64,000 nucleotides of DNA, from NCBI GenBank assembly GCA_016647705.1, contig CM028338.1, positions 35,531,176-35,595,175 of the forward strand, read 5' to 3'. The translations under genes and the position numbers were made by a program. Positions within the stretch are counted from its first letter, which is position 1. Every line of letters begins with the position of its first letter. Shown in pieces: positions 1-64,000 of the stretch. Origin of the DNA: Eucommia ulmoides (taxonomy: Eukaryota > Streptophyta > Magnoliopsida > Garryales > Eucommiaceae). Under the pieces are notes generated by a model that had not been told where the DNA came from, did no database searches, and saw only the letters and a list, made by a program, of their open reading frames with translations.

Positions 1-248
1 ACCCTCGTTCTATTACGTCCAACCAAACGAGCCGTAAAGGTCTAATTATCAAAAGACGCATATTTTATATTAATTTTAGAATTATACTAAAATTTTGCAT
101 TATCTCTTTGTATAAAATTAGAAAATTGAAGGTGCTCGCACGTATTTAAAATTATTTTTGTGTATAATCAAATATATTCATGGATGAACTCTTTTTATTG
201 TGCGAATATAATTCACCAAATTATGATAATAAATTATTTATAGTTTTT

Positions 249-1921
249 AGGGATTTTGATACTTTATACACCTAAGTTTGACCAAAATCTCACTTTGGTC
301 CTCATAGTTTTGTTTTGAACATATTACATTTTATAGTTTCTTAATCATTCCATCATTCCACTAAGTTCCAAATCATTCTCCGTATTACAATGAAAAATCA
401 TAACCTGCCATGCACCTGATTGATTTTAAGAGACTTTATAGGCAATTCTAGTTTCTTTCTTTTCTCCTATTCTCCTTTCCGCCCAAATATTCAGAAACAT
501 ATATATATGTATATATAATCACTAGTGTTCGAATAGGAGGAGGCGATACTTGTGCATTTCCTATTAATATACGCTTACATCAAGGATCATCGATCTTTAA
601 GTCATTACCTCTTCGTTCTAGTGATAGATGAGCTAACAAAACATATCCAAGATGGAGTACCTATGTTATTTGCGGATGATATAGTACTAATTGATGAAAT
701 AGAACATGTCTTAATACTTAGTTAGAAATATAGAAATAAGTCCTAAAGTCTAAAGGCTTGAAGGTTAGCAGAAATAAAACGGAATACATGTATTGCAATT
801 TTAGTAATACCCGAAGAGGTGAGGAGGTGGTTAAAATTGGAGATGAGGAAGTTCCAAAGGTGAATCATTTTAGATATTTAGATTTAATGATTCAGAGTAT
901 TGGTGAAATCAAGAAGGATAACACTCATAGAGTCAAAGGCAGGATGGTTGAAGTTGAGAAGTGCAATTGAGGTAATATACAATCGTGGGTTATCATTGAA
1001 ACTCAAAGAAAAATTCTATAAAAACTGCAATAAGACCGACGCTTTTGTATGATTCAGAATGTTAGGCAGTAAAAACTAAACATGTCAAAAAAATTAGTAT
1101 AATAGAAATAAGGATGCTACGGTGGATGAGTAGAAAAACAAGAATGAATAAAATTAAGAATGAAACTATTAGAGAAAATTTAAGAATAACACTCATCGAA
1201 GAGAAGATGAGAGAAAATCGATTACGGTGGTTTGACTATGTGCATAAAAGACCCATAAAAATATCAGTGAGAAAATACGATTTAGTTCAAGTGGGAGGGA
1301 CTACTAGAGGGAAAGGTAGACCTAAGAAGTTTTGGAACATGACTATTAGAATTGATTTGATGACATTGAACCTGATTGAGATGATGACCTTTAATCGTTT
1401 ATTATGGCATAAACGGATTCATGTAACTGTCCCTACTTAAGTAGGACAAAGACTTAATTGTTGTTGTTGTTGTTTTATCTGTGCCGACGCATAAATCTGG
1501 TGACAATGGTGGGATGGGTTGTGCCGACGGTGGAGTAAATGTATTTTTTTTCGAAAGAAAATAGGAATTGAATTTTTTTTTAAAAAAAAAAATAGGGGTG
1601 TAAGTGAATTTAAAATAAGAGAGACATTTATGTCTTTTTATAAAATATGGAATCAAAAGGGTTGACTGATATTTTACAAATGATAAGGAAGGTTAGTGGT
1701 TTTAGGTAAAATGACAAGAGTAAAAATATCTATAAAGTCACCTTAAAAATAGTTGGGTGCATTCCAATTGATTGTTTACCATTCAAAATTGTAATGGAGT
1801 TGTTGATTTGGACTGAAGTGGGATGATTATGGAACTTCAGGGTATTATGTATTCAAATTGTAATTATGAGGACCGAAGTGAATTAATGCTTAAATTTCAT
1901 TGGGGCAAAGTGTCAAACCCT
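249..1921. mobile_element. Mutator-like TIR element enclosing a LINE fragment
   Basis: The two ends are inverted copies of each other over roughly 120 bp. The left end starts AGGGATTTTGATACTTTA and runs through CTTTGGTCCTCATA. The reverse complement of the right end starts AGGGTTTGACACTTTG and runs through CTTCGGTCCTCATAA. The 9 bases outside the left end (ATAGTTTTT, 240-248) match those outside the right end (CTAATTTTT, 1922-1930) at 7 of 9 positions, as expected for an aged Mutator-type 9-bp target duplication. No transposase is visible inside. The interior is occupied by a LINE reverse transcriptase remnant. Assignment to the Mutator group rests on TIR length and TSD length only. Confidence 0.6.
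545..1475 (+). pseudogene. LINE (non-LTR retrotransposon) reverse transcriptase 3' fragment
   Basis: Translation in shifting frames gives the C-terminal half of a plant LINE polyprotein. The catalytic FADDIVL motif lies near 672. The KTEYM(Y)C region starts near 776. The segment at 1114-1437 has RWMSRKTRMNKI, RLRWFDYVHKRP and RGKGRPKKFW, typical of the LINE C-terminal region. Stops and frameshifts (for example TGA at 968) make it non-functional. The fragment ends in a short TTG repeat near 1458, a common 3' tail of plant LINEs. The 5' endonuclease half is missing, consistent with 5' truncation at insertion. It lies wholly inside the Mutator-like element. Confidence 0.8.
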
Positions 1922-3922
1922 CTAATTTTTAATAAGTATTCTTTATACTTTTAAGCAAAAAATAAATAAAAATAAAGTAGTCCTTATTTTGAAATAAAAT
2001 AATAATTATTTAAAACGAAAAAAAAAATACTTTTTATTTCTTTAATTTTCATATTTTAAGAGATTATAAAAATTTCTACATCCAATTTTTTTTGATTATC
2101 TATAAAATTCTTGTAAACTTAGAAATATTTTATATAAATAATACTAAGATAATATTCATATAAATAACTAATAAAAAGATTAATATTCATATAAATAACT
2201 AATAAAAAGATGTGGATCTTTATGTTGTATGTTATTGATATTATATATATTTTTTATTTTACATATACATTTTTATATCTTTATATGTGATTCCTGTTTC
2301 TATTATGTTAGAGATTTTCGACATAGATGATGTACTTAGAGATTATTTTATATTTTCTTATGTTTGTATTAATAGTTGAAAAATACGTAGTCAATATTAA
2401 TTAGTGGTTTATGATAATTTTCCTTAAAAAAGAAAGAAAGAGAGAGGGGAAGAGTGTAAGAGTTGAATTTCAAAAATCCTTTCAAAAAATATAGCAGAAA
2501 ATACATTTAGGTAGTCTTTGGTATGCACAGAATTGAAACTGAATTTGAATTGCAATTCTATGGAACTAATTTAGAACCGCGTATTGCGCGGGCTTACAAA
2601 AAAATTATAATAAATTTTTAATATTAAAGCAACAAATACATATTATTTGGTTACTTTACTAGCAGTATTTAAAAACGGATGCATAGATTTTATTGATTAA
2701 TGACATTTTATAAATATAAAAAATAAATATACTATTAAAAATTACATAATTAATCATGAAATAATATTTTTACAAATTCAATTTTACTAATATATTATAA
2801 AATAACAAACAAATAATCATAAATTAAAATTTATTTTATCAATTTTTACAAGTCTAACAAATTTTATTTTTAATTTATATTGTATCTAATTTTTTTTGGG
2901 TGAGAATATTTTTTCAATCACACTTATTTTTTTAAATAATTTAAATGTGGATCAGAAAACTTATCATATATTTGTGTATTAATTAGAAAAAAAAAATTGA
3001 GTGAGACCACTTATTATTTTATATATGTAAAAATAAAAATAAAAAGAAATGTGCAAGAACTCACTAAAAGACTTGAAAGAGTAATTCTCCAACCTTATTA
3101 AAATTTTCTCTCTCCTTCCACTTTTAAGGATTATTATTAGATTATATTAGATATTAGATTAGAATTTTAAAAATTGTAATTCATGGCATAAGAATTATAT
3201 TGTTAGATATGGTGGAATTCAATTCCAATTCCATCATTTAAATTGTCAAATCATTCAAATATAATTTCACTACAATTAACATTATTATTTTAATTACGAA
3301 ATGTAACAAAATTTAATAGGAAAAAATACATTTCACACATATTTATTGACTTTCTAAACAAAAAATAATGATATTTTTTCATGTTAAAAAAATCAATTTT
3401 TTCGTGCTTATAAGCATCAATTTTTTTTATTTTTATTTTTTTCATTTTTTAGTTCTATTCTATATTTTTTTTAAAATTTACTTTTTATTTTTTATTTTTT
3501 GGTATGGTATTTGTAGAAAAAATGAAAGAAAACATCTGGAAAAAAAATAAAAATAAAAATCAAAAATAGTATTTGAAAGAAAAAAAAAAGAATTAAACAA
3601 AAGAAAAACACATATTTTTTCTTTTATGTTTTTAAAATTTAGTGTTTTTTTCATCTTTTTTGTTTTCTGATTTTTTAATTTTAATTTTTGTATAAAAATT
3701 ATATACAAAAAATTAATAAATAAATAATACAGAACAAAAGCAAATAAGAAAAATGAAAAGCAAAAAATAAGAGAGAAAAATGGAGAGTAAAAAATAGGAA
3801 ATAAAAACAAAAAATCAAAAATAAAAGAATAAGATGAAAGGGTTTTTTTTCAACGAAATATGATAAGGGGTGCCTCATGTATTATGAAAACTATAGGTAT
3901 GACTTTGGTATTTGTTAAAATG
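1922..3922. other. AT-rich intergenic stretch without a gene
   Basis: No supportable coding region. A 31-bp unit beginning AATATTCATATAAATAAC is present twice in tandem at about 2150-2210. From about 3360 to 3850 the sequence is low complexity: T-rich first, then A-rich. It could fold back on itself but shows no clean terminal repeats. The apparent reading frames there are composition artefacts. Confidence 0.6.
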
Positions 3923-4018
3923 ATGGGTGTTAATCATAAGTTTTGATGGACAATTAAAAGTTGATTTTTTAGTGAGAATGAATTAAAAAACGAATTTAGA
4001 AGAGGTTCCCAGCATTGA

Positions 4019-4262
4019 TAAGTCGACAAGTAAGTCGACCATGCATAGAAGGTGAAGTTGTTGAATCTCTCGGTCGACAGGTAGGTCGACCTGAACTTAA
4101 ATGGTGAACTCTCTAAATCGATAAGTCGACAAGGAGGTCGACCTGTGACCAGAAATGTAACTTTCTGAATCTCTAGATCGACAGATAGGTCGACCGATAG
4201 GTGATGGATTTTTGGCTTAGCTACATCCTGAATCGAAGACCGGTGATCCTTGGTAAGTCGAC
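4019..4262. repeat. GTCGAC-containing short tandem array inside the outer family A LTR
   Basis: Roughly 60-70-bp units each carry paired palindromic GTCGAC or near-matches about 8 bp apart, for example GTCGACAAGTAAGTCGACC, GTCGACAGGTAGGTCGACC and GTCGACAAGGAGGTCGACC. Between them are variable spacers containing GAATCTCT. The inverted inner LTR has the corresponding array near 5933-6106. Confidence 0.75.
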
Positions 4263-4466
4263 TTATGGCACTGTTTCAGGATTTTGTGGAATTTTGGATT
4301 TTATTCTAAAAGTAGCCGTTACTAACCGTTTTATGGTTAAGATTCACAAGATATATTAAGGATTTGATATTATTTGAGATATACAACATATATTATGATA
4401 TCTCTATGGATATAGTTCATTAAGTTTGAATATTTTTCAATTTGGTACAAGTAATTCTTTCTATCT

Positions 4467-6530
4467 TGTTGGCCTAGTGGAATACCCAAGAGGGGGGGTC
4501 AATTGGGTATTTAAAAATTATCAGAATAAAAACTTAAAATCAAATAATTAATTTTAAGCCTAAATTAATTATTATCTTTATATCACAACGGAATTAATTA
4601 ATCAACTAGGTGCACACCCAAATAGAAAAAATTGTAAAATAAATATTGCAGCACATCAAGATATATCCTGGTTCACCAAGCTACTCTTAGCTAGTTTAGT
4701 CCTCCGAGCTCCATGGAGATTTGCACCCACTAAAACTCAAGATCCCTTTAAAGGAATTAACCAAACACTCACACCGATTATTTTACAAGCTCATAATCAA
4801 CATTTACAATATCTTTTTTCAAAACTTAGGAATAACCTCTACTTTTTACAGGTTCAAGAATAACCTATCTTTTTACAGGTTAAAGATTAACCTAATTCTT
4901 TTTATCCCTAAGGCTCAAGAATCAAAACCTCACATAACACTCCAAATATCCTTTTACCTGGTAAGGATTGAACCATTACAAAAATTACTCAAAACGCAAT
5001 TCTATCTAGGAAGAATCACTACCTCAATCTCTTTACAAGAAGAGACTGAAACTCAACTACCCCTAATTAAATACCCTCAACAGTATTTAATCCATCACAA
5101 CTCACCAATATAAATTGATAAGCATGAAATCTCACTCGGAGCTTCTACCACTCTCGATAAATAATAACTCAATTAATATCCCAACTAGTGATAGAAAAAC
5201 GTGAGATAGAAAAATCTAATTTTAACAAGATATGGGTAACAAATTTGAGCACGTAATTAGATTCAAGAAATTGTTTGTAAAAATATTTTCTTAAAAAATC
5301 AGAAACAATTTCTAAGATCAATTTCTAAATAATAATCAAATAATGCAATGAAAGAATATAATTGGAAACCTTTCACCTGGAATCCACAGAAAGAATTATT
5401 AGAACGATGTAACTTTAAATCCAGTAGTAGCAAAAATTAACAGCAGTTGATCTTTAAGATCGTCTCTCAGAAAAACTCACAATATCTCAGAATGATGACT
5501 CTTATAATAGCTCGCAAATGATATCTCTCTTGTTTACTGCTTAATGATATATGAAATTCGCAGGTCTATTTAAAGGAGTATGAAATCAGCCTTCTAACGG
5601 CTAGTTTACAGTGTCATGACAATTAATAGCATTTATAGACTCCTTATATCATAAAGACTTCATTTAGGTTCAATTCACTTAAAAACAGCTTTCAAATCTC
5701 TCAATTAAACCCCCCAAATATTTCTTAATCTCAATAAATAAGAATAGAATCAACGTAAAGTACCAAATTGAGAAATATTAAAATTTAATGTACCAAATCA
5801 ATAAGATTTAATTAATATATGAATCATATCTTAAATATCACCAAATCCCTTAAATCTCTCTCAAATCCTAGCAAAAAATGACTTTTAGATATGATTTCGA
5901 AATCCACATGATCCTGAAACAGAGCCACTAGTCGACCGATCAGTCGACCGTTTGATTCAGGATGTAGCCTGCTGCGTCCATCGGTCGACCTATCTGTCGA
6001 CTCCTTGATTCAGAGAGTTTCATTTATTCTTACCGATCGACCTACCTGTCGACTATTAGATATAGAGAGTTCCCTTCTTGTACTCCGGTCGACTTACCTA
6101 TCGACTCACTAATGCTGAAAACTTTTCTAAATTCATTTTAAATTCTTTTTCTTTTACATTTTTGCCCCTTTAACTAATTTCTTTTCTCAATTAGCTCCAC
6201 TAAATTTTTCAAATTCCATTTTAGTCATTTAAAATTATTTCTTTTCAAATCATATATTGGAGCAAATAATTTCACTTAATCAAAACACACATAAATAATA
6301 ATAAAAAAAAAAATGTGCAATGTGTGTGTTCCTAATTAGGATATTAAGAGTTGAAATTCACCTAGATTGTTTTCCCTAATTTCTTCAATATCTTCAACAT
6401 CATGATTTAGTATCCATTTAATTTGCATCACCTTCATCACTAGAACTTAAATCATTGAAATATTCAATTAAAATATTAGTTCTACCAAAACATCAACATT
6501 TAATTGTTTATCAAAATCTTAGAATCAACA
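4467..6530 (-). mobile_element. Nested solo LTR (family A), reverse orientation
   Basis: Read on the minus strand it begins TGTTGATTCTAAGATTTTG and ends CTAGGCCAACA, the same termini as the surrounding LTR. Flanking bases TATCT (4462-4466) and TATCC (6531-6535) form a 5-bp target duplication with one mismatch. The arms 4467-5700 and 6540-7866 are extended inverted copies. For example, CTACTCTTAGCTAG near 4681 pairs with the reverse complement near 7637. No internal region or second LTR is present, so it is a second solo LTR about 2.06 kb long. Its GTCGAC array lies at about 5933-6106. Confidence 0.9.
5933..6106. repeat. GTCGAC-containing array inside the nested family A LTR
   Basis: This is the reverse-complement counterpart of the array in the outer LTR. 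It has repeated GTCGACC(T/G)A...GTCGAC pairs separated by spacers with CAGAGAGTT. The number and spacing of units differ slightly from the outer LTR. Confidence 0.7.
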
Positions 6531-7884
6531 TATCCTATTTAATTGTGATTGAGAAATATTTTGGGGACTTAATTAAGAAGTTTAAAAGCCATAATTAAGT
6601 GATTTGAACCAGGATGAAGTCTTAATGATATAAGGGGTTTATAAGAGCAATCAAATGTCATAACAAGTGGGAACTAGCCATTGGAGAGCTTGTTTTATTC
6701 TTTTTTAAATAGATCTGTGTTTTTCACTACAAAAAAAGGGTGATGAGATATCAATCATTATGAGCTATTCATCTCTCATGCTTTATAAGAGTTATCATAC
6801 TGAGAGTTTTGTGAAAATTGTCTTGAAAATCATTCTTGAGATATTGAAGAAAATTATTGTTGATCACCGATTTGAAGGTGCATTGCTAATCATTATTTAT
6901 TTGGTGGAATCCGGGTGAGATCTTTCCAAATTACTTTATATTTAGTATTGCTTGATTATATTTAGAATTTGATCTTTGAAATTGTTTTTCGATTTTTTAT
7001 TGAAAAATATTTTTGAAACAATTTCTTAAAGAAATCTAATTATGTGCTACCCAATTTTTATTTAGAATCAGATTTTGAATATCTCATTTTTCTATCACTA
7101 GTTTTGAGATATTAATTGAGTTCTAATTTATCTAGGGTGGTAGAAGCTTCGAGTGGAAAAATCATTTATCAATTATTTGTAATTGGTGAGTTGAGTGTCG
7201 TATTAGATACCACTAGGACTGTCTAATTAAGGATAGCTGGTTTCAATCTCTTCCGGTAAAGAGATTGAGGTTTTGATATTTACCTAAGGTATAAAAATAT
7301 TAGGTGTTAATTCTTCCTTGATTAAATTTGTGAGTGATTTTGTAAAGGTTCCATCCTTACCTAGGAAAATAATAGTTTGAGTGTTTTTGTAAGATTTTGA
7401 TTCTTGAACCTAAGGTATAAAAAGAATTAGGTCGTGATTTTTCTGTAATAGAATTAGGTTATTCTTGAGCCTGTAAAAAGTAGAGGTTATTCCTGAGCCT
7501 GGAAAAATGAATTTGTAAAGGTTGATTCTGAACCTATGCAAATAATCTTTGTGAGGGTTTGGTTCCTATCTTTAAAGGAATCTTGAGTTTTGTGGGTGCG
7601 AATCTCTGTGGGGCTCGGAGGACTAGATTAGTCAAGAGTAGCTTGGTGAATCAGGATATATCATGGTGTGCTGCTTTATTTATTTTACTTATATTGTTGT
7701 TTGGTGTGCACCTAATTGATAACATACATCCGCTGCTATAAAAATGATAATTAATTTTAAGATAAAATTAATTATTTAAAATTTTGAAGTGTTATTATTA
7801 TTATTCTGATAATTTTTTAATACTACTCAATTCACCCTTACTCTTGGGTAGCTCACTAGGCCAACAATGGGGGTATCTCGTATA

Positions 7885-8224
7885 TGTTGGGTCTATCCCA
7901 CTTCGGATGTGAAAGGGGTTGGTGGTCAAGTTATACGTATGAGGAAAAATCTCATCTAATGAGCTAGCTTTTGGGGTGAAAAAAGATCTAAGACAACCCT
8001 TACATTGGTATCAGAGCTCAAGTTACAACAATTCTGACTCAATAGCCACAATAGGAGACTGGTCAAGGGTTATCCAATCAAAAGCCTGATGTGTGAGGAG
8101 AAGATCGTTGGGTTTATCCCACATCGGATGCGGAAGGGCTAATGGTCAGGTTATAAGTGTGAGAGAAAGTCTTACATCATGAACTAAATTTTAGAGTTGA
8201 AAGAGGCCCAAGACCACCCTTATA
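7885..8224 (+). mobile_element. TRIM-like miniature LTR retrotransposon, plus copy
   Basis: Left LTR 7885-8004 (120 bp) starts TGTTGGGTCTATCCCAC and ends CCCTTACA. One base later comes TGGTATCAGAGC (8006-8017), the primer binding site complementary to initiator tRNA-Met. A second, similar LTR follows at about 8106-8224. It is preceded by a purine-rich tract (GTGAGGAGAAGA) that can serve as polypurine tract. The internal region is only about 100 bp and has no coding capacity, the hallmark of TRIM elements. The second LTR starts CGTTGGG, so its first base is mutated. No convincing target duplication was found. Confidence 0.75.
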
Positions 8225-8449
8225 TTGGAGTTGGCTAAGACTACTTAGCATAATGTAGTTGCCGAGAGAATGAACCGAATCCAAGGAGTTTGACATGTGT
8301 GCGAATTCTATCAGGTAAAGCAAATGATTAGACGCATCATGAGCGCAACACCCTCGACCTATTCTTAAAATTTAAATAGGTAAGACAATACGACTATTTT
8401 GTTGAGCCGTGTCACAGAATCGAAAGCTCGAAGTGGTCCATTTTTGGCA

Positions 8450-8696
8450 GAACTGACGATATGAGATAAACCCAACAATCCCCCCTATACAGCAGATCTT
8501 TGGTCAGCTAACCATCGACCAGTTTCTCCTTTTGTGACTATTGGATCAGAGTTGTTGTAACTTAAGATTTGATACCGGTGTAGGGTGGTCTTGAGCCTCT
8601 CCTAACCCTAAAATCTAGTTCATGATATGAGATTTTTCTCACACTTATAACTTGACTATTAACCCCTTCCACATTCAATGTGGGATAAACTCAACA
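8450..8696 (-). mobile_element. TRIM-like miniature LTR retrotransposon, minus copy, 3' truncated
   Basis: Reverse-complement of the TRIM family next to it. The LTR occupies 8579-8696 (minus start TGTTGAGTTTATCCCACA, end CCACCCTACA). A degenerate primer site and an internal region of about 100 bp follow. Only the first 20-odd bases of the second LTR (TGTTGGGTTTATCTCATA, minus strand from 8476) remain. The internal region aligns with that of the plus copy, for example GTTACAACAA...CTGA.CCAATAG. Confidence 0.65.
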
Positions 8697-9018
8697 ATAT
8701 ATGAACTCAACAAAAACTATTCATCTCACAAAAATATTTTAGGCCTAATTTTTAAAGAATTAAATTTTCAATTTTTCACTGGGTTATGGAATTCAAATTA
8801 AGGAATTGAGTGCCATAGAATTATATATAAAAACCAAATCTAGGTCTAACTAATGATCTAAACAGAAGAATTGGAATTGAGCTCCTCTTTTTTTTTTTTT
8901 TTTGGTTATTCTATTCTTTTTTCTCTCTATTTTCTTATAATTTTTTATATATTTATCTCATGAATTTTATGTAGTTATTTTATAAAGTTTCAAGAGGTTT
9001 TTGATGATAGGTCGTAAT

Positions 9019-9132
9019 ATTAAGCGTAATACAATATACAACTAGTTTTCAACTTAATTTTGAATTTTACTATATTTATTTTGCACTTGCATCCCTTGTT
9101 ATTAATATCAAGCGTAATACAATATACAATTA
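9019..9132. repeat. Tandem duplication of a short AT-rich unit
   Basis: A unit of about 85 bp containing GCGTAATACAATATACAA and TAGTTTTCAACTTAATTTTG starts near 9019 and repeats from about 9103. The second copy is split by the GC-rich Harbinger-like element and continues from 9831 to about 9900. Confidence 0.6.
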
Positions 9133-9303
9133 GGTGGCGTTTGGTAACAGCAAACAGTTTCTGTTTTCATTCCAGCAGTGGGATGGGAATGGGATGGGAT
9201 GGGAATTTTGTTTTCTTTTTAGGAGTAGAATCACGTTTGGTAACGATAATTTTTTTTTTATTTTGGGAAGGGAATTGTGTTTGGTAACGATTTTATCCTA
9301 AAA

Positions 9304-9337
<34 letters not shown>

Positions 9338-9830
9338 TTTTTTTGGCCTGACGGCGGTGGCGCCGTCGCCGGACGGCCGGCGGTGCTCCGGCGACGCCTG
9401 GCCGGCGCTCCGGCAACGGCTGCCGACAGTTCTCCGGCGTCGGAGACGGCGGTGCCCCCGGCCAGCGATGACCGGACGGCGGTGGCGCCGGCGACGCCGG
9501 CCGAAAGACAATGGCGCCATCGCCGGCGACTGCCGAAAGTGGCCGGAAAATTTCCGCCCGGACGGTGACCGGTGGAGGCGGCAGTCGGTGGCCGGCGGCG
9601 GCGGGCGGTGGTCGGCCGGTAGGTGAATAGTGACCATGGGTTTTGGGAATGGAATGAGAATAATGAGAAACAACTTTTTTTTGTTTCTCATTTCTTAAAA
9701 AAAAAGTGGGCACAATTCTCAAATGGGAATGAAATGGAAACGGAAACAAAAATTACCAAACGCTATTCTCAAACAGAATTCCCAAAAATCTGGGAATGAA
9801 ATGGGATGGAAATGGTTACCAAACGGAGCC
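9133..9830. mobile_element. Harbinger/Tourist-like non-autonomous element with GC-rich core
   Basis: Terminal inverted repeats GGTGGCGTTTGGTAAC (left) and GGCTCCGTTTGGTAAC (right, reverse complement) match at 13 of 16 positions. They are flanked by the 3-bp target duplication TTA (9130-9132 and 9831-9833), as in PIF/Harbinger elements. The insertion splits a recognisable AT-rich repeat unit, which confirms the boundaries. Subterminal GGGAATGGGATGG-like motifs occur on both sides. From about 9345 to 9620 the core is extremely rich in G and C (CCGGCGACG, GCCGGCGG repeats) beside a poly-T tract. Reading frames in that core on both strands are arginine/proline/alanine-rich artefacts of composition, and no transposase is present. 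Confidence 0.8.
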
Positions 9831-9833
9831 TTA

Positions 9834-10299
9834 GTTTTCAACTTAATTTTGAATTTTACTATTTTTATTTTGCACTTTTATCCATTGTTATTAATATCAA
9901 CAATGATATTTGCATCTTCATATGTATTGTTTGAAAAAAATATGAAAATGAATTTGAATTGTTAGTATCTTGTAGTGATATTCTATACTACTAAGGTTAT
10001 TTTGTCTCTTGATTCTATATAAAAAAAAAAAAAAAAAAAAAGTCTATAGGACCATTCACTAAGAAAAATCTTTTAGATTCATGAAATATAAGAAAAAAAT
10101 TGGTAGGTTACTTTTTAGGAAAGGATGATATACAATTATTTTTCCATTTTTAATTTGTTTTTCATGTTTTTCTAAAAACAAAACCAGTATTAGGAAAATC
10201 AAACTAGAAATTATAAAACTAAAAGGGGATAAAAATAAATAAAATAAAGCAAATCAAAAGAAGGAAAAATTATGAAGTGAATCCAAATTAAGTTAGTAA
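9834..10299. other. AT-rich spacer
   Basis: Contains the end of the split AT-rich repeat unit and a poly-A run near 10021-10040. Nothing else is supportable. Confidence 0.5.
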
Positions 10300-11125
10300 T
10301 TACCAATTGATTTTAACTGTTTAAATTTGAACGAAACAATCCCGTTCTACATATATTCCGAACCATTTAGTCTTATTTTCAAAAAACGCAAAAATTGGCA
10401 TGACTAATTTGCCTCTGCGTGATTCACATGATTAAAATTTTTCATATTTAAGTTTCACACAAAATCACTTTATTAAAATCAAAATAATTATTATTGTACA
10501 TATTTTTCCACGATCTAAATATATATTTAGATTTTCTGAATAAGATCTTCAAAATTAAATCACATTCACTATTTTTTTTTTCTTTAGTTTCATATTTGTA
10601 TTACATTCAATATGGTACTTTAAGAATTTTCATTTTTCACATTCATGTTAGATTCAATATGATACTTTCAAAATTTTTGATTTTTATATGTGTTACAATT
10701 AATACCGTTTTATACATTATCAAAATACAGTTGAGTGTTACATTCAACATTTTCATATTTATCAGTAAGTCATGATACATTCAACACATACATATAATTT
10801 GTGTCATTATCAACATTAATTGATGTTATTACTATTCCATTGGATGTTATATTCAACACCCATGGGGCACACAAATTATAGTGATATTATATATAATATT
10901 AGCATCACCATTAATGTTATATATAACATTCACGTGCATCTTAATCTAGAACTCCAAAACAAAAGTAAATTAATATCTCAATTTGAAGATCATGATATAT
11001 AGATCATTGTGGTGTAAAACAATTATTGAACAACAATCATAATTGAGAAAAAATATCGGTTTCGTTTTCAATTTCATTGGTAGTTTATTACCATATTTTG
11101 TTTCGCATTTTTAGGGGTGACAACA
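10300..11125. repeat. Dispersed repeat, copy 1 (second copy at 42.2-43.0 kb)
   Basis: Co-linear with 42240-43030 in the same orientation. Shared blocks include AAAATCACTTTATTAAAATC, GATCTTCAAA, TTATCAACATTAATTGATG and TAGTTTATTACCATATTTTG followed by TTTTTAGGGGTG. Short runs such as GTTACATTCAACA and ATATAACATT recur inside it. No coding capacity and no clear terminal repeat or target duplication, so the class is unknown. Confidence 0.65.
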
Positions 11126-11247
11126 CGTATAGAAGGTGTAGATTCATTAATAGGGGCAAATTTGTCCACAGATTTCCATCAGGACTGATTAGTACAAACA
11201 AAACATCTTGGATTCATCCGGTAGTTTCTATACCCAAATGGGTTTCA

Positions 11248-12234
11248 ACATTAATACTAATCCACCGGGTGGGGCGCCAATCTGGTCAAAATTGAGCTGA
11301 CCTCGTCCAACACTAAACTAAACCTGGTTAAGATTGGGCCGAGCCTAATCAGGAGTGTGTTGGGCCCAAGACTTCTACACACGGCTATTGATGTCTTTTC
11401 TATCACCTCAGCTTGGCCGACGACGTATCGACCTGGGTATTCGGCTCAACCTTCACCAAATTTGACTCGGCCAAGAAGTCTAAAATAAGGCCAGAATTAC
11501 AACCTCAGAAAAATGCACACCAAGGAAGTGAAACAGAAGAAAAATGATCTTCTGTCTCGCTTCGACGAATCTCCATGGAAGTTAGGAGGCAAATGATGTG
11601 GGAAATTTTTCCATGTGTGAATTATGAAACCGGTGTTAAGGAATTGGGTTGGGTCAGTGGATAAAATCCAACCCGATAGGAATGAATTTGCGATCTAATC
11701 ATGGACCAACAGTTTCAGTGGCCCAAGATATGAAGTGTCTGGTCTATTGATAAGACCCAGTCGCATATACGGGCTGACCCAATACAAAACGTAGCCCCTT
11801 AATGGGGGCCTGGGTATCAAACCCAAGGATGGTAGGTCAACGATAACCATTGCCACACCTACCCTCCTCCCCATGCGCAGACGTAATTAACGCATCATCC
11901 CATAATGGGTACACAAGAACCACTCACACCAGCTAAGTATGGAACATGGAGAGGATCATGGCAAGAACTGTTATAAGGGAAATTGGCACAAATATATACG
12001 GGAAAGATAGGTATCAAAACACAACTCTCAATATCACACTCCATATACTCTATAAAGCATTTATTCTCCAAAAGTGAAGTCTGATCTTATTCTCACACCG
12101 GAGGTTCTTTGGCCGACACGACACCTATACTCCCTCCATAGAACTAACTGATTTTGTAGGTCGGATTGCAGGTTGCAGAGGTTTCAGGGGCGTAAGGAAC
12201 TATAACATGCACTAGAGATTTTTTGGCAATATCA
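11248..12234 (+). repeat. Left (5') LTR of the Tat-lineage element
   Basis: Homologous along its whole length to 18900-19897. It starts ACATTAATACTAATCCACCG and ends TTTTTTGGCAATATCA. Shared internal blocks include CCGGGTGGGGCG, GTGTTGGGCCCA, TCAGCTTGGCCGA and GGAGGTTCTTTGGCC. Numerous substitutions between the two copies point to an old insertion. No canonical primer binding site follows, consistent with a deletion that also removed gag. Confidence 0.85.
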
Positions 12235-12473
12235 AGAACGACAGATTTGAACCAGGGATAGGAGATCTCACTTTTTATGGACCAAAAAACACGCATAGAG
12301 GCTTCAAGGGTAGTTTGCACCACCACTCCCCTCGACATATAGAACGATAGCCCCAACACATTCTTGGAGTTAATTCCAGAATAAATACAGTTTTCCTCTT
12401 CGTCAGGAAAACAAATCGTGGACAAAAGAGAAAGGCTAATGAGGCCGGACCGGAGCCAAACAGCAGAGAGGCG

Positions 12474-12875
12474 ATGGCACTGACGAGCGAAACCAGACTA
12501 GTAATAACATTTAACAACAAGGATAGTACGGATGTGGCTCATCCCCATGATGACGCTTTAGTTGTAACGCTATGGATCTCTAACTTCGAGGTACGAAAGA
12601 TTTTGGTTGATACAGGCAATTTAGTCAACATCATTTTCGTCAAAACACTTAGCCAAATGGGTATTCCCGATTCCGACATTGGGTCAACCCAAATGTTGAT
12701 AGTGGATTTTAATGGAGACCTAAGCTCCTCAATGGGAAGGATCACATTGCTCGTCGCAACAAGTGGGTATGGGGGCAGATCGATCAAGGCTATGGAGTCC
12801 ACGTCCCCATACAATACTATCGTGGGACAACCCTGGTTCCATGCAATGGGAGCCGTAGCATTAGCACTTCATTAA
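12474..12875 (+). pseudogene. Retrotransposon aspartic protease (pol fragment)
   Basis: Encodes a retropepsin-like domain. PHDDALVVTLWISNF leads into the active-site region VDTGNLVNIIF, where family members usually have D-(T/N)-G-S-S-A-D-I. The catalytic Asp-Thr-Gly is kept. NTIVGQPWFHAMGAV corresponds to the conserved C-terminal part of the domain. Upstream bases (from about 12425) read in the same frame as a short residual gag-pol linker. The domain ends at a stop at 12873, after which a degenerate segment runs to the reverse transcriptase. Confidence 0.8.
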
Positions 12876-13259
12876 TGTGTTAAGTATGTGAACGATGGCG
12901 AGGTGGTTACCATTCGAGGGGACTAGGCTATATCTAAGTAATGTTTAGTAATTACTAAGAAGAGGAAGAGGGCTACCAAGCAACAATGGGAGCAAAAACC
13001 CATTAGAACTCAGATCAATAGCTCAGCCCAAGAGCGCAGGTCTAGAAAATCTCGAATCAACAGTCCAGCTCCACAGCAAAGGCCCGTTGGAGTACAGATC
13101 ACAACCCAACTCAGCGAAAGAACGGATCTCAGATCAATGATCCAGCTCCACAACAAAGGCCCATTGGAGATCAGATCAACAGCCCATCTTAGGAGCAAGA
13201 GATCGTTGGAGCCTAGATTGACAGACTAACTCGGGCCAACAGGTCAGCGCAAGAGATCG

Positions 13260-14735
13260 ATGATTTTAGGGAACATCCCGAAGTTCTCCAGTAAAGAAGT
13301 AACTTTCAATCAAGGAACCAAAAAGCTATTAATTGGCATGTTGCTGAGCAAACCTGAGGAGGAGAAACTCTTACAATTGTTAGAAAAGAATATGGACGTA
13401 TTTGCTTGGGCACCTGGAGACATGAAGGGGATTAACCCTAAGGTGATGGTTCACGGACTTCATATCTCTAGGTCTTACCCTCCAGTGAAGCAGAAGACAA
13501 GAATATTTAGTTCGAAGAAGAAATAGGTAATAGAGTTTGAAATACGAAGATTGCTCAGAATAGGGCACATAAGGAAGATGGCTTACCCAAAGTGGCTAGC
13601 CAACCCAGTGCTGGTAAAAAAAAATGAATGGAAAATTAAGGATGTACGTGGACTTTACTGACCTTAATCAGGCATGCCCCGAGGACTGTTATCCAATGCC
13701 CAAGATTGACTAGATGGTGGACGTAGCTATTGGGCACAAGTTATTATCGATGACAGATGCCTATTCAAGATACAATCAAATATGGATGAACCATCCAGAC
13801 GAGAAAACAACGATTTTCATCACCCCTAGAAGTATGTTTTGCTATAGAGTGATGCCTTTTAATCTAAGAAATGCCGGGGTGACATATCAGCGTCTAGTGA
13901 ATCGCATGTTACAAGAAAGAATTGGGACTACTATAGAGGTTTATATAGATAACATGTTAGTCAAATTCTAAGAAGAAAGATCATTTGGAGCATCTGGAAG
14001 AAGCTTTCGTAATATTACGGAAGTATAATATGAAGTTGAACCCTGAGAAATGTTCCTTCAGTGTAATGCTTGGTAAATTTCTGGGTTTCGTGGTGAACAA
14101 GGCAGGTATCGCGATTGACATTGGGAAGATAAAAGCTATAAAAAAGATGCAGTCCCCCACAATGATGCATGAAGTCCAGGTGCTGACTGGAAGATTGGCG
14201 ACTCTGAACAACTTCATCTCCAAATTTATAGACAGATACACTCATTTCACAAGAATTTCCATTGGGATGAAAAGAGAGAATGTGTCTTGCAGTCCATCAA
14301 GGATTAACGTCAGCTATGGTTGAGCCTAGAGATGATCTATACTTATACTTAGCAGTCACCACCATTGCGGTCAGTGAAACATTGGTGAAAGAATGCGCAA
14401 AAGGGCAGAGGCCAATATTCTATGTAAGCAAATCATTGGTACCGGCGAAAACTGGCTACACAGAACTCGAGAAACTCGCCTTAGCCCTGATAACCGCAGC
14501 CCGGAAGCTGCAACCTTATTTCCAAGAGCATGCAATTAATGTGTTAACTTCGTATCCGCTCAGAGCAGTGATGTACAAGACAGGGGCTTCGAATTGCCTC
14601 ATGAAGTGGGCAGTACAAATGAGAGAATTTTACGTAACCTTTAAACGAAGAGCAACAATCAAGGGTCAAGTGCTGACCGATTTCATCGTTGAGCTAACAC
14701 CTTCAGAAGGGGCGACTATTGAGGACGGAGAGTGT
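13260..14735 (+). pseudogene. Reverse transcriptase and RNase H (pol fragment)
   Basis: The region starts with the RT entry segment (KNMDVFAWAPGDMKGI) and continues after stops and frameshifts through FTDLNQACPEDCYPMPKID, LLSMTDAYSRYNQI and CYRVMPFNLRNAGVTYQRLV. The active-site box reads YIDNMLVK near 13943, where YxDD is expected, so the second catalytic Asp is Asn. The thumb/connection follows at 13985 (KLNPEKCSFSV...GKFLGF). Then comes the RNase H-like part at 14280-14735 (RPIFYVSKSL, YTELEKLALALI). A frameshift separates the YIDN box from the thumb. The domain is inactive. Confidence 0.85.
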
Positions 14736-14759
14736 TCGATGACTCCAATGAGACCTTGA

Positions 14760-15149
14760 AAATTATGGGTTGACGGAGTATCAAACTCACAAGGATGTAA
14801 AGTTAGAATAATTCTGGAAACCCCAGAGGGTGATCAACTCGAGAAGGCTGTATAGCGCGGATTCAGGGCGTCCAACAATGAGACAGAATACGAGGCCGTA
14901 ATCTTGGGCTTGACCTTAGCAAATGAGTTGGGGGTCCATAATGTGGAGGCCAAATCAGAACAACTCGTAGTCAATCAAATAAATGGTGCTTACGTGGTTA
15001 ACGAATGGATGTTATGCCTCTACGTTGATAAAGTAAATGAGCTAACGAAGACCTTTGACAGTTGCAAAATTGAAGCTATTCCAAGGACTGAGAATGAGAA
15101 AGCAGATGCGCAGTTAGTACTAGCACCATCCTTCGGTCCAGATCAATAA
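14760..15149 (+). pseudogene. Second RNase H domain (Tat-type, aRNH) of pol
   Basis: The first part reads LWVDGVSNSQGCKVRIILE. A stop near 14854 follows, and then ASNNETEYEAVILGLTLA, EAKSEQLVVNQINGAY and RTENEKADAQ. These match the core of a ribonuclease H: the D in WVDG, E in ETEYEA, D-like position in SEQLVVNQ (usually SDSQLVVNQ) and D in KADA. A second RNase H between the first RNase H and integrase is known from Tat-lineage plant gypsy elements. It places this element in that clade. Confidence 0.8.
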
Positions 15150-15439
15150 TCCAAGGTGGTGGATTATTTGGATCAGTCGTCCGTACCAGCCCAAACTAAA
15201 TCTTGTGCACGCATTGGAGAGTTGGGACAAGATGAAGACTGGAAAACTGCTTTGGTGCGCTACTTGAGCGAGAGAATCTTACAGGACAACAAGGAATTAA
15301 TGCAAAAAATCTTGTACAAAGTATCGAGATATCAAGATACATCATGATGAACGATAAGCTATACCTAAGATCGTTCACACAACCTTTGTTGCTCTAATTA
15401 GAGCCAAAGAAAGCCACCTACGTGATGTAAGAAATTGAT

Positions 15440-16455
15440 GAAGGAGTTTATGAGAACCATCAGGAAAGAAGAGCTTTGGCACACAAAGCACTTACAATCG
15501 GGTATTACTGACTGACTATGCGTAGCGATGCGAATGAGTATATCAAGAAGTACAACAAATGCCAACGGTTCTCGAATGACATCCGAGTTCCTTCTCAAAT
15601 GCAAACACTCATCCATAGTCCATGGTCTTTTGTTCAATGGAGAATGGATATCCTAGGGCCATTCACATCAGCGCTTAGGAACAAGAAGTACCTATTAGTG
15701 GTGATCGATTACTTGACCAAATAGGTGGAGGCTGATGCATTTGTGACTGTGGGCAAGAATGGGGTCAAAAACTTCATTTGGAAGCAAGTAATTTATTGTT
15801 TTAGTATTCCAGCAATGCTGATATTGGATAACGAAACCACTGGGGGAAAGGTTACTTGGATGTACAACGAATTAAAAATATAACATCGGACATCAAACTC
15901 AGCTTATCCACAAGAAAATGGGCAAGCAGAAGTAACAAATAGGTCAATCAAAGAAGCACTCAAAAAATGGTTGGACGATGCCAAAGGAAAATAGGTGGAA
16001 GAACTACCAGTGATCTTATGGGCCTACCGTACCACTTCGAGCACAACTACGGGAGAAACGCCTAACTTCATGACGTATGAGATAAAAGCAGTGGTTCCAG
16101 TGGAGATCGATTTACCTACGAGATAGGATAATATGGTCAACTTCGTAGAAAATGAGGGAGAGATACGCCAAGAGCTAGACCAGTTATAGGAGAAATGGGA
16201 CCAGGCAGCGCTGAGGATGGTGGCCTACAAATCGAAGATGGTAAGAACATTCAACCATGCAATTCATCCAAGACACTTCACGGTGGGAGAGCTAGTACTT
16301 CGAAGGGTAATGTCGCACCACCCAAAGGCTTGATTAGGAAAGCTAGCCTCTAATGGGGAAGGGCCATACAAGGTGAATAGACCTGGGACGTACTGATGGG
16401 AAGATCTGGATGGTGTTCCAATCCTTCGTCCATGGAACATTGCAAATTTGTGAAA
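15440..16455 (+). pseudogene. Integrase (pol fragment)
   Basis: The zinc-binding part is decayed (YNKCQRFSN, where CxxC is expected). The catalytic core is recognisable as WRMDILGPF with the first Asp, then KYLLVVIDYLTK, a stop, ILDNETTGG with the second Asp, and YPQENGQAEVTNRSIKEAL with the Glu. The C-terminal portion reads LWAYRTTSSTTTGETPNF and ends PWNIANL at a stop at 16453. At least five in-frame stops interrupt it. The fragment is co-linear with a full-length Tat-type integrase. Confidence 0.82.
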
Positions 16456-16619
16456 ATACTTTATGTGAGTTCCTTGTTATTTGTCGTATTAGATTTGAAG
16501 AAAAAAAATGTTTACTATTTCGATTATAAACTTTTTAATGAGCAATCATAATGTATTCACCAAAGGTTTCAACGAAGACCATCTCTATACTTAGAATATA
16601 AAACGGTTTGAAAATGAGT

Positions 16620-17215
16620 TTCCAAGGTCAACTCACCCATTAACTGAGGTTCCAAGATCAGCTTATCAAATAATTAAACTGCCTAGCTCAGTTCACTCGT
16701 AAATCGAGTTGCCAATGCAAGCTCCTCAACTAGCTAACTTGCTTAGCTCATTTCATCGATAAAACAAGTTGCCAATGCAAGCTCCTCAACCGGTTAAATT
16801 GCCTAACTCAATTCACCGATAAAGCGAGCTGCCAATATCAACTCTTCAATTGACTGAACTGCCTAGCTTAGTTCACTGATAAAACGAGCTGCCAATATCA
16901 GCTCCTCAGCTGGCTGAACTGCCTAACTTAGCTCACCAATAGACTAGGTTACCAATATTAGTTCCTCAACCGATTGAACTGCCTAGCTCAGTTCACCAAT
17001 AGATCGGGCTACCAATATCAACTCCTCAACTAGCTGAACTGCCTAGCTCAGTTCACCAATAAACTGGGCTACCAATATCAGCTCCTCAACCGGCTGAACT
17101 GCCCAGCTCAGTTCACCATCAGCTCATTAACCGTAGAACTGCCTAACTCAGTTCATCCACAAACCGAGCTGCCAAAAATAGCTTGTCAACAAATCTCCAT
17201 CTCTAAACTGAGCCG
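16620..17215. repeat. 60-bp tandem repeat array between integrase and 3' LTR
   Basis: About nine to ten degenerate copies of a 60-bp unit containing CTGAACTGCCTAGCTCAGTTC, then CACCAATA, a (G/C)AGCTGCCAATATCA-like block and GCTCCTCAACCGG. Successive CTGAACTGCC starts fall near 16856, 16916, 16976, 17036 and 17096, an exact 60-bp period. Outer copies are more diverged. Arrays in this position are a known trait of Tat/Ogre-type elements. Confidence 0.85.
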
Positions 17216-18179
17216 CTAAGTTCAGCTCATCAACCAACAGGGTTGCGCACATCGGCACATCGACTACCAATCGGCCAAATCGCTGAGATCAGCTCGACGC
17301 AACAACCCAACTACTGTGATCAACATCATAATTAATAGTAGCTCAGATTGTCTCGACTACGACGCTGAGCCACTCAGGGCAATTCATTCGAGAGCAGACG
17401 TGCTACAAATTACCAATTTTCAAGTCAGTAAGTACATTATTTCAATTAGTCTGCCGAGATTAATGCAATCCATATCATGTTTATTACCTAAACTTGTTAT
17501 AGATGAGGGAAGAGGATGGGAGATTTATAATACACTTCTTGTTGACATAGGAATACACTTTTTATTCTTCCCTAATCACTTTTTACCCTCAGTAGAAGTT
17601 ATGGTTGGGAAACTTACTCCCGTTTACCCAAACATTACTTATTCTTAAAACGTGATGGTTGAGAACCCATACTTTATGTATGAATGATATTTAAACACAA
17701 GTACTATAACATAAGTGCTATGTTGGAAAATCATTCAACATACGACACATGAAGTTCAATAGTTTCTCATTAAAATCCAAAATACGAAGAAAAAAAAATC
17801 TTAAACTTATTACTTCTTATCACGGGATCGATACAAACACAGGTGTAACTACATTTTACTACCATAGGAATCCTACTCAAGATTTTTTTTTTTTTGCCAG
17901 TCTTAAACTTATCACTTCTTACCATGGAGTTCGGATTGAAAAAAAAAAAAAGAGTTACACATATGGGGGCTTATTTAGTGACTAATAAGCCCGTACTGTT
18001 CAAAAAATGCTCTTGAAGTTTTTTTACAAAATAATAACAATAATAATAATTAAAAAAAAAAAAAAAAAACTACTCCGACCCAGGAGAAGGTAAAGAGCCT
18101 AAGTCTTCGAAGTCTAAACGAGTAGTAGAAGTCACCCGCTTCATACTGGCTCAGCGCTAGAACCAGATAGCGTATCTTC

Positions 18180-18535
18180 TCATTTTTTCTCCTCGTTCTT
18201 GTCCAGAAGCTTCTCCCTCTCTGCCTTCAGCACACTATTGTAGGTTTTATGGAGATGCACTTGGGCTTGCAATTTCTCGATTTGTTTCTTTGTTGCCCGC
18301 AACTGACCACGAAGTTCGTGGAGTTGGGATATCGCGCAGAAATGGGCGACATCGAGGGAAGCGTAGAGGATACTAGCATCCTCGATGACCCAAAGCTTAG
18401 GATGCCTTGCATCAAAGGTCTTTATCATCATCATAAGTTGGCAAAATCAATACCCTTGTTTAACTTTTTTTTTTTTTACATTCAGCTTGAACGGTGTCGA
18501 AAATATTAGAAGCAGAGGACGACGAGGCCATATTC
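18180..18535 (-). pseudogene. Antisense coiled-coil reading frame of the Tat element
   Basis: On the minus strand a short N-terminus (MNMASSSSASNIFDTVQ) starts near 18535. It reaches a poly-lysine-like A run where the frame is lost. It then resumes as a roughly 84-residue segment (18434 to 18180) containing ARHPKLWVIEDASI and a charged helix (QLRATKKQIEKLQAQ...KAEREKLLDKNEEKK) that looks like a coiled coil. Antisense frames between integrase and the 3' LTR are known in some Tat-lineage elements, such as Grande. Function is unknown. The A-run frameshift and the stop after it suggest it is broken here. Confidence 0.5.
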
Positions 18536-18899
18536 ATACTAAGACGAAAGCATAAAGAGGAAAGCAGAAAAGAAAGAAGAACCGGAAAGGAAAATTGTAA
18601 GGAATCCTTAAGGATGTTTGACTTTAAATAGCCAAACCAGTGATCATGAAACAACGGGAAAGGTGAAACAAAATTGTCGGGTTATTTATGACGTATGGGG
18701 CGACACGGTGGCAACAAATATCAAGGGAAAACAGATGGTTTCCCAGATCAAGTACGGCAGGTGCTTAAGGCCAATCATAATTACCGAGCATCATCATTAC
18801 AAAACCAATAAGACCAAAGGTGGAAAGGACAGCTAATTAATTAAACAGTGCCCAACAGGTCTGCACTGTTAGGCAGAAGTGTGACACGAAGCTCAATGG

Positions 18900-19897
18900 A
18901 CATTAATACTAATTCACCGGGTGGGGCGCAAATCTGGTCAAAATTGAGCTGACCTCGTCCAACACTAAACTAAACCTAGTCAGGATTGGGCCAAGCCTAA
19001 TTAGGAGTGTGTTGGGCCCAATCAAAGGGCCCAAGAGTTCTACACACGGCTACTGACGTCTTTGCTATCACCTCAGCTTGGCCGATGATGCATCGACCTT
19101 GGTATTCGGCTCAACCTTCACCAAATTTGACTCGGCCAAGAGGTCTAGAATAAGGCCAGAATTACAACCTCAGAAAAATGCACACTAAGGAACTGAAACA
19201 GAAGAAAAATGATCTTCCATCTCACTTCGACGAATCTCCATGGAAGTTAGGAGGGCAAATGACATGGGAAAATTTTCCATGTGTGAATTATGAAACCGAT
19301 GTTAAGGAATCGGGCCAGGTCATTGTATAGAACCCAACCCGATAGGAATAGATTTGCAATCTAATCATGGACTGACAACTTTAGTGGCCCAAGACATGAA
19401 GTGCCTGGTCTACTGATGAGGTCCAGCCGCATGCACGAGCTAACCCAGTATAAAACGAAGCCCGTTAATGGGGGCCTGGGTATCAAATCCAAGGATGGTA
19501 GGTCAATGATAACCGTTGCCTCACCTACTCTCCTCCCGATACACAGACATGATTAACGTATTATCCCATAGTGGGTACACAAGCAACACTCACAACAGCC
19601 AAGTATGGAACGTGGAGAGGATCATGACAAAAATAGTTGTAAGGAAAATCGACACAAATATATATAGGAAAGATAGGTATCAAAACGCAACTCTCAATAT
19701 TACACTCTATATACTCTCTAAAGCTTTATTCTCTAAAGGTGCAGTCTGATCTTATTCTCACGCCGGAGGTTCTTTGGCCAACACCACACCGGTATCCCCC
19801 ATAAAACTAATTGGTTTTGCAGGTCAGATTGCAAGTTGCGGAGATTTTCGACGCGTAAGGAGCTGTAACACGTACCGAAGATTTTTTGGCAACATCA
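18900..19897 (+). repeat. Right (3') LTR of the Tat-lineage element
   Basis: Copy of 11248-12234, with the same start (ACATTAATACTAATTCACCG) and end (TTTTTTGGCAACATCA). A purine-rich stretch (AAAGGTGGAAAGGACAG, about 18816-18832) lies some 70 bp upstream and may be the polypurine tract. That would put the true LTR start slightly further left. Confidence 0.85.
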
Positions 19898-19917
19898 CAT
19901 TCACTTAACATCTCTCC

Positions 19918-20189
19918 TAGGGCTGGCAAAACAGGTAACAGGTCGTGTAACAAGTCATTACATGATAATACGAAACACAATAAGATCCAAACACGAACAC
20001 AACACGAAAATTATCGTGTCAACACGAAATGACATGATAATTTTTTGTGTCACACGATGACATGAAACTTATCAGGTAAACACGACACGATAAGATCTGA
20101 TAGGTTTCTATTACATATTAACCTACCAATTACACGTTAATGACCTGTTAACCTGTTAAGTTGACTAAATGAGTAGGGTTAGGGAAATA

Positions 20190-20247
<58 letters not shown>

Positions 20248-20540
20248 GTACTAAATTATAATATTTGATAATTTGGTGGTGTAAAAATAATTTATTAAAT
20301 TAACGGGTAACCTATTAGATCTCAGGTTATCGTGTAACCTAAATACACGAAATTCTTATCGTGTCTTATCGTATAACCTATTGGGTTATCAGGTCAACTT
20401 GATAACCTGCACTATTTCTTATTGGGTTATTGGGTCTGACACGATAACGATCTGATACCTGATAAATAAAACCTAGACCTGATAATTTCGTGTCGGTCTC
20501 GTGTCGTGTCATTGTGTAAATACTTGTTTTGTCAGCCCTA
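19918..20540. mobile_element. Non-autonomous hAT element (MITE)
   Basis: The ends TAGGGCTGGCAAAACAGG and TAGGGCTGACAAAACAAG (right end, reverse complement) form a TIR. They are flanked by a perfect 8-bp target duplication ATCTCTCC (19910-19917 and 20541-20548), characteristic of hAT elements. The 623-bp body has many CACGACACG/GTGTCGTG-like subterminal motifs and an (AT)n run, and no coding sequence. It sits about 20 bp beyond the right LTR of the Tat element. Confidence 0.92.
20193..20244. repeat. (AT)n microsatellite
   Basis: About 52 bp of uninterrupted AT dinucleotide inside the hAT MITE. Confidence 0.95.
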
Positions 20541-20548
20541 ATCTCTCC

Positions 20549-21640
20549 CCATTTATATCATACTTGAGTTAATCATATTAGAATTTTTTAAAATAATAAT
20601 GATAAAAAATTATATTTTCTATGATTTTTTTAGAACTAACAAGTTCTCAAAAAAATTAGAAATTAGTTTGAAAATCTGTTTCTAAAATTTTCCAAACTTA
20701 TTTTAAAATTTATGGGATTCTCACTAAAATTTATTGAAATATATAATTGTAAATTAGAGTTATAATTAACAACTTTATTTATAATTGTTGAACTTTGAAC
20801 TAAATTAAAGAAAAAACTACTCAGTAAAATTCATCATCGTGTTGAATTCAATATCGTACTTCAATTTTTTTATGAATCTATATTGTAAAAAAGTGTTGAA
20901 CGTAATTAAATAAAAAAATTAGATTAACATTGACACATGTTAAATTCAACACGAATTTATCATCTTGTTAAATTAAAAAAATATTAAATTATATAATATA
21001 TATATATATATATATATAAATGTATAATATTTTGAAATCAATGATATCATGTTCACCATTTCTTCATCAAATTTTTAATTCAACGTGGTGTTTTCAAAAT
21101 AAGAAAAATAAAAGTTATACATGTATTATACTGTAAAAAAATATAAAATATAATTAAATAAAAAATAGATTGTAGAGTAATGCATATTGTTGAATTAAAG
21201 CACAAAATTCATTATTGTGTTGAATACAACACAAAATTTATTATCGTATTGAATTCAATAAATATTAAATTATACAATAATATATATAGACAAATGGATG
21301 CTATTTTGAAACTAATGATTTCTTGATCATAAAATCTATAATCAAATCAAACAAACGATATATAAAAAAAAAATGATCGTTATTTTAAGAATATAAAAGT
21401 GATTTTATTTTAATTTGGTAATCGTTCCTACTTTTATTGTATGGAAATATATGACTCCGGCTTTGAATGGCACATTATCGTCACTTCACTTGGTTTGGAT
21501 TTGAAATTGGAACTAAACGGTAATAATTAACATGAATTTTAGAATTAAATTGTTTGATTAAAAAATTACGGGATAAAATTAATGAATAAATAACCCAAAC
21601 TATTCTCTATCTTAAATGATATTAACAAAACTAAATTATT
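20549..21640. other. AT-rich stretch with a diverged tandem duplication
   Basis: No gene. Segments around 20870-21060 and 21120-21330 are related. They share TGTAAAAAAGTG/CTGTAAAAAAATA, TAAATTATA(T/C)AATA followed by AT runs, and GAAAT(C)AATGAT. The offset is about 250-277 bp. The class is unknown. Confidence 0.45.
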
Positions 21641-21689
21641 TTCCATTCAACTATACTTTTTCACTTAAAAAAGTTAAAAAAAAAAAAAA

Positions 21690-23070
21690 ATACATTAAAT
21701 TAAAGAAATTTTATTATATAGTTCTCAAGAGATGTACAACTCATAAAAAAATAATCTTTCACTTAGAATAATAAATTTTTTAGTTCTTCCAAAATAGTCC
21801 CTGACATTTGCCCCTAAAATGATATTGTATTTACAAAACCATCTCATCCAAGTTGTGTAACCCTTGCATTTATGGGAATTGCACAGTTTCCAAATATATC
21901 ACCCCCATCTGGGAAAATCATTGTTATGAACTAATTCCCTGTTCAAAAAATAAAAAAATATACATCAAATTAATGTAGAAAGAATCATTTTTCTAATGAT
22001 ATAATTTGTGATTTTTTTGGATAAAAATGTAAATTTATGAATGTTCAGTTAACATAATCACTGGTTTTATATGTGTGTTCAAAATTTGTGAATTTCAGTT
22101 AACACAAATCCAGAATATTCAGTTAACACGATCACTGGTTAAATGTTCCAAAAATTATTGGTGCTCTTTAATCTCGTAATCGTTTTTTACCCAGTGGATG
22201 AACATTCAAACAATGATAGTGAATGAAAAAAATTCAGATCATACAATCACAGTTCTAATGTTAAAAAAAATGTTAATGTGTTGTTCAATTATGAAAAGTT
22301 CGTACCTTATCAGTGATTGCGAATGGCGGCATGAACGAATGGCTTCGACGACCTTAATCATTCCAGAATATGAGAGACTTCCAGATCTGAAACCACGAGA
22401 ACATTCATCATCGATTGTTCCCAGATCTGAAAAATTTCAGATAAAAATGAAAGAAGACCAAGAAATCGATCGGCAAGAACATTTATCATCGTCGTTCTAG
22501 GCCTTAATCGTTCCAGAAATAGGAAAAGACTTCCAGATCTGGAACCACGAGAACATTCATTATCGATTGTTCCAAGATCTGAAAATTTTTAGATAAAAAT
22601 GGAAAGAAATTGATTGGCGAGAACATCCATCATCGTCATTCCAGACCGTCCGGATCCGTCGTGGTTCCATACGAAGAAGAAGACGACGGAGTCCTAGACG
22701 AACAAGAAATACTTCACATAAACCCAAAGAACCACAACATTCAACCAATGCGATAATCCGATAGCCAATGTTGCTCCACCTATCCCAAGTCTCAATCGAA
22801 ACACCAAACCCCAACAAATAGGTATATTGAAACACAAACCCACAATCGAACTCAAAACCATTGGAAAAATCAAACTCTGAGACTATAAAAATCGAACCAT
22901 TGAAGAGAGAAAAATCACTGTTCGAAGACAAGCGGCGGCCATTGAAGAAAATGAATGAACAAATTAGGGTTTTTACTTTTATATTTATAGAAGGGCGAAT
23001 ACGTCCATTCAATATGTACAAAAGATTAAATATTAACAATGTTTTGGTAGAGAACTAAATAATATTTTTT
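21690..23070. repeat. Unclassified repeat, related to 30.87-33.31 kb
   Basis: The left end (GTTCTCAAGAGATGTACAAC, TTTTTAGTTCTTCCAAAATAGTC) and right end (AGATTAAATATTAACAATGTTTTG then GAGAACTAAATA) resemble the corresponding ends of the block at about 30870-33310. Both interiors carry TTCCAGATCTGAAA and GAACATTCATCATCG motifs. No transposase is recognised. The open frames inside are short and not conserved. Confidence 0.45.
22352..22645. repeat. 150-bp tandem duplication
   Basis: The unit starting CCTTAATC(A/G)TTCCAGAA at 22352 recurs at 22502. It includes GACTTCCAGATCTG, CACGAGAACATTCAT and AATCGATCGG(C)-like blocks. Copies differ by scattered substitutions and small indels. Confidence 0.8.
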
Positions 23071-23563
23071 TTGCTTGAAAGGGTTATCGAGCGGGTGTAA
23101 AATTTAGGTTAAACATTAAAAAACCCTTAAATTAACTCATGTAGTAATATATCTGACATCTTATTCCAAGATTTATAAATTAATGGATATCTAATTTATG
23201 AGAGAGTTTAACCCCTCTTAATAAAAAAGAAAAAAGACTGGGGACACCGTCTTTAGTAATCATCCCTAGTTTTGGTGATTACTTTTGTTTTTATTAAAGA
23301 ATATATTTAATCACAAAATATACTTTACTTACTAAAGATCAAAATGAAAGTACTTTTTTATTTGCTTTACATTTAATTTTTAAATAAAAATAAAGAAAAT
23401 TATCGAAATATATTTATTTAAAAAAAAATTAATGTTAATTTAGATAGAGAGTAGGATGAGTTATTCACTTTGTTGATGAGATGTCTTATTCTAATTGGGC
23501 TAATCAAACATTTCCATACGGGAGAGTTCCACCAAATATTTTCTCCCTCCAACTAAGATTCTC

Positions 23564-23574
23564 TCTATATATGT
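23564..23574 (+). promoter_or_regulatory. Candidate TATA box of the deSI-like gene
   Basis: TCTATATATG lies about 170 bp upstream of the start codon and before a pyrimidine-rich leader (CACCTACTTCTTCTCCGG). Position and composition suit a plant core promoter, but no transcript evidence is available. Confidence 0.35.
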
Positions 23575-23742
23575 ACGTATGATAACTTCAACTTAATTCC
23601 GATATAAGCGGATAGTACGGCGCGCGTAGGCCGCAGGTGGTACCCGCCGGCGATATCCCCTGATTCATTCACCTACTTCTTCTCCGGCTCGTAATATACA
23701 AAGTCTGAGTGTCTACTTCGATCTCGATCGTTAGTTTTCAAA

Positions 23743-25328
23743 ATGGTTTTCAGAGTGAGTTCGAAGAAGAAGAGGAGTAGCGGATCAACGCCGGTGTACC
23801 TGAACGTTTACGATCTCAACTCAAAAGTTAACGGATACGCTTATTGGCTTGGCCTCGGCGCCTACCATTCCGGCGTTGAAGGTCAGAGCTCAATCTTGTG
23901 CTTGTTTTTTTCTCGAATCAGATCTGTCTTCAGAATGTAATCCAATTTACTTGCCGATTAAGCTAATTTGTTCTGGCACTTTATGCACGCTATCTGTTTC
24001 AGATTTGAACTGAGAATAGTTTAAATTCAAATTTAAAACCCAATTCTAGATTCTAAGGACTAAATAGAGTTGAATCAGTGACGAAATTTCAAATTTAAAC
24101 CGAAATCGGTGATTTTACAGTTTTCGATGTTCTGTTTTGGCAGTTCACGGTATTGAGTTTGCGTTTGGATTTCATGAAGATTCGACGACGGGGATTTTCG
24201 AAGTAGAGCCGAAGCAATGCGAGGGATTCGCGTTTAGGAAATCGATTCTGCTGGGATGGACGGAGATGGGATTGGAGGATGTAACAAAAGTGATGGAGGA
24301 GATCGGAGAAGAGTTCAAAGGGAACGCGTATAATATCGTCAAAAGGAACTGCAACCACTTCTGCAACGCCGCTTGCGTGAGGCTCGCTGGAAAACGGATT
24401 CCCGGTTGGGTTAACCGGCTCGCCAGAATTGGTAAGGTCTTATTTGGATATGCGTCTCTCTTTTTTCGGGAGTCCGTTTAAACAATATTCTGTGCTTAAA
24501 ATTTAAAAACAAATTTATGGATCTTCTTTTTTTTTTTTTTAATTTTTATAAAACAAAAAATAAAATAATATGACACAAAAAAATTTAGATAAAGAAATAA
24601 ATTTATTTTCTTATTACAAACCAAATATAAATTTTATTTCTATCTTTGATTTTTTTTTTTTTTTTGGGGGTTGGGTGGGGGGACCATGTTGCATTTGCTC
24701 ATTTTGGAGGGTAATGTATGGGATATAGATGGAAAATTGATATTGTGGCACTTAAAAAGGCGACCTTTCGTCAGTGTTTCTGTTTTCCAAATTAGGATAG
24801 AATAGGATTAGAATTCTGTTCCGTCTCAAGTATTTCGAAAATATAGACATGTTTACGACTATTGTTTTGAAATTGTTTTTTTAAATTTATGAGAACAGAA
24901 ACAAGAAACATATTTAGTTACAAAATTTGTTTTTTTTTTTCTTAAATATATGGTGACCGACGTGGTGGTAGTGGTGGGTATAATAATGAGAATAGTTTTA
25001 TGGGAGTGAATAGGAAATTAGGAATCAATTTTTTTTTTTATTTCTCAAATTTTTAAATATTTAAGAAATATGTTCCAAATTACCCTTAAAATTTTAAAAA
25101 CAAAAACATGTTTATGTATATTCATTCCAAAATTTTGAGAGCAAAAGCATGAATCAGGGAACGGAAAGAGTAAATTTTAGATTAACCCAAGTCTCTTTTC
25201 CTTGTTTGAATGTAGGATTGCTATGCCATTGCATGATTCCGGTGTCGTTGAATTCAACTAAAGTTCGTGACGATAAAAGGCAAGAAGAAAACAAGGTTTC
25301 CGAAGAGGAGAAAAAGGAAGTCCAATAG
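23743..25328 (+). CDS. deSI-like PPPDE-domain protease (desumoylating isopeptidase family)
   Basis: Three exons: 23743-23881, 24144-24431 and 25216-25328. Together they give 540 nt, encoding 179 aa plus stop. Both introns have GT...AG ends and the joins keep frame (V47 and G143 are split codons). The protein starts MVFRVSSKKKRSSGS. The PPPDE thiol-peptidase fold runs from about residue 17 (PVYLNVYDLNS) to about 140. The catalytic His is His42 in AYHSGVE and the catalytic Cys is Cys116 in KRNCNHFCN. FGFHEDSTTGIFEVEP and PGWVNRLARIG are typical of plant deSI-like proteins. A basic N-terminus and a charged lysine/glutamate-rich tail flank the domain. Family members cleave SUMO or ubiquitin-like conjugates, but the substrate here is unknown. 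Intron 2 (784 bp) contains a G-rich run. The gene appears intact. Confidence 0.92.
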
Positions 25329-25637
25329 TAATTTCATCTACTAATACTTATTCTTCGCCTTTGATTTTTGGTTCGAAGAGAGTGAAAACTTCACTCTTTG
25401 GATTTCCTTGTTGATGATGTTATAGGGTTAACAAGTTAAAGGGCAACATTTTTTGAATTTGTGAATGTGTTTAATTTTAATTTTAATTTGTAAAGCCAAT
25501 GTTGCTCTTGGTCTTTATTTTCCTTTGGCGTTGCTATAATTTTAAGCAAATTTTACTACCTCCTCAACAATTTTATTTTTTCTCGTATAAAATTACTAAT
25601 TAATGTCCACACGTACCAGCACACTTTAATTTACATC

Positions 25638-25675
<38 letters not shown>

Positions 25676-25788
25676 CGTTATTTAAGATAAATCATTGTAC
25701 TGATATAATTGAAGATAAAAATTTTAAATTTTGATAAAAATTATGAAGTACATTTATTGAGACTAACTTCTTCTTCTTTTTCTTCTTT

Positions 25789-25830
<42 letters not shown>

Positions 25831-26062
25831 TTACCGCTATTTAGACAAATATAAATTTTGGCCAATCAAATAGTGCCTCATAATATTAAATTATTCTACA
25901 TTAATATTTGCCAGCAAATTATAAATCGAAACATGTCTTATGGAGTCTAATTATACTGCCAAATCACAATAAAATGCATGTATAAACATTTATTGTAAAA
26001 TACACGTATTATTTTTTTTAAGTGAAATATCTATTATTTATCTCTAATAAATAAAGAGATAA

Positions 26063-26107
<45 letters not shown>

Positions 26108-29100
26108 TTTAATATTTATTTCTTGAAAATTAAGAGAGGCTAATTTGAATTTGAATTAATAACCACTTTTTAAGTAGGATCATCTCTCAAGCGTTTGTCC
26201 TCCATTGCAGCACTGAGTCAAGGGAAGTGCATGAATTCTTGGAAAAAAGCGGGAGCTTAGATGTAACTGAGAGTTTCGTTTGCTTTCGAGAAAAGCTTTA
26301 TGTTGAGGTCTTGGTTGGCCTCTTATTTTTAAACACTCGCCTTAGAAAAAATTAAGAGATAAATTAATTTAAATTTGATGTTTATCTTTTAAAAAATTGA
26401 GATAATAAAAGATAAATTTGAATTAACATTTCTCTCTTAAGAGATAAATTAATTGCATTTAAATTAATATTTATCTCTAAAAAAATAACAAATAAATTTG
26501 TTTGAATTTAAAATAATATTTATCTCTAGAAAATTAAGAGATATATTAATTTAAATTTCAAAACCCAATCCTATTACTTCATAAGTGTCTATGATTACCC
26601 TCATTCAATGGGAGGAGGAAAAATCTTAAACTTCCGAAGCTATCAATCAACTGTTTTTCTCCAACTATTTCAACAAATTCTTGAAGGTTTAAAGAATCAA
26701 TCAAGTCGTTCTTATAGTTCTTTACCGAATCTCACCATCCGGACCATTATCATGTTGGGAAAATTATACATAATTATATAAATTCAAGTTAAATAATTAT
26801 TCTGCCGCATCGGAATATAATGTATGAATATTAAGCCTCAATTTTTAAATTTTATTTATTCTGTCAATTCTCATTTGATATCAATAAATATTTTGGGACT
26901 ATTATAAAATAGCATTTCGTAAGCAACATTTGAAATTTTTCAATATCAATAATATTATCAAATAAATTTATTAGGAACATATTAAACACAATTTTTATTG
27001 AACCATGATTATATACAGTCTAATATTTCATCATATAAATTGATATAAGACATGTACTAAAGTAGTAATTTCCGAGACAATGTTTATATTCCCAATTTTA
27101 CAATTATATAAATAGTTTGGGAATTTTCAAATCAGTCAATTAGGGACTTTATATCGAGACAACATATTTATCTATACAACATATTTTCTAGTTTACCATC
27201 ATATAAATCTTCTAGGAATATAAGTTGAAGCAAAAAATATTTTCTTCTAATACAATAAGCAACTATAGAAATAATTTCATGAAAGTGGAATTTAATTTCG
27301 CATAATTTTCGATCAATTTTCGAAGCATCTATATATGGTAATAATATTTAGACATTTGTATTTTGAGACAATCAATAACGAAAATTTTCTAGACACCATT
27401 ATATATAAAATACATTAGGTATGCCAATTTATTGATATAAAATATTGCTTTATTTATATAGTTTTCAATATTTCTCGAAAGCCACATGATAATTCCAATA
27501 ATTGAAATTTGATTTTCAATAATTCAATTTTCCCTTTTAAAGCAACTTAATAATTTTATACGATGACAATAAAATTAACAATATGTTATCACATAATTAA
27601 AATTTAATCACAATTTAAAAATCTCGCTTAAAAATATTGTTTTAGTATTTAATAGTCCTACTAATAGAAATCACATTTTTTTGTGACTAGTAGCATGCTA
27701 CTAAGAACTATTTAACGCAATGAGCAGATGTCTTATTACTACTTGAAACCATTTTAAAATGAAAAATTGGTCAGTAGTCCAATATCTACTAGGAACCAAT
27801 TTTTAATATATAGTTTATAGATTTATGTAACTCTTATTATAATATTAAGTACTCATTCTTACACCTATATATAGTGTATAAATTTATATAACTCTTATTA
27901 TAATATTAAATACTCATAATATTATAATTTATAAATTCACTACTAATTCAAATAAATATTATTGTAACATATATATATATATATATATTTATACTGGAAT
28001 TCACAAAGTCATTTTAATAAATTTTATAATTTAACCACAATAATAATCTTTCATAAATATGTAATTAGTACACATAATTATAACCATTATATATTAATAA
28101 TTATTTTACTAAATAAAATAATATAATTTTTAATAAATAAAATATTTAATTTTAAATTATTTTTCTAACACTTTGTGTCTCCTTATGTGTTCCCGACACA
28201 CTAATGCCCACATCATCAATTCCACCCTTCCATTTTTTTGAGTTTCAAAATATTTTTTAGTAGTACCAATTGTATAAAAAAATCTCAATTTTGATTCAAT
28301 CCCTTTATCGATTATTTTTTGGAATAATATTTTAGTTTTACAAATAATTTAAGTATATAAAAAAAATTATTATTGAAATATTAAAGGTCTCGTTTTTTAA
28401 TTTTGCTCAGGGACTTCGATTTTTCAGGTTCGGTTTTGTTGGGCGGTATCAATTTGAATTATGAAAATTCTCTACCTTCTCACTCACGAATCACGGGATC
28501 ATCAGTCTTCTAACACTCAATTCTTATAATCTTTGTCAATTGTTTCGCGTGTACAACGAGATTGCGAGGGGATGAATGTTAAGATTTTGTATATATTTTC
28601 AGACTTTCTAAAATAAAATATTAATCAAATGAGTTAATCTGCAATCATAACATGGTTTCAATTTAAATCCTTTTGGCATATTGTTAACCAATATATGAGG
28701 TGGAAAGTCACTTAGATTTGTACTTGGTCGACAAAAAATATTTTCTTTTTCCACTAATTATTTGCAGGTCACACACAATCAAATAAATCTAATTTTGAGG
28801 ATTTTGGTCAATAATCCATAATTTAAAAAATTTAGCACATAAAATCCAATTTTTTTTTTTTTTGCCTTTTATACAAACCCCAATAAATCTATTTTGGACA
28901 AAAATATCCTTATTTTTCATTAATTTTTTTTTAAAAAAAATTGACACATTTTTCATCTTTTACAACTTAGGAAAAAAATGTCATTTCAATTTCAAAACGA
29001 AAACAATTAATGATATGAAAAATCCCGCGATATTCAAATCATACAATTGGTTACTATTAAAAATCAATAAAAAAACAAAATAATTTGGACCTATTATAAA

Positions 29101-29407
29101 AAATAAAATAAAAAAATAAATCACGAAACAAACTTACTAATTTGTTGGACGAGACGCATATAAAATCCTAAAATTCGGTACCCATCTAAAAAAAACATTT
29201 AATTGAACCTTGAAAAATCTAAGAGGATATATGCTTTGGGAAAGTATGTTTTGGTATAACAACTTTTGATCAAGAACGTGTTTTTTCTTCTCTTTTTGTT
29301 ACCAAACACATCGACATCACTGACCTATTGCTCCCAGCTTTACTAACAATTATTATTATTATTACTGGTGCCACTTTTAAAGTCTTCAAGGGTAAATGAT
29401 TTTCCAA
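25329..29407. other. Long AT-rich intergenic region without a gene
   Basis: Begins with the likely 3' UTR of the deSI-like gene. Long homopolymers stand at about 25643-25671 (A), 25790-25829 (T) and 26070-26105 (A). Degenerate units with TTTATCTCT...AAATTAAGAGATAAATTAATTT recur roughly every 60 bp between about 26030 and 26560. A unit of about 60 bp (TTATGTAACTCTTATTATAATATTAAGTACTCAT) is duplicated near 27818 and 27877. An AT run lies near 27969-27987. I see no coding region or recognisable transposon ends. Confidence 0.5.
26030..26560. repeat. Degenerate ~60-bp repeat built on GAGATAAATTAATTTAAAT
   Basis: Several partly inverted copies of AATATTTATCTCT(A)GAAAATTAAGAGATAAATTAA alternate through the region. 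Each can form a small hairpin (TATCTCT/AGAGATA). Spacing is irregular, so a satellite fragment or a decayed MITE cluster are both possible. Confidence 0.45.
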
Positions 29408-29739
29408 AGTCCCATTAGGGCTGGTCATGGATATGAGGCCCCACCTAATCGCTCTCCTTTTTACTTTTTTAGGGCAGGGGTTTGATTTTTGAACCCATAG
29501 ATAACACTAGAGAGTAGAGATCCAAAATTTAAGTCCCTTTTTAGACTCACAGTTGAGCATGACCATTTTTGTTCGGTCCGACTCCACCATTTATTTTAGG
29601 GGCATGTACCATCAACTCTCAAAATGCGAAAAAAATTACCGATCAAATTTATCTTTTTTTTTTATTTGCACCATTAGCTCATTTTGCCTTTTTTTTTTTT
29701 TTTTTTTTTACCAAAATACCCTTCATATGTAACTTTCAA

Positions 29740-30830
29740 TGCTAATCTCAAAACACATGATTTTTTTTGTAATTCCTGATATTGTAAAATTAATATTTTT
29801 ACATTACATTAATCAGTAAAATGTACTCTTTTTTACGATAAGCTAATCATATTTTTTGGACATATGTATCGTATTATATGTGGATATTAAATGTAACATC
29901 AATTGTTTTCTTACTTTATGTGTGCAAAATAAAATTCATATGATATTGCATTTAACATCTGTGGATGTTGAATTTAACATCAATTATTCTTATATTTTCA
30001 TGGATCATATTATGTGTGGATGTTACATTTAACACATGTGAATGTTGAATGTTGTGGTGAATGTAACATCAATTGTTCTCTTGTTTTATGTATCCACGGT
30101 TAAAAATTATATGATGTTATATTCAACACATGTAGATGTTGAATGTAACATCAATTACGTTTGTCTTACTACAATTTTTCTCTTCTCTCTGCAAGAAACT
30201 GCAAATTGCATAGTACAAGTGTAAATAGTCAAAATATAAGAAAATATCTCACAGTTGTAACGCACAAGATGACAAGATAATCACTTCATCTTCGCAAATC
30301 GTGATCGCTGATTTTCATCAAAATCTCTACTAACAACTAAAAGTTTCCCCAAAACTCTTTCTCTCTCTCAAACTTTGCTAGTAATGGTGGTCGCGCTTCA
30401 ACAAAGTCTGAAACTTCATAGCTCAAAAACGCTAACCAAAGATACAAGCCCTAGCAATTTTCTCCAACAACTGTTCGACTCAGGTGGTGGAGAAGTCGGA
30501 TTTGGACGGCAACAGTGGGGAAGGCGTCGGATCTGGACGACGACGGTGGGAGTGCATTGTTGCAAAGGCGTTGGCGATAGCGGCAAGGAAGACGTCTGCA
30601 AATCGATTAAAGACGTCTACGAGAGGGCATTTCAGTACGTCCCTTGCCGTTTTTTGAAACAAGAGTTTTCAATGCAAGAAAAGGCTGCGATGAGAGTTTT
30701 CAGTGCAAGAAAAGGTCGACGATGGGAATTGTCATTGCAAGAAAAGGCGGATGGGTTTAAACGGTGTACAGTAAATGTTTTTGGGAGTAAATGGTAGTTT
30801 TCCGTTTATTTTATATATAAACAATTAAGG
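29740..30830. repeat. Repeat rich in GTAACATCAATTGTT-like units
   Basis: Units such as GAATGTAACATCAATTGTTCT and ATTCAACACATGTAGATGTT recur at about 29885-30160. Further right (30660-30760) a unit of about 27 bp with GTGCAAGAAAAGG is repeated three times. A 140-residue frame at 30375-30797 lies here, but it resembles no family I know and is probably fortuitous. Confidence 0.4.
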
Positions 30831-31338
30831 TTCTTTGAATGTATTTTTTTTGTTGAATTATAATTAATTAAGGGATATTTATTATTTAGTCCTCAAAAGA
30901 TATACAAATCATAAAATAGAACCCCCACTACTAAAATAAAGTTTTTAGTCACCAGAGATGTTTTAGAAAATAGTCCTTTGTTTTTTGACCATTTTTTCCC
31001 CATAGTTTATATAAAATATCATTCTGTAAAATATAATAAGATGTGAACATTCATATTTTTATTTTGATATTTATAAACATTTGGATACATGTTAACACCT
31101 GATTGTATTATCGTGAATGTTCACATTTTTTATGTGAATAATTATATTCTTTTGTTATGTTCGTACGTTTTTCTATTTTAAGTTATTTTGTTATATTTAC
31201 AAAACTACAAAAAATAATATTTACATTATTTTGTTATGAACATTCATACTACTACATAAAATTGTTGTGAATATTCAAGAGGGAAAAATGTAAAAACAAC
31301 TAAAAACAACAAATCAAAACATTGAAAATAAACCCTAA

Positions 31339-32459
31339 CGGTATGTTTGGTTGGACGGAATGGAATGAGGGTGGAATAGAATGGAAAAAATAATGGAATG
31401 AGAGAAGTAATGGAATGGAATTGTGAATGGAATCACTATTCCATTCTCTTGTTTGGTTGGTATGGAATGAAAGAAAGAATGGAATAGTGAAATATAGTAA
31501 AATTTTCATTTTGCCCTTATAAAATTATTATTCCATTATCTTCTTGATTGGTTATAATAAAATTTGATTATATTTCACTATTTTATTTCTTTCCTCATTT
31601 TATTATATTTCACTATTCAACTCAATTTTAAGTTTTTGTTCTCTAATTTCTATTTTTGTTCTCAATTTTCAGTTTCTATTATTTAATTTCTGTTTTTGTT
31701 CTCAATTTTCAGTTTCCTTTTTCAATTTTCCGTTCTCTAATTTTCTATTTTTTGTTCTCAATTTTCAATTTATGTTCTCAATTTTCTGTTTTTATTCTCA
31801 ATTTTCGGTTTCCGTTCTCAATTTTTTATTATCTAATTTTATGTTTTTGTTCTTAATTTTCTGTTTTTATTCTCAATTTTCAATTTCTATTCTCTAATTT
31901 TATATTTTTGTTCTCAATTTTCAAATTTCGTTCTCAATTTTTCGTTCTCTAATTTTATATTTTTGTTCTTAATTTTCAATTTATGTTCTCAATTTTCTGT
32001 TCTCTAATTTTATGTTTTTATTCTCAATTTTTAATTTATGTTCTCAATTTCTTGTTCTCTAATTTTCTATTTTTGTTCTCAATTTTCAGTTTATGTTTTC
32101 AATTTTTTGTTTCTATTCTCAATTTTCAGTTTCTGTTATCAATTTTCTAGTTTTGTTCTCAATTTTTTATTCTCAATTTTGTATTTCTATTCCCAACTTT
32201 CTGTTCTCTAATTTCAATTTATGTTCTCTAATTTCTATTTTTGTTCTTAATTTTCAAGGGTTTAATTACAAGAGCTATCATGTAATTTAATATATTGATT
32301 TTATTGGGTTGAAATTTCATTCCACCCCATCTCAAATGGAATCCCATTCCATCCAATTTCATTCCAAGTGATTCCATTGGAGAACCAAACAACGAAATAG
32401 GAATCGAGGGCGGAATGCGATTCCATTCCGCCCTCGATTCCATCCAACCAAACATGCCG
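31339..32459. mobile_element. Harbinger/Tourist-like MITE with pyrimidine-rich repeat core
   Basis: Ends CGGTATGTTTGGTTGGA and CGGCATGTTTGGTTGGA (right, reverse complement) match at 16 of 17 positions. They are flanked by the 3-bp target duplication TAA (31336-31338 and 32460-32462). Subterminal GGAATGGAATGAGGG and its inverse follow. The centre (about 31630-32250) is a degenerate array of a roughly 20-bp unit around TTTTGTTCTCAATTTTCAG. No transposase. The MITE is nested inside the unclassified 30.87-33.31 kb repeat. Confidence 0.88.
31630..32250 (+). repeat. Pyrimidine-rich short-unit array (TTCTCAATTTTC...)
   Basis: More than 25 imperfect copies of TTTTGTTCTCAATTTTCAGTT or TTTTGTTCTCTAATTTTC-like units give about 600 bp of strongly strand-asymmetric (T/C-rich) sequence. 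Open frames through it are F/S/L-rich artefacts. Confidence 0.8.
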
Positions 32460-33351
32460 TAAGATCAACAAAAACAAATCGGGATGAACATTTACCAAAC
32501 TACAATAAACATTCAAGAAAAAAATGAATGAAAAACATTGAAAAAAACTAAGATCAACGAGAAACTAATCCGTGTGAATATTTAATCAAACGACATGAAC
32601 ATTCACCGAACCACAAACACGGTATGAACATTCACAATTATTTACACTACTATTTTAAATAAATGTGGATATTTAGGGGAAAAGTGTAAAAAGTTAAAAA
32701 ATCAACATGACTAAATCAACCAGACAGAAGGCAAATAGCGACGATTGTTCCAAATGAACGACGGTGCTTATTTCCAAGGCGACAATTGTTCCAGATCTAG
32801 AAAATTCTAGATCGACAAATTCCAGATTTGAGAGAGAGTGAGAGAGGGGGGGAGGGCGACGGTCTAGGTTCCATGGCGACAGTGATTCGCGGCTGAGAGA
32901 GAGAGGGCTGGTGTGGAGACTACGACAACTGCGCGTTGGCGAACACCATCAGTTAGATTCAGATCATCAGTTTGGTAAACTTCATCCTCGACTCTGACTG
33001 CTTGCCACTATTTTATCTATACCATTGGACCACACTGCAACCTCGGCCAAAAGGTCGCATCACAGTCGGCGATTATTCTAGATTTTTGCATGTATGTGTG
33101 TGAGAGAGAGAGAAAGCGATGGTCAGCGGTTCCACGATGGCGATGATTCGCTGCTCGGAAAGAGAGAGAGAGAGCGGGCCTGCAAAATGATGACAAAGAA
33201 TAGGGTTTCTCCATTATATACACATGACACATTCACCACTTGTTAAGAACTAAATACTAACAATATTTTAAAAAAATGACTAAATTACAACACAACTTTT
33301 TAAAAAGACTTTTAAATAAGGGTAAACCTTAATGGGAATTAATAGAAAATT

Positions 33352-33650
33352 ATGATGTATGTATTTTATTTTTGGTGTAGATGATTGTATTTTTATTTAG
33401 TGTGAAATATGGATGAATGTTTTTTATTTTTTAGTTGATGAAAATTAATATTGGTAAGTACTAGTTACTATGAATTAATGTATTTTATGATTTTTATTTG
33501 TTATTTTAGATGATTGTATTTTTTTTTAGTGTGAAATAAGGATGAATGTTTTTTTATTTTTTAGTTGATGAAAATTAATATTGGTAAGTACTAGTTACTA
33601 TGAATTAATGTATTTTATGATTTTTATTTGTTATTTTAGTGATTATTTTT
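33352..33650. repeat. 130-bp tandem repeat (about 2.2 copies)
   Basis: The unit with GATGATTGTATTTTT, GTGTGAAATA(T/A)GGATGAATG and TTGGTAAGTACTAGTTACTATG occurs at about 33380 and 33509. A third partial copy of its end reaches 33650. The two full copies are nearly identical, so the duplication is recent. Confidence 0.85.
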
Positions 33651-33819
33651 TAAATTATAAAAAATAAAAAATAGGGTCGGGCATACTATTTAGCCGGACT
33701 TGGATTTGATTTCTTTTTACCACCGAGGAACTTGGACAGAATAATAAGGCCCGATGATAGGATCGGTCTCAGTCTCGGTCTCGGCTTACGCCCAGCCCAT
33801 GACCATCCCTAACGCCCAT

Positions 33820-35072
33820 TATAGAATGTTTCGTTAGTGTTTTTTTTTTTTTTTTTTTCATTTATCATGGGAGGAAGTTAGAATAAAAGTGAAAGGAACA
33901 CGCTATTGACACTCTTAAAATATTGGGTTATTCGGTAACAGATCCCTTATTTCACCCTTAATTTTTAAAAAAAATTCCAGAGGCAAAAACAATTTGTGTT
34001 TTAGTCTCGCCTATTTAAAAAATGTGCAAGCCCATTACATGCGTCTGCACACGTGCGGTTACATGTAACAATTTTGTGTGTATATTTTTGTTAGATGTAA
34101 CAAATATTATTGTATTTTGCAACATGTAACTAATTTGTGTGTAAAAATTTGTTAGATATAACAAAAATTACACAAAATGCATACAAATATATGTAATTAA
34201 TATTAAACTAATTTTTGTGTGTAATATTTGTTAAATGTCACAAATATTACACAAATATATGTAATTATATAATGTAACTAACATTACATAAGTACATGTA
34301 ACAAAAATTACAGAGATATATGTAAAAATATAACAATTATTAAATTGTAACTAATATTCACTATAATACGAATTTACTCACCAAGTTTTCCCTACAATCC
34401 TTATAATACGAGACTAAAACTCAAGCAAAATCTAACTTAAGGGACTAAATTAAAATTTATATCTTAAGCGGAACTTTTTAAAAATTAACTCTATTATTTG
34501 GGATTTCCGATCAATTAACCCTAAAATATTCACTTACTTGCACTCCAAAGCTATGCTGAACTGAACCGCAACACATTAAAAAATAAAAATAAAATAGTAT
34601 CATAATAACACATACAACTTTCCTTTTCCGTTTTTCATATTTCTGTTTTATGTCTGAAGTTGCAAGTGAAAATATACATAGAAAGTAGAACAAATGTCTC
34701 CATATATGAGTTTACAAGGATTCCTGCAAGAAAATATTTTGACAATAAAGACCAGTCCCATTCATCCTCTCTAATCAACTAGAAAAAAAAAAAACAAAGC
34801 AATTTCAACAACCAAACAGGAAAAAGAAAAAGGGAAATGCTATTGGCACTCCATAATGTCCATTTGCACTGCAATTACATTATTATTGTGAGATATAAAT
34901 ACTGAAACTGGAGTGCAATGTGACATATTGGGATTGACAATAGGGTTTCTCAAAGAAATAGATACTAAACAAAAAGAGAGAAAATGACACATTGAGTTGG
35001 TGGACTGAAAAAAGGGAGAAAAAGAGAGAGAGAGAGAGAGAATCACATGGTCAATGGAACGAACAATTCTAA
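33820..35072. other. AT-rich intergenic region downstream of the DCN1-like gene
   Basis: Between 34050 and 34350 units like GTAACTAATTTGTGTGTAA and GTTAGATGTAACAAATATTAC recur irregularly. A GA microsatellite stands at about 35020-35040. No coding region is supportable. Confidence 0.5.
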
Positions 35073-35184
35073 GTAACTGTTTGGAGAAATCAAAACCGCG
35101 GTTTTGAAATGTCGGAAATCAATTGATTTATCAGATTTCAAAACTGCAGTTCGAGAGTTTTCAAACTGTACACCAAACAGGTAC
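35073..35184. mobile_element. Small Tourist-like MITE
   Basis: Ends GTAACTGTTTGG and GTACCTGTTTGG (right, reverse complement) are flanked by TAA on both sides (35070-35072 and 35185-35187). The 112-bp body is nearly palindromic (CAAAACCGCGGTTTTG and ATCAATTGAT), as in foldback MITEs. It lies about 70 bp past the stop codon of the DCN1-like gene, possibly in its 3' UTR. Confidence 0.7.
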
Positions 35185-35251
35185 TAAAGCAGATATTTGA
35201 AAGTACCTACTCGAGGAAGAAACAAACAAATTTTCCAAACTTCTAGTAAGC

Positions 35252-38200
35252 TTAACTCTGTTTTGCTCTCAGCCACTCAACAAAATTGTCGAGAATCAAC
35301 GGCCAAGCAAGGTCTGCATCGTAGTTGCTAAGATCTGGGAAGCTTATCTGTTTAAAATTAATCAAAAAATTAGAGCTTTTAGAGAAGCTTCCATATCTTA
35401 TTTTATCACCACTTGAATATGATGATTAGCAATAAAGTTTTGGGGAAGATATTTAAGTCTATCAACTGCTATAGAGTCATAACCGAGCTTTTATTCATAA
35501 CATGGTAAACATAAACAATGCACCGTTTGGCAACACATTTCTTATGTACTTACCTTTTTTTGTTTTTAAGAAAAAAAATACTTAAAATCGATGGACTATG
35601 ATCTCTCCACCCAATTTTTTTTCAACCATCTATGAATTTTTTTTTCTAATTAAGCAATCATTTATGGAGATAACATGATATCCTCTCTATACTGGCAAAC
35701 ATACTTTGATTTTTTGTTTTTACTTTTAAGTAAAAATACATTTTTGTCAATTTTTTTTTTTTTTAATTTTGAAAACTTATTTAAAAAAGCGTCACCAAAG
35801 GGTGCTGAAATAAATAACTAATGTTGGTCATATACCCAAGAAAAAAGGGAGAAAATCTGCTAATATGGAAATTAATTTCAATAAAATAAAAACATATGAT
35901 CATGCTTCACAAGCTAAACTGCTGGCAATATTGGTCTATAAATAGCAGAGGGAAGAAACTACCTCGTTACAAAACCGATAAAACCCCAGCCATTGATCCA
36001 TGTTTATGACCTTGTAATCCGTCTGATTCTACACACATACATTTAACAAGAATTACTAATATTTCCGAGCATTATATGTGCTAATGTTTGCACTTGGTTA
36101 TCTTTAAGAATGCGAATTTTAGCAAACATAAGTTGTTAGAAACGTCTCAGTGATGAATTAATTTTCTTCCCCAGTGGAAAAAACATTGATTTTTTAGCTG
36201 CTTCTTTTTTATTCAAATCTCTATGGCTCTCTAGTTCGTCGATTTTCCTTTCTTAGTTTTTGTCATCTTTTTTTTTTTCCTTTTCCATTTTTCTTTTTTC
36301 CAGAGGAATTTAAATAATTTTATTGCAATGGTCTTGAGTTATAAACATAGACAACTCATGTAGAATATAACCGGGGAGTAAAGAAGAGCTTACCCTTAGA
36401 TACTTCATAAACAAATCAACCTGTGCTCGGTATGGGAAACCTAAAACAAGTTCTAGCAATTGACAGATGCTCTCAATGTCTATGCTCTTTTGCTTCTCCT
36501 CTAAAGAAGACAAGAACACAGTTCAGCAAGCAGCTCGAATAGAAACAAGGTAAGGTAGCGTTAGGAAGCACAGTAATTAGAGCTTATGAATTGGAATCAG
36601 AAATGATTGCATGCCAAAAAATGAAAAAAATCAGCATGCTTTCACATGTGATTCTGATTCCGAAGTCTCAATTCTGTGCAGCCAAACATTGCCTGAAAGT
36701 TTTCAGTAATGGACTGTTGACTCCAAACTGTACCTGTTAGGCAATACTGAAATGCGTAGGAATAGAAATCCAAAAAATTTGTCGGCCTTCTAACCTTTTA
36801 AGGGAAAGAAGAAACAAAGGAAGGAAAAAAAATGTAGAAATCAGCACTCAAATACCCCCTTCCAATCAACAAGAAATGTTAAATACAAATTAAAGGGAAC
36901 TAAACACAAATCCATTGGGTCGTACACACCAAAAACAATGCACTGTTTGGTAATCCTTTTTTAAGTTTTTTTTTTCTTTGCTTTTAATCAAAAATGCAAA
37001 ATAAAAAAAATAAAAAATAAAGTAGCATTCGTTTTGCACTTAAAAAAGGCACTTTTAAAAAAATAAAATAAAATAATAGTTACTTTTCTTTTTTTTTTTT
37101 TCTTCGATTTTTATATTCTAAGAGATTGATGGGCTAGTACCTACCTTTCCACAAATTTCCTGAACCATCTATGAAATCCTTTTGGATTAAGAGATCTTTA
37201 GGGATACCTAATAATAATAAGACATGCTCTCTATACTATTAAACACAGTTTAATTTTTCGTTTTTACTTTTAAGAGAGTACTTTTTCTGTCAAATTTACT
37301 ATTAAGTGTTACCAAAGGGGGTGCCATAGTTGGAATACAGTACCTCTTTCTCAAGCTCCGGAAGTGCTTTCTTTAATTTAACAATTGTGTCGGCCTGCAA
37401 TGCTTGAAGGCCTCTCCTCCACTCCTCCTAATCAGAATATATAATCAATAGAGTTCTTCAGAAAAACAGATGACTTCCAGAAAGAGAAAAGAAGCAAGAA
37501 TCTCAAAGTACAAGTGCAAACTGTACGATAACAGAACAGAATGTCTGGGTCTAGAACTGTTCTCACCCATCTTTAGATTTTATATTAAGATAATAAGCAC
37601 ATGCATATAGAAACAAGATTGTCACTCACCAGGGTAAAATATCCTTGTCTTTCAGCTTGCATTTTCCTAACAATGATAACTCATCATTATTGGAATCCAT
37701 TACAGAAATAAAAAACATAAAATTCAAGTCGCTATTATTTAACAGAATTTACCAAGCCAGCATCAGAATCCGGACATCAGTATGTTCCACTTCCAAATCC
37801 AAACAAAGACTCTCTATACCTTCAGGGCTATTACAAGAAAAATTATTGTATTAGACGGTACGGGCAAGAACTCATTATAGTAACAAATTGAGAACTATGA
37901 ATTGAAAATATTTAGTTGCAGACAACAAATTAAAATGTATGAATGGACAAAACGAAGTGTAAGAAATAGGGCAAGAGCACAATTAGACTATGACCGTCCA
38001 ACTATAATTCTGGTGATTGATTACCAAAAACATTTGACTTTAATTTCAAGTACCATTGTTAGTGGAACTTAATTTGAAGTTATGAACATGAGATAGCCTT
38101 CCTCAATTCTTCAGGGTGAACAAAAATTGCAATTCCCCGGTTTGGAATTGCACAAAACAGTTTTTTATTTGCAAAAAAAAAAAAAAGAAAAAGAAAAAAG

Positions 38201-40253
38201 AAAATCGTGAAGTACTGTTATACACTTGCTTGGCATGTGTTACAAAATGAGGCAAAAAGTACCAGTTCAGCAACTTGGCATGCGTCAGGGAAAAAAATGA
38301 CATTTTGAAACTATTTGCAATAGACATCCAGACATAACTTCACTTGTACATCTAAGGGGAAAAGGAAGGAATAGATTAGAATAAAAAAAAAAGGTGTATA
38401 TTCTATTTAAGAGAGCCACCATCCTACTAGAGTATGTTATGCCCCTATAAATTTCGATAAAAAGTTATGGACACTCATACGGATTTTTTTTTTTTTCCTT
38501 TCAGGGGGGTGGGGGTAGGGGGGTGGGTAACCATGGAGTTCTTGATGCTCTAAGATATAAAATGCGAACCCCATTCACCATTTTATTTGTTCTGGTAGAG
38601 CAAAGTTTCCACATGCTGATTCTCAAATTCGGAAGTGTGTACTAGTAGAAAAAATGAATTCATCCAAAATATACACACCAGTGGCCTATTAGAAAGGGTA
38701 TGACACTTTCTTTTAAAATAACATGGATATTAATTTTGAACACGTGGAAATAAGAAAATTCCAACAGATACATTCTTATGAAACAAAAAAAGTTGATGTA
38801 CAGGTCATTAGAAAGCAATTCAACATGAATATTACACTTAACATCTAAGTTTGGGTCATTTGTGAGCAACCAAGGGAGGATATGCAATACCAGAGTAAGG
38901 GGAAAAATATAACATGAATCATGGGGTTTATTAGAGTACACTCACTCAATCATGCCAGTCGAATTACTCGCGTATGAATAAAAGACTTGATCAATCCTTT
39001 CCAACTCTTTTGAGGCTGCTTTACCTGATGCTGGAGGAATGAAATTTGCGTAGCCAATGGAATTAAATAACAATGATAATGCAAATAAATTGAGAAAGGA
39101 TGCACATGAAATACATGCATTTAGTAATAGTTGCTGAAGTCCTTTTCAATTTAAATATTCATGAATGTCATGGGCAGCTAATGAACACGTTGGGGGTGGC
39201 TCAACTCTCAAGTAAGATTTGTCTAATTATCACTATTAATCCCAGTCTGAAACTCAGGTTCATCTCATAAACAAGCTAAATGCTTATGGGCCAACTCTAT
39301 GGCCTACATGGGTCATAATTCGATCTGTTATCAGTATTTGGGTTTATTTTGAGGGATTGCGACAAGTTTTTACATAAGATATCCTGAAAGCATGAGCCCG
39401 AATGCGTGCACGATTCTAAATCACTATGAAAAAATATATCTTGAGTCTACTTTCTTAAACAAAAATTGTTTATTCCTTTTTATATTGAGAGAATCCTAGG
39501 TAAGGTTAAAAAGAGAAATTTTTAAGAGCATTTTCAATAAAATAAATTGTCACTTATTATTCAGAGTTTTACAAAAATCAGTAGTATCTTATAATATAAA
39601 TCATAAACACATCTAATAAAATGACAGTATTTAACATTCCAATGATACATAATTACAACTTCAAACAATACAGTAAAGACGCCATTCTAATCATCTTATG
39701 ATATGTGATATGCCTGTGCCCTTGCAGCCTTCGTTTCAAGTACTACAATCATATAATTTAATATAATATATCCAATATATGCAGTGAGTGATAAAATAAA
39801 AATTTATACCATGATGAGTCAAAGTAGGAATTTTTTCGGTCACAAAGGGAGAGAGTTTGAGCTCTACCCAATCAAAACAAGTTTCTTAGATTCGATATAG
39901 AGTTAAGCTCAAATTCAAACTCGATAATAATAATGATGATGATGATGATGATGATGATGATAACCGAGCTGAACCTGAGCAGGTATGAATGAACTAATGC
40001 ATAAGTATTCAGTTTCAAACTTTACTAATCAAAAACTCAACTTGCAATTCAACTCGCGCAGAATGAAACGCCTATAAATCACGAAACTCCACAGCGAACC
40101 GAGCGTATTTAACCGAATTTTCACAACAATTGCACCGGGATCGAATCCAACCAGAAGGAAAAGTCAATTACCTGATCGGAAAAGGTCGGCAGCCAGTGAA
40201 TTCGTCGACGCGGCAGAATTGCCTGGGCCTTTCCTGGATGAAGCGCGAGGCAT
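35252..40253 (-). CDS. DCN1-like protein (cullin neddylation E3 co-factor, PONY/DCUN1 domain)
   Basis: Nine exons on the minus strand: 40172-40253, 38946-39030, 37753-37827, 37630-37666, 37344-37427, 36734-36794, 36394-36500, 35963-36028 and 35252-35347. All introns are GT-AG and all phases agree. They total 693 nt, encoding 230 aa. The start MPRASSRKGPGNSAAS is a short, basic and serine-rich N-terminus with no UBA domain. The PONY domain follows from about residue 36: ERIDQVFYSYA, then GMIDPEGIESLCLDLEVEHTD, RILMLAWKMQAERQGYFT, EEWRRGL, FLDFYSYAFQYCL, IDIESICQLLELVLG and NMDQWLGFYRFCNE. It ends DADLAWPLILDNFVEWL, the conserved D-A-D patch that binds the cullin WHB domain. DCN1 proteins recruit RCE1/UBC12-type NEDD8 E2 to cullin-RBX1 and stimulate neddylation. 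The UBA-less form resembles animal DCNL4/5-type or shorter plant paralogues. The gene looks intact despite several intronic MITEs. Confidence 0.95.
35520..35805. mobile_element. MITE in intron 8 of the DCN1-like gene
   Basis: Ends GCACCGTTTGGCAACAC and GCACCCTTTGGTGACGC (right, reverse complement) form a TIR of about 17 bp. The interior shares CCATCTATGAA, CTCTCTATACT and TTTTTTGTTTTTACTTTTAAG with the copy at 36940-37324. No clear target duplication was found, so the superfamily is uncertain. Confidence 0.65.
36554..36693. mobile_element. MITE in intron 6 of the DCN1-like gene
   Basis: Ends GGTAGCGTTAGGAAGCACAG and GGCAATGTTTGGCTGCACAG (right, reverse complement) match at 14 of 20 positions. 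The flanking triplets TAA and TGA differ by one base. Inner GGAATCAGAAATGATT pairs with GATTCTGATTCC. This is a 140-bp Tourist-like foldback element, moderately degraded. Confidence 0.6.
36940..37324. mobile_element. MITE in intron 5 of the DCN1-like gene
   Basis: Second copy of the family at 35520-35805. The left end is GCACTGTTTGGTAA and the right end, reverse-complemented, is GCACCCCCTTTGGTAACAC. Its right limit is only about 20 bp from exon 5 (37344-37427), close to the splice donor of that exon. Confidence 0.6.
38504..38527 (+). other. G-quadruplex-capable run in intron 2 of the DCN1-like gene
   Basis: Four G runs (6, 5, 6 and 3 or more) are separated by loops of one or two bases. They follow a T tract and stand on the strand opposite the transcript. 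The pre-mRNA would therefore carry the C-rich complement, and the DNA coding strand would be C-rich. Confidence 0.75.
39934..39962. repeat. (GAT)n microsatellite in intron 1 of the DCN1-like gene
   Basis: About nine uninterrupted GAT units preceded by a short AAT run. Confidence 0.9.
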
Positions 40254-42239
40254 CTTGAAGAATTATGTATACTAAACAGAGAAGATCGAGGCAATTAACT
40301 GAAGATTTATGAACTCTCGAGCGATCGACAATACGTCGCTCGAAAGATTTATCAGAGGTAGCGAACGATCCTCCTGCTGAGGGAGAGAGAGAGAACTGCG
40401 AATATCTTTATGGCTTGGTGGCTATGGAAAGTGTGCGCATCTCACACTTCAATGTCACAGGACGGCGTACGGTAGCAGAAGGTGCGATTCACGAGATTGG
40501 GTTGTTTAAAGGAGTGTGATTGGACGTGGTCCACCTGCGACGAGGCTTCTTCACTGTAGTACCACAAGTAGCTTTTATATATATATTTTTTCAACAATAG
40601 ATAAATTTTCCATGTTCTTAGGTGTGTTAAACAAAATTTTACATTCTCTCTCGGGATGAGCTTGATGATGTGGGCATGTTCCCTTATCATTCTCTTGTAT
40701 TCGTTAATCCAACATTTGAAGTTGTGGTCTTTTGGGTATTATTCTATTATAAGCTTGACAAACTCAGTTACGTCAGTTTTCACGACGATACGTGAGTAGT
40801 CATGGTTGGACGCTATGTTTGATTCCATTTGTGAATGCCTCTAATTTAAGCTTTGAGGTTATTGCAGTTGCACAAGAAACAGTAAAAATCGAATTGCCAC
40901 ACATATTTGTCTCTTAAAAATCCTCCAAAGCCACCTTGACCTATGCTTCATTTGACACAAATTTAACTTTTTAATATGATATACAAATCTCTTCAACTTT
41001 TCAATGTAGCACTATTGGAACTACATGAAATTTGATGCACGTATTACTCACTCACTCTCTCTCTCACACACAAATGTCAATTAGAAGATATGAACAAAAA
41101 TCAAGCTTAAATTTAGATAGAAAATTTTAATTTAGCTATTTTTTTTTATTTTAATAAAAATAAGGGTAGTTTAGAATTCACAAATTAAAAATTTAGATCC
41201 ATACAATCCATTTGCCCGAAGTAACATTAACTTTTTGGTTAACGTTTTTATTTGTCTGTTTCTATTCCCAAAAAAAATAAAATGAGAATTCTATCTCCGT
41301 CATCAATAAATTATGAGAACAAAAATGCGTCTGTGAACGATAATTGTTCTTAAATTGTTTTATAATTTATGAGAACAAAATTGAAGAAATATTTCGTTGC
41401 ATCATTAGTTTCATATATTTATGTGTGTGTGTGTAAGCTAATATTTATTATAAATGTAAATAAAAGCTATATATTTATTTTAGGTAATCAATTTTCATAA
41501 ATTATAACAAAATAAAAATTTATTTATAAGATTAACTATAACTTAATAAAGTAATTATCTCAAAGTATTTTATTGTGTTTCTCTTAGTCTAAACTGATGA
41601 ATAAGTTAAGAATATTTTTCACAATGAATGTTAACAGTTTTTCTCCTCAAAATCCCAAGAATTTTGGGATTAATCTAAAAAAATTGAGAATATTTGGGAA
41701 CAAAAACATGTTATACCCAACATATTTCTATTTTTAAATTTTAAATATTTTAAAAATAAAAATAAATATTTGGGAGCAGAAACACTAAACAAACATGGCC
41801 CCAATAATCCTATCAGAAATCAAAAGTCACGATGCCACATGATAATCAACGAACAAATTTAAAATTCAAAAATTTCATGTAATGTAATAATTGTGAAATT
41901 ATAACAGAATCACTAAATTTTTTAATATTACTGTAATTAGTGAATTGGACGAATAGTGAACCACCAAGATTATAAAATTATTTTTCTCTTGGGAGGGGGG
42001 TGTTTGAGCCGGTTTGGGCTCGTTGGGCCGAGTTCAATTGAAGGGCCGAAAAGTGTAATTACAAGCTGGGTAGAGATAGTTAAAAGAGGAGAGTCCATGA
42101 TTATAAGCTAATGCAAAAGGTGTTGGCTTCTAATTTCGTATTATCATGTGAAAATTGGGTAGGACTGTTTTTTTGGGGGGATATCCCATGACCACTAAAT
42201 CCCATTTATATTCAGGGAAAATTATCGATAATCTCATAT
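40254..42239. other. Upstream region of the DCN1-like gene and AT-rich spacer
   Basis: The first few hundred bases upstream of the start codon are less AT-rich and contain a GA repeat near 40382-40394, compatible with a 5' UTR and promoter. From about 41040 a CTCTCTCTCACACACA run occurs. Between 41270 and 41810 AT-rich repeats with ATTATGAGAACAAAA recur. No gene is supportable. Confidence 0.45.
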
Positions 42240-43030
42240 GAAATTATCAATTAATTCTAACGGTTTAAAAATAATAAACTAAATAATTCCAGTGTATAGA
42301 TTTTTTGAATTGTCCAATCCCAAATTTTAAAAATGCAGAAATTATATGACAAATTTGCTTTTGCAAGATTTACGGGATTGAGATTTTCTATATTTATCGA
42401 TTTCATAACAAAATCATTTTATTAAAATCAAAATAACTATTACTATATATTTTTTTTCATGATCTAATTATATATTCAAATTCGTGTGGATAAGATCTTC
42501 AAAGTAATATCACATTCATTATTTTTTTCATTAGTTTCAGTTTCGTACATTCAATTTACATTTAACATGGTACTTTCAGAATTTTTAATTTTCACATTCA
42601 TATTATATTTAATATGATTTTGTATATTATCAAAACACAATTGAGTGTTACAACTTTTAAATTACCTTTATCAATAAGTTATATTATATTCAACATGTTC
42701 ATTTGTGTTGTTATCAACATTAATTAATTAATTAATATTAATTCTATTGCATTAAATGTTATTTTTAATATTAACGGAACACACTGATTATAATGATATT
42801 ATATATAACATTAACATCACAGTTAATGTTATATATAACAATCACATGGATCTTAATTCAAAATTAAAAAAATATATTAATATCTCATTTTGAAGGTTAT
42901 GGATTATAGATCATTGTGATGTAAAAAAAATAGTTAAACAACAATCACAATTGGAAAAAATAATAGATTTTGTTTTTAGTTTCATTAGTAATTTATTACC
43001 ATATTTTGTTTTGAGTTTTTAGGGGTGCTG
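42240..43030. repeat. Dispersed repeat, copy 2 (first copy at 10.3-11.1 kb)
   Basis: Co-linear with 10300-11125 and in the same orientation. It shares AAAATCATTTTATTAAAATC, GATAAGATCTTCAAA, CAAAACACAATTGAGTGTTAC and TAATTTATTACCATATTTTG, and ends at TTTTTAGGGGTG. No coding capacity. Confidence 0.65.
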
Positions 43031-43034
43031 TCAC

Positions 43035-43781
43035 CACTTATTTTGTAACTAAAATATTTTTTTTAGTGATTTTAGTTGAGTTAGCTAAATTTTTTAGTTA
43101 CAATTGACTATAAAATTGTAAATTTGATCTTAAAGACAATAAAAGACAATGTAAAGACAGTGTGAATACAAGAACGTTGAACGAATTGTCCTTATTTTTA
43201 TGACAAAATCAGCATTTTAGTAGATTACACAAAAATCTCTTGCCTAAGCATGATTTCATTAGTGCCCCTCTCTCTACATGTGGACTTTTTATGTTTAACA
43301 TTTCATCCCAAACAAAGAACATAGTAGAAAATGGATGCATTTTTAGATTTTTTTTTTTTTAAAAACATTATAAATCTAATTATTTATGTAATTTAATTTG
43401 ATATATTTTCATATATCAATGCGTTATTCATGGTGAGAAGAAGAACGTGAGATACTAATTTGTCAAAAATTTGTTAATAAAAAATTGATTTTCAAAATAG
43501 TCCTATTATATTAATTGAAATATATAAAATGAATAATCTCACATTAGTTAATAAAAAATACTTAAACCCCATTGCTAATCCATTTTGGATTGTGACCTGG
43601 GTTAGGTTATGAGTCGTTGGTTTGGGTTTGGACTTGGATTTATCTAAGTAGAGAGAATGTTTTTTAGATTTTTCTTTTTAAATTGTTTTTAGCAATTTTC
43701 CTAACAAAATAAGACTTGTCTTTTCATATTTGTAACTCATTTTTAATAAGGAGTTACATGTGATTAATTCTTAATAACTTT
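43035..43781. other. AT-rich spacer before the copia element
   Basis: No gene. Parts of it may belong to the copia LTR if that LTR is longer than the 161 bp annotated. With only one LTR copy this cannot be tested here. Confidence 0.4.
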
Positions 43782-43942
43782 TGTTAATGTATTATATAAA
43801 CTTGGCCCACTTGGCCCATTAGGGCAAAACCCTAACCTCCACTTTCCCTATAAATATGTGTATATATTATTGTATTCTTTGTATCTCTTTCTCATAATAT
43901 CAATACGCTATTTATGTTTCCCACTTCTCAATTATCTTAACA
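43782..43942 (+). repeat. Probable copia 5' LTR with TATA box
   Basis: TG...CA ends directly before the primer binding site. TATAAATA at 43849-43856 sits inside, followed by a pyrimidine-rich leader. The start is a best guess because no second LTR exists for comparison. Confidence 0.55.
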
Positions 43943-44734
43943 TGGTATCAAGAGCAAGTCTTTCCTGGACCTGTTCTCTTTAAACATTTTTTTTGAAACC
44001 CTAATGCTTCCGCTGCCGTTGTCTCTTTTTTTCTTGCGGTTTTCATCACTGCTATAGGCTTCATCACCATTCCGATATCAACAACCATCATACCACTGTC
44101 TTTGTCTTGAAAAGACGTACGCAACACCACAAAAATCACCGCCATCGGAGTATCGATGCGCCCTAACGCGCCAACCACAGCCTGTAGTACCCCCTAACTG
44201 TGCCGTCTCGGATTTTGAGCTCTACCTTCTCAACTAGAGCTCCAAATCCATCTCACAATATACTATCGGAACCGTCTCGACGAGACGTTTCCAATGACTC
44301 AAAGAATAGCGTGATTCGACCCACCACGCACCCTCACGCGCAGCCTTTTTATCTTTGGCCCTAGATCCACCCACCACCGTATGATGTTTCAGCCTACCTA
44401 CTACCACGTCAGCCCTAACAGTCCAGTCAGTTGCTACCTTAGTGTCCTGTCAGATAACAAGTCAGCGCCGCATCAACGCCATATCAGCAACACGTCAACA
44501 GTTGACTGCCATGTCAGCGCCAGTCACTATTGCTCTGCCAAGTCACTGTTTTTTTTAGGTACCTTTCTTTGACCCTTTCAGGTGTTTTTAGACCGATTTT
44601 CTATAAAGTTGGATTGATTCTAGGGATTTTTCGACATTCTTATTTTGTTTCTGGCCTCCGTTTTGTGATTTGAGACTCACAAAATATACTTTTTGTTATA
44701 TTTTGTTGGTTTCTACACCGGTTTACTTTTCTCT

Positions 44735-46170
44735 TGGCGCCTAAGGCTGAATCGGACTTACCTTGGGTTATCACTACTATTCTGAATGAATCTAATTATG
44801 TCGTGTGGGCTCAAGAAATGTCTGGTTTCCTCTATGGATGAAAATTATAGCATTTCATGACTAGAGATATTACTGAACCCAAGAAGAAAGACGACGAAGA
44901 TGCTACCAAATACATTGACCGTCTAGAGAACTGAGATAGCAAAAATCACCAAATTCTCACATGGTTTTGTGCCACCATCATCCCAGAGATCAAATTTCAA
45001 TTTGGTACACTTCATACGACTAAAGAAACTTGGGATCTTCGCCAGCATCGCTACACCAGGGTAAACATCTCAAATGAGTATCGTCTTCTTTCCACCTTTC
45101 ATAGTATGCGCTAAGAACCTGGTTAATCTGCCAACAATTTTCTATCTCAGATGACTACCGTGTGGAACCAGTTGGCTATCATTAAGCCAACATGGGAATG
45201 TACAAAAGACGATGATGATCATGGAAAGTACCGAACTGAGACACGCATTATGCAATTCTTTATGGGTTTGAGAGAGGGATTTGACCCTGTATGAGTTTCA
45301 ATCCTACATCGGGGCATGATACCTTCCCTAAATGATGTCTTTTCTGATATACTTAGTAAGGAAACATGTCTTGTCATATTACAAGGATCTCATACAGATG
45401 TTGCCCTTGTAGCACCAATTGCTCCTGCAGCACCAGTTACTCCTGTAGCACCAGTTGCTCTTGCCACACTAGCTGCGAAGGCCAGTCCATCCTAGAAGTC
45501 CTTCTATTGCAAGTATTGTTATTCACAAGGGTATGAATTGCTTAAATGTCCTTCTCGCCTATGTAAAGTCTATAGAGAATGGGGCCACTATCTTGCAAAC
45601 TACCCTAAACTTTCATCTGGAAATCAGTCAAATGGGAACCAATATCGCTCTCGAGTCTCTCGCAATCGGTCTTATTCTAAGCCAAAGAATGTTGCTGCTG
45701 TAACCACTGATGGTACTCCAATTTTATCCAACTCTCAACCTGATTGGAGTGGTTTCTGCACCGTTCTTACTAAGGCTCTAACTAAAACTGGTAACAATAT
45801 AGCCATATCAGCTATGCCAGTTACATCCCGATGGTATTTTGATTCTCTCTGTTGCAATCACATGACTTCTGCTACCTCTATCTTTTCCTCTAAAACCCGT
45901 GATGAGCATGCACCTACTATTCACACTGCCAATGGATCAAATATGTTGGTAAGCCATACTGGACACGTTGATAGTTCTCAATTGTCTCTCCCTGACACAT
46001 ATTTGGTCCATAATCTTACGCTTAATCTTATATCTGTTGGACAACTATGTGATCTTGGACTTGACTTGTATTTTTCTTCTACTGGTTGTCGTGTGCAGGA
46101 CTCTCAGACAGGAAAACTCCTTGGAATTGACCGTAAAGTTGGACACTTCTTTGAGCTTACTTACCTCTAA
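44735..46170 (+). pseudogene. Copia gag and protease fragment
   Basis: Gag reads from about 44735 (PKAESDLPWVITTIL, NYVVWAQEMSGFLYG) through a retrotransposon gag segment (MTTVWNQLAII, RIMQFFMGLREGFDPV). A proline/alanine-rich linker near 45405-45480 repeats APVTPVAPVA. The zinc knuckle region is CPSRLCKVYREWGHYLANYP, with the second half of CCHC lost. Protease appears as WYFDSLCCNHMTS near 45833, where D-S-G is expected, so the active-site Gly is missing. The GAG-pre-integrase part (LISVGQLCDLGLDLYF) ends at 46168. Stops at about 44855, 45112 and 45292 interrupt gag. Confidence 0.8.
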
Positions 46171-46179
46171 GTCCCATCC

Positions 46180-46880
46180 TCACCATCACCAAACCAATCA
46201 GCTGCATCTATCCCAACACTCTCACCCGTGGAATTGTGACACTCTCGGTTAGGTCACATTTCATCCAACCGTCTACGTTATCTTATTTCTAGTGCTCAGT
46301 TAGGTTCATTTAGCATGAGACTTTTCATTGTATTCATTGTCAACTTACAAAGTAATCAGCTTTACCTTTTAATAAAAATCATTCTGTTTCCCTTGTACTT
46401 TTTGATTTAGTATATTATGATGTTTGGGGGATTTCTCCTCATGCATCAATGGGTGGTGCTTGCTATTTTGTTATATTTGTAGATGACTATTCTCATTATA
46501 CATGGTTGTTTCTTATGAAAAACAGATCTGAACTCTTTTAAATATATTCTGATTTTTCTTCTATGGTTCAAACTCAATTTTCTCGAAATATCAAAGTTTT
46601 TTATTCAGATAATACAATGAAATACAAAGATTGCTTTTTCTAAACCCACTTCACAAAAATGACACGCTCTCCTACCGCTCGTGCCCTGGAACCTCCCAAC
46701 AACATGGACGAGCCGAACGCAAACATAAACACATTCTTAACACCGTTCATGCTAGACTCATTTTGTCATCATGTCCTGAGCATTTCTGGGGTCATGTTGC
46801 CTTAACCGCAGTGTACACAATCAACTATGTCCCTTCCGCCACAATCCAGAATCAATCCCCAGTCGAGCTCCTTTTTTGGT
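46180..46880 (+). pseudogene. Copia integrase fragment
   Basis: After frameshifts the integrase core is readable. There is a decayed HHCC zinc region, then a segment equivalent to LVYYDVWGISPHAS, FVIFVDDYSHYTWLFLMK and FYSDNTMKYK, and HGRAERKHKHILNTVHARL near 46701 with the catalytic Glu. The segment ends at SPVELLFW. Following bases (46880-47095) read as the C-terminal part, KPRAHLCCFIGYG and YRCWDPISK. Confidence 0.78.
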
Positions 46881-47399
46881 AAATCTCCTGATTTTACTTT
46901 GAACTTAGAGTCTTTGGTTACGTTTGTTTTATTCTTCTCAAATCACATGAACACAACAAACTGAAACCAAGGGCTCACCTGTGTTGTTTCATTGGATATG
47001 GTATTGAACATAAGGGGTATCGGTGCTGGGATCCAATTTCTAAAACTCTTTGTATATCTCGTCATGTCATTTCTAGGGAACATCAAATGTTCTCTTCCTC
47101 ACAGTAATTTTACATGTCTACCATCACTAACTCCTACTGATCCATCTATTGAGTTATTTCCTGAGAATCTAGTTTTAGGTACTGTTGAGTCCACCTCAAA
47201 ATCACCAGCTGATATCACCCCTCTGACCTAATTGGTCGTACTTGAGGATATTCCTATGTCTGATGAGTCTGTAGTGACTCCCTCTAAGAGCCAGGCTCTA
47301 GATCACTCCCGCAGATCTACCAGGGTAACACATCGTCCTCCCTATTTTTCTGATTATCATTGTTTTTCCACTATACTTTATCTGCATGAGCCTTAATCC

Positions 47400-48333
47400 T
47401 ATAAAGAAGCTAGTACTAATCCTCTTTGGTAGAAAGCAATGGACGAAAAACTTCAGGCCCTAGCCAAAACTCATACTTGGGATATTGTTGATCTGTACCC
47501 TAGAAAAACTCCTATTAGGTGCAAATGGGTGTTTAAGATCAAGACGTTTTCTGATGGCTTTGTTGAATGATATAAAGTCTGAATTATTACCAAAGAATTT
47601 AATCAGGAATATGGCATTGACTATGAAGAGACATTTGCTCTAGTGGAGAGGCTCACATATGTTTGTACACTCATTGCCATCGCCGCCATTCGAAAATTAA
47701 CTTTTTTTTTTTTTTCCAAATGGATGTAAAAAATGCATTTCTCAATGAAGATTTTCTTGATGAAGTCTATATGCATACTGTTCTTGGTCTGGATGCCCCT
47801 CAAAATAAAGTTTGTCGCATTCGCTATGCCTTATAAGGTTTGAAACAAGCTCCATGTGCCTAGTTCGCCAAATTTAGCACTACGATTCATCAGTTTGGGT
47901 TCACACCTAGTGCTCATGATTCGACTCTGTTTATTCGCCATAATGCCAACGGTATTATCCTTATCTTATTGTACATGGATGACATAGTTATTACTGGAGA
48001 TAATCTACGTGGTATTTCTAAACTCAAAAAGTTTCTCATTTGAGATGAAAGATCTTGGCATGCTCATTTATTTTCTTGGCCTCAAAGTCTTATCTGGTTC
48101 TAATGGATATTTTCTCTCTCAGGCCAAAAAGTTTCTCATTTGAGATGAATGATCTTGGCATGCTCATCTATTTTCTTGGCCTCGAAGTCTCATCTGGTTC
48201 TAATAGATATTTTCTCTCTCAAACCAAATATACCTTGGATCTCTTTTCTAAGGCTGGGATCACTGACTCAACCACTGCCACTACTCATCTCGAGCTGAAC
48301 GTCAGACTTAAAGTGAGATCTTTGGTGTATTAA
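47400..48333 (+). pseudogene. Copia reverse transcriptase fragment with internal tandem duplication
   Basis: Recognisable blocks are KAMDEKLQALAKTHTWDIVDL, CKWVFKIKTFSDG, YGIDYEETFALV, MDVKNAFLNEDFLDEVYM and FIRHNANGIILILLYMDDIVITGD (YMDD active site intact near 47971). A poly-T stretch at 47701-47715 disrupts the frame before MDVKNAF. A 100-bp tandem duplication (48026-48125 and 48126-48225) shifts the frame again. Homology ends near SKAGITDSTTATTHLE. Confidence 0.82.
48026..48225 (+). repeat. 100-bp tandem duplication inside copia reverse transcriptase
   Basis: AAAAAGTTTCTCATTTGAGA starts both units, exactly 100 bp apart. The two copies differ by a handful of substitutions. Because 100 is not a multiple of three, the second copy is out of frame with the first. 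Confidence 0.92.
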
Positions 48334-50980
48334 AGTTACTTATTTGGTTTCTTTGTAAATAGATAAGTTTTACATTACTATTTAGCCATGAAACTTTAGG
48401 ACATCGTGCACTGCACCTATACTTTGAGTCTATTTTAGTTTATTCTTGAAAGAGAGTTCAATACTTATTTTGTTCGTCGGATCCTTTGATTTCGAGTGCT
48501 AGTATCGGATGATTGTGATCGTTATATCTTAAAAAGCAAACGTTTGAGTAACCGTAAGCACCTGAGCGGAGACAAAATTTTCTTTGAGGAAATATTGTGA
48601 AACGACAACCTTTATAAGTATACATTTCAGAGATTGTAATCTGTAAAGGGCTGTAAGTATAATTTAATTTATTTACTGCTTTCATGTATTTTACTTTGTT
48701 GTTGAAGAATATAATTTCGTAATGTTTATTAATATTCTAGAATATTCGTTGTTGTATATTTTACATTAAGAAATATTTATTGTCGCATGTACAGGTTTGT
48801 GGAATATTTGTTGTAAATTATTCTATAATCTATAATATTTATTATAAGTTACATTCGACAATAAATTTCACTAAGAGTTGAATTTTTATTGGTTATGAAT
48901 TTTGTTTCATTGTATATCTATTTGTGACATATTTATAAGTCTTTATTGAAAATAATATTAATTAATATTTAATTATATTAATTAAAATTAGTATTTTCAC
49001 CATTATTTTCAGCAATCTTAAAACAAATTTCTTGGTGTTATTACTAATTGATACATGTATAGGTGGTATTATACATGTCTCGTTGGTACATGTCATGGTA
49101 AGTATTTCATATTGAAATTTTATAATGAATAATTTATGTTTATGTGATACATTAAATTATTATTGTCCATAAGATTATTATTTGTTAGATATATGAATTT
49201 GAAGAAAATATTTTTATGTGTTATATGTTTTGTGTATCTATTGTGTGATTATATTTTAATGATTTGAAATATTAAAGCCCTTTGTTTTATTTATAGATTG
49301 AGACGATTAATGTGAATCAAACTTGGATACCAAATGATTAGTAGTTGGAGTACCAAATGAAGTATTCATCGATCTTTCCGTGAGATGAAATGAAAAATGT
49401 TCAATTAAAGTAATTTTGAGAAATGATAAGAAAAAAAAAAGATATTATTTTCGTAATAATATTAGATCTTCCTGAAATTCTATATGAGGATGCTCTACAC
49501 AGATTGTTATTACCGTAGAACTTGAAAATATAAAGTTTTTCAGTGCAAGTTATATATTTTGATAAGACTAAATAATACATTTTTATGTATTGTAGAGTTT
49601 TAGTATCAAAATAAAGTTGTGATTTTTTTGTAAAATAAATAAAAATAAAATAAGGACAAACACTATATTGTTAGTAGGAGTCCAAAGCCAACAAAGTGAA
49701 ATATTAAAAAATGATAAAAAAACAGAATTTATTTGATTAAAATTGTAGAGGTTGATAATCATTACGATAAGATTAATGAGATGTATCGTTCAATTCAGCG
49801 GAGCCACATATATGAGATATGTCTAGGAGAATAATTTTTTTAAATATTATGTATAGTAATAATAATAGAAAAACGAATAAAAGAAGTATTTTATTTTATT
49901 TTATTATTAAGTCTTCAAATGTTTGACATGTTAAATTAAGACATCAGTTATTAATTAACTTAGACTAATAGAAGAAAACAAAAGATATACATATATAATG
50001 TAAATAAAAATTTTCAATCATAATTATAAGACTTGTAAGAAATCAAATATGACTCAAAAATATTTTATTAATCGAAAAAAGGTATACAAAAATAATTTCA
50101 AGTCATGAATGTGAGAGAGTGTGACTTCAAATTGATAACTTCTTTTTGAAAGAAGTGCGACCTATAAAAATTAGAGATGGAAAAGTATTTTAATACTTCT
50201 ATTGATACTTCAAGAACTTGTGGGAGAATATGTATTCTATAAGAGGTTGAACAAGAACTCTTAAATATATTTTAGAAAGGTATGAGGCCTATTTACAAAT
50301 ATTTAAAAATGTAGGGGTATCTTGATAAATTGGTGATTTTTTAAAGATGAAATTAAAATTGGGAATGTGTACATGAACACAATTATTAAATCATGGAATA
50401 CGTCATTCTTGTACATATATATTTTACATAAAACTAAGAGAGTTAAGTTCTTTTAAATAAACAAATAATATACATCTAGTTGTATCCAATACTAACTGTC
50501 TTTGGGAATAAATTGAACCTAGATGAAGTAAGAAAAATATATAAAAGTAATCCCAAAGAATTTGTAATTTTATGGAAAGAAACAAAGTTTGTCGACTTGT
50601 TCAATATTTTTGAATTATAACAAATATAATGTAATAGCATGTGTAATTTGACACTATAATGTTATCAAATAAATTCATGTATAATTTGACAATATGATCT
50701 GAAATAAATTCAAGATCAATAAATATAGCTAGTGTATTTCATAAAAATTATCTAGTCTAGTTATATCATTTTTTTTTTTTTTTTTTATCATTGATATGTC
50801 ATTACATGTGGAAAAGATAAAACATGAGATTTTCTATACAAACATGAATTTGGAAGTCCACTTAAAGCTTGTGAAAAATTAAAAAAAGTTTTCATGTTTA
50901 TTTTTTTTAAAAACATAAAATAATTTGCCAATAAATTTATTTTTGTCATGATAGAATAATAGTAAGTCTCAATATACACA
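48334..50980. other. AT-rich region without a gene
   Basis: No coding region or transposon ends that I can support. Short motifs such as TACATGTATAGGTGGTATTATACATGT (49053-49079) are locally palindromic. Otherwise the DNA is low in information. Confidence 0.45.
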
Positions 50981-50982
50981 TG

Positions 50983-53395
50983 TTGGAGACATTACCAAGT
51001 GAGAATTAGCTTACTGGAGTGCGTTTTGGGAGTAATTCATGAAATACGCCTTTTGGAGAGGCTAAAATGTGTAAATGGAGAAATAAAGGGTTGTTAGGAG
51101 TTAGGGCTGCCGACAACCCCTTTGGTGTGTCTTGTGCATTCAATGGATACGCAAATACCTGGGGGTTGCCTATAAAAGGTAGTCCCTCCTTCCTAAAAGC
51201 CAAACAATTTCCACATCCTTCAAAGTTCGAAATTTTGGTAAAATTTTCCTAAATCCTTATTTTCTTAAATCCCTAAAAAAACAAAAGAAAAGAAAGATAA
51301 AAAAAAAAATAAAAAAATCCAAGTTAATCCAATTTAGAAACATAGAAAATTCAATTGATTTTAGATTTTTGTAGGAATTGATAGATATTATAGCAGTTGT
51401 CTTTTATTTTATTGGACTGAAAAATAGCCAATTCAGTGCCTAAATGAATTAGAGAATAAGAAGAAGAGAAAAAGAAAAGGAAAGAAAGACCTCCAAGCCA
51501 ACTTATGTCCATCTTGTTTGCTACGACACTTTTCCACTTAAATTGCTTGAAATAGAAGACCTAAAATAAAAAATATTAAAATAACGTTCTTATGGCAAAG
51601 TAAACGTGGTTTCTTTCATAGGGTCAAAAAAACACCATAAAAACAATAAAAAAATGAGAGTCATTTTATGTTCCTAGTTTTATTTTATTAGTGCATTTAA
51701 TTTTATTTTGCACTTTATTTTTCGCATCTTTACTTTTCCGTACTTTTTTTTTTAGCTCCTTGCGGTAAAGTATATGTGGCCACTTGGCTTGAAGAAACAC
51801 CATAAGGGCACACAGGTTTATTTTGCACACTTATTTTAGCCATTTACCTTCCTGTACTTTTTTATTTCAAGCGTCCTTGCAGTAAAATATACATGGCCAC
51901 TGGCTCAAAGAAACACTGTATGGACACAAAGATTTTATTTTACGCACTTTACTTACCCATACTTTTCATTTTTAGCATCTTTAAGACAAAGTATAGGTTG
52001 CCACTTGGCTCGACGAAACACCGAATGACACATAGGTTTTACTTTATGCGTTTTTCATTTCTCCTACTTTTCTTTTTAGTATGTTATATATATGTTTCTA
52101 TCATTTGCATTAATTTTATTTTAATTATGAAAAAAAAATCTTAGTAATTACGCTATAGTTTGCTAAAAAAACCATAATAAAAAAATTAACCTATACATAT
52201 GAGAAAGGGAGAGTTTTTCATACCAGCGTTTCGGATTTCCCAACCAGTGTGAAATCTTAAAATGGTGGGTTTAGGATCCCTAAGTCGAATTTTGAGTTTA
52301 GGTTAATTTGGTAAAAGGAAGGATAAAAAAAAAACTTTCATTTGCACATCATATTTTCTTTCTTTCTTTCTTTTTTTTTTTTTTTTTTTTTTTTTTATCA
52401 TATCATTAAAAAAATATACATAAAAACTATTTTTGTTTTTTTTCATAGAAAAGGTATTCCTATTTTGTTTCCCTTTGTTTTATTCTTAGTAAAAATGTAT
52501 AAAAAAAATACTAATTTTTTGTGTAATTTATAAGAAATTTCATCTTTTCAAAAAAGAGTAGTATTTTTAGGAAGAATTAAAATAAATATTTTATCAAGTT
52601 CTTCTAAACCAACCCTAGCAAAAATTTGCAATAAAAAAAAAACGAAAGAAAAGAACTTCAACCCTTCGTTTTTGATTTGCTAAAAAAAAGACAACATAAA
52701 AAAAGAAATCATCTTTCCAAAAAATTTAGTATGTTTTCCTTTTAAATACATTTTGAATAAAAAAAACTGAAAACCAAAAAAAATAAAAAATAATAATAAA
52801 TATTTTTTTGCATGCATCAAATATTCCTTTATCTTTCTTTATATCAAGATAACCCAAATTTTAAAATCCACTACATTAAAATCCACGGGGATCGTCCTTG
52901 TTAAATTATCAATATTTAATAAGAAATCATATTGGGAGAACACTTATAAAAAATGGCAAAAACTTGTACCACTTTATTTAAAAAACACTAAAAAGATTTG
53001 TCGAGAAACTATTTGAAAATCAAATGAAATATTCGAACTTAACTTTCGATTGGACTTGATTGGATAAGGTACTATCTTTGAAAGAGCGTCTTGGGTTGTT
53101 TAATACCTTCCTCGAGCATAACTGACTCCGAACCCTTTTAAAATGAATCTCTGGATAGATCGTACCTTTTGGACTCAAAATTTTATTTAAGCTATTTTTA
53201 ATTGTCTTTGTAAAAAAATCCGGTGACCTAACACACCATTTAAACTCAATATTGGGTGGCAACTCATTTATCTAAAATTGGCTTAAGTTCTTTTATGAGA
53301 TTACCGAAACTTTTAAAAAACCTATCTCTTTGCTATTTTGCCAAAATGCCTTTTCTTTTTTTAAATCATCTATGCAAAAACTCCGGGGCGCGACA
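50983..53395 (+). mobile_element. Probable old LTR related to the non-autonomous Tat/Ogre-like element
   Basis: The right part (about 52860-53395) is co-linear with the last 500 bp of the LTRs at 53883-56008 and 59332-61428. Shared blocks include CCTCGAGCATAACTGACTCC (LTR: CCTTGAGCGTAACCGACTCC), GTGACCTAACACACCATTTAAA and the CCGGGG start. Upstream, a TATA box (TATAAAAG, 51171-51178) precedes a leader-like segment, as in those LTRs. The left limit (TGTTGGAGAC at 50983) and right limit (GCGACA) are guesses, and no target duplication was found. Confidence 0.5.
51590..52090. repeat. Degenerate ~110-125-bp tandem repeat
   Basis: Three to four units with GTAAAGTATATGTGGCCACTTGGCT, GAAACACC, then TTTTATTTTGCAC and CCGTACTTTT. 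Copies start near 51596, 51765, 51887 and 51989. Short frames through it are not conserved between units. Confidence 0.65.
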
Positions 53396-53851
53396 TAACG
53401 GAATTTGAATAGTCATTGAAAAAAGAATGGGTAGTAATGCTGAATTGTTTGAAAGTTCGGAAGAGAAAGTGCAACATTAGAAAAAGGGGTGTTTGGGTTT
53501 TCAACCCTAGATAACATTATAAAAGGGAAGCCACACCTTGTGTCTACCCATGCCAATTCAAGGAGCCAAAATTTGGCTTGTGATCTTCTCTCTCCTTTGT
53601 GCTTTCTATTTGGATCTTACTACTAGCTACAATCATACCGAGCTTACCCTAGTCCAACTCATTTAGAATACAATTCTTAGATAATATGTAGGCACATTCA
53701 AATGGAGTTTATCGTGTGGATACCGTTAGAGGAGGAACATGTGTGCCGATATTCATAATTCTATATTCCTACGAGATTTGTTCTTACCGCTCTTACAAGA
53801 GTTGACTTAGATCATGCCTTGGCAAGTACCAACCATGAGGCTAAAGCGCAC
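53396..53851. other. Spacer between two LTR-derived blocks
   Basis: No gene or repeat end recognised. Base composition is less extreme than the surroundings. Confidence 0.4.
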
Positions 53852-53882
53852 TGTTAAATCCAATGTTTTGATGAACAATTAA
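53852..53882 (+). repeat. First 31 bp of a family A 5' LTR (continues at 61434)
   Basis: Starts TGTTAAATCCAATGTTTTGA. This aligns with the start of the solo LTR at 3928 (TGTTAATCATAAGTTTTGATGGACAATTA). The LTR is interrupted after 53882 by a complete retrotransposon with target duplication ATTAA. It resumes with TTTTTGATATTTTTATGGGACTAATG at 61434. Confidence 0.85.
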
Positions 53883-56008
53883 TGTAGACACGACATTTTG
53901 ACTGTCTCGCAAAATTTTTTATGCTTTATTTTAAAAATATATTTTATTTTTATTTTCAAAAAAAAAAAAAAATAGAGAAAAAAGAAAAGAAAAAATGAAA
54001 AAAGAAAAGAAAAAAAACTGAAAAAAAAATATAGAAAATAAAAGGTTTCCTTGTCAAAATAGGATTAAGTTTTCTTTTCCTTTTCCTTTTAGATTTTGTT
54101 TTATTTTCCTCGTCGAATTGGGACTAGGGTTACCTAGGGTTTCTAGGATTTTTCACTCCACATCCTTCCTATAAATAAGACCATCATCCTCATAATTTAG
54201 ACACACAAAAATTCAGAGAAAAACCCTTCAAGAAGATTCAAAAATTGACAGAAAAAACCCTTAGAGAGTAATTCTCATCGTAAACCCTTTCGGGAAGCTG
54301 TCTACGCGAGAGAAAAGCCCGAGCATCGGGATTTTTTGGCCTAGAACAGGTATGTTTTCTGATTTTAATTATTTTTTCAGCTTTATTTTATCATCTTTGC
54401 AATTCAAATTATTGTAAGTTTTATTTATTTAATTGTCTGATGACTCAATGAAAAACGCCGGGATGAGGTTCCCTATTCTCAATCTGAACATTTGAGCGTT
54501 TAGACGAGGACACTATCTCGCTGTAGTTTTTTTATTTTCTATATTTTTTTATTTTTTATTTTATTTTTCTTATAAATTCATAAAAAAAAAAAAACTCAAA
54601 AAAAAAAAATAAGTCATCCGATGATCTGATGAAAATTTCGGGATGGGTTTCTCGTGCTTAAACTTAATTCCCGAACGTTAGGTGAAAGATATTTCATTGT
54701 TTATTTCTTGTATTTTTTTATTTTATTTTATTTTATTTTTTTATTTTTATTCTTGTTATCAAAATCCTAAAAAAAAAAAAACTAAAAAAACTAAATAATC
54801 CAAAAATAATAAAATCTTTGTTTGTAGGAATTAATCTTTTCGAACCTTAAGGTGAATCCGACGTTTTGATAAATCGTGGGAGAATTTTCCGTGGCTTCAT
54901 TTGCATTCTCCGACTCGAGTGGAATTTAGAAACAAATATTTTTTAAGAAATCTCTTCCCTCGATAAATTTTTCGTGGGATTTCTTTTAAGTATCGAAAAG
55001 ATTAATTTTAACTAAATTGTTTTCACAAACCTCCCTTGATTCTCTTATCTATAGAATTTGAGGAAATTTCAAAATTGAATTTCTTTAAATTAATCAGGCA
55101 AACTCAAAGTAGACTTTTTTTGCATCCACTTAGCATGTTTATTTCTCATATCATTTAGACGGCATGTTTAGGACACTTTCACCACTTATACTTTTCATAC
55201 ATATAGTTTTTATTTATTTATTTATTTTCACGAATCCATGTTATTTTTTCATATCTAGTCACGACACGTGCACCACTTACGTTTTTTGTTATAATTAAAT
55301 CATTATCACATATAATTAGGTTAATTCACGTAGTATTTATATCAATTTGCATTGACACATTTAAATTAAACCATTTAGTTCTTTTTTGGTCATTTTTGCA
55401 TATAAAATAAAATTCATATAATCTTAGTTTTTGCATTCATATTTCCATATTTATTCACTTATTTTATTTTGCCCATTTAAAGTAAAGAAATATTTAGAAA
55501 ACATATATAAATATCCCCCGGGGACCATCCTTATCGAATCTTTAATATTCTATAAGAGGTTATACTGGGGGAACATTCCAAAAAATCTAAAAACTTGTCC
55601 CACATTATTTGTGAAAATACCAAAAAGATTTTATAAGAAGGGAATGATTTCAAAATAAAATAAAACACTTGAACTAAACTAATTGGACTTAATTGGACAT
55701 AAAGTACCATTTTCGGACGAACGTCTTGGGGCGCCTAACACCTTCCTTGAGCGTAACCGACTCCCGAGCCTTTAAATGAATATTTGGTTTGACCGTGTTT
55801 TTTTGGAGTCAATTTTTTACTTAGACCTTTTAAATTGTTTTCTAAAATTTCGGTGACCTAGCACACTATTTAAACCTAATACTAGGTGATGTCTCCTTAT
55901 TTTTTAAAACGATCTAAGTATATTTTTTAAGGAAATTGGCACTTTAAAAAATTCCTCTCCTTAAGCTTAATTTATTATTTAATATTCTTTTTCTCTTGGA
56001 AAAATGGG
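53883..56008 (+). repeat. 5' LTR of the non-autonomous element
   Basis: Begins TGTAGACACGACATTTTGAC. TATAAATA lies at 54170-54177, and the motifs CCCGAGCATCGGG (54318-54330), CCGATGA and CCCCCGGGG occur downstream. The 3' end is slightly shorter than in LTR2. LTR2 ends GGGGGGCGTCA, but here GGGG runs straight into CAACTCCGC, suggesting a small deletion at the LTR/primer-site junction. A 75-residue open frame (55431-55658) is co-linear with one in LTR2 but shows no sign of being a gene. Confidence 0.88.
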
Positions 56009-56572
56009 GCAACTCCGCTGGGGAGAATTAGAGGGTCAAGCCTAATATGTCCAAATAAGTCCAACTATTCCATGTCCAAATATTATATTTTATTTTGTTA
56101 TCTTTTCCTTCTATTTTTTTAAATAAGTTATGGTGTTGGTTCCTTTTCTTCTTTTCTTTCTTTTTTATCGGGCTTTTGTATTGCTGTAAACCCTCCGACA
56201 TGAGTATGGCCTTCTTGTATCCATATTATCCCAACAGGATTCTATGAATACAAGGTGTGTAAAAGGGTTTTACTTGATAAATTGATGATATCTTTGGAAG
56301 TTTTAAAAACCAAACAGCTTCAAAGTTTCCAATACCAATTAAGTAAAGAAAAAAAAATCATAAATTATTATCTGTTTTGATCAGCCATTATCGGAATTGA
56401 AAACTTCGAACTCGAATGGATTTTAAGACTATCTAAGACCCACGTGGACTAATAAATGGGCTTCTTGTAAGAATAGAACAAGACAGAAAAAATTGGTCCC
56501 AGAAAAGCAATTCTGGTTCCCCCCATCCAAAGTTCAGTCTTTACTCGCAGTCGGGCCGAAACTCATTCTAGG

Positions 56573-56800
56573 ATGACATCAAAAAGTAATCCTAAATCTC
56601 CCCATATGGCCCAAATAGTTCGCATATAGGAAACCATCGACATGTTGAGAGAAAAGATCGACAAACTTGGTCGACCTCAGGAGGTGTCTGTCCTTCCGTC
56701 TAGTGAAACTCATGTGACTGAATCACAAAATGGAAACCCTCCAAGCGTCAGGATGGAAAACTCAGTGCCGAATCCGAACCACTCACCCTTTTATCTATAG
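56573..56800 (+). pseudogene. Gag-like N-terminal remnant
   Basis: Reads MTSKSNPKSPHMAQIVRI, a stop, then ETIDMLREKIDKLGRPQE and a proline/serine-rich tail to a stop near 56799. A helix followed by a P/S-rich region is typical for the start of ORF1/gag of Tat/Ogre-type elements. Length and stops show it is non-functional. Identification is tentative. Confidence 0.4.
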
Positions 56801-57660
56801 AGCGCCAGCATATCCTAGCTAGGGGTATGTCTATCATGCCTTGCCCAATAGCCCAACCCCTTTTGTACTGCAAATCGTCATTCACTCGAAGAGGGTCGTT
56901 GCTCCACCAACGATCCGACAGCCAATCAATAGGCCCCGACCATCAAAATTGAAAACAAAACAAAAAAACAAGTTCTAAAATGCTGCAAAACCAGGGTTCT
57001 TGTTTATTTTCAATTTGCTAGGTGTTTTTTATAAAATTGGAAAATCTTCACGTACTCACCTTTTCATCTGTTGGTCTTTTGGATGGAAAATAATTTTCTC
57101 TGTAATGGCTTTTTAAATTTCAATAATGCAATACTGTTTATCCAAAACTGTGATCTAATGTTTGAATCTTACTCTTTCAGGTGCCCAAAATTACCTGTAT
57201 ATGTTTTATGTGATGTGATTGAGCGAGGATGTGAAGGTATAATTTCAAAACAGAGCCAGACCACGATCTAATGGAACTAGAAACAACGAAAGATTTTGTT
57301 TAGCGAAACGGTGGTGAGATCCAAAAGGCCCCTAACCAAATTCGACAGCAATTCCAAAGTCCCAGGGGATTCGAAAGTCAAGATTGGTATTCATTGTCCT
57401 AACGATGCTTTGATATATTATTGCAAGCTAATCAAGCTATCTCTGGTGGTCCTTTAGTGATTGATAAAACTGAGTGTAAATATCCAGGTTCCCCTGCTAT
57501 CCGGGTTACCCAATGGCAAAAAGGGAACACAATCATCCTAGGCCAATGATCCCAATGAAGAAACTCTTAAATGTTGCAAGAAGGTCTCAATTCGCAAAGA
57601 AGATTAAGTTCATTGATAAGCTGGGCTGTCTCTGAACCTTTGTAAGTTTGATCATCTATT

Positions 57661-57796
57661 TAAAAAAAAAAAAAAAAAAAAAGAAAAAGAAAAAAAGAAA
57701 AGAAAAGAAAAAAGAAGAAAATAAAAGGAAAAAAAAAAGAAAAAAAAAAGAAAGAAAAAAGAAAAAAAAAAAAAAAAAAGGAAAAAAAAAAAAAAG
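57661..57796 (+). repeat. Purine-only A/G tract
   Basis: About 135 bp composed almost solely of A and G (AAAAGAAAAG runs). The long F/L/S-rich reading frames on the minus strand here are produced by this composition. Confidence 0.85.
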
Positions 57797-58867
57797 GGAA
57801 AAATGAAAAGTGGGGTAACCGAGTAAGAAGTGTTGCTGCAAATGTGGAAGAGATTTGAAGAGGAAAGAAAGAGGATATATTGGTTTGTTTAAGTTTTTTG
57901 CCTCGGTCCAAATTGGTTGGCAAACGACGTTTTTCAGAATCAGAACTTGATGGATTTGAATGGAATCAAAATTTGTGAAAAGAAACATTGGTCGTGGTCT
58001 GAAAATGTATTGAAATCATATTCCTCTACAATCTGACTCAAGATCTCACAAAAAATCATATCAGGCAATGACGGTACTCCTTTAGTAATTTTTGGCATTT
58101 GCCCATTTTTGGACTAAATCAGTTTTGCAGGACTTGAGAAAACACAGAGCATGCAGGAGTATGACAACCCCAAGCATCAATGCACCTAAAAATTTGAAAA
58201 GATAAGAATCCAGTCGTGCAAGCCAAGGAGACCTTGATAAAGGCATGTTGGGCCCTCCTATGAGTTGAAAAGTGAAATCTCGAAAGTCGGAAAAAAAAAG
58301 TTTCATTGAATCACCCGAGGTATGTCGGGTCCTGAGTTGGAAAGCAAAGCCTCTAAATTCAAATGAAAGAATCTCCTGATACTGTTCCGATCCAAGTGCC
58401 ATCAGCCAAAGCGATTACGACCGAAAGGGGAGAACGAAATTGCGAGTTGTCAAAAGTGACAAGTTTTTCAGACTAAATTTTTGTGTTGCATGTGTCTTTC
58501 TTGTCCTCTTATAGAGATCTCAAAAGGACTAGAAGCATGGATTTCCCTATCATTAGGACTTCTTACCTTTTGACTCAAATTGGAGACTCTTATTGCTGAA
58601 AATTCAGAAATTCTAAATGAGTATCCAGGTATGGGTTTTTCCCTGAAATGAGCATTCAGTAGACTACGCTAAAGCTGATCCTCGGTGTAATGCTAAGGTA
58701 CGTAGGCAATTTGTAAAGGTTCGGTCATCTGAGAGTTAGCCCCAGCTGAAGGCTGGAGCATATTTTATATCTTTGCTCTCTCATTTTTGCCCAGCCACAA
58801 GTTGGGGCATATTTTATACCTCTGGACTTTCTTTTATCCCCCAGCCAAGAGGGCTTGGGCTTGAGCT

Positions 58868-59210
58868 ATTTTCTATCACTCTAAACGATCCTCTAAACGG
58901 ACATTTGTTCGTCATGAGTATCATTATGAGCCATTCTTTTATTACTCTAAACGATCCTCTAAACGGACCCTTGTTCATCATGAGTATCATCACGTGTCTC
59001 TGTTTTTTATCACTCTAAACGATTATCTAAATGGACATTTGTTCGTTATGAGTATTGTCATGAGTATTTTTTTTATTACTCTGAACGATTCTTTAAACGG
59101 ACACTTGCTCGTCATGAGTATCGTCATGAGTTTTTTCGTTTTCTTATTACTCTAAACGATCTTCTAAACGGACATTTGTTCGTCATGAGTATCGTCATGA
59201 GTCATTTTAT
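58868..59210 (+). repeat. Tandem array of a ~70-bp unit before the 3' LTR
   Basis: Five copies of a unit reading ATTACTCTAAACGATC(C)TCTAAACGGACA, then TTTGTTCGTCATGAGTATCGTCATGAGT and a T-rich spacer. Starts are near 58876, 58941, 59008, 59077 and 59146. It ends about 110 bp before the polypurine tract, the same relative position as the array in the Tat element at 16.6 kb. Confidence 0.88.
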
Positions 59211-59331
59211 TTTATTTGTTCTGTCATTGGAAAATGCACTTCGAAAAAAAATTAGAAAATGGGACGTTCAAAATGGCGTGATCTCCTATCTTGGTCAAGC
59301 AAGTGGAACTCACATGACAAAGAGGGGCAGC

Positions 59332-61428
59332 TGTATATACGACATTTTAACTGTCCCGCAATTTTTTTTTTGCTTTATTTTAAAATTTATTTTATTTTTA
59401 TTTTAAAAAAAAAATAGAGAAAAAAGAAAAAGAAAAAATGAAAAAAGAAAAGAAAGATTAAAGAAAAAAAGAAAAAAAAAACTGAAAAAAAAAATGGAAA
59501 AAAAAATGTTTCCTTGTTAAAATGGGATTATGTTTCATTTTCCTTTTCTTTTTAGATTTTGTTTTGTTTTCTTTTCCTCGTCAAATTGGGACTAGGGTTT
59601 TCTAGGGTTTCTAGGATTTTTCACTCCACATCCTTTCTATAAATAAGACCATCCTCCTCATAATTTAGACACAAATATTCAGAGAGAAACTCTTCGGGGA
59701 GATTCAGAAATTGAGAGAAAAATTCTTTAGAGAGTGATTCTCATCGTAAACCCTTTCGGGAAACTGTCTGCGCGAGAGAAAAATTCAAGCATTGGGATTT
59801 TTTGGCTTAGAACAGATATATTTTCTAATTTTAATTCTTTTTTCAGTTTTATTTTATTATCTTTGCAATTCCTGCAAGTTTTATTTATTTAATTGTCCGA
59901 TGACTCGATAAAAAACGCTGGAATGAGGTTCCTTATTCTCAATGTGAACCTTTGAGCATTTAGACGAGGACACCATCTCGCTGTATTTTTTTTATTTTCT
60001 GTACTTTTTATTTTATTTTTCTTATAAATTCATTAAAAAAAAAAATAAGTCATCCGATGAAAACTTCGGGGTGGATTTCTCGTGCTTAAACTTAATCTCC
60101 GAACGTTAGGTGAAGGATATTTAATTGTTTATTTCCTGTATTTTTTTATTTTTATTCTTGTTATCAAAATCCTAAAAATAAAAAAACTAAAACAAAAAAA
60201 ATCCAAAAATAATAAAATCTTTGTTTGTAGGAATTAATTTTTACGAACCTTAAGGCGAATCTGACGTTTTGATAAATCGTGGGAGAATTTTCTGTGGCTT
60301 CGTTTGCATTCCCCGACTCAAGTGGAATTTAGAAATGAATGTTTTTTAGGAAATCTCTTCCCTTGGTAAATTTTTGTGGGATTTCTTTTAAGTATCGAAA
60401 AGATTAATTTCAACTAAATTGTTTCCGTGAACCTCCCTCGATTCTCTTATCCATAAAATTTGAGAGAATTTTAAAATGAGATTTCTTTAAATTAATCAGG
60501 CAAACTCAAAGTAGACTTTTTTTTGCATCCACTTAGCATGTTTATTTCTCGTATCATTTAGACGGCATGTTTATGACACTTTCACCACTTATATTTTTCA
60601 TACATATATATATATATATTTTTATTTATTTTTTATTTTTTGACGAATCCGTATTACTTTTTCATATTTAGTCACGACATGTGCACCACTTACGTTTTTT
60701 GTTATAGTTAAATTATTGTCACATATAATTAGGTTAATTCAAGTAGTATTCATATCAGTTTGCATTGACATATTTAAATTAAACCATTTAGTTCTTTTTT
60801 GGTTATTTTTGCATATAAAATAAAATTCATATAATCTTAGTTTTTGCATTCATATTTTCATATTTATTCACTTATTTTATTTTGCCCATTTAAAGTAAAG
60901 AAACCTTTAGAAAACATATATAAATATCCCCCGGAGACCATCCTTATCGAATCTTTAATATTCGATAAGAGGTTATACCGGAGGAATATTCCAAAAAATC
61001 CAAAAACTTGCCCCACCTTATTTATGAAAATACCAAGAAGATTTTATAAGAAGAGAATGATTTCAAAATAAAATAAAACACTCGAACTAAGCTAATTGGA
61101 CTTAATTAGACATAAGGTACCGTTTTCGGATGGGCGTCTTGGGGTGCCTAACACCTTCCCAGAGCGTAACCGATTCCTGAGCCTTTAAATGAATCTTTGG
61201 TTTGACCATATTTTTTTGGAGTCAATTTTTTACTTAGGCCTTTTAAATTGTTTTCTAAAAATTCGATGACCTAGCACACCATTTAAATTCAATGCTAGGT
61301 AACAACTCCTTATTTTTTAAAACGACCTAAATATATTGTTTTGGGGAAATCGGCACTTTAAAAAACCCCTCCTTAAGCTTAATTTATTATTTAATATTAT
61401 TTTCCTCTTGGAAAAATGGGGGGCGTCA
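59332..61428 (+). repeat. 3' LTR of the non-autonomous element
   Basis: Begins TGTATATACGACATTTTAAC and ends GGGGGGCGTCA just before the target duplication ATTAA. TATAAATA at 59638-59645. It is co-linear with LTR1 apart from many substitutions and small indels. Confidence 0.9.
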
Positions 61429-61433
61429 ATTAA

Positions 61434-63898
61434 TTTTTGATATTTTTATGGGACTAATGATTTTACTGAGTGGTTTTAGATTTATAGTTCCATGTAACGT
61501 GTTTGAGAAGAGAAATCATTATAGAAAATATAAAGGGTACAAGATAAAAATGATGAAGACAAGAAGAGTTTTGAAGACATTGAAGACAACTAGGTGAAAA
61601 CAACTATTTACCTAGATATTCTTAATGCAACCCGAATTAGGATCATGCACGACACTTAAAATGAATTAATTTTATGTGTGTTAGTAAGAAACGATAAGTT
61701 TAAGATCTTAATATGTGAATTATTATGTGTTCCATATGCGAAATGATTTTCATAATTGACCCTACCAAAAAATGTGTTTTAAAGTATAAAATATTGTGTT
61801 TTTAGGTCAATTCGGTCAATCAGCATAAGGGGTTGGTCGACTTATTAAAATAGTGAGTTTTGCAGTTAAAATGGAGTCCTACTAATCTAATCGGTTAACC
61901 GAGAAAATAAATCGGTTAACCATTTGAAACAATGACTAAAATGGATAAGAAATAGACGAAATGGTGATCAACCGATAGGTTAGGGGTCGATCAACCGTTT
62001 GATTCAGTGGATGAAATAGACGAAATGGTGAAACCCGTTGCTTGAGTCGGTCAACCAACTAGGTGGGGGTAAAGTGCTAATGGCTAAAAGCATCCTGGCA
62101 CTATGTGGTCGACCGAATGGAATGGGTCGGTCAATCAATTGCTCCAGCCTACAATTTGGCTGATTTCGTCTCTTGGTCCAATCATCTCGGTTTTGATGAT
62201 TCCAAGAGAGGTTTTTAAGGAATTTGGGTCTACTTTCTATTTTGATGGATTTTGATTTAAAAATGTTTTAATGATCAAAATGAGATTTTCCAAAAAATAT
62301 TTTTAAATGAAAAAGATCTATTTTGAACATATATGATATATGGGGTCTTGGGGGTGTGATTTAATGATATGTTATTTGAAAAGTAGTCCTTATAAGATAT
62401 ATTTGAAATACCTATTATTAAACCTACGAATTTTGAATATTGCTATATTTGTGGAGAATATTTAAGGTTAAAGATATGAGAGAGATTTATAGGATTTTAT
62501 TTGACCTTACGATTTAGTCCATATACTTAAATATAATTCTTTCTATATTTTCATTGACTATGATCAAATTATTTTTAGAACTAAATTGAGAATTTTAAAA
62601 GTTATATTGTTGGTCAAATATCACCGTTATGAATCTATATGATATATAGAGTCCATATGTGTCATTTATTGACATAATATTTGAAAACTGGCTGTTGGAG
62701 GGGCTTGATATTTGTCATTTAATATAGACCTGCAGGAATTAAGATCAACATATCAAGAACAATCAGTTTAAGCTATTCTAAGAGTTATATTTACATTGAG
62801 ATTTTTAAGAGAGATTTATTCTATGTTCTTGATCTAAAGCGCTTGAGGTTTGGCGTCACTGACTTGTATTCTTTTGCGATACTATCATTATCTTCGATGT
62901 TTCCCAGTGAGATCTTTCCAAGCTTTATTATTTACTTTGAATTTATATTTTTATTAATTGCTTAGTATAAGATTGTTTAGAAAAACGTTTTAAACTTAAA
63001 AGCCTGAAAAACTATTTTAAATGATTTTATTTGATTATCTAATTACGTGCTTAAATTGTGCTACCCATATTATTTATTAATTAAATTTTATTTGCCTCAC
63101 ATTATATCTATCATGTAGTAATTATTCGGGACATTAATCGAGTATATTTGTATTGAAGTGGTAGAAGCTCTTTATGGGAAGAAACTTACATTTTTTATAT
63201 TTGTGAGTTTGAGCGAGTAGACACATTTGGGATGATGCCTAGTTAGGGTAGCTAGGTTTCAATATTTTTCTTGTGAAAAAATTAGGGTTCGATCTTTGTC
63301 CTGTTAAAAATGTTTGGTTACTCTTTTCCCTTGAAAAGAATTAGGTTTTGATTCTCCCTGCAATAGAATTGAGTGATTGTAAAGGTTCTTCCTAAACTTG
63401 AGAAAATGATAAGTGTAAAAGTGTGAAAGAGCGGTAGGTTTGATCTTTAGCCTGTTAAAAGGATTAAGTTTTGATTCTTCTTGAAATAAAATTAGGTTAG
63501 TCTTGAGCCTGGTAAAAAGACAAGGTTCAAACTGATCCTAGGATAATTGTATTGATTCTGAACCTGTGAAAATAATCGAGATTATAAGGGTTTGGTTCCT
63601 ACTTGGGAAAGGAATCGGGGGTTTAGTGGACTGCGAATCTCCGTGGAGCTTGAGGGAGTGGACAAAGGCAAGACTAGCTTAACCAAACCTTTTTATATCG
63701 TTGTGTGCTGCATTGTTTATTTTCTATTATATTGTGTTTGGGTGTGCACTTAGTATTAAACATATATCCGCTGCGTGACTAAGATAGTAATTAATTTAGA
63801 AAACTTCATTATTTAAAATTAAGTGTTTAAATGAATGAATTGTTTAAATTTTGTAACTATCTAATTCACCCCCTCTTGGGTAGCTCTTTGGGCCAACA
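61434..63898 (+). mobile_element. Rest of the family A 5' LTR of an LTR retrotransposon running off the window
   Basis: Continues the LTR that starts at 53852. It shares with the solo LTRs the (C/T)GGTTTCAATCT...GATTGTAAAGGTT segments, GGTTTGGTTCCTA, GCGAATCTCCGTGG(A/G)GCT, and the end CCCTCTTGGGTAGCTCTTTGGGCCAACA. Between 61800 and 62150 it has GGTCGAC/GGTTAACC/GGTCAACC repeats corresponding to the GTCGAC arrays. It is followed by a primer binding site, so it is the 5' LTR of an element whose body lies outside the window. Confidence 0.88.
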
Positions 63899-63900
63899 AT

Positions 63901-63913
63901 TGGTATTAGAGCT
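63901..63913 (+). other. Primer binding site (initiator tRNA-Met type)
   Basis: TGGTATTAGAGCT two bases after the LTR end differs by one internal transition from TGGTATCAGAGC, the standard complement of plant initiator tRNA-Met. It shows that the LTR is read left to right and that family A is a true LTR retrotransposon. Confidence 0.85.
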
Positions 63914-64000
63914 AATTTTAGCTCGATTAGGCTTAATATCCTAACTAAACCGATCACGTGGAACACACCATGGATAATATTTTTTTGTGTATCCTCTCTT

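Follow-up and report, generated by a model that had tools for sequence, protein, structure and literature searches.

How did two LTRs of opposite orientation come to lie one inside the other, and could such an arrangement act on the family from which they derive? These questions are raised by positions 3923 to 7871 of the window, i.e. the whole stretch of 64,000 nucleotides of Eucommia ulmoides DNA (contig CM028338.1) that was analysed. We found that the nest is real and well resolved, and that it looks like a commonplace remnant left by an abundant Sirevirus family. It clearly illustrates how retrotransposons turn over, from insertion through nesting to solo LTRs, in a place where every flank can still be read.

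Architecture of the nest

The features of the locus, in window positions, are the following:

3923..3927, no strand: left TSD of the outer LTR, ATGGG (boundaries read and checked with a script)
3928..4466, plus strand: left part of the outer solo LTR (U3 carrying GTCGAC boxes, some 360 bp being absent near 3975)
4022..4195, plus strand: 52-bp tandem units of the outer U3, with GTCGAC / GGTCGACC boxes that resemble the Sirevirus repeat motif (motif list in PMC2829016)
4462..4466, no strand: left TSD of the inner LTR, TATCT
4467..6530, minus strand: inner solo LTR of 2064 bp, in opposite orientation to the outer one
5566..5574, minus strand: TATA-like box of the inner LTR, directed leftward
5982..6111, minus strand: 52-bp tandem units of the inner U3, with GTCGAC boxes
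6531..6535, no strand: right TSD of the inner LTR, TATCC, with one mismatch to TATCT
6536..7866, plus strand: right part of the outer solo LTR (TATA-like box inside; 3' end GGCCAACA)
6704..6712, plus strand: TATA-like box of the outer LTR, directed rightward
7867..7871, no strand: right TSD of the outer LTR, ATGGG

The outer LTR, spliced from 3928-4466 and 6536-7866, measures 1870 bp, begins with TGTTAATC and ends with GGCCAACA. It is bordered by ATGGG on both sides, and the script check placed its boundaries exactly to the base, in agreement with the first-pass annotation. The positions proposed there for the flanks of the inner LTR are equally exact; the duplication itself is imperfect, one base differing between TATCT and TATCC. 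The TG..CA termini of the two LTRs, in opposite orientation, were also read exactly as described before. A solo LTR is usually recognized by complete ends together with flanking duplications; the outer and the inner LTR each consist of a complete TG..CA LTR with a 5-bp duplication and without an internal region. These ends and flanking duplications support the proposal that two elements inserted in opposite orientation and that both survive as solo LTRs. An Rfam search at the gathering threshold and a tRNA search each returned 0 matches, as did a scan of viral contigs for the LTR-end pattern.

The inverted homology, whose absence the first-pass annotation named as a refutation, is present in the self comparison, where it forms two blocks: 4073-4448 corresponds to 5760-6105 (69.6% identity over 378 columns) and 4466-5743 to 7867-6533 (72.9% over 1366 columns), so that the homologous blocks are ordered A-B-A'-B' along the nest. 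Alignment of the inner LTR with the spliced outer one gave 71.9% identity over 1759 columns (E 0.0), spanning positions 1-1725 of 1870 of the reverse-complemented outer LTR and 4467-6105 of the window. The outer LTR is devoid of the approximately 360 bp that should follow its first 50 bp (reference positions 50-411 are unmatched). Once the inner site is closed by removal of the insert and one 5-bp copy, the outer LTR aligns unbroken across the junction to the LTR of another copy, L012 (86.4%, 1213 columns).

Family and divergence of the two LTRs

The genome (946.67 Mb) was searched with the right part of the outer LTR, and the best 40 of 17411 candidates were scored. Among these, the 39 other main matches are 83-89% identical to the query, and two secondary matches reach 86% and 70%; in the corresponding search with the inner LTR (best 40 of 21763 candidates) the closest match besides itself is 88% identical. 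The ends of all 39 other main outer-type copies were inspected. Ten of these sister LTRs are followed by a PBS-like junction (at most 4 mismatches from ATTGGTATCAGAGC), and 7 of the 39 are preceded by a PPT-like tract (at most 3 mismatches from AGGGGGAGAT), which is exact in two of them, L016 and L040. The window solo LTRs having no internal region, it is the sister copies that display the Sirevirus junction between the 5' LTR and the internal region (CA/ATTGG, then TATCAGAGC) and the Sirevirus PPT (AGGGGGAG plus AT) directly before the 3' LTR; both match the PBS junction and polypurine tract given in PMC2829016. Just inside the 5' LTR of one sister copy (L048), a copia-type gag domain (PF14223, E 1.8e-20) and a zinc knuckle (E 0.00011) were detected, in 2 of 4 frame pieces.

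Fourteen of the 39 copies have flanks that read as solo, 6 of them matching at 5/5 bases and 8 at 4/5; the rule applied (a match at 4 or 5 of 5 bases) would be satisfied by chance in about 1.6% of random 5-mer pairs (16 of 1024). Among these, L019 is doubtful, since another LTR piece follows on its 3' side and L022, located 6 kb off, also ends AACCT. The remaining 8 of the 39 comprise 3 with both ends but unmatched flanks and 5 that miss an end within the fetched stretch.

Other family marks are visible in the window itself. The palindrome GTCGAC occurs at 8 places in the outer LTR (positions 95-330 of 1870) and at 6 in the inner LTR (438-595 of 2064), upstream of the TATA-like box, as in Sireviruses. 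According to PMC2829016, 13 of 21 elements have many palindromic repeat boxes before the TATA box, within the upper half of the LTR; 12 of these 13 have a CGG-CCG box core, and the box of a Vitis Sirevirus is CGGTCGACCG. This exact ten-base box was found 0 times in the outer and 0 times in the inner LTR; sequences within 2 mismatches of it occur at 4 and 5 places, respectively (50 shuffles gave 0.1 and 0.06 on average), and at least one exact box is present in 5 of 43 sister rows. At the TATA-like column, TAWAWA lies nearby in 43 of 45 rows, the exceptions being L036 and L040. A C-rich stretch near the LTR end was recognized by eye in the outer (CACCCTTACTCTTGGG), the inner (GACCCCCCCTCTTGGG) and a third window LTR (CACCCCCTCTTGGG); it is a candidate for the C-rich integrase signal that Sireviruses have about 21 bp from the end of the LTR.

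The likeness to Sireviruses, e.g. that of Vitis described in PMC2829016, extends in the sister copies to the PBS junction, the PPT with its AT/TG border and the copia-type gag, and in the window LTRs to the GTCGAC boxes before the TATA-like box, the apparent C-rich stretch near the LTR end and an LTR length above 1 kb. The window copies differ in being solo (one of them shortened) and in lacking the exact ten-base box, and the LTRs described here are longer, at about 2.1-2.3 kb, than the average of 1.28 kb given there for Sireviruses. Both LTRs are very probably old members of one abundant Sirevirus (Ty1/copia) family. Since the third window LTR and the sister junctions fix the sense, the outer LTR reads on the plus strand and the inner one on the minus strand.

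This third LTR, a more divergent Sirevirus 5' LTR, is situated at the right edge of the window (about 61815-63898, the left end being approximate). It ends CAACA, running into the PBS ATTGGTATTAGAGC at 63898, and its boxes partly read GGTTAACC instead of GGTCGACC.

The earlier description of the inner and outer LTRs as members of the same family holds, but they are far from being near copies and represent separate subfamilies, about 28% apart and placed on different branches of the tree. In this tree (unrooted; 20 of 47 LTR rows) the inner LTR groups with L049-L052 (100/100), the outer one falls outside that group, and the third window LTR forms a flagged long branch. The K80 distance between inner and outer is 0.324, whereas the distances to the nearest of the rows compared are 0.115 (outer) and 0.111 (inner), and five presumed LTR pairs, assigned by position, differ by 0.077-0.114 (L019/L022 and L026/L027 being the least certain pairs). 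Given these values, the two lineages probably separated well before either insertion, and neither LTR looks young.

Inverted nests in the genome and their possible silencing role

Similar nests were identified elsewhere. In L009 a minus LTR (flanks GTGAG/ATGAG) is enclosed by a plus LTR; the reverse is found in L051, where a plus LTR (flanks ATAAC/ATAAC) is enclosed by a minus LTR. Their closed sites align across the junction to a family LTR at 74.9% (933 columns) and 69.4% (893 columns), respectively. The insertion positions in the host LTR differ (reference position ~906 in the window, 1468 in L009 and 2060 in L051), so that the element does not carry the inversion as a constant feature. The other refutation named in the first-pass annotation, family members with this inversion as a natural part of their structure, is thereby answered in favour of nesting. 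Three other loci (L049, L050 and L052) are 3' LTRs, with a PPT-like sequence upstream (by eye), that adjoin an inverted LTR; each offers one junction, and they were excluded from the solo nests. A composite mobile unit is disfavoured, since in L009, L049, L050, L051 and L052 the inverted partner sits at host positions different from that of the window nest. Like nested solo LTRs of plant genomes, the locus is a clean LTR-in-LTR insertion with flanking duplications (as are L009 and L051 in the present genome); it differs from them in its particular subfamilies and position only.

In a random sample of 20 stretches of 4 kb, LTRs of the wider family cover 3716 of 80000 bases and occur in 4 of the 20. 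Forty picks were drawn on 15 contigs (809 of 947 Mb, with contig 9 and all beyond 16 excluded), and the opening 4 kb of each of the first 20 made up the sample. The resulting density gives an order of magnitude only and applies to a wider family, to which the divergent third LTR and the L009 host also belong; most of the covered bases come from two stretches, one of which matches over much of its length the third LTR better than the outer or inner one. Taken literally, the density implies that about 1 in 20 new insertions would hit such an LTR, half of them inverted, and nests should therefore be frequent. A bias toward inverted nests is not established, because one direct nest was read from the match table (C5:45297860), because L064 looks like another and because L049-L052 were chosen for an inverted neighbour in the match table and constitute no frequency sample. 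L064, a random 4-kb stretch, contains an apparent direct LTR-in-LTR nest and, next to it in tail-to-tail arrangement, a further member of the wider family.

It is very unlikely, in our estimation, that inverted nests form a recurrent class which survives because recombination tends to delete direct nests, and that a few of them, when read through externally, feed small RNAs back on the family. As a class, the inverted nests of an abundant family would be good material for testing the production of silencing RNAs, which PMC11624286 proposes; the single window locus adds little alone.

The hairpin proposed by the first-pass annotation, with arms of more than 1.2 kb, is predicted to fold strongly: for a transcript of 3928-7866 the MFE is -1440 kcal/mol, and 1035 pairs join 4467-5740 to 6536-7866. 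The pairing involves B and B' only, not the full LTR lengths. No A-A' pairs occur in the predicted fold, and the block order A-B-A'-B' makes A and A' unable to pair alongside B and B' without a knot. The predicted fold of 4467-7866 reaches -1305, compared with -663 to -681 when the right arm is shuffled (4 shuffles). The two TATA-like boxes lie in the arms and point outward (outer, 6704-6712 on the plus strand; inner, 5574-5566 on the minus strand), away from the loop and each into its own arm, so neither LTR's own candidate promoter would be expected to read both arms, and both would probably give the sense strand. Hairpin RNA would then need transcription starting outside the nest.

That antisense nested copies may trigger silencing is already a known hypothesis. 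PMC11624286 describes a silenced Arabidopsis line with a single EVD copy nested in antisense and raises LTR hairpins as a possible trigger, and PMC10760457 describes Mu killer of maize and an excess of small RNAs at Sirevirus palindromes. The window locus resembles both systems in having close inverted copies of one element, with a hairpin possible in principle. It differs from them in consisting of two old solo LTRs, about 28% apart and with outward TATA-like boxes, whereas EVD is a newly moving element and Mu killer is a truncated inverted MuDR copy. If the locus acted as Mu killer does, external read-through over both arms would yield a hairpin diced to 21-24-nt RNAs, and these would silence the family in trans. 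The strong predicted fold would favour this, as would its longest perfect stems (43, 41 and 29 pairs) and the proportion of 21-nt windows that are fully paired (81/1359) or have at least 19 paired positions (432/1359). We nevertheless regard it as highly unlikely: the arms are about 72-73% alike, only 5 of the 1311 21-mers and 2 of the 1308 24-mers of the outer right arm recur without mismatch in the inner LTR, both TATA-like boxes are directed away from the loop, and the similar inverted nests elsewhere leave the window locus with no special standing. Moreover, PMC11624286 states that siRNA production from its own nested copy was left untested. The view of the nest as a probable origin of small RNAs that silence the family as a whole is not supported: few 21-mers are shared, the TATA-like boxes point outward, and similar nests exist elsewhere.

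Insertion history and neighbouring features

The locus is very probably the product of sequential insertion of two Sirevirus-family elements, each reduced to a solo LTR, and now most likely an inert relic; the ends, the flanking duplications, the collinearity of the closed site, the family marks of the sister copies and the recurrence of nests were all directly observed. The outer insertion was the earlier one, since the inner LTR is nested within it. In the proposed sequence of events, the outer element would have inserted on the plus strand, duplicating ATGGG, and a member of a different subfamily would then have entered its LTR on the minus strand, duplicating TATCT/TATCC. Each element would have been cut down to one LTR, most simply via its own LTR-LTR recombination, and the outer LTR would additionally have lost about 360 bp of U3. 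The sequence is compatible with either order of the outer element's collapse to a solo LTR and the arrival of the inner one.

Recombination would be unneeded in one or both cases if the inner copy had arrived as a single LTR, or if the outer one were the broken end of a larger element. As the internal sequence is gone, recombination cannot be observed directly, which leaves room for this view; we consider it extremely improbable, because both LTRs have complete ends and flanking duplications, solo LTRs are frequent among the relatives of the outer one (14/39, one doubtful), and the sequence to its right is ATGGGGGTATCTCG, not a Sirevirus PBS. An artefact of assembly or rearrangement (a local inversion or a repeat mis-join) is next to impossible: repeats are prone to mis-joins, but a mis-join would not be expected to leave two pairs of flanking duplications, or a closed site that is collinear with a family LTR, and the difference of about 28% between the arms makes collapse unlikely.

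Several other repeats occur in the window. The outer LTR is adjoined by a TRIM-like element (7885-8224) composed of an LTR of about 117 bp, then TTGGTATCAGAGC, and, some 105 bp further along, a second LTR-like copy (limits set by eye); an inverted related copy is located at 8457-8704. A repeat of about 700 bp is present at 9130-9833 of the window, at 6690-7392 of L009 and at 2682-3334 of L060, the L009 copy being 81% identical to each of the others. It has inverted ends (GGTGGCGTTTGGTAAC / GTTACCAAACGG), with TTA at both flanks in L009 and in the window, and looks like a DNA transposon of PIF/Harbinger-like type. Further to the right, a tandem duplication of about 100 bp (48020-48228) lies in a stretch that, by eye, resembles a copia reverse transcriptase, and 53883-56009 and 59332-61421 form a direct repeat whose copies, each about 2.1 kb long, share 86.7% identity.
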